A program made the position numbers and the translations under genes. The notes beneath the pieces are model-generated. The model was not told where the DNA came from. It worked only from the letters and a program-made list of their open reading frames with translations, and ran no database searches. Shown here one piece after another: positions 1 to 64,000 of a stretch of DNA of 64,000 nucleotides (positions are counted from its first letter, which is position 1; every line of letters starts with the position of its first letter). The stretch covers positions 1 to 64,000 of the forward strand of contig CACFGV010000009.1 in the NCBI GenBank assembly GCA_902565895.1, given 5' to 3'. The DNA is from K189A clade bacterium. GTDB taxonomy: Bacteria > Pseudomonadota > Gammaproteobacteria > Pseudomonadales > Azotimanducaceae.

Positions 1-162
1 GAGCAGGGGGAAGTTGTTACCGGATTGCTTTACGTTGACCCCGATCCAGTAGAATGTCACGACATTATGGGCACCGTGGATCAACCGCTAAATGAGCTCG
101 ACGAGTCGCAATTGTGCCCTGGTAGCGAGGCACTTGTGGGCATAAACGACAGTTATCGTTAG
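1..162 (+). CDS. 2-oxoacid:ferredoxin oxidoreductase beta subunit, C-terminal fragment
   Basis: Frame 1 is open from the window edge to a TAG at 160-162, giving the last 53 residues of a protein. The segment with LLYVDPDP, then QPLNELDE, then LCPGSEAL near the end matches my memory of the C-terminus of the thiamine-diphosphate beta subunit of 2-oxoglutarate or pyruvate:ferredoxin oxidoreductases (KorB/PorB type), which oxidatively decarboxylate a 2-oxoacid to the acyl-CoA while reducing ferredoxin. Only the tail is visible, so substrate, TPP site and cluster ligands cannot be checked. It is followed by a 166-base gap with the promoter of the next gene, so it is probably the last gene of its operon. 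Confidence 0.7.
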   Translation, partial: EQGEVVTGLLYVDPDPVECHDIMGTVDQPLNELDESQLCPGSEALVGINDSYR

Positions 163-230
163 TTGTTGTAACGACCAGGCCTTGCACTTACTCCGATCGC
201 CAAAAGCCGCGAGAATGCGCAGATTTGACC

Positions 231-258
231 TTGCCCGTTGTAGTGAAATTTCTATAAT
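231..258 (+). promoter_or_regulatory. candidate sigma70 promoter of gap
   Basis: TTGCCC at 231-236 and a perfect TATAAT at 253-258 are separated by 16 bases, about 70 bases upstream of the GAPDH start. A TTGACC at 225-230 would give a 22-base spacer and is less likely to be the -35. Seen by eye only. Confidence 0.55.
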
Positions 259-328
259 GGCGCCGCATTAAAAACCCTGCGACTCCAAACCGGCCGCCGT
301 GGCGGCAGCACACATATGAGGACACGCT

Positions 329-1798
329 GTGGCACTACCTAGCCTTGAAGATTACTTCCCCGATTGGAAACAGCGCGAGGCGCTCGCTGAGGCGATGATA
401 CCGCTGATCGGTAAGCTCTATCGCAACAATGTGGTGGTGTACTGCTATGGGCGAGCGCTCTACAACCAGAGTGTGACGCAACTCATGAAGGCGCATCGGT
501 ACGTGCGACAACTGGCACAAAACGAACTGTCGGAGTTTGAAACCTACCCGATATTGGTGGCGATGAGCGAGCTAGATCTGGGGCCCTGCCACGTAGACGT
601 GGGTAAGCTGGCCTCAACCCTCATCGAAAATAACATGCAAGACGAAGCAGAGATTAAACGTTTTGTGCTTGAGCAGTGCAGCAAGGTCATTGGTGTAACC
701 ACACCGCCTTTGTCAGAGCCTCAAGATGTCGTGCTCTATGGCTTTGGTCGTATCGGCCGTTTGCTGGCTCGATTGCTTATCGAAAAAACCGGGGGAGGCA
801 CCCAGCTGCGGCTGCGAGCGATTGTGGTACGAAGGAGTGGCGCGAATGACTTGATGAAACGGGCTGGATTACTGCGGCGCGACTCAGTTCATGGCAGTTT
901 CCAGGGCACCATTAGAGTGGATGAAGAGAACGAATGCATTATCGCCAACGGTAATGTTATTCGTGTTATCTATGCCGAAGGGCCGGACAAGGTAGATTAC
1001 ACAGCCTTTGGTATCTCGAATGCTATTGTGATTGACAATACCGGCGCTTGGAGTGATGAGGAAGGCCTTTCCCAGCACCTTAAGTCTAAAGGTGCGTCTC
1101 GCGTGATTCTCACTGCTCCCGGTAAAGGCGGTATCAAGAACATTGTTGCTGGCATAAACCACCGGGACATTGAGCCAAGCGATAATATTTTGGCTGCAGC
1201 AAGCTGTACGACGAACGCGATCGTGCCGGTGCTCAAAGCCGTAAACGACCGCTTTGGCATTGTTAATGGCCATATGGAGACGGTTCACGCCTATACCAAT
1301 GACCAAAATCTAATCGACAATTTTCATAAGAAAAATCGTCGCGGTCGTGGCGCGCCGCTCAATATGGTCATAACCGAAACTGGCGCATCGTCGGCGGTAA
1401 CGAAGCTGCTGCCCGAATTGGACGGCAAGCTCACTGGTAATGCGATTCGGGTACCTACACCGAATGTGTCATTGGTTATTTTGAATTTGACGCTTAACGA
1501 AACCACTGATGAGACCGAGGTCCAGGAGTTTTTACGCACCTCGGCGCTGCACGGTAAGTTACAACGCCAAATCGACTTTACGACCTCGCCGGATATTGTG
1601 TCGTCTGATCTTGTCGGCAACCGCCACGCCTGTATTGTCGACGGCGAGGCGATCATCGTTAAGGAAAACCGCGCTGTGCTCTATGTCTGGTACGACAATG
1701 AATTTGGTTACTCATGTCAGGTTGTCCGCGTGGTGCAGAAGATGGCTGGCATTTCGTACCCGCTGATACCTGAAAATGTTGAAGATATGGGGTTTTAG
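329..1798 (+). CDS. gap: glyceraldehyde-3-phosphate dehydrogenase, long form
   Basis: Catalyses the NAD(P)-dependent oxidative phosphorylation of glyceraldehyde 3-phosphate in central carbon metabolism, in the cytoplasm. The 489-residue protein has an N-terminal extension of about 130 residues before the Rossmann dinucleotide motif GFGRIGR (138-144); the catalytic SCTTN motif places the active cysteine at residue 293, and the C-terminus keeps the YDNEFGYS motif. Ordinary GAPDHs are about 330-340 residues; the extended form is known from gammaproteobacteria such as Pseudomonas and Vibrio. The start follows an AGGA-type site (317-320) and a good promoter. The next gene, gltX, begins 9 bases after the stop, so the two may be co-transcribed. 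The role of the extension is not evident from the sequence. Confidence 0.93.
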   Translation: MALPSLEDYFPDWKQREALAEAMIPLIGKLYRNNVVVYCYGRALYNQSVTQLMKAHRYVRQLAQNELSEFETYPILVAMSELDLGPCHVDVGKLASTLIENNMQDEAEIKRFVLEQCSKVIGVTTPPLSEPQDVVLYGFGRIGRLLARLLIEKTGGGTQLRLRAIVVRRSGANDLMKRAGLLRRDSVHGSFQGTIRVDEENECIIANGNVIRVIYAEGPDKVDYTAFGISNAIVIDNTGAWSDEEGLSQHLKSKGASRVILTAPGKGGIKNIVAGINHRDIEPSDNILAAASCTTNAIVPVLKAVNDRFGIVNGHMETVHAYTNDQNLIDNFHKKNRRGRGAPLNMVITETGASSAVTKLLPELDGKLTGNAIRVPTPNVSLVILNLTLNETTDETEVQEFLRTSALHGKLQRQIDFTTSPDIVSSDLVGNRHACIVDGEAIIVKENRAVLYVWYDNEFGYSCQVVRVVQKMAGISYPLIPENVEDMGF

Positions 1799-1807
1799 TC
1801 GTCTCTT

Positions 1808-3292
1808 ATGACCGTTAGAACGCGCATCGCCCCTTCTCCTACGGGCGATCCTCATGTTGGCACTGCCTACATGGCACTGTTTAACTGGGCATTTGCGCGG
1901 CAGCACGACGGTCAGTTTGTGTTGCGGATTGAAGATACCGATCAGGCACGCAGCACCCCAGAGTCAGAACAGGCGATTTTCACCGTGCTGCGATGGCTCG
2001 GCCTGGATTGGGACGAGGGCCCCATCGTTGGTGGACCCCATGGGCCCTACCGACAGAGCGAAAGGCAGGCGTTGTATCTAGAGCACATTGAAAAACTGCT
2101 CGCACAGGGCGATGCCTTTCACTGCTTTTGCTCGAAGCAACGCCTTGATGAGGTGCGAGCAGAACAACAAGAGGCAAAGCAAACCACCCGTTACGACGGC
2201 CACTGTCTTGGGCTCTCAGCCGATGAGGTTGCCAAGCGCTTGGCGGCGGGGGAACCCAGTGTGGTGCGTATGCGCGTTCCTGAAACTGGAGCTTGTACCT
2301 TTAAGGATCGGCTGCGTGGCGAGGTAACCATTCCCTATAGCCAAATCGATATGCAGGTATTGCTCAAGGCCGATGGCATGCCGACCTACCATTTTGCCGT
2401 CGTGGTGGATGACCACCTGATGGGGATCACTCACATTCTTCGGGGTGAAGAGTGGCTTAACTCGGTACCAAAACACCAACTGCTGTACCAATATTTTGAT
2501 TGGCCGATGCCCGAACTGGTGCACCTGCCGTTGCTGCGCAATACTGATCAAAGCAAGTTATCGAAACGCAAAAACCCGACCAGCGTCACCTACTATCGTG
2601 ACCAAGGTTACCTGCCCGAAGCGTTACTTAACTATTTGGGTCTGATGGGTTGGTCGATGCCCGATGAAGAGGAACTGTTCACCTTGCAGCAAATGGTCCA
2701 GGCCTTTGATATTGATCGCATCTCCACCAGCGGTCCGATCTTTGATCAAGACAAACTTAGATGGATGAACGGTCAATATCTGCGCGCGTTGGATGCCGAG
2801 GCCTATGCGGAAAAAGTGCAAGAATGGTTACTGAATAAAGATCGTCTCCGTGACCTCATTCCATTAGTCCAAGAACGGGCAGAGCGACTGTCTGATTTGT
2901 TGCCGCTTGTCGATTACTTACTGGGCGCTAGGCGAGCGCTTAAGCCGGAAGATTTTGCGCACAAAAAATTAGAACGTGAACAGGTCGTCAAAGTTATTCA
3001 TCACACCTTGGCATTGTTTGACCGCAAGCGCAGTTGGCAGCGAGATGATCTTTATGAATCCATTAAAGCCCTCGCCGAGCAATGTGATTTAAAGCTGCGC
3101 GAGTTTTTATTTCCTTTGTTTATTGCCATCAGCGGTCGTGAAGTATCGCTGCCATTGTTTGATTCGCTGATCTTTCTGGGCCCTGATCTTTCTCGTGGCC
3201 GACTGCGAGATGCCCTTGAGGTTCTTGCTATTTCAGGGAAAGAACGCAAACGACTGGACAAAGCGTTAGATCAGCTTCAGTTGTCTGATTGA
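1808..3292 (+). CDS. gltX: glutamate-tRNA ligase
   Basis: Charges tRNA-Glu with glutamate in the cytoplasm. The class I synthetase signatures are clear: the HIGH-type motif PSPTGDPHVG at residues 9-18, and the KMSKS-type loop KLSKR at 250-254. The length of 494 residues is normal for bacterial GltX. The C-terminal half is the usual helical anticodon-binding region. It starts 9 bases after gap and is followed at 57 bases by a tRNA-Ala gene. No sign of a truncated or duplicated non-discriminating paralogue is visible here. Whether it also charges tRNA-Gln cannot be told from this sequence alone. Confidence 0.95.
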   Translation: MTVRTRIAPSPTGDPHVGTAYMALFNWAFARQHDGQFVLRIEDTDQARSTPESEQAIFTVLRWLGLDWDEGPIVGGPHGPYRQSERQALYLEHIEKLLAQGDAFHCFCSKQRLDEVRAEQQEAKQTTRYDGHCLGLSADEVAKRLAAGEPSVVRMRVPETGACTFKDRLRGEVTIPYSQIDMQVLLKADGMPTYHFAVVVDDHLMGITHILRGEEWLNSVPKHQLLYQYFDWPMPELVHLPLLRNTDQSKLSKRKNPTSVTYYRDQGYLPEALLNYLGLMGWSMPDEEELFTLQQMVQAFDIDRISTSGPIFDQDKLRWMNGQYLRALDAEAYAEKVQEWLLNKDRLRDLIPLVQERAERLSDLLPLVDYLLGARRALKPEDFAHKKLEREQVVKVIHHTLALFDRKRSWQRDDLYESIKALAEQCDLKLREFLFPLFIAISGREVSLPLFDSLIFLGPDLSRGRLRDALEVLAISGKERKRLDKALDQLQLSD

Positions 3293-3348
3293 TTCAGGGT
3301 CCCAGGATTGACAGCGTTAGAGTCGCTCCCTACCATGTCGCGCTCTTT

Positions 3349-3424
3349 GGGGCCATAGCTCAGCTGGGAGAGCGCGTGAATGGCATTCACGAGGTCGGGA
3401 GTTCGATCCTCCCTGGCTCCACCA
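3349..3424 (+). tRNA. tRNA-Ala(GGC)
   Basis: A 76-base cloverleaf: acceptor GGGGCCA pairs with TGGCTCC (one G-U), D stem GCTC/GAGC, anticodon stem CGTGA/TCACG around loop ATGGCAT with anticodon GGC at 34-36, T stem GGGAG/CTCCC with loop TTCGATC, and an encoded CCA end. It reads GCC/GCT alanine codons. It lies on the same strand directly after gltX. Confidence 0.97.
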
Positions 3425-3432
3425 CATCTCTC

Positions 3433-3453
3433 AACGGTTTCTTGCAAACCGTT
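3433..3453 (+). terminator. hairpin after tRNA-Ala
   Basis: AACGGTTT at 3433-3440 and AAACCGTT at 3446-3453 form a perfect 8-bp stem with a 5-base loop, 8 bases after the tRNA 3' end. There is no T run after it, so it may be a weak or factor-assisted terminator or a processing signal for the tRNA 3' trailer. Confidence 0.45.
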
Positions 3454-3546
3454 ACCATCATGTCGCGATATAGTCACAAGCTCACCTTCTAAATGAGTGA
3501 GATGCTAGGTGGCTTTGGTCGAAAGTTGTAAATAAGTGGAGTAGTT

Positions 3547-3822
3547 ATGGATGAAGCAGAGTTTGTCGTACCTGGATGGCGCGTAGTCGACGATTGTTTA
3601 TGTCGCGACTTCGAGTTTGCAGATTTCTCTGCGGCCTTTGCATTCATGACCCGTGTGGCGTTACTTGCCGAACAATCCGAACATCATCCGAACTGGGCCA
3701 ACATATACAACAAGGTCAGTATTCAACTGACGACCCATGACGCGGGTAACACGGTGACGGGCAAGGACTATGGCCTGGCTCTTGGAATCAATCAGATAGT
3801 TGATGGCGATATCGCTAAGTAG
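3547..3822 (+). CDS. phhB: pterin-4a-carbinolamine dehydratase
   Basis: Dehydrates 4a-hydroxytetrahydropterin, recycling the cofactor of aromatic amino acid hydroxylases. The 91-residue length is typical and the family signature EHHPNW is present at about residues 44-49, followed by the conserved segment with [12 protein letters not shown]. The start follows GGAG (3538-3541) at good spacing. No phenylalanine hydroxylase (phhA) lies in the window, so this copy is orphaned here. In some bacteria the same fold also serves in molybdopterin-related or regulatory roles; nothing here supports that. The following ferredoxin gene begins 80 bases downstream. Confidence 0.88.
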
Positions 3823-3902
3823 TTAGATATGGCCGTAATTGATATTGCATAGTCTCGTACCCTTTGGGTAAATTCCAACCAACAGTAGAGGAGAACTGGC
3901 GC

Positions 3903-4223
3903 ATGCCGAAAATTACGTACATTGAGCATAATGGCACCCAACACGAGGTTGATGCGGAAGTAGGCGTCTCGGTGATGCAAGCTGCCATCGACAATCTGGT
4001 ACCTGGAATAGATGCGGACTGTGGTGGTGAGTGTTCCTGTGCGACATGCCACGTCATGGTTAAAGAAGACTGGGTGGCCAAGACAGGGTCACCAGAAGAA
4101 GGCGAGGAGTCTATGCTGGATCTGAATCCAGAGCGCCAAGGGAACTCGCGGTTATCTTGTCAAATTACAGTTACCGAAGAGCTAGATGGACTGATCGTTG
4201 ACCTCCCGGAGTTCCAGTTCTAA
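3903..4223 (+). CDS. [2Fe-2S] ferredoxin partner of the P450
   Basis: A putidaredoxin/adrenodoxin-type ferredoxin of 106 residues that passes electrons to a cytochrome P450. Cluster ligands are Cys40, Cys46, Cys49 and Cys86 (pattern C-x5-C-x2-C then a distant C); Cys44 is an additional cysteine inside the loop. An ATG 39 bases upstream is open, but the ATG at 3903 has an AGAGGAGA ribosome site (3887-3894) at ideal distance and gives the usual N-terminus, so I use it. Its stop overlaps the start of the P450 (TAATG at 4221-4225), so the two are translationally coupled. A ferredoxin reductase is not next to it. Confidence 0.9.
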   Translation: MPKITYIEHNGTQHEVDAEVGVSVMQAAIDNLVPGIDADCGGECSCATCHVMVKEDWVAKTGSPEEGEESMLDLNPERQGNSRLSCQITVTEELDGLIVDLPEFQF

Positions 4224-5467
4224 TGAGTGAAGCCATACAGCCGAGGATGATTGATTTCAAGCCTCACGAGATTCCCCTGGAAGATTTCGACATCAGTCAG
4301 CGAGAGCTGTGGTCTGAGGACCTAAAGATGGCCTATTTCGAACGGCTGCGAGAAGAAGCACCTGTTCACTACTGTAAGGACTCCGAGTTTGGGCCTTATT
4401 GGTCGGTCACGCGCTACGCAGACATTATGGAAGTCGACTCAAATTGGCAGGACTTTTCCTCGGAACCGGCGATCACCATCATTGACCCCGAGGAAGACTT
4501 CCCGTTGCCGATGTTTATTGCAATGGATCCTCCCAAGCATGACGACCAACGTAAAACCGTGCAGGGGTCGGTGGCACCAGCTAACTTGAAGAACCTTGAA
4601 AGTACCATTCGCGGTCGCGTGCAAACGGTTTTGGATGAATTGCCGGTAGGCGAGGAATTCGATTGGGTCGACCGGGTCTCAATCGAACTAACGACACAAA
4701 TGCTCGCAACCCTTTTTGACTTTCCCTTTGAAGATCGGCGCAAGCTAACGCGCTGGTCTGATGTCGCCACTGGTGGTCCAGAAACCGGGGTAGTCGAAAC
4801 CGAGGAGCAGCGTCGTGAAGAGTTAATGGAATGCTTAGCGTACTTCACGCGGCTTTGGCAAGAGCGCCAAGAGCAGGGATTGTCCAATGACTTTATCTCG
4901 ATGTTGGCTCACGGCGAAGCAACCAAAGACATGTCGCCCGAGGAGTACTTGGGTAACCTGATTCTCCTAATAGTGGGCGGCAACGACACAACGCGTAATT
5001 CCATGACTGGCGGTGTGTTGGCGCTCAATGAAAATCCTGGGGAATACGCAAAATTGCGTAACAACCCTGGAGTAATTCCAAACATGGTGTCAGAAATAAT
5101 ACGTTGGCAAACGCCCTTGGCACATATGCGACGGATTGCCAACCGTGACTATGAGTTGGGTGGTCAGACCATTAAGCAAGGGGATAAAGTCATCATGTGG
5201 TACCTCTCGGGTAATCGTGATGAGCGGGCTATTGAAAACCCTAACGAGTTTATTATTGATCGAAAGCGCGCGCGCCAACATCTCTCCTTTGGATTCGGCC
5301 CGCATCGCTGCATGGGGAATCGGCTGGCAGAGTTGCAGCTACGAATACTTTGGGAAGAAATCCAAAAGCGCTTCCACATGGTCGAAGTGGTCGGAGAGGT
5401 CGAGCGTGTGCCATCGAACTTTGTGCATGGGTACACAAAAATGCCGGTAGTGCTGCACCCGTTGTAG
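4223..5467 (+). CDS. cytochrome P450, CYP153-type alkane hydroxylase
   Basis: 414 residues with all P450 hallmarks: I-helix oxygen-activation motif GGNDTT (252-257), ExxR motif EIIR (291-294) and the heme loop FGFGPHRCMG with the proximal thiolate Cys363. Segments such as AMDPPKHD near residue 100, ELTTQMLATLFDFPFEDRRK near 155-174 and EIIRWQTPLAHMRR near 291-304 match my memory of CYP153A enzymes, which hydroxylate the terminal methyl of medium-chain n-alkanes and fatty acids in marine hydrocarbon degraders. It is coupled to the ferredoxin upstream. The usual third component, an FAD ferredoxin reductase, is absent from the locus and must come from elsewhere. Confidence is high for P450, good for the CYP153 assignment, lower for substrate. 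Confidence 0.92.
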   Translation: MSEAIQPRMIDFKPHEIPLEDFDISQRELWSEDLKMAYFERLREEAPVHYCKDSEFGPYWSVTRYADIMEVDSNWQDFSSEPAITIIDPEEDFPLPMFIAMDPPKHDDQRKTVQGSVAPANLKNLESTIRGRVQTVLDELPVGEEFDWVDRVSIELTTQMLATLFDFPFEDRRKLTRWSDVATGGPETGVVETEEQRREELMECLAYFTRLWQERQEQGLSNDFISMLAHGEATKDMSPEEYLGNLILLIVGGNDTTRNSMTGGVLALNENPGEYAKLRNNPGVIPNMVSEIIRWQTPLAHMRRIANRDYELGGQTIKQGDKVIMWYLSGNRDERAIENPNEFIIDRKRARQHLSFGFGPHRCMGNRLAELQLRILWEEIQKRFHMVEVVGEVERVPSNFVHGYTKMPVVLHPL

Positions 5468-5579
5468 CCGTGAGTAACACCTGCGGCTTGGTAGTTTGTG
5501 GTCAGCGGAAGTGCACAGCGAACGGCGCGATTGGCTAATTAGACCCAGACTATGGCAACTTGGCATGGGGGGCCGGGTA

Positions 5580-6788
5580 ATGCGAGTAAGTCGGATAGCT
5601 GAAGGGATAGATGCGAAGAAAAGTGCAGCGATCAGTAGCGTGCATCGTATATTCAGAGCTTGTATCGCTAGCCTTGGCTTGTTGGCAGCGACACTTGCAG
5701 GTGCTGCCGAGCCATTAAAACCAGAAGCGATCTACGTCCAACGTCTTGATGCGCCTTCCCCACATTGGTTGATCCTTAATGACCCAAATTATTCGGGCAA
5801 CATGGACTCCAAGATCTACCTCATCGACGCCGATCGAAACCATACGCTAGGTATGCTGTCGGCGGGTGGATGGCGCAATGCCGTGGAGTACAGTCTAGAC
5901 TTCAAAACGATTTACTCGCCAGAAACGTATTACGAGCGAGGCACCCGCGGGCAGCGCGCGGATGTCTTGAGTTTTTACGATGTGGCGACGTTAAGTGTTC
6001 TTGGTGAAGTTAAGATACCGCCGAAACGAGGGTCTGGCGCGACACTGAGGGCATACAGCGGGCGCAGTGATGATGGTCGCTTTGTGTATGTGTTTAATAT
6101 GACGCCAGCCATGAGTGTTAGCGTTATAGATGTCACGCAACGCACTGTCACCGCAGAAATTACCACCGACGGTTGTGCCATGGTTTACCCAAGTGGTGAT
6201 CGTTCGTTTTTAAGCCTCTGTGGTAATGGCCGAATACGCCAGACCGTGCTTAACAACAATGGCGAGGTAACGGCCACGCGCTTCACCGACAGATTTTTCG
6301 ATCCAAACCAAGACCCATTGACGGAAAAAGCGACCCGTCTCACGGGCGACTGGTTCTTTGTGACTTTTCACGGTGCGGTTCACCAGGTTGAAGCTTCGGA
6401 CGCCGGTGTACGTGTTTTGCCAAGCTGGCCGTTACTTGACGAGCAACAATTGGCTGGGGGCTGGCGGCCAGGCGGCCCGCACTTTTTGGCAAGTCACCAC
6501 TCAGGTTTGTTATACGTCGGTATGAATCGTGGCGGTCCCGACTCACATAAAAAGCCAGGTGAAGAAATCTGGGTAATAAATGTCGCAGCAAAAAAACGGC
6601 AGCAAGTGGTTACGCCACCATCGCCGGTTACCCAATTGGCGGTATCAAGTGATGATAAGCCCTTGTTAGCTGCCGCCAGTGAAGGTCCTGAGATTTATCT
6701 GTTCGATGCTCTAGATGGAACGCCCAAGGGCAGCCTCTCGGCACCGATTTTGGGGGCGGGCGTATTGCAGTTTGTTGATGTCCGCTGA
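5580..6788 (+). CDS. aauB: TTQ amine dehydrogenase heavy chain
   Basis: The large beta-propeller subunit of a periplasmic quinoprotein amine dehydrogenase (methylamine or aromatic amine dehydrogenase), which oxidises primary amines to aldehyde and ammonia. Family features are the segment around LDAPSPHWLILND near the mature N-terminus, VSVIDVTQ and the GCAMVYPSG segment. The protein of 402 residues begins with an export signal whose hydrophobic core is CIASLGLLAATLAGA. Reading can be extended upstream to TTG at 5496, but ATG 5580 has a GGGGGGCC stretch 6 bases before it and gives a sensible signal peptide; ATG 5565 is a second option. Its stop overlaps the next start (TGATG). Followed by the light-chain gene, it supports an aromatic amine dehydrogenase-like enzyme. 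Confidence 0.85.
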   Translation: MRVSRIAEGIDAKKSAAISSVHRIFRACIASLGLLAATLAGAAEPLKPEAIYVQRLDAPSPHWLILNDPNYSGNMDSKIYLIDADRNHTLGMLSAGGWRNAVEYSLDFKTIYSPETYYERGTRGQRADVLSFYDVATLSVLGEVKIPPKRGSGATLRAYSGRSDDGRFVYVFNMTPAMSVSVIDVTQRTVTAEITTDGCAMVYPSGDRSFLSLCGNGRIRQTVLNNNGEVTATRFTDRFFDPNQDPLTEKATRLTGDWFFVTFHGAVHQVEASDAGVRVLPSWPLLDEQQLAGGWRPGGPHFLASHHSGLLYVGMNRGGPDSHKKPGEEIWVINVAAKKRQQVVTPPSPVTQLAVSSDDKPLLAAASEGPEIYLFDALDGTPKGSLSAPILGAGVLQFVDVR

Positions 6789-7336
6789 TGCTGTGGTTGG
6801 GCCTTACAAGCTTAGCCTTGGCGATTTGCGTCGTCGTGTTGGGAATCATGTTGTTGTCCATCGCACGGCAAATCGGCGTGCTGCATGAACGTACACAACC
6901 CCTTGCAAGCCGTCAGCAAACCCTGGACGTGCAACAAGGAGATGCGCTAGAGGGCCTTGTGTTGCCATTGGAAGCTAGACAAGGTCTTGAAGTTACGCTG
7001 CTATTCGTTGCGACAGCTTGTCCTGTGTGTCGATCGCTTCATGGCACCTATGCTGAACTGATAGCGGCTGATACTGCGAAAAATGGACTCTGGGTGTTTC
7101 CGATGGATAACCCGCAAGTCGTAGAAGACTACACAAGCACTCATCAGATACCCGGTAGCCGATGCCTGACTGACCCCCAGGTGGCAACTCGGTGCGCGGT
7201 CACGAAGACCCCCACGCTGGTGTGCTTGCAGTATTCTGACGATAATTGGCGATTGATGTTACGGCAACCAATAGATCGTGCGCAGCAGTTGGCTCGGGTG
7301 CTTACCCAAGCGCCAACAACGCGCGCTACCGCTTAG
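6788..7336 (+). CDS. mauD: MauD-like thioredoxin-fold maturation protein (first copy)
   Basis: A 182-residue protein with one N-terminal membrane segment (about residues 5-25) and a thioredoxin-like domain carrying a CPVC redox pair at Cys78 and Cys81. MauD proteins are needed for disulfide formation or isomerisation in the cysteine-rich amine dehydrogenase light chain in the periplasm. It is translationally coupled to the heavy chain upstream (TGATG at 6785-6789) and lies 23 bases before the light chain gene, an excellent position for that job. A second MauD-like gene lies at 10625-11227, so the cluster has two. This copy is more divergent and slightly shorter, with additional cysteines in RCLTDPQVATRC. 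Confidence 0.8.
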   Translation: MLWLGLTSLALAICVVVLGIMLLSIARQIGVLHERTQPLASRQQTLDVQQGDALEGLVLPLEARQGLEVTLLFVATACPVCRSLHGTYAELIAADTAKNGLWVFPMDNPQVVEDYTSTHQIPGSRCLTDPQVATRCAVTKTPTLVCLQYSDDNWRLMLRQPIDRAQQLARVLTQAPTTRATA

Positions 7337-7359
7337 ATTCTAATGAGGGGAGTTCGCTC

Positions 7360-7869
7360 ATGAATCGATTCGATTCAATCATCGATAAAGTGACTCGCAA
7401 AATTGCTCGACGCTCATCGCGACGACGTTTTCTAGCACGGCTGGGCAGTACTTTGGCTGTTGCTTCGGCGCTGCCAGTATTGCCGGTCAAGCGCAGCCAC
7501 GGAGCGGGTCCCCAAGCCGCTGAAGCGGGGGATCCACTCAGCTGTGATTATTGGCGGCACTGTGCCATCGACGGCTATTTGTGTGGTTGCTGTGGTGGTT
7601 CGGTCAATTCATGCCCGCCTGGTAGTGAAATTTCACCCGTTAGTTGGATTGGTACTTGCAAAAATCCAGTAGATGGGCGTGACTACGTCATCTCTTATAA
7701 CGATTGTTGTGGGAAGTCAGGATGCGGTCGTTGTTTCTGCAATACCAATGAAGGCGACCGGCCGGTGTATATGCCGGCTAAAAGTAACGACATCAACTGG
7801 TGTTTGGGAACCAGCAGCAACGCTTATCACTGTTCTACGGCTGTTGTTATCGGCACGGCAGCCGAATAA
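7360..7869 (+). CDS. aauA: aromatic-amine-dehydrogenase-type light chain (TTQ subunit)
   Basis: The small catalytic subunit that carries tryptophan tryptophylquinone. The leader has a twin-arginine motif RRRFLARLG (21-29) before a hydrophobic stretch. In the 169-residue precursor the two tryptophans that form TTQ are Trp96 (VSWIGTC) and Trp147 (DINWCLG); the aspartates equivalent to Asp32 and Asp76 of methylamine dehydrogenase are Asp71 and Asp115. There are 14 cysteines rather than the 12 of Paracoccus methylamine dehydrogenase; the additional pair (Cys78 in CGCCGG, Cys122 in SGCGRC) is what I recall from Alcaligenes aromatic amine dehydrogenase, so phenylethylamine- or tyramine-like substrates are more likely than methylamine. 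ATG 7360 was chosen because GAGGGGAG (7345-7352) precedes it and it starts the Tat leader; the frame is open further up. Confidence 0.9.
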   Translation: MNRFDSIIDKVTRKIARRSSRRRFLARLGSTLAVASALPVLPVKRSHGAGPQAAEAGDPLSCDYWRHCAIDGYLCGCCGGSVNSCPPGSEISPVSWIGTCKNPVDGRDYVISYNDCCGKSGCGRCFCNTNEGDRPVYMPAKSNDINWCLGTSSNAYHCSTAVVIGTAAE

Positions 7870-7920
7870 CAGGCGCACTCTGCGCTAGGCCAGTGTTCCT
7901 CGACCCAATCGAAGGAACTT

Positions 7921-8334
7921 ATGGAACTTATTAGTCAGAGCGGAATTGTAAACTGGTGGGCGATACTCGCCGCAACAGCCTTAGCCTTTTTGCTTGGAGG
8001 GCTTTGGTATGGACCACTCTTCGGTGCAGCTTGGCTCGAGGCGATCGGCAAAACTGAGGCTGATCTAGAACCTTCGGCCACCCCGTTTGTTGTGAGTTTT
8101 TTCGCCGCACTGCTGACGGCATTGGTGTTGGCATTGTTGTTAGCGCCAATACAGGTGAGTGGTTGGCTAGATGGCGCAGTACTGGGCTTATGGGTGGGTC
8201 TTGGTTTTATTGCGACCGCAATGGCGTCTGACGCATCTTTTTGTCGGTGGGGATTAAAACTGTTTCTGATTCAGTCCGGTTATAGAGTGTTATACAGTGT
8301 GCTTATGGGTGGCATTCTTGGCTATTGGCAATAA
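7921..8334 (+). CDS. DUF1761 membrane protein
   Basis: 137 residues with four predicted membrane helices; the N-terminus with NWWAILAATALAFLLGGLWY followed by GPLFGAAWL is the hallmark of the DUF1761 family, small membrane proteins of unknown function. It starts with ATG directly after a GAAGGAAC site and lies 51 bases after the amine dehydrogenase light chain and 35 bases before the cyclophilin gene, on the same strand. It is not part of characterised mau or aau clusters, so its presence inside this one is either a chance insertion or a lineage-specific addition. No catalytic residues can be pointed out. Confidence 0.8.
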   Translation: MELISQSGIVNWWAILAATALAFLLGGLWYGPLFGAAWLEAIGKTEADLEPSATPFVVSFFAALLTALVLALLLAPIQVSGWLDGAVLGLWVGLGFIATAMASDASFCRWGLKLFLIQSGYRVLYSVLMGGILGYWQ

Positions 8335-8369
8335 TCCCCATTTTGTATAACTGAACTAAGGAGTGAGCG

Positions 8370-8870
8370 ATGTCGCTTGTGGCTGTGATGGAAACGAACA
8401 AAGGTACTATTCGGTTGGATCTTTATGACCAGAAAACGCCGATGACAGTGGCTAATTTCGTAAACCTGGCGCAACGAGGATTCTATGATGGACTGTCTTT
8501 CCACAGAGTCATCGCTGACTTCATGATCCAGGGTGGCTGCCCTTTGGGGACTGGAACAGGTGGCCCGGGGTATCGCTTTGGTGACGAGTTTACCAGCGAT
8601 CTGCGCCATGACGCGCCGGGTAAATTTTCCATGGCCAACGCTGGCCCTGGCACTAATGGATCGCAGTTTTTCATCACCCATGTTGAGACACCGTGGTTGG
8701 ATGATGCGCACACTATCTTCGGTGCAGTGCAGTCGGACGCTGACCAAGAGGTTGTCAATGCCATCGCTCAGGGTGATCAAATCGTCAGTGTGACGATAGA
8801 AGGGGATGCCGCCGAGCTGTTGGCCTCTGTGCCAGAAGTTCAAGAATGGAACGCGCAATTGGATGGCTGA
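8370..8870 (+). CDS. ppiB: cyclophilin-type peptidyl-prolyl cis-trans isomerase
   Basis: 166 residues, catalysing proline cis-trans isomerisation. The catalytic arginine and neighbours are in [13 protein letters not shown] (about residues 48-60), followed by the [16 protein letters not shown] motif (about 91-106), both diagnostic for cyclophilins. There is no signal peptide, so it is a cytoplasmic PpiB-type enzyme. It sits between DUF1761 (35 bases upstream) and a CoA-transferase (30 bases downstream) in the middle of the amine dehydrogenase cluster. A folding role for that enzyme is unlikely for a cytoplasmic protein because the light chain forms its disulfides in the periplasm, but cannot be excluded. 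Confidence 0.93.
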
Positions 8871-8900
8871 TTCATAAATCCAGAGGGATAAGGAGGGGGG

Positions 8901-10106
8901 ATGACTGAGCCGTTGTTGTTTGCGGACCTAAAGGTACTCGATGTAGGTAGTTGGATAGCGGCCCCAGTCGCTACCACAATTCTGGCGGACTATGGTGCCC
9001 AAGTTATTAAGATAGAAGCACCAGATCTGGGAGATGGCTATCGCGGTTTTGCAGAAATGCCTGGATCGCCAGATGCACAATCCAATTACACCTGGGATAT
9101 GGACAACCGCAATAAGCGGTCAATCACGCTGAATCTGAAAACCGATGCGGGACGTAAGGTGCTGCTTGAATTGGTGATGCAGTGCGATGTTTATGTCACG
9201 AATCTTCCGCAACCTATGCGTCGGCAATGGCAGTTGACCTACGAGGATCTGGCCGTGATCAACCCAGCGATGATCTACGCGTCGCTCACCGCCTATGGCG
9301 AGAATGGCCCTGAACGAGATCGTGAAGGTTTCGACCTGGTAGCTTACTGGTCGCGATCGGGGCTCATGGACTTAGTGCGCGCGCCAGGTGCTTCTCCCGC
9401 ACCGGCACTACCCGGTATGGGCGACCATCCGACTGCGATAACTCTATATGCCTCTATTCTGACTGCGTTAATGCAACGCCAACGTACAGGTAAGGGCAGT
9501 CATGTGCATACATCGTTGATGGCAAACGGGGTCTGGTCTGCGTCTTGTATTGCCCAGGGTGTATTTGCCGATGCGAGTTTTGAGAATTATTTCCTTAATC
9601 AATCGCGACAATTCACCCGGCTACTTTACGAAGCCAGCGACGGGCGTTGGCTGCAGTTTTCGATGGTGCGTACAGACGATGAGGTGGATGCTCTGTTAGT
9701 CGCACTGGATAGGCCAGATGCTCTTGTAGACGAGCGTTTTGCTACTTCCGAGGCCCGTTTGGAACATGGTGAGGCGTTGAAAGCGTTGATCGGCGAAGCT
9801 GTAGCCCAACGACCCAGTGCCGATTGGATGCATCTCTTCGCCGAGGCCGGTGTGCCCGCCGCTTTAGTGGGACAGGTGGCTGACCTAGCAGATGATCAGC
9901 AGGTTCGAGATAACGGCATGGCCATACCTGCACCTTGTGGCAGCGATATGGCCCGCATGATTAAGCACCCGCTGAATATCGACGGATTGGCAACGCGTGA
10001 GCACATAGCTGCACCAACTCATGGCCAGCACAGCAGCGAGGTGCTGCAAGAGCTTGGTTATACGCCTGAACAGGTCGCGCAAATGCGCCAGCAAGGGGTG
10101 ATCTAG
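8901..10106 (+). CDS. CaiB/BaiF family CoA-transferase
   Basis: 401-residue family III CoA-transferase, moving CoA between carboxylic acids via an aspartyl-CoA intermediate. Recognised from the N-terminal LDVGSWIAAPVATTILADYG, the IKIEAP segment, the DNRNKRSITLNLK motif and the GMGDHPTA segment, where Asp175 is the likely catalytic aspartate. An unusually strong ribosome site (AAGGAGGGGGG, 8890-8900) abuts the ATG. It is followed 5 bases later by mauE, so it is inside the amine dehydrogenase transcription unit. A plausible but unproven link is activation of an acid formed from the amine-derived aldehyde. The substrate cannot be predicted; the family covers oxalate, carnitine, bile acids, mesaconate and arylsuccinates. 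Confidence 0.9.
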   Translation: MTEPLLFADLKVLDVGSWIAAPVATTILADYGAQVIKIEAPDLGDGYRGFAEMPGSPDAQSNYTWDMDNRNKRSITLNLKTDAGRKVLLELVMQCDVYVTNLPQPMRRQWQLTYEDLAVINPAMIYASLTAYGENGPERDREGFDLVAYWSRSGLMDLVRAPGASPAPALPGMGDHPTAITLYASILTALMQRQRTGKGSHVHTSLMANGVWSASCIAQGVFADASFENYFLNQSRQFTRLLYEASDGRWLQFSMVRTDDEVDALLVALDRPDALVDERFATSEARLEHGEALKALIGEAVAQRPSADWMHLFAEAGVPAALVGQVADLADDQQVRDNGMAIPAPCGSDMARMIKHPLNIDGLATREHIAAPTHGQHSSEVLQELGYTPEQVAQMRQQGVI

Positions 10107-10111
10107 CGCTT

Positions 10112-10612
10112 ATGGAGACGTTGGCTTGGGTTTATTTCTACGCCTCAGCCTTTGTGGTCGTGGTCATTCTCAGCGCGGCAGCGCGGCACAAGGTGCGTTT
10201 TTCTGGTGACTTTATCGGCGCCCTAACTGGCTACCGGCTGCTGCCAGAGGGGGTTCTAACCATTTGGTGGGTCGTGCCAACGCTGGAAGCGCTGGCGGTC
10301 GCAGAGATTCTGTTTTCCTATGGCCAGAGCCGCTGGCTAGCCGCGGCGCTATTTGCTCTGTACGGCGCGGCTATCGCCACTAACTTGTTGCGCGGACGAC
10401 AACATATCGACTGTGGTTGTGGTGGTGAGGGCACCCCGATCAGTTGGGGGTTGGTGTTGCGTAATGCCGTTTTGCTATTAATCGCTTTGCCGCTGTCAAC
10501 GCCAGACGGCGGTTTTACCATCGTTATGGGTTTCTTGGTTGTTCTTACTGGCGCGCTAGGCTTGTTGGCTTACGCCATCGTCAATCAAATGTTTGCTAAT
10601 GCTGCGAGGTAG
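10112..10612 (+). CDS. mauE: MauE methylamine utilisation membrane protein
   Basis: 166 residues with four or five membrane helices and a conserved cysteine patch DCGCGGEG (about residues 106-113) at a loop, as in MauE/DoxX-like proteins required for maturation or export of TTQ amine dehydrogenases together with MauD. It starts 5 bases after the CoA-transferase and 12 bases before the second mauD, reproducing the classical mauE-mauD order but displaced about 2.2 kb from the structural genes. This partner gene confirms the assignment of the dehydrogenase subunits. No di-heme MauG, the enzyme that completes TTQ in methylamine dehydrogenase, is found in the window. Confidence 0.85.
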   Translation: METLAWVYFYASAFVVVVILSAAARHKVRFSGDFIGALTGYRLLPEGVLTIWWVVPTLEALAVAEILFSYGQSRWLAAALFALYGAAIATNLLRGRQHIDCGCGGEGTPISWGLVLRNAVLLLIALPLSTPDGGFTIVMGFLVVLTGALGLLAYAIVNQMFANAAR

Positions 10613-10624
10613 TGGTCGACGGCT

Positions 10625-11227
10625 ATGCTTGAAGACTTGTTAATTGCCTCCCAAGTCATTCTTTGGTCTGCGGTTATTTTTCTTGCGCTAAGCGTTTATG
10701 CCCTTAGCAGGCAGTTGGCTCGATTGTTTGAGCGCGTACCGCCGGCTGGAGCGCTAAGCGTCAATGCCCTGCTCAGTCCTGGTGATCGTGCGCCTATGAT
10801 GGATGTGAACGACCTTAGCGGTAATGCCGTGCAGATTGGAGGCAGTCGGGTTGACTATTGCCTGCTGTTTTTTTTGTCTTTGGACTGTCCCATTTGTAAG
10901 TCGCTGTTACCGGTGGTTTTGTCTGTTGCAGCAGCCGAGCGAGTGGAGTTGGTTTTCGTCAGCGACGGGGGGCGCTCGCAGGATCACCACCACTTTGTCC
11001 ACCGTCATGGCCTTGCGAACTATCGATATGTACTTTCCGAAACCCTAGGCATGAGCTACGCGGTAGGCAAGCTGCCTTACGCGGTCTTAATCGCGCCCAG
11101 CGGCACGATTACCAGTCTTGGCATAGTCAATAACCGAGAACATTTAGAGAGTCTGTTTACCGCCAAAGACATAGGGGTTGGCACCGTTCAGGAATATTTG
11201 CAAGAACAAACACAGCGTCTTGATTAG
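10625..11227 (+). CDS. mauD: MauD thioredoxin-fold maturation protein (second copy)
   Basis: 200 residues, the standard MauD length, with an N-terminal membrane anchor (about residues 7-27), a juxtamembrane ALSRQLARLFERV segment and a thioredoxin-like domain with CPIC at Cys88 and Cys91 and a cis-proline region (KLPYAVLI). In methylotrophs MauD and MauE act together on disulfides of the light chain. It directly follows mauE. It closes the co-directional block that began at the ferredoxin gene; the next 188 bases contain no gene. The two MauD-like proteins differ clearly in sequence, so this is not a recent tandem duplication. Confidence 0.87.
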   Translation: MLEDLLIASQVILWSAVIFLALSVYALSRQLARLFERVPPAGALSVNALLSPGDRAPMMDVNDLSGNAVQIGGSRVDYCLLFFLSLDCPICKSLLPVVLSVAAAERVELVFVSDGGRSQDHHHFVHRHGLANYRYVLSETLGMSYAVGKLPYAVLIAPSGTITSLGIVNNREHLESLFTAKDIGVGTVQEYLQEQTQRLD

Positions 11228-11415
11228 GCTTGTTAGTCCAAGACAATGACACTTACGTCCGTCGATACAGGCTGGTGTTAGTTGTTGACAGCAAAGGATC
11301 GGCGCGAGTAAAAAGTCGGCTAGCAGTGAGGCGCTGGAGTGGCTTGTCCTGCAAGACCGCTTCGCAGTTTTTTGTAGTGACCAATAAGCGAGCAAATTAT
11401 TGTTGAGGAAAGCAC

Positions 11416-11739
11416 TTGACTAAGAGTGTTAAGAAACGCAAACAGCAAAACACCGATACGGCTGAGACGCCAACATCGGAAGTTGATGTCGATGTAGAGG
11501 CAGACGAAGACGCGCTGGATGACACCGATGAGGACGAAACGGTTACCTTAGACCTTGGGGATGTCGACGTCGATGAAGATGATCCTGAGCACATTGCCGA
11601 GGCAGAAAAGGAAATTTTCGTCGAGGCAGAGGATCAGCATTCAGCCGCTCGTACACTCGAGATCCGCAGGGCCTTAGAGGAACGAAACGAACGCCGGCGT
11701 ATGGCTGAGGATCTTGACTATCTGGACTTCGACGACTAG
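11416..11739 (+). CDS. small highly acidic protein of unknown function
   Basis: 107 residues: a lysine/arginine-rich N-terminal dozen, a very acidic middle (about 20-65, dominated by Asp, Glu, Val), then a helical charged segment ARTLEIRRALEERNERRRM and a C-terminal LDYLDFDD. The start is TTG at 11416 with GAGGA (11405-11409) in front; no ATG is available near it. The charged helix followed by an acidic tail resembles small gammaproteobacterial proteins annotated as PA3496-like, but I hold that only weakly. Its 3' end overlaps the start of the SelD fusion by 26 bases, so the two are probably translated together. Confidence 0.6.
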   Translation: MTKSVKKRKQQNTDTAETPTSEVDVDVEADEDALDDTDEDETVTLDLGDVDVDEDDPEHIAEAEKEIFVEAEDQHSAARTLEIRRALEERNERRRMAEDLDYLDFDD

Positions 11740-13882
11740 ACCAGCGCCGCCGCTTCGAGATCTCTTACTTGTAGGTGGCGGACACAGTCATGTGCAGGTC
11801 GTGAAATACTTGGGCATGAATCCCATCTCGGGGGTGCGAGTTAGCCTGATTTCTGAACAAACCCAGGCGGCCTATTCAGGTATGTTACCGGGTTGTTTGG
11901 CTGGCCAATATGAAAGCGCGCAGATGCACATCAGACTGTTGCCGTTGTGTGCACAATCCGGAGTTCGATTTATTCAAGCTCAGGTTAGCGGCCTGGACCT
12001 GATCAATAATCGAGTGCTATTCGAGGATCGCCCGCCACTCGCATTCGATGTGCTGTCTCTCAACTGCGGGGCGCAACCAACTGCGACACCGCGACAAGGT
12101 GTCGCGGTCAAACCGATCAGTAAGTTTTTGCCTGCTTGGCAACAGGTGCTGCGGCAGATTCAGCAAGGTGGCCAAACCGCTATCAGTATTGTTGGCGCTG
12201 GTGCAGGGGGGGTGGAGCTTGCCTTAGCCAGTCGAGCGGCCTTGCCCCGTGATGTGCAAATTAAACTTTACGGATCGCAACTGCTTAAGGATCACAGCAC
12301 GTCAGCACGCAAACGCGTTAGTAAGATCTTGGCCAAAAAACGTATTGAATACGTTAAGCAGCGTTATACGTCAGACGCTCATGGGCAACCGGACGATCAG
12401 GTATTCTGGGTTACTGACGTACAAGCTCCTGCATGGGTCGCAGATTCCGGTCTAAGCGTTGATGCACACGGATTTGTACGCGTAGATAAACAACTTCGTA
12501 GCGTCTCCCATAGTTACGTATTTGCCGCAGGAGACATTGCCCATTTGTTGGATCAAGAACGGCCCAAGGCGGGGGTTTACGCGGTGCGAGCGGGTGTTGT
12601 GCTGGCGCGCAATCTAAGTCGTGTTGCACAAGGCTTAGGTCTATCTGGCCCAAAGCATCGATTCAAAGCGCAGACTACTCATCTAAACCTGATTAATTGT
12701 GCGGACGGCACAGCCGTTGCTTCTTATGGACCCTTGGCCAGTCATAGTAGGTTCTGGTGGTGGTTGAAGGACCGTATCGATAGGGCCTTCATGGCAAAGT
12801 TCAATGACTTACCTGAGATGCCTGACCCTCAATTCAAAGTCAGCGAGGGGCTGCAAGACGAGCTACCGGACGAGACGATGCGTTGTGGTGGTTGCGGGGC
12901 CAAGATAGCAGCGGAGCCGTTGCGACGCGTGTTAGCAAGGTTACCCAAACAAGAGGCTGCTTACGTTAGCCTGGGCATTGGCGACGATGCTGCACAAATT
13001 TCCAACCAGAGCAGCCATACCTTGCTGAGCGTGGATGGATTTCGCAGCATGATAGACGACCCTTACATGTTCGGCCGCATAGCTGCCCATCACAGTCTAA
13101 ATGACATTTACGCAATGGCCGCTCAGCCAACGGCCGCTTTGGCCTTTGTGACGGTGCCATTGATGGCCCCACGGATGATAGAAGAAGAGCTTTTTCAGGT
13201 TCTTAGTGGTGCGGTGAGTGTGCTTAATACAGCTTCGGTTCCGCTGGTGGGTGGACACTCAGCCGAGGGAGCGGAGCTTGGTGTCGCGTTAACGGTTACG
13301 GGCAACGGCTCCGGTCGCGCACTAACTAAGGGCTCAGCTCAGCAAGGAGATGTGTTGATATTGACCAAGGCCTTAGGCACGGGGGTATTGCTTGCCGCAG
13401 CCATGCGCGGCGAGGACGACGTGAACGGTTTCACCGCTGCCATACAGTCCATGGATCAGAGCAACGAGGGGGCGCTGAGCATTTTATTACAACACGGTGT
13501 GCGGGCGCTTACCGATGTTACCGGATTTGGTCTTTTGGGCCATGTCAGTGAAATGCTTCGAAGCTCAGGTTTAGGGGTATCGCTGCGTCTTTCTGCGGTG
13601 GCACTGTTGCCAGACGTTGTGAATGCATCTACCAGGGGCGTGCGCAGCTCACTGTATAAGTCCAATGCGTTGGCAATTGCTGACTATCAAATTAACACCA
13701 ATACGCAGCGCAACGCCGCGTTGGACGTGCTTGTGGATCCGCAAACATCGGGCGGCTTACTGGCCGCGGTGCCGCCAGACTGCGCTGAACAATGTGTTAT
13801 GGCGCTGCATCGAGCGGGCTATCCCGCTGCTGCCGCCATTGGCGAATTGTGTGCACCAGATCGTCAGGAGATCATTGCCTAA
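11714..13882 (+). CDS. selD: FAD-dependent oxidoreductase fused to selenide, water dikinase SelD
   Basis: SelD makes selenophosphate from selenide and ATP, the selenium donor for selenocysteine and selenouridine. The 722-residue protein has two parts. Residues about 15-375 are a pyridine-nucleotide-disulfide oxidoreductase-like domain with GGGHSHVQVV at 21-30, a second nucleotide-binding motif VGAGAGGVELAL and the FAD-binding FAAGDIAHL. Residues about 385-722 are SelD: the catalytic motif CGGCGAK gives Cys394 and Lys397, then GIGDDAA, VTGFGLLGH and DPQTSGGLL. The catalytic residue is Cys, not Sec. The only start giving the full Rossmann motif is TTG 11714, with GAGG just before it, inside the preceding gene. 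This fusion is known in several bacteria and algae; the flavoprotein part is thought to supply reduced selenium but is unproven. Two predicted selenoproteins in this window give it a purpose. Confidence 0.93.
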   Translation: MTIWTSTTRPAPPLRDLLLVGGGHSHVQVVKYLGMNPISGVRVSLISEQTQAAYSGMLPGCLAGQYESAQMHIRLLPLCAQSGVRFIQAQVSGLDLINNRVLFEDRPPLAFDVLSLNCGAQPTATPRQGVAVKPISKFLPAWQQVLRQIQQGGQTAISIVGAGAGGVELALASRAALPRDVQIKLYGSQLLKDHSTSARKRVSKILAKKRIEYVKQRYTSDAHGQPDDQVFWVTDVQAPAWVADSGLSVDAHGFVRVDKQLRSVSHSYVFAAGDIAHLLDQERPKAGVYAVRAGVVLARNLSRVAQGLGLSGPKHRFKAQTTHLNLINCADGTAVASYGPLASHSRFWWWLKDRIDRAFMAKFNDLPEMPDPQFKVSEGLQDELPDETMRCGGCGAKIAAEPLRRVLARLPKQEAAYVSLGIGDDAAQISNQSSHTLLSVDGFRSMIDDPYMFGRIAAHHSLNDIYAMAAQPTAALAFVTVPLMAPRMIEEELFQVLSGAVSVLNTASVPLVGGHSAEGAELGVALTVTGNGSGRALTKGSAQQGDVLILTKALGTGVLLAAAMRGEDDVNGFTAAIQSMDQSNEGALSILLQHGVRALTDVTGFGLLGHVSEMLRSSGLGVSLRLSAVALLPDVVNASTRGVRSSLYKSNALAIADYQINTNTQRNAALDVLVDPQTSGGLLAAVPPDCAEQCVMALHRAGYPAAAAIGELCAPDRQEIIA

Positions 13883-13917
13883 GCGGTATTTGCTTCGTTT
13901 CGCCGTCTTTGCTCGGA

Positions 13918-15003
13918 CTAAAAAAAACCTGCGATGGCTGGTCGAAACTGATCCATGTCGACAAGAAACGAGTCGTGGCCTTGTATGCTATCGAGTGCCA
14001 GCATTTGGGTATCCTCAACATGAGGCTTCATGGCCGCGGCCAACTCATGCTGTTGCTGTAGCGGAAACAATGAATCGCTACTGACGCCTATTACCAAGGC
14101 AGAGCGCAGCGATAAGTGCGTGAAACTAGCGGCTAGACTGCCACCGTGATCAGCAGCGTCAAACAAATCCATCGCCCGTGACAAATACAGATAACAATTC
14201 GCGTCAAACGCTCCGATGAACCGCTCTGCATGGTTTTGCAGATAAGACTCCACCTCAAAGTTAATGCCGAATAAGTTATCGGTGTCCGGCGTATCTGAAC
14301 TGCGTTCGCGGCCAAAACGGATCTGCCATTCTTCCGCCGATCGATAGCTGATCATGCCCAGCTTGCGCGCTAGGCGCATACCGTTTACTGGGCCGTGTTG
14401 AGCCAAATCGTAATTGCCCTGATTCCACAACGGATCGGTTCTAATGATTTCGCGCTGCAATGAACGTAACGCAATTGCATAGGGTTGGCTGCGGCTGCCA
14501 GAGGAAATAGACACCAAACGTTGACAACGCTCTGGATGCATAAGGGCAAAAGACAACGCCGTCATGCCGCCCATAGAAGCACCCACTACGGTATGCACTT
14601 GCTCAACGTCAAGGTGAGCCAAAATCGGTATTGCTGAATTAGCGATGTCTTCGACAGTGAGCACCGGAAAATCTAGGCGATATACCTTGCCTGTGCTTGG
14701 ATTGATACTGGCGGGGCCGGTAGAACCGAAACAACTACCAAGGGAATTGATGCACACAACAAAGTAACGCTGGGTATCAATAGGCTTGTCCGCCCCAATC
14801 ATGTCTTCCCACCAGCCCGCGGACGGGTCCAAAGGATGCGAAGCAGCATGGGCCGAAGGCGAAAGTCCAGTGAACAGCAGTACACAGTTGTCGCGCCGAG
14901 CGTTCAGCGTACCCCAAGTCTCATAGGCCAAAGCAGGCCGATTTAGCCGCCCACCTTTCATGACGAAGTCGTGGTCCAATTGCAGTAATTGTCGTGCGCT
15001 CAT
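13918..15003 (-). CDS. metX: MetX-family homoserine (or serine) O-acyltransferase
   Basis: An alpha/beta hydrolase of 361 residues that acylates the hydroxyl of homoserine for methionine synthesis, or of serine in some relatives. The nucleophile is Ser143 in GASMGG; the acid is in the SSDSLFP segment and the base in GHDSF near the C-terminus. The oxyanion segment around LFTGLSPSAHAASH and NSLGSCFGSTGPAS are family hallmarks. The ATG has AGGAAG upstream. The gene converges on selD, with only 35 bases between the two stops. Whether acetyl- or succinyl-CoA is used and whether serine is the true acceptor cannot be decided by eye, as these subfamilies differ at few positions. Confidence 0.88.
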   Translation of the reverse strand: MSARQLLQLDHDFVMKGGRLNRPALAYETWGTLNARRDNCVLLFTGLSPSAHAASHPLDPSAGWWEDMIGADKPIDTQRYFVVCINSLGSCFGSTGPASINPSTGKVYRLDFPVLTVEDIANSAIPILAHLDVEQVHTVVGASMGGMTALSFALMHPERCQRLVSISSGSRSQPYAIALRSLQREIIRTDPLWNQGNYDLAQHGPVNGMRLARKLGMISYRSAEEWQIRFGRERSSDTPDTDNLFGINFEVESYLQNHAERFIGAFDANCYLYLSRAMDLFDAADHGGSLAASFTHLSLRSALVIGVSSDSLFPLQQQHELAAAMKPHVEDTQMLALDSIQGHDSFLVDMDQFRPAIAGFF

Positions 15004-15090
15004 CGTGCTTCCTAAATTAAGCGGGATACGATAGGAGAAAGGCGCCGTGTTAGCCAGCGCCAGTGAGCGTTGTGCAAGGAGCGGATTGGG

Positions 15091-15402
15091 TTATTGAGGT
15101 TGCGCTGTATCGGCTGAGAAGGTCGCTGCGACCTGTTCTGCGTGCATCAACACATCGTCAATAAGAGCCAGAGCAGGTGTATCAAATTCGATACCTAAAA
15201 AAGCTGTTGTCGATAGTTCTATGAAAACCTCGAGCAACTGCTCCTCGCTGTTGCTCGCGCTCAAGTCGTGAAAGACTTTGCTGAAAAAGCTCGCGGCCTC
15301 GGCTTGTTCGGTTTCCAGCAGATGGGAAAGCAAATCGCCGAGTTTTGGTAGCAGATCGGCCTTGACGGTTTCGATGGCATTCATGAGCGTACACTGAGTC
15401 AC
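15091..15402 (-). CDS. hypothetical protein, all-helical
   Basis: 103 residues, rich in Leu, Ala, Glu and Ser, predicted to be mostly helical, with no signal peptide or recognisable motif. The reading frame starts at a GTG (15402); an in-frame ATG at 15384 (giving MNAIETVK) is equally possible and neither has a strong ribosome site. It lies upstream of metX on the same strand with an 87-base gap, so it may be the first gene of a metX transcript. I do not recognise the family. Confidence 0.5.
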   Translation of the reverse strand: MTQCTLMNAIETVKADLLPKLGDLLSHLLETEQAEAASFFSKVFHDLSASNSEEQLLEVFIELSTTAFLGIEFDTPALALIDDVLMHAEQVAATFSADTAQPQ

Positions 15403-15465
15403 GGTCCGTGAAGAGACTGTGAAGCGCGCAGAAGCCTACTATTATTAGCCTGCTAGAGGTGATTC

Positions 15466-15909
15466 ATGAAAAAGTTATTCGCTTTGGTCAACCCATTTGT
15501 GGTGCTGCTCGCCCGGTCGTTTGCCCACCGTTTGGTCAGCCATCAAGTGGTCGTGCTGTCTTTTATTGGTCGTCGCAGTGGCCGACCTTATCGGATTCCA
15601 GTGAGTTTTGTGCTTGACGGTACAGACATTCTTTGTATGACTCAAGCGGATGGGGTGTGGTGGCGTAATTTGCTAGACGCAGCGTCAGTGCAAGTTACTT
15701 TATCGCGCAAGGTTGTCGCTACAGTAGCCGCAGTAGAGTCCGAGGACACCGCAGAGATTGCTCGGGCTTTACGTCTATTTTGTTTGCGCAGCCGCATAAG
15801 CGCCTACTTTGCTGGCGTAGGTTTTGATCGCGAAGGCGAACCCGTCGAAGAAGATTTGTGGCGTGCGGCCGCTGCACAGGTGCTGATTCGCTTGCAGCCC
15901 CAGGGCTAG
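15466..15909 (+). CDS. DUF385/deazaflavin-nitroreductase-like small split-barrel protein
   Basis: 147 residues. The core segment with VVLSFIGRRSGRPYRIPVSFV (about residues 28-48), followed by LDGTDILCMTQADGVWWRNL, matches the pattern of the F420-dependent nitroreductase-related split-barrel family (DUF385): a GRRSG turn, then a beta barrel and a WWRNL helix. Related proteins bind deazaflavin or FMN; gammaproteobacterial members have no defined substrate. The start ATG follows GAGGTG (15456-15461). It is divergent from the hypothetical gene at 15091 and followed by a 198-base gap. Family placement is by motif memory. Confidence 0.6.
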   Translation: MKKLFALVNPFVVLLARSFAHRLVSHQVVVLSFIGRRSGRPYRIPVSFVLDGTDILCMTQADGVWWRNLLDAASVQVTLSRKVVATVAAVESEDTAEIARALRLFCLRSRISAYFAGVGFDREGEPVEEDLWRAAAAQVLIRLQPQG

Positions 15910-16107
15910 TTGTTCCTCTCTTACCCCATCTTTCAACACCACTCCTGATTCATTCCGTATGCGCTGTAGAGAAAGCGCTGATGTATAAGTAAACTTTTGG
16001 TATACGAAAGCTTGTGGTGAGGTGATCAATCAAATCTTGCAGGTGTGACATGCAGGGTCAAGTGAGCTGCCTCATATGGCGCAGTGATCGCTCATCAGGA
16101 GCAAGGC

Positions 16108-16821
16108 ATGAAGGAGTTCGGTTGGCGTAAACGCATTGAGCATCAACTCAGGGTTTGGCTCGGCAGGGCTTACCGTCCAGCACAGGTGGAGGATCTTGGT
16201 GCTACCATGTTCGGTGGCGGGGGATATGGCGCGTGGCCCTGTTTGGCTGAACGTTTACACCGTGACAGTGTCGTCTACTCTGTTGGCATTGGATTTGATG
16301 TGCAATTCGATTTGGCGCTCATCGAGCGCTTTGGTCTTACCGTCCATGGATTTGATCCGACCCCGAGGGTGGCGGAGTGGTTACAGAACAATCCACCCCC
16401 AGACGCTCTTAAATTCTACCCCCTTGGTTTGGCCTGGACAGATGGTGAACTGCAATTTGCGGCACCCACGGAGGCACAGGCCGTATCTGGCACGGTGGTG
16501 CCGTCTGCGTTGGCGGATCAAACAACGGTAGCCATTCCCGTGGCGCGGCTGGAGACGATGATGCGAGATCTAGGTCACGACCATTTAGATGTCTTGAAAA
16601 TGGATATTGAGGGTGCGGAGTACGCGGTGTTGGATGACATGTTGCAAAGTAATATCTTACCGGACCAATTGCTGGTGGAATTTCACCACGGTAAGCGTAA
16701 AAAAGGGCGGTTCCCAGTGGCGGAGACGCGTAAGCGCGTAGCCAGCTTGCTTTCTTTGAATTACAAAATCTTTTGGGCCAGCGAAAGCGGTCGAGAGCTC
16801 GCTTTTGCGCGATGTGACTGA
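16108..16821 (+). CDS. FkbM-family methyltransferase
   Basis: 237 residues. SAM-binding core VVYSVGIGFDVQFDLALIER (about residues 46-65), the acidic GFDPTP that holds the ribose, and the diagnostic FkbM segment LKMDIEGAEYAVLDDM. FkbM proteins O-methylate sugars, polyketides or other metabolites; the substrate here is unknown. The frame is open to a GTG at 16084, but the ATG at 16108 has AGGAG (16097-16101) at 6 bases and is preferred. It converges on the small unknown gene at 16835-17164. No glycan or surface-polysaccharide cluster surrounds it. Confidence 0.85.
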   Translation: MKEFGWRKRIEHQLRVWLGRAYRPAQVEDLGATMFGGGGYGAWPCLAERLHRDSVVYSVGIGFDVQFDLALIERFGLTVHGFDPTPRVAEWLQNNPPPDALKFYPLGLAWTDGELQFAAPTEAQAVSGTVVPSALADQTTVAIPVARLETMMRDLGHDHLDVLKMDIEGAEYAVLDDMLQSNILPDQLLVEFHHGKRKKGRFPVAETRKRVASLLSLNYKIFWASESGRELAFARCD

Positions 16822-16834
16822 CAAGCTCTAACCG

Positions 16835-17164
16835 TTACTCGGCCATGAAAATTTCGCAATGCGGCATTGCAGCGGTGGCGTCGTGCCAGTGCAAGCGCTC
16901 CAGGTAAAGCGAACGATTGTACGCGTCGAAGTGCTCTGTCATGTAGCTGGCAACAGCGCGTTCAAACAGCTGTAGGCCCTCTAGCACACTGGGTGCCTTT
17001 ATGCGGACCTGAATATCAAAGGGTTCGATGGGCATCTCATCGATATCGAAGCCCCAAACATCACGCATTGAATAGATGACAGGATCCACGGGTCGAGCAG
17101 CCAGAGTGCGCTCGCTAACCAGACCACCTTCTTTGGGGTGTAAACGCCAGGGTTGATGGGACAT
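16835..17164 (-). CDS. hypothetical protein
   Basis: 109 residues, soluble, rich in Glu, His, Met and aromatic residues, without a recognised motif; two clusters stand out, DVWGFDIDEMPIEPFDIQVR in the middle and LERLHWHDATAAMPHC near the end. The ATG has AGGAG at 6 bases (17172-17176 on the complementary strand), so translation is likely. It converges with the FkbM gene (13 bases between stops) and is divergent from the photolyase-like gene, sharing an upstream region with two interlocked inverted repeats (17226-17270). Function unknown. Confidence 0.55.
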   Translation of the reverse strand: MSHQPWRLHPKEGGLVSERTLAARPVDPVIYSMRDVWGFDIDEMPIEPFDIQVRIKAPSVLEGLQLFERAVASYMTEHFDAYNRSLYLERLHWHDATAAMPHCEIFMAE

Positions 17165-17225
17165 GCCTTGCTCCTGTTGGGAATGTTTCGTCTAACTGAG
17201 CAAAATTAAATCAGTAAAAAACAAA

Positions 17226-17270
17226 TAATGTCTAATAAATACTTAGCTAAAGATTAGACATTAGCTAAGT
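17226..17270. promoter_or_regulatory. two interlocked inverted repeats upstream of the photolyase-like gene
   Basis: TAATGTCTAAT (17226-17236) is the exact reverse complement of ATTAGACATTA (17253-17263), and ACTTAGCTAA (17241-17250) is the exact reverse complement of TTAGCTAAGT (17261-17270). The two pairs interleave and share three bases, so as RNA they would be alternative folds, and as DNA they could be a double operator. A third partial copy, TAATGTCTTA, lies at 17294-17303 just before the photolyase-like start. The surrounding 110 bases are markedly AT-rich. A regulator is inferred, not seen. Confidence 0.55.
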
Positions 17271-17311
17271 CCTCAAAGAACATCAGCGCAGGTAATGTCT
17301 TAAGGCAAGGT

Positions 17312-18634
17312 ATGCAGTCATCACAACACGCGTCGCAAATTGGGTTCGACTACGCAGACGAACCCCTGGTAGCGCTGAAGCCCACTCGCGAAGCCGGACT
17401 CCAACTGCTCGAGCAGTTTTTGCCCAAAGCAGGTCGTCTTTATCAGGCTCACCGCAATGACGATCTCGGCCCAACAGAGCACCGCAATGTGTCGCGGCTG
17501 TCGCCCTACCTGCGTAGGCGCTTGTTGTCAGAGCAAGAGGTACTGGCAGCGGTGCTTTCTCGACACAGCAACTCTGATGCCTTCAAGTTCGTGCAAGAAG
17601 TGTTTTGGCGGACCTACTGGAAGGGCTGGCTAGAGCACCGTCCAATGTTATGGCAGGGCTATCAGGAGGACCTGGCGGAGGTTCACAGCCTTATGCAAAA
17701 CAACGCGTGGCGTCTGGACAGCTACACGCGCGCGATCACAGGACAGACGGAAATACAGCCGTTTAATGGATGGGTACAAGAACTCATCGAAACTGGGTAC
17801 TTACATAACCATGCACGTATGTGGTTCGCCAGCATCTGGATATTCACCCTGGGGCTGCCGTGGCAACTTGGCGCTGACTTCTTTTTGCGCCACTTGCTAG
17901 ACGGTGACCCAGCAGCCAATACGCTGGGCTGGCGTTGGGTCGCAGGCTTGCATACTAAGGGCAAAACTTACTTAGCCTCGGCCTCGAATATTAGAAAATG
18001 CGGAGCCGCTCGGGTCGCCAGCGAATGCAATCACGACGCCGGACTCGCACGCTTAGCGACTTCGGCGCAGCCGCCAGAAGAGACGCTTTCTCCCAGGGCT
18101 TTGCAGATGCAGCAGGTGCCGTGGCCTGCGCCATATAAGGCCGCTGGGACTGACCATGGTACCGTTGCGGTGTTACTGACCGAGGAAGATTTAGCCCTGG
18201 ACCTGCCGCTGTCGCCGGGGGGCGTGGTTGCGCTGAGACCGCTACCGCGAAGCGTAGTTGAGCCAACTTCACCCCAAGTGCAGCAGTTCGGCGAAGCAGC
18301 GGTTGCAGACGCATTGAGTCGAGCGAAAACCGCTTTTGCGTCCACGTTGTGGGCGCCCTGCACGCTAGCTGCCTCTGCAGAAGAAATTGTCAGCTGGGCG
18401 GAACAACATGGTTTTACCGAGATTCTATGTGCCTATGCGCCCAGTGGGCCGGTTCGGCAACTAATGCCTCAGCTTGTCAGTCGTTTAGCCGCCCGCGGCA
18501 TTCGACTCACTGAGTTTATGCGCGACTACGATCGCCTGGTATGGCCCCATGCTCAGAAGGGTTTCTTTCAACTTGGTAAGCGCATCCCAGACTTCCTCTC
18601 GGCGATGGAGCTGGGTGATGGATTGAGCAGCTAG
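17312..18634 (+). CDS. photolyase/cryptochrome-like flavoprotein with swapped domain order
   Basis: 440 residues. Residues about 20-235 are the helical FAD-binding domain of photolyases and cryptochromes: SRLSPYLRRRLLSE, FWRTYWKGW, the FNGWVQELIETGYLHNHARM segment, DGDPAANTLGWRWVAG and GKTYLASASNIRKC. Canonical photolyases have an alpha/beta antenna domain before this one; here the protein starts almost directly with it. Instead the C-terminal part (about 280-435) looks like that missing domain, with a SAEEIVSWAEQHGFTEIL helix-strand unit, a SRLAARGIRLTEF unit and the closing KGFFQLGKRIP typical of its end. This suggests a circular permutation. Light-dependent DNA repair or signalling is a family-based guess. 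The start ATG lacks a strong ribosome site. Confidence 0.82.
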   Translation: MQSSQHASQIGFDYADEPLVALKPTREAGLQLLEQFLPKAGRLYQAHRNDDLGPTEHRNVSRLSPYLRRRLLSEQEVLAAVLSRHSNSDAFKFVQEVFWRTYWKGWLEHRPMLWQGYQEDLAEVHSLMQNNAWRLDSYTRAITGQTEIQPFNGWVQELIETGYLHNHARMWFASIWIFTLGLPWQLGADFFLRHLLDGDPAANTLGWRWVAGLHTKGKTYLASASNIRKCGAARVASECNHDAGLARLATSAQPPEETLSPRALQMQQVPWPAPYKAAGTDHGTVAVLLTEEDLALDLPLSPGGVVALRPLPRSVVEPTSPQVQQFGEAAVADALSRAKTAFASTLWAPCTLAASAEEIVSWAEQHGFTEILCAYAPSGPVRQLMPQLVSRLAARGIRLTEFMRDYDRLVWPHAQKGFFQLGKRIPDFLSAMELGDGLSS

Positions 18635-18642
18635 CCCGCATT

Positions 18643-18930
18643 GTGATCGAAGAATTAGATCAGGATCGGTTTGAGAGCGTCTGCGGTTGGTTTACAACGC
18701 TGCCAAATTACATGTTCAGTCCCGGTTTGAGTGCACAGCTGTTAGCCTTCGCATATAGAAATGAGGATCCGGAAAAAACCGATAACGCCGTGCGCACAGT
18801 GCTTGTATATCAAGGCTCACTTCTTGAGCCGCTGGCACCTAACGACTTCATAGCACTGTGCGAACAGCTTTACCGCGGATTCACACCCAAGGATGTGAAG
18901 GAATTTCTGCAGCGCGAAAATACACATTAA
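18643..18930 (+). CDS. hypothetical protein
   Basis: 95 residues beginning at GTG 18643, 8 bases after the photolyase-like stop. Soluble, slightly acidic; notable segments are FESVCGWFTTLPNYMFSPGL near the start and LYRGFTPKDVKEFLQRE at the end. The tight spacing suggests it is co-transcribed with the photolyase-like gene. I do not recognise the family and no catalytic residues are evident. It could be an accessory protein, but that rests only on position. Confidence 0.55.
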   Translation: MIEELDQDRFESVCGWFTTLPNYMFSPGLSAQLLAFAYRNEDPEKTDNAVRTVLVYQGSLLEPLAPNDFIALCEQLYRGFTPKDVKEFLQRENTH

Positions 18931-18986
18931 GTTCACTGTAACGGGGTAAAGTGTTGCTCCGAGATCAACGGATTGGAGCAGCCGGT

Positions 18987-20825
18987 ATGGCATACCAATT
19001 GAACCGTCGTCGCCTTATGCAGGGAGCTGGCGCATCACTGGGCGCGATAGCGCTCAGAGGCTTTGTTTTGGCCGAAGAGGGCGCAGCGCACTTTACCCAC
19101 GGCGTGGCCAGCGGCGATCCCTTGGCAGATCGAGTGATCCTTTGGACGCGGGTTGTGCCCGGAGCAAAGCAGCACCAATTACTGCCGGTGGAATGGCAGG
19201 TCGCCAAGGATCGTGAATTCAACCAAGTCGTTGCTCAGGGTCAAACCCAAAGCAGTGCTGAGCGCGACTATACGGTGAAGGTTGACGCCACAGGGCTGAA
19301 GCCTAACAGTCAATACTTTTACCGATTTACCGTAGATGGACGTCACAGCGCCATAGGCCGCACTCGCACCCTGCCGGTAGGCGACGTAGCCTCATTTCGT
19401 ATAGGTCTTGCTTCTTGTTCGAATTATCCACAAGGCTATTTCAATGCCTATCGACATATGGCTCAAAGCGACATCGATTTAGTACTGCATTTAGGCGACT
19501 ACATTTACGAATACCCAGAAGGGCGTTATGCGAATCCAATTGCGCTGGAGGAACTTGGACGTCATGTTGAGCCGCGTGGCGAAATCTTAACCCTCGAAGA
19601 TTACCGCATGCGATACGGTCTCTATCGCACGGACGTAGACTTGCAATTGGTACACCAACAACATCCATTTGTTTGCGTTTGGGATGATCATGAACTGACC
19701 AACAATACTTGGCACAGTGGTGCTGAGAATCACAATGACGGCGAAGGTGATTTCTTCCTGCGTATAAGAGCAGCGCGTCAAGCTTATGACGAATGGATGC
19801 CGATAAGGACTCACGCCGAGGGCGATCAGGGGCCGATTTATCGAGCCTTTGAAATTGGTAATTTGGCCGACTTAATCATGTTGGACACTCGCCTGCATGG
19901 CCGTGACAAGGGTCTTGAGTATGCTGCTGATATGCCGTTACGCAGCCAGGCATTTGAGGTGTCGGCATCCGGCGAAGCACAAGCGATTAACGATGAGGCC
20001 GCGCAGCGGTTACCAGCAGATGCGGTGCGCCGGGTTCGCCTACCTTTTGACTTTAGTTCCGGCACTGCCCAAGCGGTACTGGACTACGCAACCATTAAAG
20101 ATCTGGATGAGGCGTCTTTGCCTGCAAATTGGCGTTATCTACCGGATCTCGAAAGGTTCAAAGCTGAGGTGCTCAACGCGCCAGAGCGGAATCTTTTAGG
20201 GAGCGATCAAGAGCAATGGTTGATGAAAACGCTGCGTCGCGGACAGGCACGAGGCAGCACTTGGCAAGTATTGGGTCAGCAAGTCTTAATGGGGCGTTTG
20301 TTTTTTCCAGAGCTTAGTGATGAAGAGCTGCAGCTGGATACACTGTCTGAGGCTCGAGCCAGTCGGCTAAAGGCATTTCAAGCTTTAGCTGGTCAAGGAC
20401 TGCCTTTTAATCTTGACGCCTGGGATGGTTATCCCGTATGTCGTTCACGGATACAAACCATGCTGAACCAATTTGCTGCTAATCCGGTCGTTTTGGCGGG
20501 TGATACCCACAATGCTTGGGCCTTTAACTTACAGGACGAACAGCGAAATCCCATTGGGGTAGAAATCGGCACGCCAGGGATCACCAGCCCAGGCATGGAA
20601 AGTTTTCTACCGGTAGAACCGCAGGTGTTAGCTAATGCTCTGATGCAGAGCAGTCCAGAGTTGGCTGCTCTGGATACCCAGCACCGAGGATGGGCTGAGA
20701 TTGAGCTGACGCCTGGCGCGATGCGCGCCCAATGGCATTTTGTCAGCAGTGTTTTAGAACGGGATTACTCGGTAAGCCAATCTGTGCCGCAGATTTGCAA
20801 AGCCGGAGCACGTCGATTCGCGTAG
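18987..20825 (+). CDS. phoD: PhoD-family alkaline phosphatase
   Basis: 612-residue secreted phosphodiesterase/phosphomonoesterase that releases phosphate from organic esters in the periplasm. Tat leader with RRRLM (residues 6-10) before a hydrophobic stretch. Family motifs in order: GDPLADRVILWTRV, SCSNYPQGYFNAY, LHLGDYIYEY, WDDHELTNNTW and AGDTHNAW, which supply the Fe/Ca ligands of PhoD. The frame opens at GTG 18951, but ATG 18987 has GGAG (18975-18978) and starts directly at the Tat leader, so it is preferred. No Pho box was identified by eye. The gene is followed closely by a convergent nitroreductase. Confidence 0.92.
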   Translation: MAYQLNRRRLMQGAGASLGAIALRGFVLAEEGAAHFTHGVASGDPLADRVILWTRVVPGAKQHQLLPVEWQVAKDREFNQVVAQGQTQSSAERDYTVKVDATGLKPNSQYFYRFTVDGRHSAIGRTRTLPVGDVASFRIGLASCSNYPQGYFNAYRHMAQSDIDLVLHLGDYIYEYPEGRYANPIALEELGRHVEPRGEILTLEDYRMRYGLYRTDVDLQLVHQQHPFVCVWDDHELTNNTWHSGAENHNDGEGDFFLRIRAARQAYDEWMPIRTHAEGDQGPIYRAFEIGNLADLIMLDTRLHGRDKGLEYAADMPLRSQAFEVSASGEAQAINDEAAQRLPADAVRRVRLPFDFSSGTAQAVLDYATIKDLDEASLPANWRYLPDLERFKAEVLNAPERNLLGSDQEQWLMKTLRRGQARGSTWQVLGQQVLMGRLFFPELSDEELQLDTLSEARASRLKAFQALAGQGLPFNLDAWDGYPVCRSRIQTMLNQFAANPVVLAGDTHNAWAFNLQDEQRNPIGVEIGTPGITSPGMESFLPVEPQVLANALMQSSPELAALDTQHRGWAEIELTPGAMRAQWHFVSSVLERDYSVSQSVPQICKAGARRFA

Positions 20826-20840
20826 CCCTGGGGAGCCCTG

Positions 20841-21494
20841 TTAGAGAAATTTTGCCCAGGTATCGAGTGGCGCGCGATCGGCCACAAGTTGGTTAACCGG
20901 CTTACTGTCGTCCCTATAGCCAATAGCCATACCGCAGAACAGCATAAGTTCCGAGTCAGCGCCGACGAATTCGGCCACTGAAACGGGGCGATTCGCCCAT
21001 GCTTCTTGGGCGCAAGTGGACAGGCCCGATTCTTCGGCTAAAAGCATAAAGGTTTGTAGGAACATCCCTAAATCGGACCACTGAGGGGGCCCCATTTGTC
21101 TGTCGACAAAACAGAAAAAGCCGGCAGGGGCATCAAAAAAAGAAAAGTTCCGTGCCAAATGAGCAAGGCGGGCTGGTTTGTTGTCGCGGCCGATACCGAG
21201 TAAGGCATACATATCCTCGCCAACCTTGAAACGCGAGTCGCGGTATGGGGAGGTCAGATCTTTCGGATAAATGGCGTATTCAGCTTTCTCGCGTTCCTGG
21301 CGCCCTGCGAGGAATTCAAGGAATGTTGGCATAGTGGCGCCATTGATGACAAACACCCGCCAGGGTTGCAGGTTGCCGCCGGAAGGCGCACGGCCAGCTT
21401 TTTCAAGCAGTTGGCGCAGCAGTTCGTCGGATACTGGTTTGTCCAAAAACGCGCGAACCGACCGTCGTTGCGCTACCGCTTGGCTAACCTGCAT
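20841..21494 (-). CDS. nitroreductase-family FMN oxidoreductase
   Basis: 217 residues. The N-terminal AQRRSVRAFLDKPV and APSGGNLQPWRVFV segments are the FMN-binding signature of the NfsB/nitroreductase superfamily, and GMAIGYRD near the C-terminus is the usual closing motif. It reduces nitro compounds, quinones or other acceptors with NAD(P)H in the cytoplasm; the physiological substrate is unknown. ATG 21494 has AGGA at 6 bases and is chosen over an upstream start at 21512. The ArsC-family selenoprotein lies 30 bases upstream on the same strand, so the two are likely co-transcribed. Confidence 0.9.
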   Translation of the reverse strand: MQVSQAVAQRRSVRAFLDKPVSDELLRQLLEKAGRAPSGGNLQPWRVFVINGATMPTFLEFLAGRQEREKAEYAIYPKDLTSPYRDSRFKVGEDMYALLGIGRDNKPARLAHLARNFSFFDAPAGFFCFVDRQMGPPQWSDLGMFLQTFMLLAEESGLSTCAQEAWANRPVSVAEFVGADSELMLFCGMAIGYRDDSKPVNQLVADRAPLDTWAKFL

Positions 21495-21524
21495 GTCGTT
21501 TCCTAATTTCAATGATCGGAGTGT

Positions 21525-21866
21525 TCAGCCCAAAACCTCGCCATAGGCGTCTTCGTTAAATCCCACCAATAGGGTTTTGCCCACTACGGCTGTAGGTGCT
21601 CGCAGGTTGCCGGTGCTGCCGAGCATGGCTTTAATTGCGTCTTCACTGGCGTTCTTACCGCCCTTGAAAGTAGCGATTTTCTTACCTTTTGCTACGGTCA
21701 TCGACGTGGCCTTTGCTAACAATGCAACGGCGTCTTCGCGTTGCAGTTTACGGCTGGCTGGAATTGTCTCGCTTACCGTTATGTTACGTGCTTCCAAGAA
21801 CTTGGATGCTCGGGTACAGCTGGTTCAGCCGCCGCGGTAGTAATACCAATCTACGTTTTTTGCCAT
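21525..21866 (-). CDS. ArsC-family selenoprotein with in-frame UGA (U-x-x-C)
   Basis: A 113-residue thioredoxin-fold protein of the ArsC family read through a TGA at 21825-21827. ATG 21866 has AAGGA (21874-21878) at 7 bases. The N-terminus reads MAKNVDWYYYRGG, then Sec14, then TSC with Cys17, giving a U-T-S-C redox motif; the rest continues with LEARNITV, KGKK and the cis-proline segment GNLRAPT, then VGFNEDAYGEVLG. If TGA were a stop, the remaining frame would begin after the active site and have no ribosome site. I recall an annotated family called ArsC family (seleno)protein with Cys or Sec at this place. A candidate SECIS hairpin follows the TGA. Role likely reductase or redox carrier; true arsenate reduction is not established. 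Confidence 0.88.
21787..21812 (-). promoter_or_regulatory. candidate bacterial SECIS element of the ArsC-family selenoprotein
   Basis: On the minus strand the 26 bases form TCCAA/TTGGA closed by loop GTTC, then extend through an A-A mismatch to GC/GC and a second A-A mismatch to CG/CG. The loop begins 23 bases after the TGA and its first base is G followed by U, which fits the published bacterial SECIS rules (loop G in the first two positions, 16-37 bases from UGA). Pairing was checked base by base by eye. Confidence 0.7.
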
Positions 21867-21949
21867 GGGATAGTCCTTAAATTTCAGCGTTCATCATAAG
21901 TCGACTAAACCCTGTCGAGCAATGCCAGGCCGTCGAATTCCAGGGCGCA

Positions 21950-22246
21950 TTAAAAGGGGATATCGTCATCGAAGTCCTCTTCGGGCATTGGGGGTTGCGG
22001 TGTTCCGGCGGTCTGGGCGGGTTCTGGTGTGGCGGCAGGGTTAGGTTGCCAATTGTCTACCGAGGCATACCACTTTCCCGAGCGTGCTTCTTTCACATCT
22101 ATGTTAATCCACTCATCGGTACGAGTACTTAACCAACTCAGCAGTTCTTCACGCTTAATGCTGACTTTTACCTTAACGAAGTCGGGCGCATTTGGATGGG
22201 GTGCTTTTGCGAAAAAGCCGTCGATGAATTCGATTTGGTCTTGCAT
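21950..22246 (-). CDS. small protein ending in the SSB C-terminal tip motif
   Basis: 98 residues. The last eight residues DFDDDIPF are identical to the acidic tip of single-stranded DNA-binding protein (SSB), which docks ExoI, RecO, RecQ, PriA and other repair proteins. Before it is a Pro/Ala-rich linker (about residues 68-88), as in SSB. The N-terminal body (1-67), with IEFIDGFFAKAP, FVKVKVSIKREEL and GKWYASVDNW, is not canonical SSB but could be a short OB-like domain. It is upstream of the selenoprotein on the same strand. I infer an ssDNA-binding or decoy protein that recruits the SSB interactome. Confidence 0.7.
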   Translation of the reverse strand: MQDQIEFIDGFFAKAPHPNAPDFVKVKVSIKREELLSWLSTRTDEWINIDVKEARSGKWYASVDNWQPNPAATPEPAQTAGTPQPPMPEEDFDDDIPF

Positions 22247-22272
22247 AAACTTCCTGTTAGATGGCTGTTAGT

Positions 22273-22908
22273 TTAGTCAGACCACTGGTCATAACGCATG
22301 ATCTCAGATAAGGGCTTGCGTGTGACCGGCCCGAAATTGCCCAAAGGATAGCCGACTGGAATCAAACAGTATGTAGCCATGGTCTCAGGTAAGTTTAAGA
22401 CTTTGGCCACTGCCTGTTGATCAATGAGCGCCAAAGTCGTGGGTGCTGCGCCCAGTTGCAACGCCCGAGCAGCAAGCAGAAGGTTTTGGATGCCAGGCCA
22501 GATCGAACCATTGCCGCTGGCGATCATCGCTGGTGTCGGACTCTGAGGAAACTGCATACAAGCAATTATCAACGCTGGGATTTCGTGCATATGTTCTTTT
22601 TGCCAAACGACTGCATCGGCCATACGTTTGCGTTTGTCTGCTGGTTGGTGAGGTAAGCTGCCGGGGTTGTCGATCAGCGGTGCCAGATAATTCTCGACAC
22701 CGATGCGATTAAGTTCTGCTAACTCGGCCTTGACGGTGGGGTCGCGCACGATAATCCAGCGAGCGTTCTGGGTATTTGATCCAGAAGGTGCTTGGTTCGC
22801 CGCCTCAATCAGCTTTTCGAGGGATTCCTGTGGCACCTCACGCTTGTCCAGTCGGCGCATTGCGCGGCAGTTGTACATGGTCTCAAAGATCCCCATTTCC
22901 TCTGACAT
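22273..22908 (-). CDS. nitroreductase-family oxidoreductase (second)
   Basis: 211 residues with the nitroreductase signatures NCRAMRRLDKREV and APSGSNTQNARWIIV near the N-terminus and PVGYPLGNFGPVTRKPL at the end. It differs from the other nitroreductase at 20841 and lies in a typical bacterial subgroup with unknown substrate. ATG 22908 has AAAGGAG (22917-22922) at 8 bases; an upstream GTG at 22917 overlaps that site and is rejected. It heads the minus-strand group that continues with the SSB-tip protein, the selenoprotein and the other nitroreductase, all with short gaps. Confidence 0.88.
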   Translation of the reverse strand: MSEEMGIFETMYNCRAMRRLDKREVPQESLEKLIEAANQAPSGSNTQNARWIIVRDPTVKAELAELNRIGVENYLAPLIDNPGSLPHQPADKRKRMADAVVWQKEHMHEIPALIIACMQFPQSPTPAMIASGNGSIWPGIQNLLLAARALQLGAAPTTLALIDQQAVAKVLNLPETMATYCLIPVGYPLGNFGPVTRKPLSEIMRYDQWSD

Positions 22909-23077
22909 TATCAGCACTCCTTTTAGATGTGCTTTAACTTAACGGCGCCATGGCGGAGGGTCAATTGAGGGCCCAGCAAACCGGTACGTTCTGATCTTTG
23001 GTGCTGGGGCAGCGGGTTTGAGATGGCGACAGTTATGGTAACGTTACGTGAATTCTGCCTTAGAGAGAGGATCAAAG

Positions 23078-23842
23078 ATGCAACCTGTATGTTTAGTTAT
23101 TGGCGCCGGAGCGGGCATCGGCGGCAACGTGGGCAAGCGCTTTGCACGTGAGGGTTTTCATGTATGTTTATGTCGACGCAGCGACGAAGATGGTTTGCAG
23201 CGCTTAGTGGACGAAATCCAGGCTGAGGGTGGCAGCGCGTCAGGTTATATTCTAAATGCTGTAGAGGACGGCAGTATTGAAGAACGGGCCATGGCCATAG
23301 AGAAAGACATCGGCCCCATAGAGGCGGTGATCTATAACTTAGGTGCGCAGATTGGCGATCGCAATTTGCAAGCCACGAGCTACCGAGCTTTTGAAATGGG
23401 TTGGCGTCTCGCAACGTTTGGTCTTTTCCGAACCGCCAGTGTGGTGACACCAAAAATGGAGGAGCGTGGTCGCGGCACGATTCTAGTGACCTCTGCGACT
23501 GCAGCAGTGCGCGGCAATAAGGGCCAGCACTCCCATGCTGCGGCCATGGGCGGGCGGCGTATGTTATGTCAGAGCCTAAATGCAGAGTTTGGACCCAAAG
23601 GAATTCATGTGGCTCATATCATTATCGACGGAGCGGTAGACGCGCCTGATACTCTTGGCAAAATGCTCGGCCCTGAAAAGTTTCAACAACTGCGCGAGAC
23701 CCGAGGCATGGAGCATGATGGGCTGATGTTGCCGACCAAGATCGCAGACACCTACTATCATCTGCATCAGCAACACCGCTCGGCGTGGAGTCACGAAGTT
23801 GATATGCGTTCGTTTTCGGATTTACCGTGGTGGAATCACTAA
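23078..23842 (+). CDS. SDR-family protein lacking the YxxxK catalytic pair
   Basis: 254 residues with the Rossmann motif VIGAGAGIGGNVGKRFAREG at the N-terminus and the substrate-loop strand TILVTSATAAVRG. Where classical short-chain dehydrogenases have Tyr-x-x-x-Lys, this protein has GQHSHAAAMGGRR, so the usual catalytic Tyr and Lys are absent. The C-terminal HVAHIIIDGAVD segment is typical of a group of atypical SDRs. ATG 23078 follows GAGAGGA and is preferred over GTG 23048. It ends 29 bases before the dioxygenase gene on the same strand. Either it uses other residues or it is a non-catalytic binding protein. Confidence 0.82.
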   Translation: MQPVCLVIGAGAGIGGNVGKRFAREGFHVCLCRRSDEDGLQRLVDEIQAEGGSASGYILNAVEDGSIEERAMAIEKDIGPIEAVIYNLGAQIGDRNLQATSYRAFEMGWRLATFGLFRTASVVTPKMEERGRGTILVTSATAAVRGNKGQHSHAAAMGGRRMLCQSLNAEFGPKGIHVAHIIIDGAVDAPDTLGKMLGPEKFQQLRETRGMEHDGLMLPTKIADTYYHLHQQHRSAWSHEVDMRSFSDLPWWNH

Positions 23843-23871
23843 TAACGAGCGGTAACATTGGGGAGGAGGGT

Positions 23872-24813
23872 ATGCCGCTAACTATAAAGCCGATAGAGGG
23901 TAAGGTATTTGGTGCCATCGTCACGGGCGTTAGCTTGGTCGACATGGATGACAAGACGTTTAAGACGCTCTACCAAGCGTTTCTTGAATATGGATTTTTG
24001 GTGTTGCCGGAGCAATTTTTATCTGAGCAACAAAACATCGAGTTTGGTAAACGCTTCGGTGAACTAGAATTTGGTGCACTACCGCTGGCGAACCAACACC
24101 GCAATGATGACGGCAGCTTCTCTACCCTGGTAAAGCTAGATTCCCAACGCATGCGAACTAACCGTGGTAACGAAGCCTGGCATACTGATTCGACTTACTG
24201 GCCGGTAAGCAGCAAATGCGCCATGTTGTCGGCACTAAAAGTACCCAATGTTGGTGGCCAAACTGAGTTGGCGGATATGCGCGCAGGCTACGCGAGCTTG
24301 CCGACAGACCTACAAGAGCAGATCGAGTCTTTGAGTGCGTACCATTCGACGGAATTTTCCCAAGCCAATGACTTAGGGGATTTCCCCGAACGGGACAAGA
24401 ACAGTATTTACCATGGCGAGGCCTACTTGCGACCCTTGGTCAAGGTACACCCCGAGACCGGGGTCAAAAACCTTTTTATTGGCCGTCATGCGTTTGGAAT
24501 TCCGGGGTTGTCACGACAGCGCAGCAGAGAGCTACTAGCACAGTTGCTCGAGCATGTCGTCGCCGAGCCGACCCGGGTATACCAGCATCAGTGGCGGGAG
24601 GGTGATCTACTGGTGTGGGATAATCGTGCGCTGCTGCACCGAGCGCGACCGTATGATTATTCTGAACCGCGGGTGCTTATTGGCACGCGAGTAAAGGGCG
24701 ATGAGGCGTCTGAATTGGCCTATTACCCGAATGACCCCAAAGCTCAGGCAGGTCGCGAAGCGCTCGCTCTGGAACTTGATGTATTGCGAGCCCAAAGACC
24801 TCACGGCTTCTAA
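23872..24813 (+). CDS. TauD/TfdA-family Fe(II)/2-oxoglutarate dioxygenase
   Basis: 313 residues. The iron ligands are the HxD pair in EAWHTDSTYW and the distal His in ALLHRARPYD, with the 2-oxoglutarate-binding arginine in RVLIGTRV shortly after. The family hydroxylates sulfonates, phenoxyacetates, betaines and other small molecules, releasing CO2 and succinate. ATG 23872 is preceded by GGAGGAGG (23862-23869), so it is clearly the start although the frame opens earlier. It is the second gene of a pair with the atypical SDR. Substrate unknown; TfdA-like or taurine-like assignments cannot be separated by eye. Confidence 0.88.
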   Translation: MPLTIKPIEGKVFGAIVTGVSLVDMDDKTFKTLYQAFLEYGFLVLPEQFLSEQQNIEFGKRFGELEFGALPLANQHRNDDGSFSTLVKLDSQRMRTNRGNEAWHTDSTYWPVSSKCAMLSALKVPNVGGQTELADMRAGYASLPTDLQEQIESLSAYHSTEFSQANDLGDFPERDKNSIYHGEAYLRPLVKVHPETGVKNLFIGRHAFGIPGLSRQRSRELLAQLLEHVVAEPTRVYQHQWREGDLLVWDNRALLHRARPYDYSEPRVLIGTRVKGDEASELAYYPNDPKAQAGREALALELDVLRAQRPHGF

Positions 24814-24824
24814 AAGGGAGTGGC

Positions 24825-24847
24825 AAGGGGCTGTTGAACGCCCCCTT
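24825..24847. terminator. hairpin between convergent genes
   Basis: AAGGGG at 24825-24830 can pair with CCCCTT at 24842-24847, between the stops of the dioxygenase (+) and the S9 peptidase (-). No T run follows, so termination strength is uncertain. Confidence 0.3.
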
Positions 24848-24850
24848 ATG

Positions 24851-26884
24851 TTACCGACCAGCTGGCGCCCCGCCTCGAGCACCTTCTGAGGTCTCATAGC
24901 GCACGCGCTGTAAAAAGGTGCTTACGCGTTGCCACTCGTCAATCCGATTTTCCATCTTGCGATTTCCATGGCCCTCTTTGTCGTAGAATTTGTACTCATA
25001 ATCGATATCCGTATCTTTAAGCGCTTTGATCATCTGTTCGGCACCCTTAAAGGGTGTGCGCTTATCCTTGGTGCCGTGCATGATCAACATAGGCGCTTTG
25101 ATCTTAGCGAGGTTTCGAATGGGCGACTGCTTTTGTAATTCTGCAGGGTCTGTCCCGATAACATTTGCCATGTATTCTCTGCCTGCATAGAGGCCCCCAG
25201 TATCTGCGCGTTTTATTTGCTCCTCCAGATCAAAGACGCCAGCGATGATCACACCACAATCATAGAAGTCTGGATGCCTGGTAAGGCTCTGCGCCGTGCC
25301 GTAACCGCCGTAACTTCCTCCGAAAGCGCAAATCATTGATGAATCGACTAACCCTGCGTCCACTAACGCCTTTGCGCCTTCTTGCATATCATCAATCATT
25401 CCTGTGCCCCAGCGCTTGTAACCCGCCTCTTGGAAATTTAAGCCGAAACCACCCGATCCGCGAAAGTTAGGGGCATAGACTGAGTAGCCAAGCTGGTTGA
25501 ATATGTGGAAATTGGCGTGGAACCTATACGAATTAAAAGGTCCATGGGGGCCTCCATGGATATACACCACCAGGGGCGATCGTGTGCCTTTCTGGGCTGG
25601 CTGAAACCATCCGGGAATTTCCACGCCCTCGCTATTGACGTAAGAGAAATATTCAAGACCCGAGAGCGAAAAATCTGCCAACACCTCCGTGGCTCCAATC
25701 AAGAAGCGGACAGACTTTTTCTCTGAATCGTAGAGGAAATACTCCGGAAGAACTCCCGAAGAACTGACTGAAAATATCGTTTTGTCACCATTTGATGTGC
25801 TGCCTTCCACACCGACCGTGAAGCCTTTATAGCTATCCATGAGGTACGAAAGTACCTTATTGGTGGGGTCTTGCTCGTCAAAGATTAGTGAGCGGGGCTT
25901 GTCATCTACATATCGAACGACGCTCAACTCATGGTCATCATTGGTTTCGATTTCGTAAAGTGTTGAAAAACCAATGTCGAGCATATCCTCCCAAATACCG
26001 CGAGCACGATCATAGCGAACAACATGAGTGCTTGAATTGGGAGTATCGTCTTTTAATGCCTCGCCATAAATGAAGCGTTCATTGATCTCATAGGGGGTCC
26101 ACGTTCCACTGAAGCCAGCTAGGTCAAAAACGAAAGGCTGCCAATCTCCGCCTTTCTCCGAAATAACATAGGAGTACTTGTCCATATACATATCTTTTCG
26201 GGTGGTGGTAGCAGCCAATAAATCGACGTCGGAGCTGTTTTTTGCTGTTTTAAGTTTAGAAGCGCCCCAAATGTACCGGGTGTATTCTGGAAGGCGTCTA
26301 AAGTTCGAAATATCGCCATTAGAAAGTTTCATAGTCACGAGACTTGGACGGTTGGTATCCCAAGATTGCAAGAACAGCAAAATATGATCCGGGTCCTCCT
26401 CCAACACCGACTCTATCGCCGGCCAGCCGGAAAAGAGTCTTCCTCTTTTTGCCGAATTATTTTCGTAGTTGCCAAAGGGTGTGAAAATTCTATCGTTTCT
26501 CGAACCATCCGCACTCAGCAAATGGATGTTGCCTTGGCGCCCCTCGCCCTCTAACGTGCCTATCTTGCGTAGAGTCCCATACGAGAGAAGCTCGTCAGTG
26601 ATCCACCTCGCACAGCAAACGTTCAGCTTACTGGTTTTGCCTTTTTCGCCATATTTCACCGAGGCAGTTGGCTTCATGGTCGCCAAATCCAGCACAATGA
26701 GCGTGTTTATCTCATCGTCGCGGCGAATGAAGCTGACGTACTTTCCGCTTGGTGAAATATCAACGGCTGCGTATTGAATAGGATCTAAGAATTTGCGGAG
26801 ATCTGTATCTGTAAGCTGTTCAGCGTGGCTCTGGGGGAACATCAACAAAAAGACAAGCGCTGTGAGGGAGGCTATGAGAGGCAT
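24851..26884 (-). CDS. S9-family prolyl oligopeptidase-like secreted peptidase
   Basis: 677 residues with a cleavable signal peptide (hydrophobic core about residues 3-17, cleavage after SHA). Residues about 30-420 form the beta-propeller-like region and about 425-665 the alpha/beta hydrolase: HGGPHGP oxyanion region, nucleophile Ser524 in GGSYGGYG, then acid in GTKDKRTPF and base in EGHGN. Such enzymes cleave short peptides in the periplasm. ATG has AGGA upstream. It is the last gene of a group with the unknown protein at 26895 (10-base gap) and the methyltransferase, downstream of a TonB receptor. The mature protease sequence shows no lipobox. Confidence 0.9.
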   Translation of the reverse strand: MPLIASLTALVFLLMFPQSHAEQLTDTDLRKFLDPIQYAAVDISPSGKYVSFIRRDDEINTLIVLDLATMKPTASVKYGEKGKTSKLNVCCARWITDELLSYGTLRKIGTLEGEGRQGNIHLLSADGSRNDRIFTPFGNYENNSAKRGRLFSGWPAIESVLEEDPDHILLFLQSWDTNRPSLVTMKLSNGDISNFRRLPEYTRYIWGASKLKTAKNSSDVDLLAATTTRKDMYMDKYSYVISEKGGDWQPFVFDLAGFSGTWTPYEINERFIYGEALKDDTPNSSTHVVRYDRARGIWEDMLDIGFSTLYEIETNDDHELSVVRYVDDKPRSLIFDEQDPTNKVLSYLMDSYKGFTVGVEGSTSNGDKTIFSVSSSGVLPEYFLYDSEKKSVRFLIGATEVLADFSLSGLEYFSYVNSEGVEIPGWFQPAQKGTRSPLVVYIHGGPHGPFNSYRFHANFHIFNQLGYSVYAPNFRGSGGFGLNFQEAGYKRWGTGMIDDMQEGAKALVDAGLVDSSMICAFGGSYGGYGTAQSLTRHPDFYDCGVIIAGVFDLEEQIKRADTGGLYAGREYMANVIGTDPAELQKQSPIRNLAKIKAPMLIMHGTKDKRTPFKGAEQMIKALKDTDIDYEYKFYDKEGHGNRKMENRIDEWQRVSTFLQRVRYETSEGARGGAPAGR

Positions 26885-26894
26885 AGTTTGGTTC

Positions 26895-27434
26895 CTAGTT
26901 GAGAGGTTTAACTTTAATTCGTTTGCCGCGTTGGTTGATCAAGAACACTGCGCTAAAGACGCCAAGCTTTGCCACTACGGTATCGCCGACCGCGAAATCA
27001 CTGGCTGAAGTGCCTAGCTTCCGAAATTCTCGCCCATCCGCCGTATGATATTCAACCTTTCCGCCATATCGTCTCAGCACTTTGCTGATCGTGTACTCCA
27101 CAGGCTTTGTTGGGGCTTTAGCTTCGACGGTATTTCGCCTAGGTAAAGCAACTTTCAGGGCGTTTTGGACGGCGCTGGAGGCACGTTGTCCTAATGATTC
27201 TCCGTTACTTTTTGTAGATCCATGTTCGGAGGAATTCCGTGCTTGGTCCATGACTTTAGGCGAGGCATCTTCTTCTAACGGTTGCGTTGTCGGCTTGTCT
27301 CTACTGTCGTAGCAAGCCAAGCGCTCCGTCGGCTCTGGGATATCTCGACATTCGCCACCGGGCCCTGCCCAAGAGACGGCGACAAAGCCCCATAGGATCA
27401 CTGAGTTAATTATTTTCGTACCGATACGTTCCAT
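26895..27434 (-). CDS. exported protein of unknown function
   Basis: 179 residues with a signal peptide (core about residues 9-22, cleavage near SWA-GP). The mature start has the motif ECRDIPEPTERLACYD, a Cys-x-RLACYD pattern seen in several unrelated periplasmic proteins of gammaproteobacteria. A Ser/Asn-rich linker follows and the C-terminal 70 residues are basic and beta-rich (VGDTVVAKLGVF). It overlaps the methyltransferase end by 25 bases and has AGGA ahead of its ATG. Function not recognised; position suggests periplasmic action with the S9 peptidase. Confidence 0.65.
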   Translation of the reverse strand: MERIGTKIINSVILWGFVAVSWAGPGGECRDIPEPTERLACYDSRDKPTTQPLEEDASPKVMDQARNSSEHGSTKSNGESLGQRASSAVQNALKVALPRRNTVEAKAPTKPVEYTISKVLRRYGGKVEYHTADGREFRKLGTSASDFAVGDTVVAKLGVFSAVFLINQRGKRIKVKPLN

Positions 27435-28360
27435 CCGCCCAGTTCCTTCTGATCTTTATCAGCAAAAAATTTTTTTATGGTGATCGCTTCGCACTTTTGT
27501 TCTTGCAACAATCTTTCTACTTCAACCACGTCAATTTCGCTCTTTGCCGCCTCAGCCATAGCGGTATAACGGTGCCGCGACGCTTGAAATTCGGTCTCTA
27601 GGCCATCTATGTATTGGCTCCGCACGGAGTCAGATTGTTTGAGTAATTTGAAGAACTTTAGGGCGTCACCGACGAACTGCACCATGATCGCGTTGCCGCT
27701 GTCTGGATTGAGGTCGCGCATATACTTTTGCGCCAAATTGTTCAGTCGCGTGCGCGCAGCCTCTGCAGACTGACTTTGTTTCAGTCTATTAGGCACTCGA
27801 AGTTCGTTGAGTTGTTGATCTATCACCCGAAGGCTAGCAACGATGATATTCATGTCATCGTCTTGAAATTCGCTCAAGGCCCGAGCGCTCATGGTTGAAA
27901 TAACCGATTCAGCGGCGTGCATTAAAGAGTGCAATGAGCCGCCGCGCCGCAATACCCGCACCGCTTCTGGCAAGCTGTGCTGGAGATCTGAATACTCAAT
28001 TCCAAATACCGAAACCACAAGGTCAATGCTGTCGGACTCCAGAGGTAGATCTTCGGCATTAGTATGCGATTTCAACAAAGCGGTTAACCCGTCCTGCTGC
28101 TTGAGCTTTTGTTTAGCCGCCTCATTTATGCGCACGCCTGCCAGGTCAACGCCAGTGTAGGTGCCATGTTGTTCGCTATCGAGAAGTTCTATGAGTAAAG
28201 CGGCATTGCCACATCCTACGTCCAGGATATCTGCATGCGATGGAAGACCCGCGATAACATGCTGCCACCAATGTTTGATGGCGCCGTCATAACCGTTTCT
28301 GAAAAAAGCACCAAATGTGGTGCTGTGTCCGTGTTGCCAGAAGGAAGTCCAAGGTTCCAT
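27410..28360 (-). CDS. class I SAM-dependent methyltransferase
   Basis: 316 residues. The SAM-binding motif is ILDVGCGNAALLIELL (about residues 45-60), the second strand acidic TGVDLAG and the post-motif DSIDLVVSVFGIEY; the fold is the UbiE-type Rossmann methyltransferase. The C-terminal 110 residues are helical and charged, an extension of unknown role. The start is ATG 28360, or TTG 28372; neither has a clear ribosome site. It follows the terminator of the TonB receptor gene, so it probably has its own promoter in the region of that terminator or depends on read-through. Substrate unknown. Confidence 0.85.
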   Translation of the reverse strand: MEPWTSFWQHGHSTTFGAFFRNGYDGAIKHWWQHVIAGLPSHADILDVGCGNAALLIELLDSEQHGTYTGVDLAGVRINEAAKQKLKQQDGLTALLKSHTNAEDLPLESDSIDLVVSVFGIEYSDLQHSLPEAVRVLRRGGSLHSLMHAAESVISTMSARALSEFQDDDMNIIVASLRVIDQQLNELRVPNRLKQSQSAEAARTRLNNLAQKYMRDLNPDSGNAIMVQFVGDALKFFKLLKQSDSVRSQYIDGLETEFQASRHRYTAMAEAAKSEIDVVEVERLLQEQKCEAITIKKFFADKDQKELGGWNVSVRK

Positions 28361-28373
28361 AAAAAGATCCAAT

Positions 28374-28400
28374 AAAAAAGGCCCGCAACGCGGGCCTTTT
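28374..28400 (-). terminator. rho-independent terminator of the TonB receptor gene
   Basis: GGCCCGC (28380-28386), loop AAC, GCGGGCC (28390-28396), flanked by A4 on one side and T4 on the other, so it is a bidirectional-looking hairpin; read on the minus strand it ends in a T-rich tract. It is placed 14 bases after the receptor stop and before the methyltransferase start. Confidence 0.85.
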
Positions 28401-28414
28401 CCGAGACGAGCTTC

Positions 28415-31021
28415 CTACATTTCAACTGAGTAACTGAGCGAAATAACACGCCCGGTTAGGTCATAGATGTATTCGTTCGCCATTTCACCATCCCGAAGGA
28501 GCGGATCTCTGTCCAGTAGGTTCCTGATGCCCAGAGTAACCGAGCCCTTCTCGCCGAAATCATAGCCAAATCCAGCGTTGAAGGTATCCCACTGTGGATA
28601 TTCTTCGTCACCAACTTCCGCTTTGGATGATCCGACATAGCGCCAGGAAAGACTTGCTGAGTAGTCATCCATGGACCAACGCACTAACGCGCCCGCGAGC
28701 CACTTGGTAAAACCAAGTCGCCCTGCTGCGTTGTAAAGATCGCCAGTCCCATAGCTCGCTTCCGTGTCGTAAGTGAGATAGTGGGAAATGTCACCGCCTA
28801 TAGTAAAGCGACCGTAAGCGGTCTCTATCATGCCGTTGACGGTCAAGTCTATTCCATCCCTTTCAAGAGGAACGACCGCGTTTTGGAATCCAGCCGAGAT
28901 GCTCTGAACAACGGATCCTGTTCTAACAACGTTGGGGTTGTTGCCCCCGGTGTTGAAATCAACAGTGAGCTGGTCCTGGGCACTGGTCAACTCAATCGTA
29001 TCCTCAAGCTCTAACTTGAAGTACGTGAGCGCTGCTTGCCAGGTGTCGGTAATATCGTATTCGATGCCAAACGACAAACTGGAAGACTTCTCAGCGTCAA
29101 GGTTCGGATTTGATCCGATATAAGTATTAAATTGCTGCTGTGGGCAATCAGCGGATTCTATTCCTTGAAGCTGACAACCGTAGTAGTCAATACCACTCGA
29201 AGCAGAAAACGCAGTTGCGCCAAATAAGTCTGATAGATCAGGTGCCCTGAATCCTTCGCCGTATGAGGCTCTAAGTGTTAGTGCTTGCAGCTGCGGAATT
29301 TGCGCCGTAACACCAATTCTAGGAGTGACCGCCGATCCGACATCGGAGTATTGGTCGTAACGAACAGCCAAATCGACTTCCATCCAATCCGTAACAGGTA
29401 AGATGGTTTCCGCCGAGAAAGCTGTAACGCTTCGATTGCCTTGTGCTGAGTTGCCAGCCGATCCACCGACCAGGCCAGCTTCCGACTGAGCATCTACCAG
29501 TGCGTCGTAATTGACCTCGAACTGCTCAAGTCCGAAGTAGGAGGAAGCCTGGCCGCCAGCCATTTCAAACATATCCCACTGCGCGCCCAAGAAGAATTTC
29601 TTCATAGTTTGGATATCGTCATTCAGTGTGGTGTGCTTGAGGTTAGCAACGAACTCGTCAAAGTCATCAATCTCTTCGTTGATGTTGTAGTCGAGGCCTG
29701 CATAGCTTAGGTAATAGGTACCAATAGAAGCTGACTTGTATTTGGAAACAGTCGCATAAGCTTCCCATCTGACATTGTCAGAGAGTGATCCTTTGACGCC
29801 CGCATTAATGTCGATGAAGGTGTCTTGAACGTTGTTATCCCTAAAGCCAATGTCGGTCCAACGGAAATAGCCGTTGGTGGCGGTTACGTTGCCCTGAGTA
29901 GGTGACACGATGAGATTTCGGGGATCGCCAGGAATCACGGGACCCGGGGCAGCTGGGGGTGCATAGCGGCCAAATGAGTCCACTTCGGTCCATACGAGGT
30001 CGAAGAAAGCCTCAGTATTTTCCGTTAGCTCGTAGTCGGCGCTGATCCAAGCGTTGGTACGATCGAGGCTCGCTCGATTCGCAGACACCAAAGCGTAAGC
30101 GTAGCCGCAATACTTACCCATGCCGAAATATTCCATTTCGCCCTGAAAGCCATTTGTTTCAGAACAATTGGCGCCGGGGTGGAAATACCATGTATCGGTA
30201 TCGGTCACATCGTAGGGTCCGCCAGTGTAAGCAGGATTCAACAGGGTATACCCGTAAATAGATATGCCAACCGTTTCCTCATACCCTTGAATCACACCGT
30301 CGCCGTTCTTATCCGTCTTGCTGGCTGCTGTGAAGCTCCGGTCTGCGTCAAAGATAGGGTCTCTGCTGTCGTGTTCGAAGCCAGCTACAAAGCTACCTCG
30401 GTCCGTGCTTGCGCCAGTTAGAAGGGAAATACCCGTCTCTTCGCCTGCGTCACGGCTTCTGCTCCCGTAGCGAGCTTTAATTTTGAAACCCTCATATTCA
30501 TCTTTGAGAATTACGTTGATTACACCGGCAACGGCGTCAGATCCATAGACTGCGGATGCGCCATCAGGAATGATTTCTATACGATCCACAGTTTCTAAAG
30601 GCAGCATGTTTAAGTTCACGATGCCACCGCCCCCAAGAGAAGGTGAGCCTACTGCGCGACGGCCATTTAGAAGAACCAATGTGCGTCCCGAGCCAGCGCC
30701 TCTGAGGTTCACGTATGCATTTGATTGCGCAGAGCTACCCGAAGACTCTCTGAAGGACCCAAGTGAGTTCAAGGTTGAGTCTCTAAGTGCATCTGCCACA
30801 CTGATTGCGCCACTGGCGATGATGTCCGCGCCGGTAATGGTTACGACGGGTCGTGATTGTGTGTTCTCTGTTCGCTGAATTCGCGAACCGGTCACCACTA
30901 CTTCTTCGACCACTTCGGCTTCTTCGTCCTCAGCCCAAACCAATCCCGGTCCGGCTAGAGCGGTCGCCAGCCCTACGGATGCTATCGCCGCTGCGAGCGG
31001 CTTTACGGTAAAGTTTTTCAA
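28415..31021 (-). CDS. TonB-dependent outer-membrane receptor
   Basis: About 868 residues. A signal peptide (core about VLATALAGPG region, residues 9-30) ends near WAEDEE, then a TonB-box-like EEVVVTGSRI, the plug domain with LRGAGSGRTLVLLNGRR and IEIIPDGASAVYGSDAVAGVINVILK segments, then a 22-strand-type barrel ending in the aromatic VISLSYSVEM. It imports a substrate that is not recognisable. The frame opens at GTG 31033 but GGAGAG (31024-31031 on the complement) sits just before TTG 31021, which I prefer. It is separated from the downstream peptidase group by the terminator at 28374-28400. Confidence 0.9.
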   Translation of the reverse strand: MKNFTVKPLAAAIASVGLATALAGPGLVWAEDEEAEVVEEVVVTGSRIQRTENTQSRPVVTITGADIIASGAISVADALRDSTLNSLGSFRESSGSSAQSNAYVNLRGAGSGRTLVLLNGRRAVGSPSLGGGGIVNLNMLPLETVDRIEIIPDGASAVYGSDAVAGVINVILKDEYEGFKIKARYGSRSRDAGEETGISLLTGASTDRGSFVAGFEHDSRDPIFDADRSFTAASKTDKNGDGVIQGYEETVGISIYGYTLLNPAYTGGPYDVTDTDTWYFHPGANCSETNGFQGEMEYFGMGKYCGYAYALVSANRASLDRTNAWISADYELTENTEAFFDLVWTEVDSFGRYAPPAAPGPVIPGDPRNLIVSPTQGNVTATNGYFRWTDIGFRDNNVQDTFIDINAGVKGSLSDNVRWEAYATVSKYKSASIGTYYLSYAGLDYNINEEIDDFDEFVANLKHTTLNDDIQTMKKFFLGAQWDMFEMAGGQASSYFGLEQFEVNYDALVDAQSEAGLVGGSAGNSAQGNRSVTAFSAETILPVTDWMEVDLAVRYDQYSDVGSAVTPRIGVTAQIPQLQALTLRASYGEGFRAPDLSDLFGATAFSASSGIDYYGCQLQGIESADCPQQQFNTYIGSNPNLDAEKSSSLSFGIEYDITDTWQAALTYFKLELEDTIELTSAQDQLTVDFNTGGNNPNVVRTGSVVQSISAGFQNAVVPLERDGIDLTVNGMIETAYGRFTIGGDISHYLTYDTEASYGTGDLYNAAGRLGFTKWLAGALVRWSMDDYSASLSWRYVGSSKAEVGDEEYPQWDTFNAGFGYDFGEKGSVTLGIRNLLDRDPLLRDGEMANEYIYDLTGRVISLSYSVEM

Positions 31022-31283
31022 TCGTCTCTCCACGAAATTTCACAGGTTTGCCAAGAATTTGCGCTCTTTTTTGGTACATTTTTGATGCACAAAACGCTTT
31101 AAACTTAGCGTTGAGTTCTCACCCTGCGCGCGAAAATAGTAGAAAATACAACAAAAAACAATCAATTTATGGCTTGGGCACCAAGTCACCTTTTTGTTCA
31201 CATTATGTAGAAATAATGGAATAAGGCCGGACAGTCAGGAGCGGGCTTTAAGCACAGGCACTAAGGCCCTAATCCATTTAAAA

Positions 31284-31306
31284 AACGAGTGTAAACACCA
31301 CTCGTT
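31284..31306 (-). terminator. rho-independent-like terminator downstream of the acyl-CoA dehydrogenase
   Basis: AACGAGTG (31284-31291) and CACTCGTT (31299-31306) make a perfect 8-bp stem with a 7-base loop; read on the minus strand the stem is followed by a run of T (complement of the As at 31279-31285). It is 126 bases past the acyl-CoA dehydrogenase stop. Confidence 0.65.
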
Positions 31307-31393
31307 ACAGGGTGGGGTGAGACCACTTAGGCGCATGGTCGCGGTGGCTATTGATATGCGTTCCCCAATAGCTGGTTCTGGTTATAGATGGGA

Positions 31394-31426
31394 AACGCCC
31401 CAGATTGCGTGGCATCCTGGGGCGTT
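31394..31426 (-). terminator. strong hairpin 5 bases past the acyl-CoA dehydrogenase stop
   Basis: AACGCCCCAG (31394-31403) and CTGGGGCGTT (31417-31426) are perfectly complementary over 10 bp with a 13-base loop. On the minus strand it is followed by only a few Ts, so the hairpin may act as a stability element, with the second hairpin downstream finishing termination. Confidence 0.5.
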
Positions 31427-31431
31427 GGCGG

Positions 31432-32661
31432 TTACTCGAACAGATCGCCGCCACAGGCTGCGGCGGTAGAGCCGTCACGTTCAAAGGCTTTGATGACGTT
31501 AGCGCCTGTGCGCCAACGGTGTACCTCATCCGGTCCGTCAACAAGTCGTTGTGATCGAATGCCGGTATACCAACGCGCCAGCGGCGTGTCATGGCTGTAG
31601 CCGAGTGCGCCGTGCAGTTGCAGTGCAGTATCTACTACCTGATGCACCATGTTGGCTAAAAACACCTTGGCAATGCCGTTTTCGTTGCGTAGATCCATGC
31701 CTTGCTCGGCTTTATAGGCAATGTGCAGCAACATCAGCCTGGCTTTGTAGATTTCAGACGCGCAGTCCGCAAGCATCCAGCGCACCCCCTGGCGGTCAGC
31801 CAGGCGCTTGCCAAACGTGCTGCGTTGACTGACGTGACCCGCGGCGAGGTCGAGCGCTCGTTGAGCCATGGCGACATTGTGCATGCCGTGACGCAGTCGG
31901 CCATAGGCCAGCCGATGCTGACCCATATTAAAGCCCTGACCGCGTCCGCCGAGTATGTTGTCTCGTGGCACCCTTAGATTGTCTATTTTGATCTCAGAAT
32001 GGCTGCCGCCGAGCTTCAAGCCCAAGTCGGTATGGGGTTGCATGGTCTCGATATTGCGGAGGATTTGGTATCCGGGGTTGGGCAACTCGACAATAAACGT
32101 GCTGTATTGTTCGTGCCGTGCCGCATCAGGGTCGGTTTTTGCCATAACCACAGCAATATCGGCGACGCTTGCGGATGAACTGAACCATTTCTCGCCATTC
32201 AAGACCCACTCGTCGCCATCTAGCTCGGCCTTGGTCTGCATGCCTGTTGCGTCTGCGCCGGCGGCTTTCTCGGTCATGGAATAACAAATCCGCTTCTCAC
32301 CATTCAACAAAGGTTTCAAGAAACGCTCCTTTTGGTCGTCGGTGCCGTGTTCCAGCAGCGTTAACATGGTGGCATCGTCCGGGCCTTGGGTATTCAGCGA
32401 CAGGGCGCCAAGAAAGCTCTCGCCGAGTTCCATTTGCACCAGCGCATTGGCCAATGGCCCTAATCCCATGCCGCCATGCTCTACCGGCACAAACGGGCAC
32501 CACAAACCTTGCGAACGTGCTTTGCTACGCAGTCCTGCCAGAACCTCGTCGAAATTATCAGCGGTGCAGGTTTCCTCTGCTGGATGGCACTCTTCGCGTA
32601 CAAATGTGCGCACGGTATCGCGCACGGCGCGGGTTTCCTCCGGTATGGTGAAATCAATCAC
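31432..32661 (-). CDS. acyl-CoA dehydrogenase family protein
   Basis: About 409 residues, the full ACAD length. Segments recognised: ICYSMTEKAAGADATGMQTKAEL (CYSMTEP-type FAD/substrate loop), GEKWFSSSA (FAD strand) and the C-terminal QLHGALGYSHDTPLARWYTGIR. These enzymes introduce an alpha-beta double bond into acyl-CoA. The GTG at 32661 with GGAGAG upstream is preferred to a longer form starting at 32709. The CoA-transferase at 32804 ends 142 bases upstream on the same strand, so the two may cooperate in acyl-CoA formation and oxidation. The acyl chain cannot be predicted. Confidence 0.9.
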   Translation of the reverse strand: MIDFTIPEETRAVRDTVRTFVREECHPAEETCTADNFDEVLAGLRSKARSQGLWCPFVPVEHGGMGLGPLANALVQMELGESFLGALSLNTQGPDDATMLTLLEHGTDDQKERFLKPLLNGEKRICYSMTEKAAGADATGMQTKAELDGDEWVLNGEKWFSSSASVADIAVVMAKTDPDAARHEQYSTFIVELPNPGYQILRNIETMQPHTDLGLKLGGSHSEIKIDNLRVPRDNILGGRGQGFNMGQHRLAYGRLRHGMHNVAMAQRALDLAAGHVSQRSTFGKRLADRQGVRWMLADCASEIYKARLMLLHIAYKAEQGMDLRNENGIAKVFLANMVHQVVDTALQLHGALGYSHDTPLARWYTGIRSQRLVDGPDEVHRWRTGANVIKAFERDGSTAAACGGDLFE

Positions 32662-32803
32662 GATAGCTCTCCTCTCAAGTTGATGTCTCTCCGACCTGGA
32701 GCATAGCAAAATAACTTACGCTGCAATCAAATCGCGCTGACAACCTACAGCGATTCCGGTGAGTGATATGAGGATGTATGCAGCAGCAGGGTATGAGTTT
32801 TCG

Positions 32804-34018
32804 TTACTGCCCTGAATCACCGGTTTGAACGATGTGGTCTTCTTGCAACGACGCGATCTCTGTCTCTGAGTAGCCCAGCTCCGATAAGATTGAGTGATTA
32901 TGCTCTCCCAGGCTGGGGGTATGGATGCGGATGTTACTCGGAGTATTGGAATATTGTGCGGCGGGTCGCGGGGTCCGGACCAGTCCAGCCTGGGGATGCT
33001 GATAGGTAAGCAATGCCTGCATGGCCTCTACCTGGGGATCATTGATGACGTCCGCGCGATCGTTAACAAGAGAGTAGGGAACATCCTCTGCCTCAAAGCG
33101 TATAGCCAATTCGTCCGTAGTGAACTGGCGATAGGCAAATTCCATCAGTTCTCGCAACTCGGTACGGTGACGTGCGCGGGAAGTTTGATCCGCGAATCTT
33201 GGATCCTCGGCAAGTTGCCCTTGATCAAGGGCGCGAAAGGTCGCCAAGAACTCAACATTTTGCACAGGCATGGTCGCGATCCAGCCGTCTTTTGTTTGAT
33301 GTAAGAAAATTGAATGATCCAGATAGGGTACCTGTTCTACATCGGGCTCTAGGAACGTGAAATTGTTCATAGTATCCGGCCACAGAAACGATAATGCTGC
33401 ATCCAGCATAGAGACCTCTACTCGTTGGCCCTGGCCGCTGCGTTCGGCTTGAAACAATGCCGCCACGATGGCCTCTGCGGCGGTGAGGGAGGTGACTTTG
33501 TCGCATACCAGACTGTTTACCATCTCTGGCGCGCCATCGCCCTTAAGAGAGGCGAAGCCCGAGATGGCTTGAATAACGGCATCGTAAACTCGGCGGTTAG
33601 CGTAGGGGCCATAGGCGCCGACGCCATTAATCGACGCATAAACCAGTTTCGGCTGGGTGTGGCGAAATTGATCAAAGCCTAACCCCAATCGATCCATGAC
33701 GCCGGGGCGGAAATTCTCGACCACCACATCGCTGCTCTGAATCAGCCGCTTTGCGACTTCCTTACCCTGGGGTTTCTGTAGATCTAGGCACAACGAACGC
33801 TTGTTGCGATTCATGGTGGTAAAAGCGCTGCCCAGACCATTACTCTGAGGTAGTCCGCGACGCATCATATCGCCGGTGAAGGCCTCGACTTTGATCACAT
33901 CAGCACCCTGGTCACCCAACATAGCGGCGCAAATAGGGCCAGAAAAGACCGCTGAGAAGTCAGCGACTTTGATCCCAGCCAATGGGCCGGTGGCGCGCTC
34001 TCCCAAAGTAATCCGCAT
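32804..34018 (-). CDS. CaiB/BaiF family CoA-transferase (second)
   Basis: 404 residues. N-terminal IKVADFSAVFSGPICAAMLGDQG, IKVEAF, the NRNKRSLCLDLQ motif, and an alpha/beta domain with YASINGVGAYGPYA are typical of family III CoA-transferases. It is distinct from the one at 8901. ATG 34018 has GAGGGG ahead of it; the frame extends to 34078 without support. It is upstream of the acyl-CoA dehydrogenase on the same strand and divergent from the molybdenum hydroxylase operon (211 bases between the starts). Substrate not known. Confidence 0.9.
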   Translation of the reverse strand: MRITLGERATGPLAGIKVADFSAVFSGPICAAMLGDQGADVIKVEAFTGDMMRRGLPQSNGLGSAFTTMNRNKRSLCLDLQKPQGKEVAKRLIQSSDVVVENFRPGVMDRLGLGFDQFRHTQPKLVYASINGVGAYGPYANRRVYDAVIQAISGFASLKGDGAPEMVNSLVCDKVTSLTAAEAIVAALFQAERSGQGQRVEVSMLDAALSFLWPDTMNNFTFLEPDVEQVPYLDHSIFLHQTKDGWIATMPVQNVEFLATFRALDQGQLAEDPRFADQTSRARHRTELRELMEFAYRQFTTDELAIRFEAEDVPYSLVNDRADVINDPQVEAMQALLTYQHPQAGLVRTPRPAAQYSNTPSNIRIHTPSLGEHNHSILSELGYSETEIASLQEDHIVQTGDSGQ

Positions 34019-34229
34019 AGTCACGATCCCCTCAGTGCTCGTTGACGCCAGCATAGTAGAGCACTTTGTGCTCTCCAAGGTACAGATTTGTCCTATTACC
34101 TAATTGGGAATCGCCCGATATGGGGCTTTTTGTGCGAGAAAGTTGCAATAAAGGGCTTGAGAGCAGATCACATTACGTGCAGATTAAGTCCACGCTATTT
34201 TCACAAACGCTAGGGGAGATGCATCAACG

Positions 34230-35090
34230 ATGAGGTACGAAAGACCGGAGACCGCAAAAGAGGCAGCGGGGTTGTTAGCCAACGAAAAAGGCCAAGCGTT
34301 CTTGCTTGCAGGCGGTACAGACTTACTCGTAAAACTGAAAATGGGCATGGTCGAACCAGACCTGGTGGTTGACATTAAACACATGGCCAAAGCCAACGAA
34401 ATCCAAGCGACAGCGCGGGGTTTCAGCATTGGCGCTGGCGTGCCCGGGGCTCGATTAGGCGAGCACAAGGCGCTGACTAAGGCCTGGCCTGGTGTGGTTG
34501 AGGCGGCGAATCTAATTGGTTCAGACCAGATCCAGGGCCGCTGCACACTGGCCGGTAACCTATGTAATGCCTCGCCAGCGGCGGACAGCGTGCCCGCGAT
34601 GATCGCTGCGGGGGCCAAGGCTGTCATTGTTGGGCCTAAGGGGCGTCGTTCTGTCGCGGTCGAGAAAGTGCCGACCGGTCCAGGGCAAACTTGTCTGGCC
34701 AAGGGCGAACTGATCGAATCAATCAGCCTCCCAAAACCTGCACCGCGCACGGGGGATGCCTACCTGCGCTTTATTCCACGCACTGAAATGGACATTGCCG
34801 TTGTTGGGGTCGCAATTTGTGTGACTCTAGAGCGTGGCGTAATTAAGAAAGCCAGGGTGGCCTTAGGCGCTGTAGCGCCAACGGCTGTGCTGGTGCCGGC
34901 TGCGGCGCGGGCCATTGTGGGCAGCAAACTCGACGCTGCTGCCTTGGATAAGTTAGCGGCCGCCTGCAGTGCAGCGTGCAACCCTATTGACGACAAGCGC
35001 GGCACCATTGAATACCGCGTGCGGTTGGCCGGAGTCTTAGCAAAGCGGGCGGCAAAGATTGCCTTTAACAGAGCGGGAGGACAGTTATGA
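34230..35090 (+). CDS. molybdenum hydroxylase FAD-binding medium subunit
   Basis: 286 residues of the CoxM/XdhB type. The FAD-binding motif AGGTDLLVKLK (about residues 28-38) and the later TLAGNLCNASPAADS segment are diagnostic. It passes electrons from the 2Fe-2S subunit to FAD and on to the acceptor. The gene order FAD, 2Fe-2S, Mo subunit (M-S-L) with overlapping starts (ATGA at 35087) marks a single operon. The start at 34230 has AGGGGAG (34212-34218) at 11 bases, slightly long. The class (carbon monoxide, nicotinate, xanthine or other substrate) is set by the large subunit. Confidence 0.9.
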   Translation: MRYERPETAKEAAGLLANEKGQAFLLAGGTDLLVKLKMGMVEPDLVVDIKHMAKANEIQATARGFSIGAGVPGARLGEHKALTKAWPGVVEAANLIGSDQIQGRCTLAGNLCNASPAADSVPAMIAAGAKAVIVGPKGRRSVAVEKVPTGPGQTCLAKGELIESISLPKPAPRTGDAYLRFIPRTEMDIAVVGVAICVTLERGVIKKARVALGAVAPTAVLVPAAARAIVGSKLDAAALDKLAAACSAACNPIDDKRGTIEYRVRLAGVLAKRAAKIAFNRAGGQL

Positions 35091-35575
35091 GCAATGCAAC
35101 ATTAGTATCCACAGTAGTAAACGGTGACGCGGTTCAGTTTGCTTGCCCCTCAGACGAAAGTTTGATGTCTGCATTACGCGATCGCGTAGGTCTTACAGGC
35201 GTAAAGGAAGGATGTGGTACCGGTGACTGCGGTGCTTGCAGCGTCACCTTAGATGGCCAGTTGGTGTGTTCTTGCTTGGTCCTAGGGGTCGAAGCCGAGG
35301 GTAAAGAAGTCGAGACCGTTGAGGGCTTGGCCAATGGTGGTCAACTGCACCCGCTCCAAGAAAAGTTCATCGAGCATGCAGCTTTACAATGCGGAATCTG
35401 TACTCCTGGATTTTTAGTCGCAGCCAAAGCCTTGCTGGAGAAAAACCAAAATCCTACCGAGACAGAAATCCGCTATGCCTTAGCTGGGAATCTGTGCCGT
35501 TGTACGGGTTACGACAAAATTGTGCGGGCGGTCCAAGCCGCCGCAAAAGACATGCGCAAACAAGGACGAAGCTAG
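35087..35575 (+). CDS. molybdenum hydroxylase [2Fe-2S] small subunit
   Basis: 162 residues with two iron-sulfur centres. N-terminal plant-type cluster: GCGTGDCGACSVTLDG, with a fourth cysteine later; C-terminal cluster: QCGICTPGF and the GNLCRCTGYDKIVRAV segment. Both are CoxS/XdhA hallmarks. Its start overlaps the stop of the FAD subunit (ATGA, GGAGGA ahead), so it is translationally coupled. The large subunit starts 27 bases later. Confidence 0.95.
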   Translation: MSNATLVSTVVNGDAVQFACPSDESLMSALRDRVGLTGVKEGCGTGDCGACSVTLDGQLVCSCLVLGVEAEGKEVETVEGLANGGQLHPLQEKFIEHAALQCGICTPGFLVAAKALLEKNQNPTETEIRYALAGNLCRCTGYDKIVRAVQAAAKDMRKQGRS

Positions 35576-35602
35576 GCTGTAGAGAGCAAGATAGGAAGAA
35601 AA

Positions 35603-37867
35603 ATGGCACATGATAATCGTTACGTAGAAAAAGATTACAAAGTAGTGGGGTCGCGAGTTAAGCGACCTGATGGTATTGATAAAGTCACGGGTAAGGCGCG
35701 TTATGGTGCCGACGCCAGTGCACCGGGTGGATTGGTCGGCAGGGTGTTGCGGTCACCTCACCCCCATGCGCAGATCGTCAAAATAAACACGGCCAAGGCA
35801 GAGAAACTGACCGGTGTCAAAGCCGTCATAACCAGCGAAGACTTGCCGGATCTCACGAATGGCGACCAGGGTATGGCGCACATTCTTGAAAATTGTATGG
35901 CGCGCGGTCGGGCACTTTACGATGGCCACGCCGTAGCAGCAGTGGCGGCCATTGACGAGCAAACAGCCGCAAAAGCACTGAAATTGATTGACGTGAAGTA
36001 CAAAAAGTTACCCCATGTCACCGACGTTGATGAGGCGATGAAACCTGACGCGCCGGTATTGCACGCTAATATGTTTACGCGTGGGGTGGATCCGGCACCA
36101 ACCAAGGCATCTAACATCAGCGCGCGCACGCAAATGGGTTACGGTGATGTAGAGGCAGGCTTTGCCGAAGCCGATGTCATAATTGAGCGCACCTATAAGA
36201 CCGAACAAACCCACCAGGGTTACATTGAACCGCATGCCTGCCTGGCGTCGGTGAACCCAGACGGTACCGCAGAGTTGTGGGTAACCACTCAGGGTCACTT
36301 CACCTTTCGCAATGTTTGCTCCAAGTTATTGGGCTTGGACATTGCCAAGCTCAAGGTCACCTCTTCTGAAATCGGTGGCGGATTTGGCGGCAAGACCCAC
36401 GTTTGGGCCGAGCCGGTGGCGTTGGCGTTGTCACGTAAAGCAAACCGGCCTGTGAAACTGGTGATGAGCCGCGACGAAGTTTTCCGTGGCAGCGGACCCA
36501 CGTCTTCAACTTCTATCGACGTAAAGATGGGTGCGAAGAAAGACGGCACTATCACAGCGGCGGTAGCCGAGATGCGCTATCAGGGTGGGGCCTTTCCTGG
36601 CACCTGGGCGATGCTGGGCTGTATGACAGCCTTTGCGTGTTACGACATCAAAAATAATAAAACCATCGGCTGGGACGTGGTGGTGAACCGCCCCAAAGTT
36701 GCGGCCTATCGCGCACCCTCTGCGCCTATGGCGGCCTTTGCTGTCGAGAGCACCATTGATTTGCTGGCTAAGGAAATCGGTATGAGCGCCATCGATGTGC
36801 GGCTGAAAAACGTCGCTCGCGAGGGTACCCAGGCTCCTTATGGTCCAACCTATGGACCGATTGGTATTGAGAACACCTTGGAAGCCGTGAAAGCCCACCC
36901 GCACATGCGTGCCAAACTCAAGAAGAATCAAGGCCGAGGCATTGCCTGTGGTTTTTGGTTCAATATCGGTGGGCAAACCTGTGTGGATTTGAACATTGGC
37001 GAAGACGGCACTGTAAATCTTAATGTCGGTACCGTAGATGTAGGCGGCGCACGGTCATCCATGGCAATGATTGCAGCGGAAGAACTTGGCATCTCTTACG
37101 ACGACGTTAAAACCCACATCGGTGACACCGCTTCCCTTGGTCATAACGATACTACGGAAGGCAGTCGCGGCACCTTCTCGTCCGGTATGGCGACCATTTT
37201 TGCCGCCCGCGACGCTATCCAGGTGCTCAAAGAACGAGCGGCTAAAATGTGGGGCATTCCGGTAGAGGATGTCGAGTGGCAAGACGGCGAAGCGGTCGCG
37301 ATAGGTCAAATGCATGACAATTTGCCGGCCTTGTCGTTAAAGGAGATTGCAGCCAAAGCGGGTCGCACTGGCGGACCAATCGCTGGTCATAATGAGGTAG
37401 TCGCCGATGGCGCGGGTATGGGTTTTGCGAGCCATATTTGTGATGTGGAAGTGGATCCGGAAACCGGACGCTCACAAATTGTGCGATACACCGTTGTTCA
37501 GGACGCTGGCAAGGCCATACATCCAGATTATGTAGAGGGCCAATTCCAGGGCGCTGCGGCTCAGGGCATTGGCTGGGCGCTGAACGAAGAATACATCTAC
37601 GGCGATGACGGACGTTTGCAGAATCCTGGTTTCCTTGATTATCGCATCCCCGTGTGTTCGGACATGCCCTTCATAGATACCAAAATCCTTGAAGTGCCTA
37701 ACCCTAATCACCCCTACGGGATTCGCGGAGTAGGTGAAACATCTATCGTGCCACCCTTAGGTGCGGTAGGTAATGCCATCGCGAACGCGACGGGTGTTCG
37801 GATGACCCATGCGCCAATGTCGCCACCGCGAGTATTGGCCGCACTCGACGCACAGGATGCGGGTTAG
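35603..37867 (+). CDS. molybdenum hydroxylase large subunit, XdhB/CoxL family, atypical active-site loop
   Basis: 754 residues binding the molybdenum cofactor. Recognised by IGGGFGGK, the MoCo segments around residues 250-330 and the catalytic glutamate Glu712 in RGVGETS. The active-site loop is AYRAPSAP (368-375). CO dehydrogenase form I has AYRCSFR and form II AYRGAGR, so neither is matched; the enzyme is therefore a different member of the family, such as an aldehyde, purine or aromatic hydroxylase. Substrate unknown. The 3' end overlaps the MoaD-like gene by 11 bases. Confidence 0.9.
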   Translation: MAHDNRYVEKDYKVVGSRVKRPDGIDKVTGKARYGADASAPGGLVGRVLRSPHPHAQIVKINTAKAEKLTGVKAVITSEDLPDLTNGDQGMAHILENCMARGRALYDGHAVAAVAAIDEQTAAKALKLIDVKYKKLPHVTDVDEAMKPDAPVLHANMFTRGVDPAPTKASNISARTQMGYGDVEAGFAEADVIIERTYKTEQTHQGYIEPHACLASVNPDGTAELWVTTQGHFTFRNVCSKLLGLDIAKLKVTSSEIGGGFGGKTHVWAEPVALALSRKANRPVKLVMSRDEVFRGSGPTSSTSIDVKMGAKKDGTITAAVAEMRYQGGAFPGTWAMLGCMTAFACYDIKNNKTIGWDVVVNRPKVAAYRAPSAPMAAFAVESTIDLLAKEIGMSAIDVRLKNVAREGTQAPYGPTYGPIGIENTLEAVKAHPHMRAKLKKNQGRGIACGFWFNIGGQTCVDLNIGEDGTVNLNVGTVDVGGARSSMAMIAAEELGISYDDVKTHIGDTASLGHNDTTEGSRGTFSSGMATIFAARDAIQVLKERAAKMWGIPVEDVEWQDGEAVAIGQMHDNLPALSLKEIAAKAGRTGGPIAGHNEVVADGAGMGFASHICDVEVDPETGRSQIVRYTVVQDAGKAIHPDYVEGQFQGAAAQGIGWALNEEYIYGDDGRLQNPGFLDYRIPVCSDMPFIDTKILEVPNPNHPYGIRGVGETSIVPPLGAVGNAIANATGVRMTHAPMSPPRVLAALDAQDAG

Positions 37868-38096
37868 CTTCAGCAGTATGATCCGGGTCGGCGACGGCTC
37901 GGAAAGTATTGAAGTTGGTGCTGAGTCAGTGGCAGAGCTTATACAAGCGCTGCTGCTGCGATACCCCGATTTACAGGAACATTTGGATCGGGGTGTGGCG
38001 GTGTCCATTAATGGCCAGATCTTTCGCGACGACTGGACGGTAACCATTCCCAACGACGCCGAGGTTTACCTGATACCGCGCATAGAAGGCGGTTAG
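37857..38096 (+). CDS. MoaD/ThiS-like ubiquitin-fold sulfur carrier
   Basis: 79 residues, ending in RIEGG, the Gly-Gly tail that is adenylated and thiocarboxylated in MoaD and ThiS proteins. Sequences such as EVGAESVAELIQALLLRYP and DDWTVTIPNDAEVYLIP fit the beta-grasp fold. The ATG 37857 overlaps the large-subunit stop by 11 bases; a second ATG at 37878 is possible. Its position suggests it supplies sulfur for the molybdenum cofactor or for sulfuration of this operon's enzyme. The usual MoeB/MoaE partners are not present in the window. Confidence 0.8.
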   Translation: MRVSFSSMIRVGDGSESIEVGAESVAELIQALLLRYPDLQEHLDRGVAVSINGQIFRDDWTVTIPNDAEVYLIPRIEGG

Positions 38097-38106
38097 GCTT
38101 TGGTGC

Positions 38107-38127
38107 CGGCCAGTTTACGACTGGCCG
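38107..38127. terminator. hairpin between convergent MoaD-like and sulfotransferase genes
   Basis: CGGCCAG (38107-38113) and CTGGCCG (38121-38127) form a 7-bp stem with a 7-base loop, right at the convergent stops. No long T run is present, so it is a candidate only. Confidence 0.4.
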
Positions 38128-40088
38128 CGTTGTGCTAACACTTCTTGTAGCGGTCCCAGCCAGGGTTCAAAAGGCTTATGAGCCTCGAGGCTGGTGGTGA
38201 ATATCGGCTGTCGAACCTGCTCTGAACTTGGTGTTCGAACACTGCGCTCGGTGTTGTGGAAGTCAACACAGGCCTGTTCAAAGGGCAATCCACAATAGTC
38301 CAATAAACGCCGCACTTGGCCCTCTAAGTCGGCCACAACGTCTTCATGCTGCACTCTTAACACTTTGCCGGGCAGAACCTTGTCCCAATGCTCCATAAGA
38401 TCAAGATAGTCATTGTAGTACTGGCCGATTTGGTGCAACCCATAGGTGAACTCTTGGCCGCTAGAGAACAGTTGCTTGAACCCGCTAAAGCAACAGGATA
38501 TGGCTTCACGGCGCGCATCAATGATTCGGGCATTGGGCAGAATCATGTGAATTAATCCGATGTGGCGGAAGTTATTCGGCATTTTGTCGATAAAAAAAGG
38601 CGCATTACCACGATGTATGCGGGTATCGGCCAAAAATTGTTCACCAAACTTTTTGAGTTCTTGGATATCAATGTCAGCTAGGCAGTAGGGGTATTGGGGT
38701 GCATCAGACATCGCTCGACGGCCATCCAGCTTGAAGGCTAAGGCGCCAATGTTTGGCAACTCCTGGGTACCATCCACCTGGGAGTGGCTGGCTAGGATTT
38801 GCTCTAATAGGGTTGAGCCCGCCCGCGGCAGGCCGACAATAAAAATTGGATCCGCATCGTGACAACCGCTGCCAGAATATTTAGCAAACAACTCGGGGGT
38901 CATGACCTGCCTTTGCAGTGCCAGCCGTGAAGACAGTAAGTCGGCAGAAAAGCCCAACTGCTGACGGCGTAACTCGTTACCACGATGGTAATAGTCAAAC
39001 GATGTGGCGTAGTCCTTTTGGTCTTCAAAGTGTTTACCTAAGGCAAAGCAAAAGTGCACCCGGTCATCGACCTCTAAATCAGCTTCGGACTCTTTACGCT
39101 GCATGGCATCAACTTCGCTATCTGCAAAGCGAAAAGTCTTGAGGTTGGCCAAGCTCCAGTAGGCATCGCCGCAATTTTGATTGGTCCTGTAGGTTTGACG
39201 GTACGCGTCAATGGCCTCATCGGTGCGGCCGACTGTTTTAAGCGCATGACCCCGCAGTAGATGCAGCGGGGCGGTTTCTGGAAAACGCGCCAACACCTCA
39301 TCGTAAATTTTCAGCGCCTCGTCAAAACGTCCTACAGCGACGCATTGATTCGCATAACCTGTTAGATATTGCGCGCTGTCTGGTTCCAGCTGCAGCAATC
39401 GTTCCGCTTCAACCAACGCTTGCTCGTATTTTTGTCGGCGATACAACACGTTCATATAGTCGAAGCGGGCGAAACGATTGTCGGGTTCGAAGTCCAGCGC
39501 CGATTCCAGCAGAAACTCTGCATCGTCCAAGACCTCGGAACGCACCCCCAGATCCGCCAACAGGCGCATGGCCTCAACATGAGTAGGGTTTTGCCGTAAA
39601 AAGTGTCTACAAATGTCCTCTGCTTTGCGTAGATTGCCCTCGGCGGTGGCATTGCGAACGGAGAGCAAGGCTGGTGGCAGGGCTGCTAAGCGCTCCGATT
39701 GCAACAACGCGCGCTTACGCAACTCAGCATGTTCAGGCCTAACACAGAGCTTGATGATAGTCCGCCAACTCGCTAGTAAAGAGTCGTTCAGCACCACCGC
39801 GCGGTTGAAGGCTTGTAGCGCTTGCTCTGGCTGTCTACGTGCCAAATGAATATAGCCAGCTTCTTGATGTCCGCGACCAAATTTTGGGGCCAGGGCCTGG
39901 AGTTGCTTTACCGTTTCTAAAGCGTGGTTATGTTCATCTGAGTAGCGATATGCAACGGCTAAATGATAGAGGCTATCGACGTTGTGGGGTTCGTGTTCAA
40001 GCCATTGGTTGATAAGCTCGACGGCCGCGCGTGCGTCGCCTGCTTTTAGCAGACTTTGCACCGCGGCAGCGTCGAACGGGTCGGCCAT
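38115..40088 (-). CDS. TPR-repeat sulfotransferase family protein
   Basis: 657 residues. The N-terminal 340 or so are TPR-like helical repeats (repeat units such as ALEPDNRFARFDYMNVLYRR, ALKIYDEVLARFPETAPLHL), and about 400-640 is a PAPS-dependent sulfotransferase domain: the 5'-phosphosulfate loop PRAGSTLLEQILASHSQV, then DARREAISCCFSGFKQLFSS and later FQACVDFHNTERSV. This TPR-sulfotransferase type is widespread in marine proteobacteria with no defined acceptor. It follows the TonB receptor by 41 bases on the same strand, a recurrent pairing. Lacks a signal peptide. Confidence 0.88.
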   Translation of the reverse strand: MADPFDAAAVQSLLKAGDARAAVELINQWLEHEPHNVDSLYHLAVAYRYSDEHNHALETVKQLQALAPKFGRGHQEAGYIHLARRQPEQALQAFNRAVVLNDSLLASWRTIIKLCVRPEHAELRKRALLQSERLAALPPALLSVRNATAEGNLRKAEDICRHFLRQNPTHVEAMRLLADLGVRSEVLDDAEFLLESALDFEPDNRFARFDYMNVLYRRQKYEQALVEAERLLQLEPDSAQYLTGYANQCVAVGRFDEALKIYDEVLARFPETAPLHLLRGHALKTVGRTDEAIDAYRQTYRTNQNCGDAYWSLANLKTFRFADSEVDAMQRKESEADLEVDDRVHFCFALGKHFEDQKDYATSFDYYHRGNELRRQQLGFSADLLSSRLALQRQVMTPELFAKYSGSGCHDADPIFIVGLPRAGSTLLEQILASHSQVDGTQELPNIGALAFKLDGRRAMSDAPQYPYCLADIDIQELKKFGEQFLADTRIHRGNAPFFIDKMPNNFRHIGLIHMILPNARIIDARREAISCCFSGFKQLFSSGQEFTYGLHQIGQYYNDYLDLMEHWDKVLPGKVLRVQHEDVVADLEGQVRRLLDYCGLPFEQACVDFHNTERSVRTPSSEQVRQPIFTTSLEAHKPFEPWLGPLQEVLAQRGQS

Positions 40089-40129
40089 TGCGAGCCAAGC
40101 AAGCGCGGCGGCTGCGCCACGCCTACTTG

Positions 40130-42823
40130 CTAGTTCAGGTCGTAACTGACCCGAACACCTAGGGTGCGAGGCCGATTGGTTGTAACGCGCTCGAAGAAGT
40201 CCTGGCGATTGATGTGCAATTGCGCGCGCTCATCGGTCAGGTTATTCGCATACGCTTCTACTCGCCAGCCCTTACCAGCGTTTTCAACACCAATGCTTGC
40301 GTCAACTATAGAGTAGGCGTCTTGCATGGTATTGGGCTCATCAATGGTATCAACCAGAGAGTTCACAGATTCGCCGGCGTACTTATAACCCAGTTGCCAG
40401 TGCGCCATCATATCGCCGCGGAATGGGAACTCGTAACGCGCACGCACGTTGAACTGAACCTCAGGCGTCAGCGGTAACATGGTGCCTTCGTCAGCTACGA
40501 TCACCGCAAATGCTGGGTTTACGTAAACCAGTTCTGTTTGGTTAAACGACGCAGCAGCGAAAATCGACAAGCGTTCGCTTGCAAGCCACACCAAATCACC
40601 CTCTACACCGGTTATTTCCGCGTCACCGCCATTGTCGACGATGGTGAGGATAGAAATGTTCTGGGAGTCAAACTGCGATACCTGAATGCCTTTCCAGTCG
40701 ATCATGTAGGCCGCACCATTAAACTGTAGGCGGCCATCCGCGAGTGTGGTTTTCCACCCTAGTTCCAGATTTTCTAAGGTATCAGACTCGAACACATACG
40801 GTAGGCAGTATCCTGGGAAGCCTGTAGCCGCGTTACTGTCTACCGCAGCATCGGTGCCGCAGGCTGTGCCGTCGTCTCGCGTGTTATTTGCTGTTGGGTC
40901 GTAACTGGCTTTTGCTGCGGCTGCACGGTTAAAGCCAGGTGGTCTGTAGCCTTCTGACCAAGTCGCATAGATCAGTGTGTCGCTGTCTTCAGGGGTCCAA
41001 GACGCGCTAAAGCGATAAATAGTGTCGCTTACATTGAGTGGTTGCAATTCGTTGAAGTTTGTTTGGTAGTCCCGGCCACCAGTCATGGTTGGGCGAATGT
41101 CGTTGCTAGGGTCGGCGTCGTCCACAAACAAGGGACGATTGCCGTAGCGCCAAGCGCCGTATCCGGTAAAGCCATAATTGAGGTCGTAATACCGGGCTGC
41201 GCCAGTTATGGCAATATTATCGGTTACTTGGTAGGTGAGTTCGGCAAACAGGGCAGTTTGCTCCTCAGTACGGGTGTTGTCGTTCCTAAACTGAGTATCG
41301 GGAATAACCCGTCCGCGAGCATTGGCCTCGGAGTTGCTGAAAGTGCTGTTGGAATTGATGTCTATGCCCGCAAAACCAGCCGCGATGGGTGCTTGATAGT
41401 TGAAGTCGCCAATGTGTTTGATTTCAAAGTCTTCGTAGTAGACGCCTGCCTGAAAGTTAAACGGTCCGGCAAAATTAGAGGCCACCCGAGCCTCGTGGGT
41501 CCAGCGAGTGTTTTCGTTTTCGATCCGTGCAGCGTTAGCAGGGGTGCCACATTCAATTACCGCTGGATCACCACCGATTGTTGGGTCGAAGGTATAAAAC
41601 GTGCTGGTGTCCGACGACAATCCATTGTAGTAGCTGCCGACTAAATACTCGCACTGATAGCCAGATATAAATTTACCGATGTTGGTATAACCGGTGTAAT
41701 CGATATTTGCTGCAACCTCTCGGTCGAGGAAAGCGCCAGTGTAGATAAGGTCTAGGTCGCCCAGGCGACCGTTCACAGTCCAAGCAGTTTGACTGAATTC
41801 ATCGTCTAGGCTGTCTGGGGTATAGCGGTTTACCTCTAGGTCACCGACTGTTGGGTCGTAATCGAAAACGCCTTCGGATTGCAGGGATTGTTCACTGTAT
41901 TGCACCAGCACATCCCACTCGTCATTGAGGACGTATTTCAGGCCTAAACGCGCACCTTCGTAGGTAGCGTCGTTGAAGTCGTCTTCGAGCAAGTCGTTGT
42001 TGTTGGCTAGGGCTTTGCTGACGGGAACGGTCAATCCGCCAGCGCCAACTACGCTGCCGTCGGCGAACTGGGTGCCTTCAGCGAAGGTAACGGTATCACC
42101 TGGAAAGGTCGGGTTGATGGAATTATCGGCTTGGAAGGTACCTGCAACGTTGTCAATGTAACCACCTTGGTCGTCGCGATACAGCGCCAAGCGCCCAGCT
42201 AATCTTCCCTCCAAAAGAGGGGCATTGATCACCAACCCCATATTATTGCTGGATTCGCCGTGTGCAGTGCTGGATATGCCGCCATTAAAGCGAACGTCGA
42301 ACTCATCCATCACCGGCTTGTTGGTGATCAGTCGCACAGTGCCAGCCATAGAGCTGGCGCCATAGAGGGTTCCCTGAGGGCCGGGCAGCACTTCGATGCG
42401 CTCCAAGTCGGCCACGTAGACGTCTAGATTCCGACCACCCGCTGTTACCGGCTGCTCGTCTAAGTACAAAGCGACGTTAGGCGCAGAGCCTTGGGATTCG
42501 GCGACTGTGATGTTGATTGCGTCAACAGCGGCGCCGCGAATATAGATCTCATTCTGGCCTGGGCCGCGGCCGCCGGCGTTAACATTTGGTAGATACTTTA
42601 CGTAGTCAACGAAGCTTTTAATATTTTGTTCTGTAAGCGAATTTTCGCTCATCACCTGAATAGCAACGGGTGCATCCTGGAGGGGTACTGCGCGTTTTGT
42701 AGCGGTAACAATGACTTCTTCGATCTCTTGGGGTGCCGCGTGTGCCGAGCCGGCTGCTAGTGTTGTGATTATGGCTGCGTTAGCCGAAATAACTGCGGCG
42801 CTCAATTTACCGAGACGAAACAT
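40130..42823 (-). CDS. TonB-dependent outer-membrane receptor (second)
   Basis: 897 residues with signal peptide (core AAIITTLAAGSAHA) and TonB-box-like EEVIVTATKRAV. The plug has EIYIRGAAVDAINIT, VLPGPQGTLYGASSMAGTVRLITNKP and a long barrel ending TTNRPRTLGVRVSYDLN. The DVYVADLERIEV and GPQGTLYG features resemble receptors of sphingomonads and alteromonads with unknown ligand. It precedes the TPR-sulfotransferase with a 41-base gap. The start has no distinctive ribosome site; it lies in an AT-rich upstream zone that contains no other gene. Confidence 0.9.
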   Translation of the reverse strand: MFRLGKLSAAVISANAAIITTLAAGSAHAAPQEIEEVIVTATKRAVPLQDAPVAIQVMSENSLTEQNIKSFVDYVKYLPNVNAGGRGPGQNEIYIRGAAVDAINITVAESQGSAPNVALYLDEQPVTAGGRNLDVYVADLERIEVLPGPQGTLYGASSMAGTVRLITNKPVMDEFDVRFNGGISSTAHGESSNNMGLVINAPLLEGRLAGRLALYRDDQGGYIDNVAGTFQADNSINPTFPGDTVTFAEGTQFADGSVVGAGGLTVPVSKALANNNDLLEDDFNDATYEGARLGLKYVLNDEWDVLVQYSEQSLQSEGVFDYDPTVGDLEVNRYTPDSLDDEFSQTAWTVNGRLGDLDLIYTGAFLDREVAANIDYTGYTNIGKFISGYQCEYLVGSYYNGLSSDTSTFYTFDPTIGGDPAVIECGTPANAARIENENTRWTHEARVASNFAGPFNFQAGVYYEDFEIKHIGDFNYQAPIAAGFAGIDINSNSTFSNSEANARGRVIPDTQFRNDNTRTEEQTALFAELTYQVTDNIAITGAARYYDLNYGFTGYGAWRYGNRPLFVDDADPSNDIRPTMTGGRDYQTNFNELQPLNVSDTIYRFSASWTPEDSDTLIYATWSEGYRPPGFNRAAAAKASYDPTANNTRDDGTACGTDAAVDSNAATGFPGYCLPYVFESDTLENLELGWKTTLADGRLQFNGAAYMIDWKGIQVSQFDSQNISILTIVDNGGDAEITGVEGDLVWLASERLSIFAAASFNQTELVYVNPAFAVIVADEGTMLPLTPEVQFNVRARYEFPFRGDMMAHWQLGYKYAGESVNSLVDTIDEPNTMQDAYSIVDASIGVENAGKGWRVEAYANNLTDERAQLHINRQDFFERVTTNRPRTLGVRVSYDLN

Positions 42824-43022
42824 ACAAAACCCTCATTAATTGCGAGCGGCTACCATACAGGGGCCAACAGCAAACATCAAACCGCAGCAAAATGACGAAT
42901 AAAAAACGTTAGAATAATCTCCGCTCCGCAAGATTTAGGCAAAAAATGCTGCGTTTAAGCGACTTTTTTTGTAATTTTATTCGGCGTTCGCGAAGGCTTA
43001 AAAAGTTGGGCAGAAAAAGTTG

Positions 43023-44612
43023 CTATAAAGCAGGGTTTTTGCCCTGTTCGCGGTGTGCCTCGCGCAAACTTCGGTAAAGACTGATCATCATCATTATCAG
43101 AATAATAGTGAAAGGAAATGCAGTAGCCAGGGCTAGTGCTTGCAGCGATGCAAGACCTCCGCCTAACAGTAACGATATTCCGACAAGGCCAAGAGTAATG
43201 CACCAGAAAATTCGTTGGGCTAGCGGAGTATCGGTCTTTCCGCCGGCGGTCATTGTATCTATCACCAATGATCCGCTGTCCATCGAAGTGACAAAGAATA
43301 TCAGCACCAAAGTTATGCCTACCCCAGAGGTTAGCCACGCTATTGGAAATTCTGCGAGAAAGATAAATAGCGTTAGTTCTGCTTTGAACGCCTTAACGCT
43401 GTCGGCCACACTCATGATCCCCTGATCGAAATATTGCAGCATTGCGGTGTGGCCGAAGATGGTCATCCAGACAAGAAAAATCAATGACGGCGCGAGTATG
43501 GTCACAAAAACAAATTCGCGGACAGTGCGGCCGGTAGAAATTCTCGCGATGAACATGCCAACAAAGGGCGAGAAAGCGATCCACCAAGCCCAATAAAAAG
43601 TAGTCCAGCCATGCATATAATAGTCGTCATCTCGACCCACCCAACTGCTCAATTGGGGAATCGATTCAATGTATGACCATGCGTAAACCGGAAGTTGACG
43701 AACAATGTCCATGGTCGGTCCCACCAGCAACACAAAAAGACCCAGTGCAGCCGCTAACCCCATATTGAATTCGCTTAATCGGCGTATTCCGCCATCAAGG
43801 CCGCGGACCAATGAGACCAGAGCGATGCCGGTAATGACTGCGACCACGATCAGGTTGGTGAAAGCGCCTGAGGGGATGTCGAAAAGAAATTTTAGGCCTG
43901 CGGCGGCCTGCTCAGCACCGTATCCCAAAGACGTGGCCAGTCCGAATAGCGTTGCAAACACCGCAATGATGTCGATGATGTGACCTGGCCAGCCCCATGT
44001 CTTATCGCCAAAGATTGGATAACAAGTAGAGCGAATCAGTAGCGGTAGGCCGCGGTTATAGCAAAAAAACGCCAGTGCTAAACCCACCAGAGCATAGACA
44101 GCCCAGGGGTGGAAAGCCCAATGATATACGGTTGTCGCCATTGCAAGGCGATACAAGGCCTCGCCCTGTAGCTCTGCGTTTAATGGCGGGGTGAGCGCGT
44201 GGTTCATAGGCTCTAGCACGCCGTAAAACATTATGCCGATGCCAATGCCAGCCGCGAACAGCATACATACCCAGCTTGAGCGGCTGAACAAAGGCTTAGC
44301 CTCTGCACCTCCAATGCGAATACGTCCTGCCGGTGAGACTGCAAGCAAGATACAGAACAACAGCACTATGTTCATGCTGGCCATGAAGAACCAGTCGAGA
44401 TTCTCGGTGAGCCATAAGCGCATGGTTACGAACGTGGATGCGGCAACGTCAGGAAAGGTCAGTGTGAAAGCGATAAACAGCATGATCGTTACACTGCTTA
44501 TCAAGAAGACGGGATGATGAAAATCCAAACCAAACGTCGTGCGGTTGTGTTCACCGACGGAGTGGCTATGAGGGTATGGGCTGACGGCGGCTAAGGGCTT
44601 GCTCGGGGGCAA
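43023..44612 (-). CDS. BCCT-family betaine/choline/carnitine transporter
   Basis: 529 residues with 12 predicted membrane segments. The BCCT hallmark GWTTFYWAWWIAFSPFVGMF (about residues 333-352) contains the aromatic box tryptophans, followed by IARISTGRTVREF. It imports quaternary ammonium or zwitterionic compounds with Na+ or H+. The start codon is TTG 44612 with GGAG before it; no ATG is near. It is divergent from the TauD dioxygenase and selenoprotein operon, with 192 bases between starts. The 3' end meets a 199-base gap before the TonB receptor start. Long cytosolic termini for osmosensing are not obvious. Confidence 0.92.
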   Translation of the reverse strand: MPPSKPLAAVSPYPHSHSVGEHNRTTFGLDFHHPVFLISSVTIMLFIAFTLTFPDVAASTFVTMRLWLTENLDWFFMASMNIVLLFCILLAVSPAGRIRIGGAEAKPLFSRSSWVCMLFAAGIGIGIMFYGVLEPMNHALTPPLNAELQGEALYRLAMATTVYHWAFHPWAVYALVGLALAFFCYNRGLPLLIRSTCYPIFGDKTWGWPGHIIDIIAVFATLFGLATSLGYGAEQAAAGLKFLFDIPSGAFTNLIVVAVITGIALVSLVRGLDGGIRRLSEFNMGLAAALGLFVLLVGPTMDIVRQLPVYAWSYIESIPQLSSWVGRDDDYYMHGWTTFYWAWWIAFSPFVGMFIARISTGRTVREFVFVTILAPSLIFLVWMTIFGHTAMLQYFDQGIMSVADSVKAFKAELTLFIFLAEFPIAWLTSGVGITLVLIFFVTSMDSGSLVIDTMTAGGKTDTPLAQRIFWCITLGLVGISLLLGGGLASLQALALATAFPFTIILIMMMISLYRSLREAHREQGKNPAL

Positions 44613-44804
44613 AGGTGCTCCGATTTCGGCGAATCAACCCAGACCGTAACACAAAAATTGACAACAAGGCTTTTCTGGTTTGGGTAGGGCGCTTGTTTGT
44701 AGCTCGAGATCATCCACTCAGCGCGTGGCCAGCCGTAAGGATTTTTAAGCAATCGGCGTGCGCTCTTGGTAGGCTGTTGCAGGTCGGGGGAATGGGAGCA
44801 CGCT

Positions 44805-45650
44805 TTGACAACACCGCATTTGCAGCAAGCTAGCAGTTACCAGCTGGCGTTCACCTGCCTGACCCCAAAATTTGGCGTGACGCTGTCGGGCACGCGGCAG
44901 TTGGTAGATTTTGATGATGGTGAGATCGACGCACTGATTCAGCTTGCTGCGGAACGCGGAGTGCTGGTTATGCGAGATCAGCATATGTCAGCGCAACAGC
45001 AGGCAGACTTTGCTCATCGCTTAGGCACACCGCTTTTGTCGCCCGCTAACAAAGGCAAGTTGCCGGATGAGCTGTTGCTGATCCAAGCCAATGAGCGCTC
45101 CAAACACGCCGCTGGCACTGGTTGGCACTCAGATGTCTCCAGCGCGATTAAGCCACCAGGGTTGTCGATGTTGAGAATGGAAGTGGTACCTGAAAGTGGC
45201 GGAGACACGTTATTTGCAGACATGCGTCAGGTGTTTGCGGCGTTGTCGCCAACCCTGCAAGCCTTTTTGCAGACATTACACGCCCGCCACGATCCACGCG
45301 GCCATTATCTCTATCTAAGTGGCGCTAAGCGCTTGGACGAGTTGCCTTCAGCGCAACACCCAGTGGTGCGTTCCCACCCATTAACGGGTGATCGTGCGCT
45401 GTATGTGAATGATGGGTTTGTTGGCAAGATCGTAGAGTTGGATAGAGCTGAAAGTAAGGCCCTTTTGAGTCTGCTGTACGACAAAGTGGCGTACTCCGTG
45501 AGCTGTCAATGTCGCGTGCAGTGGCAGCCGAACACAGTCGTGTTTTGGGATAACCGCATCGTCCAGCATCATGCTGCGTTTGACTATTGGCCCGCGACCC
45601 GTCGCGGTTATCGTGTCACCATTGAAGGTGAAGAGCCGGTATTGGTCTAG
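44805..45650 (+). CDS. TauD/TfdA-family Fe(II)/2-oxoglutarate dioxygenase (second)
   Basis: 281 residues from TTG 44805, which has GGGAG (44795-44799) at 5 bases; the frame is open to 44766 without a ribosome site. Iron ligands are His108 and Asp110 (GWHSDVS) and the His in IVQHHAAFDY; the 2OG-binding arginine is in RRGYRVTIEG. It shares a short 9-base gap with the downstream selenoprotein. Substrates of the family include taurine, alpha-keto acids of herbicides and gamma-butyrobetaine. The neighbouring BCCT transporter makes a betaine-like or carnitine-like substrate a reasonable but untested guess. Confidence 0.88.
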   Translation: MTTPHLQQASSYQLAFTCLTPKFGVTLSGTRQLVDFDDGEIDALIQLAAERGVLVMRDQHMSAQQQADFAHRLGTPLLSPANKGKLPDELLLIQANERSKHAAGTGWHSDVSSAIKPPGLSMLRMEVVPESGGDTLFADMRQVFAALSPTLQAFLQTLHARHDPRGHYLYLSGAKRLDELPSAQHPVVRSHPLTGDRALYVNDGFVGKIVELDRAESKALLSLLYDKVAYSVSCQCRVQWQPNTVVFWDNRIVQHHAAFDYWPATRRGYRVTIEGEEPVLV

Positions 45651-45659
45651 GGATTTAAC

Positions 45660-46613
45660 ATGACTTTACACCATGACATTGAACGACTTGCGCAACCCAA
45701 TGACGTGCCCGTTGGCTATATGCAAAGGCTGCGGGAATATTATTTGGCATTAGGGTATGACAACCCCTACCGGTGGGCGCATTACGCCGAGGTGCCGTTT
45801 TGCAGACCGACCAAACCGATAGCACAAAGTCGCGTAGGGTTAGTCACCACTGCCGCACCGTACAAAGAAGGGGCAGGAGAGCAAGGCGCTCGGGCGCCCT
45901 ATAACGCCGCTGCAAAGTTTTACCAGGTTTATAGCCATGCCAGTGATCGCGAGCAATTTCTTGGTATTTCGCATCTTGGGTACGACCGCAAGTATTCCAC
46001 CGCGCAAGATCGCAACAGTTATTTTCCCATGGTGGCACTGCAACAGGCGGCGGCGAAGGGGCTCATTGGCGCTGTGGCAGCACGCTATTACGGTGCGCCA
46101 ACCAATCGTAGTCAGGTCACCACTGTGCAGCAGGATTGCGCGGAGCTCTTGGCGCTGATGCAGCAGGACGAAGTTGATCTGGCGATTTTGGTGCCCAGCT
46201 GACCGGTTTGCCATCAGACCGTGAGTCTGATTGCTAGGCACTTAGAAGCCCATGGCATTCCGTCGGTCATTATGGGCTCTGCCAAGGACATTGTTGAATA
46301 TTGCGGCGTACCGCGATTTGTATTCAGCGATTTTCCGTTGGGTAACTCTGCGGGTAAGCCCAATGACCCAGCGTCCCAAGCTGACACTCTGGCCCTAGCC
46401 CTGCAGCTACTTGAGTCCGCTCCCGGACCCCGAACAACGGTGCAGTCCCCCCAGCGATGGAGCGATGAGGTGGCCTGGAAGGACGAGTTTCAGAATGTAC
46501 GCTTCATGTCTGCTGAGGAGATCGCACGCCGCCGAGCGGAGTTCGACAAAATTAAGGAGGTTGGACAAAAAGTAAGAGATGACACTGAGGCGGCGCGTGC
46601 GCGCACAAGCTAG
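45660..46613 (+). CDS. GrdB-like selenoprotein with in-frame UGA (U-P-V-C motif)
   Basis: 317 residues read through TGA 46200-46202, Sec at 181. Halves 1-180 and 182-317 are each incomplete alone: the first ends VDLAILVPS, then Sec, then PVCHQTVSLIARHLE, giving U-P-V-C with Cys184. I recall this motif, including a CHQT core, from the glycine/sarcosine/betaine/D-proline reductase selenoprotein B (GrdB/PrdB) family. Clostridial GrdB has Sec in U-x-x-C and works with GrdA, GrdC and others, none of which appear here, so in this aerobe it is a stand-alone relative with unknown reaction. Continuous homology across the stop and a SECIS hairpin argue against a pseudogene. It lies in one operon with the dioxygenase. 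Confidence 0.88.
46210..46234 (+). promoter_or_regulatory. candidate bacterial SECIS element of the GrdB-like selenoprotein
   Basis: ATCAGAC (46213-46219), loop CGTGA (46220-46224), GTCTGAT (46225-46231): a perfect 7-bp stem with a 5-base loop; beyond a C-T mismatch, GC (46210-46211) pairs with GC (46233-46234). The loop begins 17 bases after the TGA and G is its second base followed by U. It also fits the known bacterial SECIS pattern, and is stronger than the ArsC-family one. Confidence 0.78.
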
Positions 46614-46690
46614 ATTGAGGCTCTAAGACGGCCTAAACACGCGCTCAGCAAAGTGCGCTTAAACAATTGCCAAAATAGAGAGGGGTTCGG

Positions 46691-48268
46691 ATGAGTTTGA
46701 CCGCCTGGTCGTGGGTTTTTTTGTTCGGTTATGTGGGACTGATGGTGGGCATTGGTGTGTACGCTCAAAGGCGAATTAAACACGCAGATGACTTTGCTAC
46801 AGCCCGTGGTGCCTATGGGCCGGTATTTCTAGCTTTGGCCTTCGCCGCATCCACAGCCAGTGGTGCGACCTTTCTTGGCAGCCCAGCCATGTCTTACGAG
46901 TGGGGACTGAGTACCGTCTGGATGCATTTCCTTTACCCCATTGGCGTCTACGTCGGCATTCTCATTTCCATGCGGTTGGTCGCTACCTCTGGGAATCGTT
47001 TTGGTAATCGATCGATTCCTGAATACCTCGGTGATCGTTACCAGTCAGATACTATGCGGTTGATGGTGTCGCTATTGTCCTTGGTGTTGTTCTTCTATTT
47101 AGCGGGGCAGTTAGTCTCTGGCGTGGTCATGTTTGAAATTATGCTTGGCTTAGATTCTTCCTGGGCTCTAGGCATCACTGCGCTGGTGTTATTGGTTTAT
47201 GTCGTACTTGGCGGTGCCCATGCCGATATTCTTACTGATGGTGTGCAGGGCGCGATGATGCTGATGTTGGCGCTGGTGGTGATTGTGCTCACGGTTTCAG
47301 GCTGGGGTGTGGAAGGTGGCTTTGCAGGTGTTGTCGACAATCTGCGTGAGCAGGACCCGGTTTTGGTAGCGCCGACGAACCCAAACACCGCGCTTTTTCA
47401 CTCTTGGTGGTCAATCTTCGTCATCGCTTTCGCGCACTTGCCTCTGGGCTTATTACCTCATCTGGGTAACAAGCTATGGGCACTGGATTCCAGTAACAGC
47501 CGTCTGCAGTTTGTAAAGTTAGCAGCGGTATTTGGTCTTACCCTGGGTTTATTAGGTTTGGGTGGACTGCTGTCTCGGGTCTACTTTGGCGACGCACTTT
47601 ACGCGGAGGGGGCGAATCCAAATCAAGCGTTGCCGCTGCTGTTTATTGAACTTTTTCCAACATGGCTGGCGGCATTGATTGGTGTCGGTGTGTTGTCTGC
47701 GGTGATGAGTACAGCCGATGGGTTAGTGGTGTCATCCTCGCAAATCATTGCTAACGACTTATACCGACGTACCATAGCGCCAATCATGCATCCAAATTTG
47801 TCGCAACAAGAGCTTGATCAACGAGTGTTGAAAATCAGTCGTTGGTCCACCGTTGCGGTGTTAGCAATCTGTGCGGCCATGGCCTGGTCACTAATGGATG
47901 TGAATGTCTCCCTGGTGGTATGGATCGGTGTGGGCGGCATGATGGCGGCTTTTGCGGGGCCCTTGGTGCTGGGCGCATTATGGTCGGGTGTAACTCTGAA
48001 AGGTGCCTATGCAGGCCTGCTTGGGGGGTTCACTACGTTTATTATAATTCATACTCAAGTGCTTGAACCTGATTGGTTTTCTGGTGTTGGGCTAGAGGGC
48101 GCTGTGACCTGGTTACGGGGCGAGGGTCCAAATCCTTATTCATGTGCGGTTATGGGAGAAATTGTCTCTTTGCTGCTGACTTTCGTGGTATCAAAACGGA
48201 CAGCGCCTTTGCCTGAAGAGCACCTCAACGCGCTGTTTTCCGACGTTCCGAATGAAACATCGGTTTAG
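46691..48268 (+). CDS. sodium:solute symporter family protein
   Basis: 525 residues, about 13 membrane helices. Recognised by the N-terminal AQRRIKHADDFATARGAYG, AFAASTASGATFLGSPAMSY and the RSIPEYLGDRYQSDTM helix typical of the SSS/PutP family, plus ATGVLSAVMSTADGLVVSS-like helix (sodium site: GVLSAVMSTADG). It imports an organic solute with Na+. It starts 77 bases after the selenoprotein on the same strand with GAGAGGGG ahead. In this operon the symporter may take up the same compound as the dioxygenase acts on or a product. Substrate unresolved. Confidence 0.9.
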   Translation: MSLTAWSWVFLFGYVGLMVGIGVYAQRRIKHADDFATARGAYGPVFLALAFAASTASGATFLGSPAMSYEWGLSTVWMHFLYPIGVYVGILISMRLVATSGNRFGNRSIPEYLGDRYQSDTMRLMVSLLSLVLFFYLAGQLVSGVVMFEIMLGLDSSWALGITALVLLVYVVLGGAHADILTDGVQGAMMLMLALVVIVLTVSGWGVEGGFAGVVDNLREQDPVLVAPTNPNTALFHSWWSIFVIAFAHLPLGLLPHLGNKLWALDSSNSRLQFVKLAAVFGLTLGLLGLGGLLSRVYFGDALYAEGANPNQALPLLFIELFPTWLAALIGVGVLSAVMSTADGLVVSSSQIIANDLYRRTIAPIMHPNLSQQELDQRVLKISRWSTVAVLAICAAMAWSLMDVNVSLVVWIGVGGMMAAFAGPLVLGALWSGVTLKGAYAGLLGGFTTFIIIHTQVLEPDWFSGVGLEGAVTWLRGEGPNPYSCAVMGEIVSLLLTFVVSKRTAPLPEEHLNALFSDVPNETSV

Positions 48269-48277
48269 GCGGCGATC

Positions 48278-48895
48278 GTGATAAAACTTGATCATTTGAT
48301 GTACGCGGTACCGGATCTTGAACTCGGCATGCAGCAGATCCATGAACTAACCGGCATCAAACCGGATATGGGTGGCTCCCACCCGGGGTTAGGTACGCGT
48401 AACGCGCTTCTGTCTTTTTCTGCAGATCAGTACCTAGAGATTATTGCACCAGATCCGGAGCAAGATTTGGCGGGAACAACTGGCGAGTTATTGGTGCGGA
48501 ATCCGAACAGTGGCCTTCGGGCTTGGGCAGTGGCGAGCGACGACTTGGCGGCTATTCGAGACATGGCAACACAACAAAGCGTAGCCGCGCGCGAGATCGT
48601 CGATATGGCACGCACCACCCCGGATGGTATGGCGCTGGCCTGGAAATTGTTGTTTCTGCATGGGTCCCACTGGCCATTCTTTATCGACTGGCAAGGGTCG
48701 CCCCATCCGGCGTTGACCGCGCCCCAGGGATGTCAGTTATTGGATTTTGTCGTAACCACCCCGGACCCAAGGCAATATGCCGCGCTGTTGGCGGCATTGG
48801 ATTTACAGGTAGAAGTCAAAGCGGGCACTTTCGGCTTCAATGCCAAGTTGGACACACCCAATGGTGTAGTGGAGTTGCCGTCTTGGTTTCATTAA
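48278..48895 (+). CDS. VOC-superfamily glyoxalase-like protein
   Basis: 205 residues. The start IKLDHLMYAVPDLELGMQQIHEL and later LDFVVTTPDP are the paired beta-alpha-beta-beta-beta modules of the vicinal oxygen chelate fold, the longer glyoxalase-like type (PF13468-like). These metal-dependent enzymes isomerise, cleave or dioxygenate small substrates. The start is GTG 48278, 9 bases after the symporter stop, so it belongs to the same transcription unit. Function unknown. Confidence 0.8.
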   Translation: MIKLDHLMYAVPDLELGMQQIHELTGIKPDMGGSHPGLGTRNALLSFSADQYLEIIAPDPEQDLAGTTGELLVRNPNSGLRAWAVASDDLAAIRDMATQQSVAAREIVDMARTTPDGMALAWKLLFLHGSHWPFFIDWQGSPHPALTAPQGCQLLDFVVTTPDPRQYAALLAALDLQVEVKAGTFGFNAKLDTPNGVVELPSWFH

Positions 48896-48959
48896 CGAGC
48901 GCGGTGCGTACGCTGCGCAATCGTAATGCGGCCAGCAAGCAACTTAGCACGATGGTTGC

Positions 48960-48974
48960 CTGACGAAACGTCAG
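48960..48974. terminator. hairpin between convergent VOC and AhpD-like genes
   Basis: CTGACG (48960-48965), loop AAA, CGTCAG (48969-48974): a perfect 6-bp stem, extendable by TTG/CAA across a bulge. No T run. Lies between the convergent stops, so a bidirectional role is possible. Confidence 0.4.
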
Positions 48975-48992
48975 CAAAATGGCATTTCGCAC

Positions 48993-49556
48993 TCAACGGT
49001 TGCTGCGATGGTACTCGTCGTTTGGCACCATGGCTGTGCCGCTAGCCACCCGATTGGTCATGTTAAAAAATGCAGCGACATTGATAATGTCCCAAATATC
49101 CCGGTCGCTGAAACCAACATCCCGCAGGCTTTGTCGATGCGCTTCCTCAACGGTATAGCTTGCACTGGTGAGTAGCGCCGTGAAGTCGAGCATGGCGCGT
49201 TGTCGCGCGTCTAATTCAGCGGTTCGATAATTCATTACCAATTGCTCGCCAAGAATAGGATTGCCAGACAACTCTCTTACTGCGGCCCCGTGTGCGGTTA
49301 GGCAGTAAAAACAGCGGTTAATCGAAGACACCACCACAGCAATCATTTCTCGTTCCAGCTTGGTCAGACCGCTATCGGCCAACATCAACTCGTTATACAA
49401 ACCGGTGAATGCGTTGAGTTTATCAATGCTGAAGGCATGGGCCTGCAATACATTGGGCACCATGCCGAGTTTGTCCGTGCAGATGTCGAAATACTTTTGT
49501 GTGGCATCAGGTAACGGATCAAGCTGAGGTAGGTCCAATGCGGTAGGGGTCTTCAT
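48993..49556 (-). CDS. AhpD/carboxymuconolactone-decarboxylase-like peroxidase-related protein
   Basis: 187 residues. The core CFYCLTAHGAAV (about residues 80-91), with the C-x-x-C-x-x-x-H pattern, is the AhpD signature; the two cysteines and histidine form the alkylhydroperoxidase site. The following ELSGNPILG and DFSDRDIWDI-like end match the group named uncharacterised peroxidase-related enzymes. ATG has AGGA upstream. It heads a minus-strand group with the LLM oxidoreductase 24 bases upstream of its start. No AhpC or AhpF partner in the window. Confidence 0.88.
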   Translation of the reverse strand: MKTPTALDLPQLDPLPDATQKYFDICTDKLGMVPNVLQAHAFSIDKLNAFTGLYNELMLADSGLTKLEREMIAVVVSSINRCFYCLTAHGAAVRELSGNPILGEQLVMNYRTAELDARQRAMLDFTALLTSASYTVEEAHRQSLRDVGFSDRDIWDIINVAAFFNMTNRVASGTAMVPNDEYHRSNR

Positions 49557-49580
49557 AACGTGTCCTTGTTTAGCGTTTCT

Positions 49581-50507
49581 TTAGTTACCAAAGTCGGTGG
49601 CGAGTTCAACTAACAGCGCTCGGGTAGCGCTCCATTCGTCGCGATTCAGGCAAAACTCTGAAGGCGCGAAGTCGGTAACACCAGCCTCGGCAAGGGCTGC
49701 AATCTGATCCATCACTTCTGTGCGGCTGCCGACCACGGCCACGTCTGCGGGACCACTTGCACCCTCGCGCTCGAACATGGCTCGGTAAGAAGGTAGGCGG
49801 CCATACAGACTCAAACCCTTGCCGATTGACTCGCGCACAGTTGTTGGTTGCTCGGTAACACAAATCGGTAACGTTGCGACGATTCGGGGGATCGGCCGTT
49901 GATGTTCTGATGCGGCTTCTCGCAGGCGCGGCGCAATGTGTTCGCGAATTGTCCTTGGGCCGACCCAAGCTAGGGTCGTACCGTCTGCCCATTCGCCCGC
50001 AACAGCCAGGGCTTGGGGCCCTAACGCCGCAACCAGTACTGGCACGTCATGTTGCGGTCTTTGAAAGAGCTTGGCGTCGCAACTCAGCAGTTCGCCATTG
50101 AAATTCGCTGCGCCCTCTCGGAGCAGTGGCATCAGTATGCTCAGGTACTCCCGCAGATGCCGTATGGGCCTTTCAAAGCCGATGCCCAACTGCGCCATCA
50201 TCGGTTCATGGGAAAGTCCGACGCCTACGGTCAGGCGTTGGCTAATGGCGTCCGCAACCGTTAATGCTTGACCAGCCAGGGCCATAGGGTGTCGCGGAAA
50301 GGTAGGCACAATGGCGGTACCTAGTTCGATATCTGGTACGCGTTGACCCACAAGCGCCAGGGACGTAAGGGCGTCGAGACCGCCAGTAGGGTGTTCTGCC
50401 AACCAATAGTGAGCAAATCCTTGTTCAGCTGCTGTAGCAGCATGTTCCGCGATCGCCGTCACAGAAGCCTTCTGCACTATGCCCGAACCATTTATGCCAA
50501 TTTTCAT
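49581..50507 (-). CDS. LLM-class flavin-dependent oxidoreductase
   Basis: 308 residues, of the bacterial luciferase-like monooxygenase/F420-dependent reductase fold: FAHYWLAEHPTGGLDALTSLALV near the start, ELGTAIVPTFPRHPMALA and the TVGVGLSHEPMM segment. The cofactor (FMN or F420) cannot be read from the sequence; F420 users in Gammaproteobacteria are known but uncommon. The start ATG 50507 lacks a clear ribosome site. It lies between the AhpD-like gene (24 bases) and the MBL fusion (24 bases) on the same strand. Confidence 0.88.
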   Translation of the reverse strand: MKIGINGSGIVQKASVTAIAEHAATAAEQGFAHYWLAEHPTGGLDALTSLALVGQRVPDIELGTAIVPTFPRHPMALAGQALTVADAISQRLTVGVGLSHEPMMAQLGIGFERPIRHLREYLSILMPLLREGAANFNGELLSCDAKLFQRPQHDVPVLVAALGPQALAVAGEWADGTTLAWVGPRTIREHIAPRLREAASEHQRPIPRIVATLPICVTEQPTTVRESIGKGLSLYGRLPSYRAMFEREGASGPADVAVVGSRTEVMDQIAALAEAGVTDFAPSEFCLNRDEWSATRALLVELATDFGN

Positions 50508-50531
50508 AACAGCTTAGTTGGTAACACGTGC

Positions 50532-52514
50532 TTAGGGTGGCGCGACGAGGGCCTTACGTAACGCCTGTGTCGGGTCCAGGGCGGTACCCCTTTTTTCTTG
50601 TTCCAGTTTGCGTTGTGCATTGGCAACAAAGGTAGCGAGATCGGCTTGATACCCTGCTGCATCAACAAAGGGGTGCGGATCGCCATTTGCACGATGCGGT
50701 AACGCATCACGCCGCTGGAATACTCGTCCCATAGATTGATGATTGGGCAGGCTGACCTGGATGTCATCTTGCATTGACTTTAAGCGTTGGTAGCTGTCGA
50801 TGTAGGTTTCAGTGCGCGCAACGCCAGAAAAGTTCAATCCAACGCCGCCCAAGGTCAACGCGGTGTGGCGGTCGTCGCCGTCGTGTACTTGGTAGCGAAC
50901 ACTTAGCACGCCGGTTGTATGCCCTGGGGTGTTATACAGGGTAAAGGTATTGTCACCCAGACTGATTTCGTCGCCGTCCTTGGCTACGATGTCGCGACGT
51001 GGTGTTGGGATGTAGAACAGCGGCGAGTCGGGTTCTGCCAAGGCGATTTGCCAGTCTTGCTCGGTCATAACTACTTTCGTGCCGTAGTTTTTTTGAAAGT
51101 GTGCCGAGCCACCCGCGTGATCGAAATGGCCGTGGGTATTAATCAGGTATTTTATGTCAGCCGGGTCAAATCCCAGTTGGCGGATATTGCGCTCTAGTAG
51201 GTTAATCCACTTGCCGTACAAGGAGTCGATCAGCACCAAGCCGTCGCCGGTATCAATAAGATAGGCCGCTACCCAGTCGATGCCGACATAGTAGACATTG
51301 TCAAAAATCTGAAACGGCTGAACGTATTGCTGTTTTGGGTCCTCCCAGCTTTGCCATAAGATTTTCAGTGGTCCGGACAAGGGTGTTCCTAGGTAGCCGT
51401 CCTGGTCGCACTCGACGCAGCGGACATCGTCGATAGGCTGATTGTTCGCCAGTGCTGTGACCCAATCACGCACGCTGACGCCGTTGGCGGCGTAGGTATA
51501 AAACTGTGGTCGTGCCAACACCGTATGGGACGCACCGCCAGTGATAAAACTTTTGAAGTTACTGACCTCGGCGCGAATGTCCGCCTGATTTGCGCTTATG
51601 GCTTCCAACAAGTCCACATCTGTCTGTCCGGACAGTGCAAGGAAGCGTTTTTGTACGCTGTCTTGTGCGGCATCGTAGGCCGCAAATTGCACATTAGGGT
51701 GCTGCTTGGCCGCGGCGATGTACAACGATTCATAGGTCATCGTGTCACTTTGTAAGTCACCAAAACCGGCCTCGTTAGTAATGAAGTTAAACGTGCCCCA
51801 AGATTCGTGGGGGCGAGTATCGTTATTCATGCGCCGATAGCCTCCGGCGCCGTCTCCCAATTGGGTGACCGTTGCCTGGGAATAGTGATCCGCAATAAGT
51901 GCTGCATAGAAAGGCGAGGGAATTGCACCTGCTGATGAGCCCGTGACGAAAATCTGTTCGGGCTTGGATACATTGGCGTAGGTCCAGTCCAGAACCGCCT
52001 GCATATTTGCTCGGCCCTGGTGATGAATGGTCAGCGGTTGTTGCTCCGGGGTTAGCCCTGGATAGACGGTATCACTCGAGCCGATGTGGACATCACCGCT
52101 GCAATAAGGAGCAAAGACTACCGTGTAGTCGGCGAATGGGTTCGCTGGATTATCGAGATTAAAGATGCCGGTCTGATAGCCTTTTAGCTGATCTACATTG
52201 ATGGTGTAAGTGGGTTGCATCTGTGCATCGCAGTTTTTGCGAAACCAACATGCGCCGCCACCTTGCATGTACACCAACAGTTTTTTTGCATTGCCGGCGC
52301 GAGTTAAAAATTTGTAGTCGCTACCGTCGGAACAAACGGCGGGACGCCCAGGCACAATTTCTTGCCATTTGGCCACCGAACCTTTTGTGGTGGCTAGTAC
52401 CTGGGTGGTGCTTGCTTCGGTGGGTGCGCTGTTTAGCCCACTGTTCTGGGTACTGCACGCCGACGTTAATAGCACCAGCACAGTGAACAGAGTTGTTCTT
52501 GTTTCAAAAGCCAT
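50532..52514 (-). CDS. lipoprotein fusion: pectin-acetylesterase/Notum-like esterase plus metallo-beta-lactamase-fold hydrolase
   Basis: About 660 residues. A lipobox LTSAC gives a lipid-anchored cysteine after a 20-residue signal. Residues about 30-370 resemble pectin-acetylesterase/Notum-like hydrolases: MQGGGACWF, FAPYCSGDVHIGSS, VTGSSAGAIPSPFY (Ser nucleophile). Residues about 390-640 are a metallo-beta-lactamase-fold domain with HGHFDHAGG (zinc ligands) and NTPGHTTGVLSV. Both catalytic domains are complete. ATG 52514 follows GGGGGGAG, though close (2 bases); a longer form starts at 52577. The combination in one chain suggests two successive hydrolyses of one substrate. Confidence 0.83.
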   Translation of the reverse strand: MAFETRTTLFTVLVLLTSACSTQNSGLNSAPTEASTTQVLATTKGSVAKWQEIVPGRPAVCSDGSDYKFLTRAGNAKKLLVYMQGGGACWFRKNCDAQMQPTYTINVDQLKGYQTGIFNLDNPANPFADYTVVFAPYCSGDVHIGSSDTVYPGLTPEQQPLTIHHQGRANMQAVLDWTYANVSKPEQIFVTGSSAGAIPSPFYAALIADHYSQATVTQLGDGAGGYRRMNNDTRPHESWGTFNFITNEAGFGDLQSDTMTYESLYIAAAKQHPNVQFAAYDAAQDSVQKRFLALSGQTDVDLLEAISANQADIRAEVSNFKSFITGGASHTVLARPQFYTYAANGVSVRDWVTALANNQPIDDVRCVECDQDGYLGTPLSGPLKILWQSWEDPKQQYVQPFQIFDNVYYVGIDWVAAYLIDTGDGLVLIDSLYGKWINLLERNIRQLGFDPADIKYLINTHGHFDHAGGSAHFQKNYGTKVVMTEQDWQIALAEPDSPLFYIPTPRRDIVAKDGDEISLGDNTFTLYNTPGHTTGVLSVRYQVHDGDDRHTALTLGGVGLNFSGVARTETYIDSYQRLKSMQDDIQVSLPNHQSMGRVFQRRDALPHRANGDPHPFVDAAGYQADLATFVANAQRKLEQEKRGTALDPTQALRKALVAPP

Positions 52515-52679
52515 GACTCCCCCCAAGCTATGTTTTTCGATGACCTTGACCTTACCAGCGGCGGTACCTCCCTCCAAGTGAATCCGGTGGCGATCCCAGA
52601 AGATGTGGCTTTGACATTGATCAGGTCGGCTTCCATGCTCGGCAGGTCTACCAACAATGTTGTTGTATAGGAGCAGACC

Positions 52680-54317
52680 ATGCTGACCTTGTTCAAAGCG
52701 CGTTCAGTCATCACTATGAATGATTCGCTGCCCCGTGCCAGCGCGGTATTAGTTCGTGATGGCGTAGTCCTGGAAGTTGGGGAAGAAGCGACGATGGCGC
52801 CTTGGTTGCGCGGCCAAGATTACGTGGTAGACGATCAATTTGCAGACAAAATCATTTGCCCGGGATTTATTGATCCGCATTTGCATCCCAGTATGGCCGC
52901 GGTGTTGCTGCCCATGGAATTCATTACTGCGATGCGTTGGAAATTGCCCTGGGGAGAAGTCGAGCCAGTGACAACCGAAGCGGCCTTTGATCAACGTATG
53001 GCCACGCTAGTAGCAGAAAAAGACCCCCAGCAGCCCCTGTTCATTTGGGGTTATCACCAGCTTTGGCATGGCGCGATGAGTAAGACGCGCATCGAGTCCA
53101 TTGCAGGCCGGCGGCCCACTGTCGTTTGGCATCGGTCATTTCATGAGCTTTATATGAACAGTTCAGCCATGGAGATGGTGGGTGTCGTTGCCGAGGACAT
53201 TAAGCCGGGTATGCAAATAAATGTTGAGCGCGGGCATTTTTACGAAGGTGGCTTAGGTTATGCCATCAATCGTTTAAATCCGTGGATTCTTGCTCCGGAT
53301 AAATACGCAGCAGGTCTGCAACGGTTAAAACAAGTCGTACATCACGGCGGCCATACCAGTATTGGCGATCTGGCGACCGGTATGTTCAACTTCAGCGCAG
53401 AAGCCGAGGCTTTGAGCCAGTATTTAGAGGGTGATGATGTGCCGTTTCGCACGCGCTTGGTTGCGCATGGTACGGTTCTAACCAAGGGCGGGGTGCCGCC
53501 CACGCAGGGCCCGGAACTCGCTGAGGCGCTGCAACAGCGCAACAGCCATCGGCTGCATTTTGGGCGACACATTAAGTTATTTAGTGATGGTGCATTTTTT
53601 AGCCAGCTGGCGCAGCTACAACAACCCGGTTATATCGATGGGCATAGTGGTGAATGGCTAACCACGCCGGAGATCCTAGAGCAACATATTCGGGCGTATT
53701 GGCATGCCGGGTATCAAATACATGTGCACGTTACTGGGGATCTGGGGTTACAGCTGACCCTGGATATATTGCAAAAAATGCAGGACGAGAAGCCACGCTT
53801 CAATCATGGCTTTACCCTTGAGCACTTTGGTTTCAGTACACCAGAACAGATTCGTCAGATCAAAGCACTTGGGGCACAGGTTTCTGCCAATGTCTATTAC
53901 TTGCATGAACTCTCTGACAGCTACAGTCAATCTGGTATCGGCTATGAGAGAGCGTCTCAGATGGCCCGATTGGGCAGCTGTTTTAACGCGGGCATTAACA
54001 CCACGGTGCACTCTGACTTCACCATGGCGCCAGCGGAGCCCCTGAACAGCATGTGGGTGGCTGTTAATCGAGTGAACCATGCCGGTGACGTTATGGGTGC
54101 AACCGAGTGTCTGACCCCGCACCAAGCGTTGCAAGCCATCACCATCAATGCTGCTCACGTGATTGGTATGGCAGATATTACGGGCAGCATTCGCTCTGGT
54201 AAGCGCGCTGACTTTACTGTTCTGGATCAAGACCCTTTAACTTGTGATCCTATGTCGCTGCGCGATATTGGTATTTCTGCCACGGTATTTGAGGGTAAGG
54301 TTTTTCCCTTATCATGA
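52680..54317 (+). CDS. amidohydrolase-family metal-dependent hydrolase (YtcJ-like)
   Basis: 545 residues. N-terminal ARSVITMNDSLPRASAVLVRDG, the metal-binding GFIDPHLHPS, later HVHVTGDLG and HSDFTMAPAEPLNSMW, with a C-terminal MADITGSIRSGKRADFTVLDQDP segment typical of the YtcJ/LAF3 amidohydrolases that deacetylate or hydrolyse amide-like substrates. The ATG has GGAG upstream at 7 bases. The downstream CobW-like gene starts inside its stop (ATGA), so they are translationally coupled. Substrate unknown. Confidence 0.9.
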   Translation: MLTLFKARSVITMNDSLPRASAVLVRDGVVLEVGEEATMAPWLRGQDYVVDDQFADKIICPGFIDPHLHPSMAAVLLPMEFITAMRWKLPWGEVEPVTTEAAFDQRMATLVAEKDPQQPLFIWGYHQLWHGAMSKTRIESIAGRRPTVVWHRSFHELYMNSSAMEMVGVVAEDIKPGMQINVERGHFYEGGLGYAINRLNPWILAPDKYAAGLQRLKQVVHHGGHTSIGDLATGMFNFSAEAEALSQYLEGDDVPFRTRLVAHGTVLTKGGVPPTQGPELAEALQQRNSHRLHFGRHIKLFSDGAFFSQLAQLQQPGYIDGHSGEWLTTPEILEQHIRAYWHAGYQIHVHVTGDLGLQLTLDILQKMQDEKPRFNHGFTLEHFGFSTPEQIRQIKALGAQVSANVYYLHELSDSYSQSGIGYERASQMARLGSCFNAGINTTVHSDFTMAPAEPLNSMWVAVNRVNHAGDVMGATECLTPHQALQAITINAAHVIGMADITGSIRSGKRADFTVLDQDPLTCDPMSLRDIGISATVFEGKVFPLS

Positions 54318-55189
54318 CTTATCCATCTCCCACACAAATTCCAGTCACGTTGATTGCCGGCTATTTAGGTGCCGGTAAAACCACGCTCGTAAATAAACTC
54401 CTTAACAGTAAAAAATTACCCGCGAATACCGCCGTATTGGTAAATGATTTCGGTGACATCAATATCGACGAACAACTCATCAAGAACGACTCTCAAGTGG
54501 ACAATGTCATTGGACTGGCAAATGGCTGCATTTGTTGCAGCATCGCAGATGACTTAACCGCCGCGCTAGAACAGGTGCGTGCATCGGGTGTAGAACGCGT
54601 AATTCTTGAGTGCAGTGGTGTGGCTGAACCTGCGAAGGCACGCCAGCAGTGCTATTACCCGGGTTTTTACCCCCAAGCCTGCATCGTATTGGTGGATGCC
54701 CAGGCCCACGATCAGCGCTGTGATGACAAATACGTGGGTGTATTAGCGCGTGCGCAAGTGCAGCAGGCTGATCTGCTGGTGGTTACAAAAACAGCATTGA
54801 ATTCGCAGTTTCAATTGGTGGCGTTGCAACCCAGTGTTGCGGTTGAAGACGCGGGCTGTTTGGATCTGGTACTGGGATGGCAGGCGCAAGACTTTGCACC
54901 AGATGTTCATGGGGATGAGCAACAGCCGCACTTTGCGGCAAAGACCTGGCGCATAACAGAAACCGTTAGCAGTGATGCTGTGCGAGCTTATCTGTTGGGG
55001 CAACCGCAATCACTGCAGCGGGTCAAGGGCTATCTGCAGACCCACGAGGGTATCGTAGAGGTGCAGCAGGTGGGTAGGCAGATTGAAATTCATGCACGCC
55101 CGCAACTCATCAAGGGTTCTCAGGAATTGGGTTTGGTGTTTATCGGTTATCGTGGCGAGGAACTGCCCCAGCAAGCGCCGCTGTTTTAG
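54314..55189 (+). CDS. CobW-family (G3E) GTP-binding metallochaperone-like protein
   Basis: 291 residues. The Walker A GYLGAGKTT (16-24), the metal-binding CxCC motif (Cys72, Cys74, Cys75 in GCICCSIADD) and ECSGVAEP, then a C-terminal CobW domain. The guanine motif NKxD is altered to TKTA (LVVTKTALN), so nucleotide specificity is uncertain. Such proteins deliver Zn, Co or Fe to partner enzymes. It overlaps the amidohydrolase stop by 4 bases, so I infer that it loads the metal of that enzyme. Confidence 0.9.
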   Translation: MTYPSPTQIPVTLIAGYLGAGKTTLVNKLLNSKKLPANTAVLVNDFGDINIDEQLIKNDSQVDNVIGLANGCICCSIADDLTAALEQVRASGVERVILECSGVAEPAKARQQCYYPGFYPQACIVLVDAQAHDQRCDDKYVGVLARAQVQQADLLVVTKTALNSQFQLVALQPSVAVEDAGCLDLVLGWQAQDFAPDVHGDEQQPHFAAKTWRITETVSSDAVRAYLLGQPQSLQRVKGYLQTHEGIVEVQQVGRQIEIHARPQLIKGSQELGLVFIGYRGEELPQQAPLF

Positions 55190-57621
55190 TCCTTCATCCG
55201 CAGGGATTTTGGATCATAAAAGGGTGCGAATTGAACGGTGACTGGATAGCGTTGCAGCGCGACCTCTACCTCGAAGCGACCTGCATCTAACCAGCTTTCA
55301 GTAACACCCTCAGGGTAGCTCAGTTCAGCAATGGCCAAGCTCTTGTCGACCCGATGCCCCCAGGCGGCAGAGGTTGTCAGCCCCACGGCGACGCCGTCGC
55401 GATATATCGGTTCGTCATGAATCATAAATGGTGCGTTGCTGCCCTCGATGGCAAGATGAACCAAGCGTCGAGTTTGCACCCCTTGTTGTTCTGCCAGAGC
55501 AGCATGACCGATAAAATCCGTTTTATCCTTAGCTACGGCAAAGCCCAGTCCGGCCTGCAATGGTGTGATGTGATCGTAGATGTCGTGGCCCCAATGCCGG
55601 TAGCCCTTTTCCATGCGGCAGGCGTTCATAGCGTGGAATCCGGCGGGTGTGATTTGCAAATCGCTACCTTCGCTCATCAGTTGTTGCCAAAGACTGCACG
55701 CCTGGGTTTTTGCCACATACAACTCGTATCCGCGTTCACCGACATAGCTGAGGCGACTCGCCCGAACACTGAGGTTATTGCTCTGAAAAACGCCGGAGTG
55801 GTAATAGGGCAGCGCATTGATGGCGCTGTTGTCACTAAACAGAAGTGTCAGTAGTTGGTTGGACTTGGGCCCCATAACTCCAATGATTGCGAGGTCGTGA
55901 TCTTGTTCAATCTGACAGTCGAAACCCTTGGCGTGACGGCGTAACCACGCCCCGTCGCGTCCCTCGCTGGCGCAAGGTGCGACCACCATGAACTGGTCAG
56001 CTGCCGTGCGGGTAATGGTGACATCGGCTTCAATGCCCGCATCTTCGTTCAGCCATTGGGTATAAACAATTTGATCGACGGCCACATCCAACTGGTTGCT
56101 GCAAACATGCTGTAAGCATGGCAACGCCTCGGTACCTGATACCCAAAATACCGGGTAGCTGGACTGATCAAACAGGGCGACATGATCTCTTACGGCGGTG
56201 CACTCGTGGGCGCAGGCATTGAACCAATTGGGTTTAGAGTAGGTGTGTCGGTATTCGTTTTCGTCGCCATGGGCGTACCAGTTGGGGCGTTCCCATCCCG
56301 CCAGTTCGCCCATCACCGCTCCGTGTGATAATAACGTTTCGTGTAAGGGGCTAAGGCGCGCGTTGCGGCTGGTGGTGTACTGTTGATGGGGCCAGTGCAT
56401 GGCGTACAGCAGTCCAAGTGTTTCTTCGGTGCGTTGGCGCAGAAACTCTGGTTCTGTCTGAAAGGCGAAGGTCCGGCGTACATCAACATCCCATAGGTCC
56501 ATAGGTGGTTTGCCGTCGCGCATCCATTCGGCAAGCACCTTACCTGCGCCGCCAGAGGACTGAATGCCAATAGAGTTAAAACCACAGGCGACAAATAAGT
56601 TCTGCACTTCCGGAGTTTCGCCTAACAAATAGCGATCGTCGACGGTAAAACTTTCCGGGCCGTTAAAAAACAACTGAATACCGGCGTCGGCCAGTTCTGG
56701 AAAGCGCTGGGTCGCTTTATTGAGCATGGGTTCGATGTGCGCTAAATCGTCGGGCAGGGCGTCGAAGCAGAAGCTTTCTGGAATACCCTGCATCCCCCAG
56801 GGTTTGGCGCGTTCTTCAAAAAAGCCAAGCAACAATTTGCCGGCATCGAATTTGTAATACACCTGTTCATCGGGTACCCGTAGCGTAGGACGCATGTCGG
56901 TGAAGGTGGGCAGTGGTTCCGTCACCAGATAAAAGTGTTCTGCGGCGTGCAGGGGCAGATGTACATTATGTTGGCTGGCAAATTCCCGCGACCACATGCC
57001 GCCAGTGATGACCACCTGGTGCGCTTGCACAAGTGTGCCATCCTCCAAGTACACCCCCATGACTTGATCACCGTCCAACGCCAAACGCTGTACCGGTGTG
57101 TGTTCAAAAATCCGCGCGCCGCCGTTACGTGCACCCTTCGCCAACGCCAAGGTAGTGTCGACTGGGTTTGTTTGGCCATCACCGGGTAGAAATACACCGC
57201 CATGCATGTCATCGGTAGCAATGCCCGGCCAGCGTTCGTTAACAAAATCTGGTCCGATCAATTCGCATTGCACACCAAAAGCATTCGCCATTGTCGCTTG
57301 ACGCTTAAGCTCTTCTAAACGCTCGTCGTTTAGTGCCAAGGTCATAGAGCCGGTAGTTTGATAGCCGGTCTCTTGGCCGGTTTCAGCCGCGAGGTTGGCG
57401 AACAGTTCAGTGGAATATTGTGCTAACTGGGTCATGTTCTTTGACGCTCGCAGCTGGCCAACCAATCCGGCAGCGTGCCAAGTCGTGCCGCAGGTCAACT
57501 GCTTGCGCTCGAACAGCACGACGTCATTGAGTCCTAACTTGGTCAGGTGATAAGCCACAGAGCAGCCGACGATGCCGCCACCGATGATGACGATGTCTGC
57601 GCGATCCGGGGGTGTGCTCAT
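55186..57621 (-). CDS. dimethylglycine/sarcosine dehydrogenase-like FAD enzyme with GcvT domain
   Basis: 811 residues. FAD-binding IVIIGGGIVGCSVAYHL (residues about 10-26), TWHAAGLVGQ with the histidine usually covalently linked to FAD, a DAO domain to about residue 400 and a C-terminal GcvT-like aminomethyltransferase domain (about 420-800) that transfers the methylene group to tetrahydrofolate. It demethylates dimethylglycine or sarcosine-type N-methyl amines in glycine-betaine degradation. It converges with the CobW gene, stops overlapping by 4 bases. Start ATG follows a GCAGCGGTT upstream without a strong ribosome site. The exact N-methyl substrate is uncertain. Confidence 0.9.
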   Translation of the reverse strand: MSTPPDRADIVIIGGGIVGCSVAYHLTKLGLNDVVLFERKQLTCGTTWHAAGLVGQLRASKNMTQLAQYSTELFANLAAETGQETGYQTTGSMTLALNDERLEELKRQATMANAFGVQCELIGPDFVNERWPGIATDDMHGGVFLPGDGQTNPVDTTLALAKGARNGGARIFEHTPVQRLALDGDQVMGVYLEDGTLVQAHQVVITGGMWSREFASQHNVHLPLHAAEHFYLVTEPLPTFTDMRPTLRVPDEQVYYKFDAGKLLLGFFEERAKPWGMQGIPESFCFDALPDDLAHIEPMLNKATQRFPELADAGIQLFFNGPESFTVDDRYLLGETPEVQNLFVACGFNSIGIQSSGGAGKVLAEWMRDGKPPMDLWDVDVRRTFAFQTEPEFLRQRTEETLGLLYAMHWPHQQYTTSRNARLSPLHETLLSHGAVMGELAGWERPNWYAHGDENEYRHTYSKPNWFNACAHECTAVRDHVALFDQSSYPVFWVSGTEALPCLQHVCSNQLDVAVDQIVYTQWLNEDAGIEADVTITRTAADQFMVVAPCASEGRDGAWLRRHAKGFDCQIEQDHDLAIIGVMGPKSNQLLTLLFSDNSAINALPYYHSGVFQSNNLSVRASRLSYVGERGYELYVAKTQACSLWQQLMSEGSDLQITPAGFHAMNACRMEKGYRHWGHDIYDHITPLQAGLGFAVAKDKTDFIGHAALAEQQGVQTRRLVHLAIEGSNAPFMIHDEPIYRDGVAVGLTTSAAWGHRVDKSLAIAELSYPEGVTESWLDAGRFEVEVALQRYPVTVQFAPFYDPKSLRMKD

Positions 57622-57695
57622 AACCGCTGCTCTGAAAAATCTTGAGGTGAAAACATAGCAGTTTTACTGCTCACCGCGACCCCAATCTGCGCTTG

Positions 57696-58763
57696 CTACG
57701 GCGTTGTGCAAAGGCTTGGCCAATCTCCGTCTGACCAGTTGAGTTTACGTATATGTAGATAAGCACGATAAGCCTGATCTGGCCGCTTGGCATGATGCAC
57801 GAGCCAGTCTTGCCCTGATTCGCTAAACAAATCGCTGTGGCCAGTCGCCATGTAGTCACCGTCTTGAGCGATCAGCAGAGTGCCACCGCCCAAAAACATG
57901 GGCCAATGATCGGCATCGTAGTAGGGGCCTTGAATTTGCCGTGCTCGCCCTACCCGCACTTGGTATTGGGTGTCAGCATCAAGACAACAGTGATTAAACG
58001 AGACAAACAAATAGTAGTAGCCGTTTCGATAGACCAGATGCGGCGCTTCGATGATAGGGTCATCTTGCAACAGCCAGCGCTGCGCTAAGGTGATGAATTC
58101 AGCATTGGGCCGCGGTTGCAAAGTTTCTGGGTCCAGCTCAATCAACTTAATGCCACCAATGGTCGATCCAAAGACCAGCCAGGGTATTTGCTCCTGATCT
58201 ACAAAAAAGTGCGCGTCGATGGCGTTATAGGTGGCGTCTTGGTTGCCGCAGTAAATGTCTATGCCGTCGTAATGTGGGGTCGAGCGTAGGATCAATCCGT
58301 GGTCGATCCATGCGTAGTCAGGATCGTTCGGATTTAAGGTGGTATTGGTGGCGAGACCGGTGGCGGCATTACACGTATTGGAAATATGTGATTGATAAAA
58401 ATACAGGTAACGGCCGTTGTAAAAAGCTAAATCCGGCGCACCGATGTGATCGGCATCAGGTAGTTGCTGCAGTAACCATTTTGGCAACGCATTGAATACC
58501 TGACCTGCGTTTTGCCAGTGCTGTAAATCTCCAGACCGGTAAAAAGTTCCCAGAGCGCTGGAAGAATAGACGTAGTAGTGCTCTCCAGCTCGAATCAGGC
58601 TCGGGTCGTGGATAGGGCTGGTCTGGGAATTTGGGTCGGCAATGTTTGGATTCAAAGCACAGTTCAACGGCGGTTCGGCACAGGAGGTCAGCAACAGCAT
58701 CAGCGCAATAAGCAACAACGCTTTGGAGATAAAAAAACTTGTGATGCCGTTACTCGGTCTCAA
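57696..58763 (-). CDS. GH43-like family glycosidase lipoprotein
   Basis: 355 residues. Lipobox LLTSC (about residues 24-28) after a hydrophobic segment, so a membrane-anchored lipoprotein. Residues HDPSLIR (general base Asp), the AIDAHFFVD segment and PIIEAPHLVYRNG (general acid Glu) match the five-bladed propeller of GH43 arabinanases/xylosidases. The product is likely an exo- or endo-arabinanase acting on a polysaccharide. No SusCD-like or other carbohydrate genes flank it; its neighbours are an amine dehydrogenase and a sulfatase. The divergent sulfatase starts 141 bases away. Confidence 0.8.
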   Translation of the reverse strand: MRPSNGITSFFISKALLLIALMLLLTSCAEPPLNCALNPNIADPNSQTSPIHDPSLIRAGEHYYVYSSSALGTFYRSGDLQHWQNAGQVFNALPKWLLQQLPDADHIGAPDLAFYNGRYLYFYQSHISNTCNAATGLATNTTLNPNDPDYAWIDHGLILRSTPHYDGIDIYCGNQDATYNAIDAHFFVDQEQIPWLVFGSTIGGIKLIELDPETLQPRPNAEFITLAQRWLLQDDPIIEAPHLVYRNGYYYLFVSFNHCCLDADTQYQVRVGRARQIQGPYYDADHWPMFLGGGTLLIAQDGDYMATGHSDLFSESGQDWLVHHAKRPDQAYRAYLHIRKLNWSDGDWPSLCTTP

Positions 58764-58903
58764 TTCGACTGCCTAGGTTCGCTTGTGTGCCGCATTCGAT
58801 ACTAGGGCTTCTATAAAAAAATACGATATAACCTTTGCATGGTTTAGGCAGAGCATCAGGTGCTTTGATTGGTTTCAACCCAAGGGCGAGGGGGCTATTA
58901 GTA

Positions 58904-60307
58904 ATGAGCGAAGTCAGTACCAAACGACCGAATGTGGTGGTGTTGTTTCCAGATCAATTGCGCGCATTGTCGTTGCCATTGTTTGGCGAACAGCAGATCG
59001 AAACACCCAACATCGACCGACTGGCGGCAGACAGTTTGGTGCTGCAAAATGCCATTTCGAATTGCCCGGTATGTACGCCGGCGCGGGCCATGTTGCTTAC
59101 TGGTCGCTACCCGCAAACCACCGGGCATTTGATTAACACGACCCGCACCCGGCACTCAGAGATCTCCATTGGCGACGCCTTTGGCAAAGCTGGGTACAAG
59201 ACCGCTTGGGTGGGCAAGTGGCATCTGCATACTGGTTTGTGGCCAGCGTTGGATCGCATGCCTCAGCACCCAGACTGGGTGCCGGAAGGGCGTGACCGAT
59301 TAGGTTTCGACTACTGGCGTGCCTACAACCAGCATATGGTGTATTTCGACGGCTTTGTGCACAAAGACGATTGGAATTATGAGCGCTGGGAAGGCTACGA
59401 AACCGATGGCCTGTTGAATTACGGGTTTGAGTTTATGGACAGTGCGGGCGATGACCCATTTCTGTTGTTTTTGTCGCCTCATCCGCCGCACTACACGCCG
59501 TTTAAATTTGCCCCCGACCATTGTTACGAACGGCTACCCAAGACCCTGACGTTGCCTGCTAACGTACCTGATCATCTGCTCAGCGCGTCGTTAGATATGT
59601 ACCGACATTACCTGGCTATGATTTTAGCGGTGGACGATATGCTGGGGCGGCTGCTGGACTATCTTGAGCAGAACAAGCTCGTGGACAATACCATTGTGCT
59701 GTTTGCCTCAGATCATGGCACCCAAGGCGGTGGCCAGGGAGTGAATCCATGGTCGAAGAAAAATCCCTACGAAAACTCCATACGTATTCCTGCACTGCTG
59801 CGTTATCCCGGTGTTATTGAACCAGGCGTGAGTCAACGTATGACCAGTATGGTGGATTATTTTCCGACTCTGTGCGGGCTGGCCGGTGTGACGGTGCCTC
59901 GGAGTATCGAAGGCACAGATTTGTCGACCCAGTGGCGCGATACTTCAGAAGACCACAGCGCTTTTCTTATGAACTTTTCCAAGTGGTTTGATTGGTTTCA
60001 GGATGGCGCGGAGTGGCGTGGGGTGCGAACTCAACAATATACGTATGCCGAATGGCTGAGCGGTAAGAAAGAACTCTATGACCTAGCTGAAGACCCACTG
60101 CAAATGCACAACTTGGCCGGACAAGCCGGTGCCTTGGAAACGCGCTTGCAAGACATGCTGCGTGACCATCAGCGGCAGCGTCAGGATGAACTGGTTCCTT
60201 GCAGTGACTGGAAACACTGGCTCGACGAGCAACGGCGTGTGGTGCGCAATGCCCACGGACCGCTAAGTCACCCGGAGTCCACTCCAGATTGGTCGTTGCT
60301 GCGCTGA
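58904..60307 (+). CDS. type I sulfatase (formylglycine-dependent)
   Basis: 467 residues. The sulfatase motif C-T-P-A-R with Cys57 to be converted to formylglycine, preceded by PNVVVLFPDQLRALSLP (metal binding aspartates near 16-17) and followed by GKWHLHTG and LFASDHGTQGGG (metal and active site). It hydrolyses a sulfate ester, in the cytoplasm as no signal peptide is seen. ATG 58904 has GAGGGGG at 8 bases and is preferred over 58835. No formylglycine-generating enzyme is in the window. Choline sulfatase-like use is possible given the DMGDH-like neighbour, but not demonstrated. Confidence 0.9.
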   Translation: MSEVSTKRPNVVVLFPDQLRALSLPLFGEQQIETPNIDRLAADSLVLQNAISNCPVCTPARAMLLTGRYPQTTGHLINTTRTRHSEISIGDAFGKAGYKTAWVGKWHLHTGLWPALDRMPQHPDWVPEGRDRLGFDYWRAYNQHMVYFDGFVHKDDWNYERWEGYETDGLLNYGFEFMDSAGDDPFLLFLSPHPPHYTPFKFAPDHCYERLPKTLTLPANVPDHLLSASLDMYRHYLAMILAVDDMLGRLLDYLEQNKLVDNTIVLFASDHGTQGGGQGVNPWSKKNPYENSIRIPALLRYPGVIEPGVSQRMTSMVDYFPTLCGLAGVTVPRSIEGTDLSTQWRDTSEDHSAFLMNFSKWFDWFQDGAEWRGVRTQQYTYAEWLSGKKELYDLAEDPLQMHNLAGQAGALETRLQDMLRDHQRQRQDELVPCSDWKHWLDEQRRVVRNAHGPLSHPESTPDWSLLR

Positions 60308-60321
60308 TTCGATTTGTTGTA

Positions 60322-61170
60322 TTAACCGTTGCCGAACGGATTGGCGTTGCGTTTGCTAAAGCCAGGTAATGAATCTGGGTCCACTGCAACCCAATTGGCC
60401 GGACGTTTTTCAAAGAACGCCTTATTGCCTTCGCCGGCATCAGGTCCGTGAATGGCCCATGCTATAGCATCGTCGTCCTCATAAATGGCTCGATACAATT
60501 CGCCCTCGTCCTGCATACGCCCCCAAGTCATGCGCTTTACTACTGAGACCGCGGTGGGCGATGAGCCTTCAGCAATTTCCGCTGCCAACTTGCGTGCTTC
60601 ATCCCTGAGTTGCGCCCTGGGTACCGCGCGCAACACCAAACCCATGTGTGCAGCTTCGGTGCCCGATACCTTGCGGCCAGTGAGTAACAAGTCTGGGGTC
60701 TTCTCAATGCCAACCAGTCTTGGTAATAGCCAAGTAGTGCCCATTTCCGGGATCAATCCCCATTTGACGAAGGAAAAAGCGATATTGGCTTCGGTGGCAG
60801 CAAGCCTAATGTCACAGGTCAGCGGATATGCCGCACCAAATCCGCCTGCTGCGCCATTAATTGCGCAGATAACCGGCTTGGAGATTTGAAATGGATAAGT
60901 CCGCAACACTCGTTGTGTAGGGTGACCCTGGGTCTCTTCGGGTTCGCCTTGCTCGCCACGTTCGCGTACATCATTCAGGTCGAGGCCGACACAGAATGAA
61001 TCTCCGGCGCCGGTGATAATGACCACCCGAACATCCGGGTCGCGGTCGCATTGACGCAAATACTGGGTCAGCTTAACCGCCATCTCAGGACTGTAAGCAT
61101 TGCGTTTTTCAGGTTGATTAAAGGTCGGGGTAGCGATGTGATCTGTAATGTCGAAAAGTAAGTGGCTCAT
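60322..61170 (-). CDS. enoyl-CoA hydratase/isomerase family protein
   Basis: 282 residues with crotonase hallmarks FNQPEKRNAYSPEM, ITGAGDSFCVGLDLND, KPVICAINGAAGGFGAAYPLTCD and the FSFVKWGLIPEMGTTWLLPRLVG segment. Hydrates enoyl-CoA or isomerises double bonds in beta-oxidation. Two Glu acting as catalytic base/acid are plausible in the LTCDIRLA-to-EMGTTW region, though the second is present as Glu in IPEMGT. ATG 61170 has GGGAGA upstream and is preferred over 61197. It is the enzyme expected next to an acyl-CoA dehydrogenase, but the ACAD is 28 kb away. Confidence 0.92.
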   Translation of the reverse strand: MSHLLFDITDHIATPTFNQPEKRNAYSPEMAVKLTQYLRQCDRDPDVRVVIITGAGDSFCVGLDLNDVRERGEQGEPEETQGHPTQRVLRTYPFQISKPVICAINGAAGGFGAAYPLTCDIRLAATEANIAFSFVKWGLIPEMGTTWLLPRLVGIEKTPDLLLTGRKVSGTEAAHMGLVLRAVPRAQLRDEARKLAAEIAEGSSPTAVSVVKRMTWGRMQDEGELYRAIYEDDDAIAWAIHGPDAGEGNKAFFEKRPANWVAVDPDSLPGFSKRNANPFGNG

Positions 61171-61252
61171 GGGTGGTCTCCCAGTGAATTGATCCAACGG
61201 TCTATATGTGTTGGCGGGATGTTAGCCGCGTTCAACCGGTGTTGGGCAAGCA

Positions 61253-61672
61253 TTATTGTTTTCCATAGTCCACGGCTAACCAGTTTTCAGGCCGCATGCG
61301 CACGCTGATTTGAGCGCCAGTATCGCTTGATTCGGCGTATCTTTGCCCTTGTTCTGCGCCAAGGTAGCGTATCGCCATGGCGAGCAAGGCTTCTTCCGTC
61401 GTGGCGTCGATTGATGTCACAGCACCCTCTACGCTGACGTATGAGTAGGGGAGCTGTTCCTGTTGTACCACCAGACTAACGCGTTCACCTATAGTTATGA
61501 GTCGCGCTTTGCGCGAGTTTGCGGCGATGATAAAGCTGACGTCGCCGCCCAAATCGTAGTCGTACCACAGCGGCGTGGTTAACGGGCCCTGGCCAGGGTT
61601 ATTTAGCGCCAGGACGCCAATGTGTGGTTGACTTAGAAAGTCCTGTTTCTCTGTTTGGCTCATCTGCGTCAT
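61253..61672 (-). CDS. pyridoxamine 5'-phosphate oxidase-family (split-barrel) protein
   Basis: 139 residues. The core HIGVLALNNPGQGPLTTPLWYDYD, followed by ISFIIAANSRKARLI and VVQQEQLPYSYVSVEG, is a flavin split-barrel typical of the PNPOx family (F420- or FMN-binding short members). Catalyses a flavin reduction/oxidation, substrate unknown. It is upstream of the enoyl-CoA hydratase on the same strand and divergent from the osmolyte genes. The start is ATG 61672 or the next ATG three codons in. Confidence 0.82.
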   Translation of the reverse strand: MTQMSQTEKQDFLSQPHIGVLALNNPGQGPLTTPLWYDYDLGGDVSFIIAANSRKARLITIGERVSLVVQQEQLPYSYVSVEGAVTSIDATTEEALLAMAIRYLGAEQGQRYAESSDTGAQISVRMRPENWLAVDYGKQ

Positions 61673-61797
61673 GGCCTATCTCGCCCAATATAGATTCGTA
61701 AGCGATGCAGTCATGCTCGCATTCATCAACCGGCAACATCAACTCATGAAATGCCAATGCGGAGTTGGATCGCCCAGTAGTGTGTTTTAATGCGGTC

Positions 61798-62652
61798 ATG
61801 CAACAGTCGCTGGTTTTTACCGATCTTGATGGAACGCTATTGGACGATCGCTATGATCTTGCCGGTGCTGCCGATGCGTTAGATCAAGTACACGCGATGG
61901 GCGCTGTGGCGATACCTGTATCCAGTAAAACCCGTGCGGAGATGCTTTTGTTGCGCCGTCACCAAAGGCATCCGACGCCCTTTGTATTTGAAAACGGTGC
62001 GGGTATCGACTGGGGGGATGCGCAGCATTGGGCGCCAGAGATGTCGACCATGCCAAGTGGTATGACCTTACATGGGCTTGGATATGCGCAGTTGTGTCAG
62101 CGACTGATCCGCCTTCGCAACGAACTCGATATTAACTTCTGCGGTTTTAGTGAACTCAGCGCGGAAAAAGTCGCTGAATTGACTAAATTATCTCTAGTAG
62201 ACGCTGGTTTAGCGAAACGGCGAACGGCATCGGAACCCCTAGTTTGGTTGGACGATCAGCAGTCTGTGGCAAAGCTGAAACAAGCTTTAGCAAAACATGA
62301 CTTGTTGCTGCAGAAGGGTGGCCGTTTCTATACCGCGACATCTCTTCGACAGAAAAATGACGCGGTTTCTGAAATCATTGCGTTGCTGAATAAGCAATCG
62401 TGGCGTCCTAGGCGGGTCATCGTGTGCGGCGACAGCCCTAATGATTTGTCAATGTTGGCGCTCGCGGACATGGCCCTGTTGTTCTCTGACACGGTCTCTG
62501 ATCATGGCGATACGCCTGGGTTGAGAAAGCGTATGAAGGAATACTTGATAAATGCGGCGAACCCTCCTGAGGTCCTAGAGGTAAATGGAGCAGGGCATGA
62601 GAGTTGGTTAACGGCCATCGATAGCTCCCTCAGCGATCTAAAGCAAAATTAG
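61798..62652 (+). CDS. gpgP: HAD-type sugar phosphatase, mannosyl-/glucosyl-3-phosphoglycerate phosphatase
   Basis: 284 residues of the HAD-IIB (MPGP) class: motif I FTDLDGTLLDD with the nucleophilic aspartate at residues 9-13, motif II VSSKTRAEM, motif III lysine in LQKGGRFYTATS and motif IV CGDSPNDLSMLALAD. This enzyme removes the 3-phosphate from glucosyl- or mannosyl-3-phosphoglycerate to give the compatible solute. The gene starts at ATG 61798 with a weak ribosome site. It lies 21 bases before a GpgS-like glucosyltransferase, an arrangement seen in Persephonella, which supports the assignment. Confidence 0.85.
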   Translation: MQQSLVFTDLDGTLLDDRYDLAGAADALDQVHAMGAVAIPVSSKTRAEMLLLRRHQRHPTPFVFENGAGIDWGDAQHWAPEMSTMPSGMTLHGLGYAQLCQRLIRLRNELDINFCGFSELSAEKVAELTKLSLVDAGLAKRRTASEPLVWLDDQQSVAKLKQALAKHDLLLQKGGRFYTATSLRQKNDAVSEIIALLNKQSWRPRRVIVCGDSPNDLSMLALADMALLFSDTVSDHGDTPGLRKRMKEYLINAANPPEVLEVNGAGHESWLTAIDSSLSDLKQN

Positions 62653-62673
62653 CGGACATTAGCGGCGGCAGTT

Positions 62674-63936
62674 ATGAGTGATTTCTTTCAGAACGGCATA
62701 ATTACAACTCTGCATAACTTATCTACACGCTCCCAAGAAGCGCTAGAGGGCGAGCTTGCGGTGTTCGCTGAAGAATGTCCTATGACCTTGGTGTTGCCTT
62801 GCTTGTACTCAGAGTTGGCGCAACCTGCGCTGGCGAAAATAGTGCAAGAGCTGTCTGGGGTTGAATACCTTAAACACATTGTTATCGGCCTTGATCGTGC
62901 GACCGAGGATGAATATAAGCATGCGCTCGAGTATTTCAGCGTGTTGCCCCAACCACATACCGTGATCTGGAATGATGGTCCAAGGATGACGTCGTTACAG
63001 ACCCGGCTCAACGAGTTGGGTCTTGCGCCCACCAGCTTAGGCAAGGGCTGTAATGTTTGGTACTGCTTTGGCTTTGTTCAGTCCCTAGGTGATGTTCAGG
63101 CTGTGGCTCTGCACGACTGCGACATCTCGACATACGATCGAAGTATGTTGGCGCGGTTGTTTTATCCGGTAGCCAATCCTCAGTTTAACTATCAATTTTG
63201 CAAAGGTTTTTATGCTCGGGTAGCAGAGGGCAAGATGAATGGTCGAGTCAGTCGGCTGCTGGTTTCGCCGCTGATCCGATCTATGAAGCGAGTGTTCGGC
63301 GCGCATCCGTTTCTCGATTATTTGGACAGCTTTCGCTATCCCCTTGCGGGAGAGTTCTCTATGCATATTGATGTGCTCCGCGATCTGCGAATTCCCGCAG
63401 ACTGGGGCTTAGAGATTGGAGTGCTTACCGAGGTATACCGTAATCACTCTACGAATAGAGTCTGTCAGGTTGAGGTGGCAGATAACTACGACCACAAGCA
63501 CCAAGAGTTATCGCTCGAAGATAGCAACAAGGGACTGTCGCGTATGAGTGTGGACATTACGAAATCGTTGTTTCGAATATTGGCGACTCTAGGTTTTGTC
63601 TTCGAGCAAGGTACTGTACGTAGTACCAAGGCCTCGTATTTGCGCATCGCTCTGGATTTGATGGAGTCCTATCACGACGATGCAAGGATGAATGGATTGC
63701 ACTTTGATCGTGATTCTGAGGAGCGCGCGGTAGAGCTGTTCGCCGCGAATGTGCTGAAAGCCGGCAAGGCCTACCTCGAAAGCGGTGACGAAACACCCTA
63801 TATCCACTCCTGGAATCGCGTGACGAGTGTGTACCCCGAGGTATTCGCAGACTTTCAGCGTCTGGTCAGCGAGGACCAGGCGCAATTTGCACAGACAAAA
63901 AGTTACGTTTTGGCTATAGATAACCAGCGCACTTGA
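62674..63936 (+). CDS. gpgS: glucosyl-3-phosphoglycerate synthase
   Basis: 420-residue GT-A glycosyltransferase of the GT81/GpgS type. Segments LGKGCNVWYCFGF, ALHDCDISTYDRSMLARL (metal-binding D-x-D-like motif) and FLDYLDSFRYPLAGEFSMHIDV followed by GLEIGVLTEVYRN match my memory of GpgS. It transfers glucose from a nucleotide sugar to 3-phosphoglycerate; the adjacent phosphatase then yields glucosylglycerate, an osmolyte used under salt stress or nitrogen limitation by marine bacteria. Both genes form one operon (21-base gap). The reading frame ends 64 bases before the window edge, where I see nothing further. Confidence 0.87.
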   Translation: MSDFFQNGIITTLHNLSTRSQEALEGELAVFAEECPMTLVLPCLYSELAQPALAKIVQELSGVEYLKHIVIGLDRATEDEYKHALEYFSVLPQPHTVIWNDGPRMTSLQTRLNELGLAPTSLGKGCNVWYCFGFVQSLGDVQAVALHDCDISTYDRSMLARLFYPVANPQFNYQFCKGFYARVAEGKMNGRVSRLLVSPLIRSMKRVFGAHPFLDYLDSFRYPLAGEFSMHIDVLRDLRIPADWGLEIGVLTEVYRNHSTNRVCQVEVADNYDHKHQELSLEDSNKGLSRMSVDITKSLFRILATLGFVFEQGTVRSTKASYLRIALDLMESYHDDARMNGLHFDRDSEERAVELFAANVLKAGKAYLESGDETPYIHSWNRVTSVYPEVFADFQRLVSEDQAQFAQTKSYVLAIDNQRT

Positions 63937-64000
63937 TAAGGCGCCATAGGCACAGCCTTTGTCAGAACGACGGCATCCTCGCTGAGTAAGTCAGTGGCGT

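Follow-up and report, generated by a model that had tools for sequence, protein, structure and literature searches.

A probable selenoprotein gene of the PrdB/GrdB superfamily in a K189A clade gammaproteobacterium, with Sec and Cys homologues and no visible partner subunit

A selenoprotein gene read across an in-frame UGA

The 64,000-nt stretch of contig CACFGV010000009.1 analysed here (the window) very probably carries, at 45660–46613, a single selenoprotein gene in which UGA-181 is decoded as Sec by means of a SECIS hairpin. Judging from comparative sequence analysis, its product is a stand-alone member of the PrdB/GrdB superfamily that belongs to a clade of its own and has several Sec-containing paralogues (Table 1). 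The TGA is the sole interruption of the frame, and on read-through the sequence around residue 181 is VPS-U-PVCHQT (S-U-P-V-C-H-Q). Since a standard gene call splits the frame into two at the TGA, the protein is easily missed. A preliminary description, made from the DNA alone, had joined the two same-frame segments around the single TGA into one 317-residue protein; the read-through frame confirms this, and the observation of one selenoprotein gene across the TGA is almost certainly correct. The nearest named relative of the protein (82%) is from Gammaproteobacteria bacterium TMED92, an unclassified gammaproteobacterium, and relatives such as this one suggest that the organism is marine.

Table 1. 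Features of the window at and around the selenoprotein gene
Feature	Position	Strand	Remarks
BCCT family transporter	43023–44612	-	PF02028, 4e-167; divergent neighbour
TauD/TfdA family Fe(II)/2-oxoglutarate dioxygenase	44766–45650	+	PF02668, 1.5e-53; ends 9 bases before the ATG
PrdB/GrdB-like selenoprotein gene (predicted)	45660–46613	+	ATG 45660, TAG 46611–46613; 317 residues with TGA = Sec
In-frame UGA, putative Sec codon	46200–46202	+	residue 181, motif U-P-V-C; TGA/Cys alternation in homologues
Bacterial SECIS hairpin (predicted)	46210–46234	+	stem 46213–46219/46225–46231, loop CGTGA 46220–46224; covariation, GU loop, paralogue-only model
Sodium:solute symporter (SSF)	46691–48268	+	PF00474, 2.9e-48; 77 bases after the selenoprotein gene
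Glyoxalase_3 (VOC) protein	48278–48895	+	PF13468, 2.8e-36; 9 bases after the symporter
Peroxidase-related AhpD/CMD gene	48993–49556	other strand	just beyond the putative operon

Alternation of UGA and Cys codons, and coding beyond the UGA

Comparison with Cys homologues, which the preliminary description had proposed as a check, bears out the Sec reading: of the 112 homologous loci (numbered L, with genomes numbered G) readable at residue 181, TGA occupies this position in 41, and the other 71 encode Cys there (TGC in 52, TGT in 19). Among the 41 TGA loci are L030 and L063, apparently one and the same contig, as well as the paralogues L002–L004 and L058; L057 ends before residue 181 and the G030 fragment falls short of it. 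The named loci (n = 80) comprise 9 Sec and 71 Cys forms. We also searched a set of 58 genomes (the organism's own, 36 of the same genus and 21 from other families of the order), in which 111 homologue matches at E ≤ 1e-10 were found in 35 genomes. An in-frame TGA lies inside 109 of these, its position having been read for a subset of the loci only; the remaining two stop before, or start after, residue 181, so that neither spans it. No Cys form was found among the same-genus matches of this search.

The TGA stands at the identical place in 12 orthologues sharing 63–82% identity, each from a different genome (L030–L041), and a base error at 46200–46202, which the preliminary description had named as a possible objection, is for that reason very unlikely. 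The identity to seven orthologues (L030–L036) is 67–82% before the TGA and 73–84% past it, reaching 81–84% past the TGA in six close orthologues. Nucleotide changes past the TGA relative to L030–L036 number 68–85 at codon position 3 and 11–23 at position 2. On these alignments, coding persists beyond TGA 46200–46202. Further stops were seen at residues 305–312 in L037, L039, L045 and L048 and at residue 15 in L053.

The SECIS hairpin

The preliminary description had reported a 7-bp hairpin with G-U in its loop starting directly after the TGA. The hairpin is real, with 7/7 stem pairs and additional outer pairs 46210/46234 and 46211/46233, but its stem begins 10 bases later than stated. The structure tested consisted of the stem 13–19/25–31 (T of TGA = 0) and the two outer pairs. 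The window contains eight TGA read-through sites that are preceded by >100 and followed by >45 open codons, and TGA 46200 is the only one combining 7/7 pairs with a loop GT, the runner-up having 4/7 pairs and no GT. GT occupies loop positions 2–3 in 38/38 distinct Sec sequences as opposed to 0/68 distinct Cys sequences, and was present in 20/20 paralogue loci read. It opens the Val codon at residue U+7; Val is found there in the Sec forms listed, and Leu, Gln or Ile in most of the Cys forms.

Across the 38 distinct Sec sequences, 88.6% of the cells were paired, compared with 19–33% when the partners were slid, 7.6–49.4% when the whole structure was moved, and a mean of 83.4% (maximum 85.7% of 500) when the partners were shuffled. 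In the 68 distinct Cys sequences the proportion was 70.1%, equal to that of their own shuffles (70.5%) and above the slid versions (13.6–53.4%). A second alignment held 17 of 20 paralogues (L180, equal to L176; L186, containing an N; and L185, a near-copy of L184, were left out), three of them from the organism's own genome and none from the clade of the window protein. Here 81.7% of the cells were paired versus 25.5–41.8% in slid versions, and two-sided changes were seen in 33 cells versus 12.5 expected from shuffling (0/500 as high) and 2–9 in slid versions.

Since L001 matched nothing in Rfam at E ≤ 1, the SECIS was tested with a purpose-built covariance model made from the 17 paralogues. 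In answer to the SECIS search suggested for the region past the TGA, this model ranked 46200–46241 first in the window with 45.3 bits (E = 1e-7), the second match scoring 10.8 bits. With the same model three Cys homologues scored 16.7–22.7 bits, overlapping the weakest true Sec genes (18.8–24.9 bits), so the scores partly reflect coding similarity. Folding energies were -11.4 kcal/mol for Sec and -5.3 kcal/mol for Cys stretches, computed as single-sequence folds with base composition uncontrolled; since the Cys loci are mostly from Polynucleobacter, this gap was not used as proof. In several Sec stretches the single-sequence fold differs from the consensus stem.

Sec machinery

The organism's own assembly (68.8% complete, 87 contigs) yielded no selA at E ≤ 0.001 and neither selB nor tRNA-Sec over the cut-off. 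Its best selB match (173.6 bits against a cut-off of 242), a 421-aa frame, was rejected as EF-Tu-like by length and place, and tRNA-Sec matches of up to 40.7 bits (cut-off 47) were not counted. The preliminary description had held that absence of selB and selC would speak against Sec; neither was found over the cut-off in this assembly, but with a completeness of only 69% and both genes present in same-genus genomes, this does not refute the Sec reading. Over cut-off, selB was found in 26/36 and tRNA-Sec in 22/36 same-genus genomes, and tRNA-Sec (anticodon tca) lies beside selB in 4/5 same-genus loci scanned with ARAGORN. A run of selA, selB and tRNA-Sec is present in G057, a genome of a different family, where 173 bases separate selA from the start of a paralogue. 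The whole group, with the PrdB-like selenoprotein gene adjoining selA, selB and tRNA-Sec, spans L188:6820–11328, and this gene may be a main client of the Sec system there.

Paralogues

The organism's own genome contains four PrdB/GrdB-like genes with one TGA in each, and same-genus genomes have up to seven matches each; in a maximum-likelihood tree the paralogues are spread over several clades. In paralogue clade D, a TauD gene lies directly downstream in 5/6 fetched loci, the sixth reaching the contig end. Five more selenoprotein-TauD pairs, not assigned to a clade, are seen in G011, G016, G017, G020 and G022. Two further observations concern individual paralogues. 1) The paralogue of G008 (L189:5431–6222) has the motif U-P-L-D, in which the second Cys of UxxC is absent, and keeps the GT-loop hairpin; a sulfatase gene ends 56 bases ahead of the match. 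2) In L173, L176 and L179 (about 7–11.5 kb), paralogue B adjoins an Na+-NQR-like gene run on the opposite strand (names assigned by reading).

Family placement, conserved residues and predicted structure

The preliminary description had called the protein GrdB-like. Its place in the GrdB/PrdB superfamily stands, but it is nearer to PrdB (NCBIfam TIGR04483; 4.4e-23, 81.9 bits) than to GrdB (Pfam GRDB, PF07355; 4.3e-7, 30 bits). The latter match passes the gathering cut-off of 22 and covers only profile positions 206–345 of 347, whereas the former does not reach the curated equivalog cut-off of 300 bits, so by this standard the protein is not the PrdB enzyme. PrdB and the C-terminal portion of GrdB are its homologues by sequence, yet it falls in a separate clade. 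A maximum-likelihood tree of 49 rows placed it in a clade of 25 with support 100/100; the outside rows included two clostridial PrdB and two GrdB-type sequences, a long-branch warning applies, and no deep order is claimed.

Residues H105, D109, P123, U/C181, E196, R219 and G228 are common to 48 or 49 of the 49 superfamily rows, and C184 is present in 48. The first alignment used 25 of 81 sequences (the window protein plus 80 named loci); L131, which has a TAG near its end, was left out. An AlphaFold2 model made with 25 sequences had a mean pLDDT of 86.7 and a pTM of 0.88, and predicts an alpha/beta protein with the Sec immediately before a helix. A profile search of the PDB found no relative at E ≤ 1, a single-sequence search giving one chance match; the fold search gave no Foldseek match at E ≤ 0.001, a best VIA-align Z of 7.8, and no thioredoxin-fold protein among those listed. 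This absence of a PDB relative is not evidence for a new fold.

Relatives occur in Polynucleobacter, Alphaproteobacteria, Rokubacteria and marine metagenomes. The preliminary description had placed the known GrdB and PrdB in strict anaerobes; such proteins are not limited to these, given the homologues from Polynucleobacter, Alphaproteobacteria and marine metagenomes.

Missing partner subunits

In D-proline and glycine reductase (PrdA/PrdB and GrdE/GrdB), substrate activation is assisted by a pyruvoyl group that the partner carries. A PrdA/GrdE-type protein (PF09338, E ≤ 0.001) was found in 0/58 genomes, as was GrdA (PF04723), in agreement with the earlier remark that no GrdA or PrdA partner is in sight. 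As positive controls, PF09338 matches PrdA on two clostridial plasmid records and the GrdA profile matches on the one tried. Absence from any single genome is weak evidence, since some genomes are incomplete (37/58 have a completeness of 90% or more and a contamination of 5% or less). Since both profiles gave 0/58 with positive controls, a pyruvoyl mechanism would have no visible partner here. On Peptoclostridium acidaminophilum plasmid EAL2_808p (L165:4612–6633), a single frame, once its Sec TGA is taken as sense, covers a PrdA-like part followed by PrdB, and may be a natural PrdA-PrdB fusion.

Neighbouring genes

From their spacing, the TauD, selenoprotein, symporter and VOC genes look like a four-gene operon. 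The order TauD-selenoprotein-symporter-Glyoxalase_3 is found in the window and in L143–L147, the contig of L148 stopping after the selenoprotein gene. TauD is upstream of the selenoprotein gene in seven genomes (the window and L143–L148), the SSF symporter is at the same place in the window, L143–L147 and L151–L154, and Glyoxalase_3 likewise in L143–L147, L151, L152 and L154. The BCCT transporter, scoring 470 bits with the NCBIfam profile betaine_BCCT (cut-off 650, not reached), also adjoins six close orthologues (L143–L148) and may be linked to the operon.

In the sister subclade L151–L154, a sulfatase (PF00884, read for L152) replaces TauD, the symporter is present in 4/4 and Glyoxalase_3 in 3/4 loci. 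None of TauD, symporter and Glyoxalase_3 was found in the ten other genus loci fetched (L149, L150 and L155–L162). Loci L155–L157 and L159–L161, of another subclade, have an acyl-CoA dehydrogenase near the selenoprotein gene, and four of them an MFS transporter. Since the neighbours differ between subclades, no single pathway is fixed, and since orthologues share ancestry, the neighbour counts are not independent. Moreover, the pairing with TauD is suggestive only, because TauD genes are frequent in the genus (5–21 per genome among 24 searched, the organism's own being one of them). The TauD gene of L066, 4.0 kb upstream, was not counted as adjacent.

In 10 of the 17 non-betaproteobacterial named loci (L064–L070, L072, L073 and L118; Sec in 4 and Cys in 6), the next gene downstream, on the same strand, encodes a family III CoA-transferase (CoA_transf_3), the family being read for L065 and the rest found with a profile made from eight loci; L071, also among the 17, ends too soon to judge. 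No CoA-transferase was found in the flanks fetched for the 63 betaproteobacterial loci. A match in the paralogue locus L182, about 5 kb off and on the other strand, was not counted. The two alphaproteobacterial plasmid copies (Roseomonas and Haematobacter) stand amid unrelated genes.

The oxygen-using genes noted in the preliminary description are present in the window: TauD genes at 44766 and 23827, a P450 at 4223 and a photolyase FAD domain at 17312. Two other regions deserve mention. 1) On the minus strand at 50532–52577, one frame combines a pectinacetylesterase domain (residues 78–258) with a metallo-beta-lactamase fold domain resembling subclass B3; the lactamase profiles listed score below their cut-offs save the class B core domain (103.7 vs 100). 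2) A protein matching both DAO and GCV_T, similar in type to dimethylglycine/sarcosine dehydrogenase or TMAO demethylase (55186–57621, minus strand), adjoins a CobW GTPase (54314–55189, plus strand) near the BCCT transporter, and methylated-amine catabolism is possible for this region.

Possible reaction

We tentatively propose, in a reading that may well prove wrong in part or whole, that the enzyme reductively cleaves an activated C-X bond in a small carboxylic substrate. The selenol of the U-P-x-C pair would attack the activated carbon, X would be released on cleavage, and a selenenylsulfide would form with C184, to be reduced again by cell thiols. Activation would come from the products of neighbouring genes and not from a pyruvoyl group: i) in many relatives a family III CoA-transferase would supply a thioester, and ii) in this genus an oxygenase or a sulfatase might serve. 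The gene order in the window would then correspond to import by the SSF symporter, oxidation by TauD, the selenoenzyme step and the VOC protein. That a GrdB paralogue can serve a different C-X bond has a precedent in FarB/FarE, described as cleaving C-F in an anaerobe (PMC10838667).

It is also possible, if on the unlikely side, that the protein is a thiol/selenol oxidoreductase acting on disulfides, peroxides or persulfides without C-X cleavage. The U-x-x-C pair, the Cys forms in many organisms and the AhpD/CMD gene just past the operon on the other strand are in keeping with such a role, and in the passages compared both marine surveys place the family among thiol redox families (PMC1088965, PMC2398784); however, the conserved H/D/E/R set is common to GrdB and PrdB, and the genes sharing the putative operon code for a dioxygenase, a symporter and a VOC protein, with CoA-transferases in relatives. 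Rather improbable is a non-redox thiol/selenol enzyme (isomerase, lyase or transferase) acting on CoA thioesters or carboxylates with a CoA-transferase as partner. It would account for the family III CoA-transferase adjoining in 10 loci, for the acyl-CoA dehydrogenase near some orthologues and the enoyl-CoA hydratases or AMP ligases near some paralogues (by sequence reading), and for the paralogue that has U-P-L-D in place of the UxxC pair; against it, C184 is kept in 48/49 rows and the characterised superfamily members are, in the passages compared, reductases (PMC13188914, PMC10838667).

It is very unlikely that the protein serves as PrdB in a genuine D-proline reductase. PrdB is its best curated profile, the authors of the GOS survey called the marine homologues PrdB, and the symporter has a sub-threshold similarity to PutP (146 bits, cut-off 515.5); the score of 81.9 bits against a cut-off of 300, the separate clade and the finding of a PrdA/GrdE-type protein in none of the 58 genomes, by a profile that does match on two clostridial plasmids, all speak against it. 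A pseudogene, a sequencing error or plain termination at the UGA, for which the own assembly without Sec genes might be cited, is hardly credible beside the TGA in many species, the Cys counterparts, the coding past the TGA and the SECIS covariation.

Relation to known systems and significance

The family as such is already known, since marine UxxC "PrdB" selenoproteins were reported in 2005 and 2008 as one of the most frequent marine selenoprotein families (PMC1088965, PMC2398784). The passages compared give 42 Sec forms and 1 Cys form of "proline reductase PrdB" for the Sargasso Sea set (PMC1088965), and 235 Sec and 110 Cys PrdB forms for the GOS set, where pfam07355 is named (PMC2398784). 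The "PrdB" selenoproteins of these surveys, set alongside by description and not by sequence, probably include the clade of the window protein. Unlike the present analysis, the surveys give no operon, partner test or clade split in those passages (PMC1088965, PMC2398784). What would be new relative to the passages compared is that the clade is separate and the partner missing, together with the set of paralogues and the links to CoA-transferase and TauD.

Four kinds of proteins are worth comparing: 1) PrdB (TIGR04483) shares U-x-x-C, the H-x-x-x-D motif and Sec with the window protein and is its best curated profile, but has U-G-T-C where the latter has U-P-V-C; the window protein also scores below the cut-off, lies in a separate clade with oxygen-using genes nearby, and has no PrdA-type partner that we could find. 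2) GrdB/GrdF/GrdH of glycine, sarcosine and betaine reductase (PF07355) are homologous over the C-terminal part of GrdB and have Sec at the same place, but the match is restricted to part of the profile, and neither a GrdE-type partner nor GrdA was found in the 58 genomes. 3) The Roseomonas and Haematobacter plasmid proteins, annotated as "glycine/sarcosine/betaine reductase selenoprotein B family protein", are 58.3% (query coverage 91%) and 51.7% (query coverage 93%) identical to the window protein, respectively, but have other neighbours. 4) FarB/FarE, the fluoroacetate reductase of Cloacibacillus porcorum, differs, as far as the passages compared describe it, in coming from an anaerobe, in that FarE is a partner of GrdE type, and in that its operon includes a radical SAM gene (PMC10838667).

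According to the passage compared, 40.4% of Sec users are aerobic (PMC5029168), and a 2026 review, in the part compared, treats PrdB and GrdB in terms of what they do in anaerobes (PMC13188914). Our literature searches on aerobic or proteobacterial PrdB/GrdB-like selenoproteins turned up no functional study of an aerobic member, and no account of the role of PrdB-type selenoproteins in oxygenated water was found in the literature searched, although these rank, in the passage compared, among the most abundant selenoprotein families of the marine GOS survey (PMC2398784). Since the partner subunit was found in 0/58 genomes, the names proline reductase and glycine reductase should not be carried over. 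Speculatively, these proteins could form a widespread aerobic class in which PrdB/GrdB-type selenol/thiol cleavage proceeds without a pyruvoyl partner on CoA thioesters or oxygenase products; one gammaproteobacterial genus would have multiplied the gene into several Sec paralogues in each genome, and freshwater Polynucleobacter would have retained a Cys form of the enzyme. The cultured, named Polynucleobacter strains, which have the Cys form, and the operon partners CoA-transferase, TauD and symporter offer handles for seeking the reaction.
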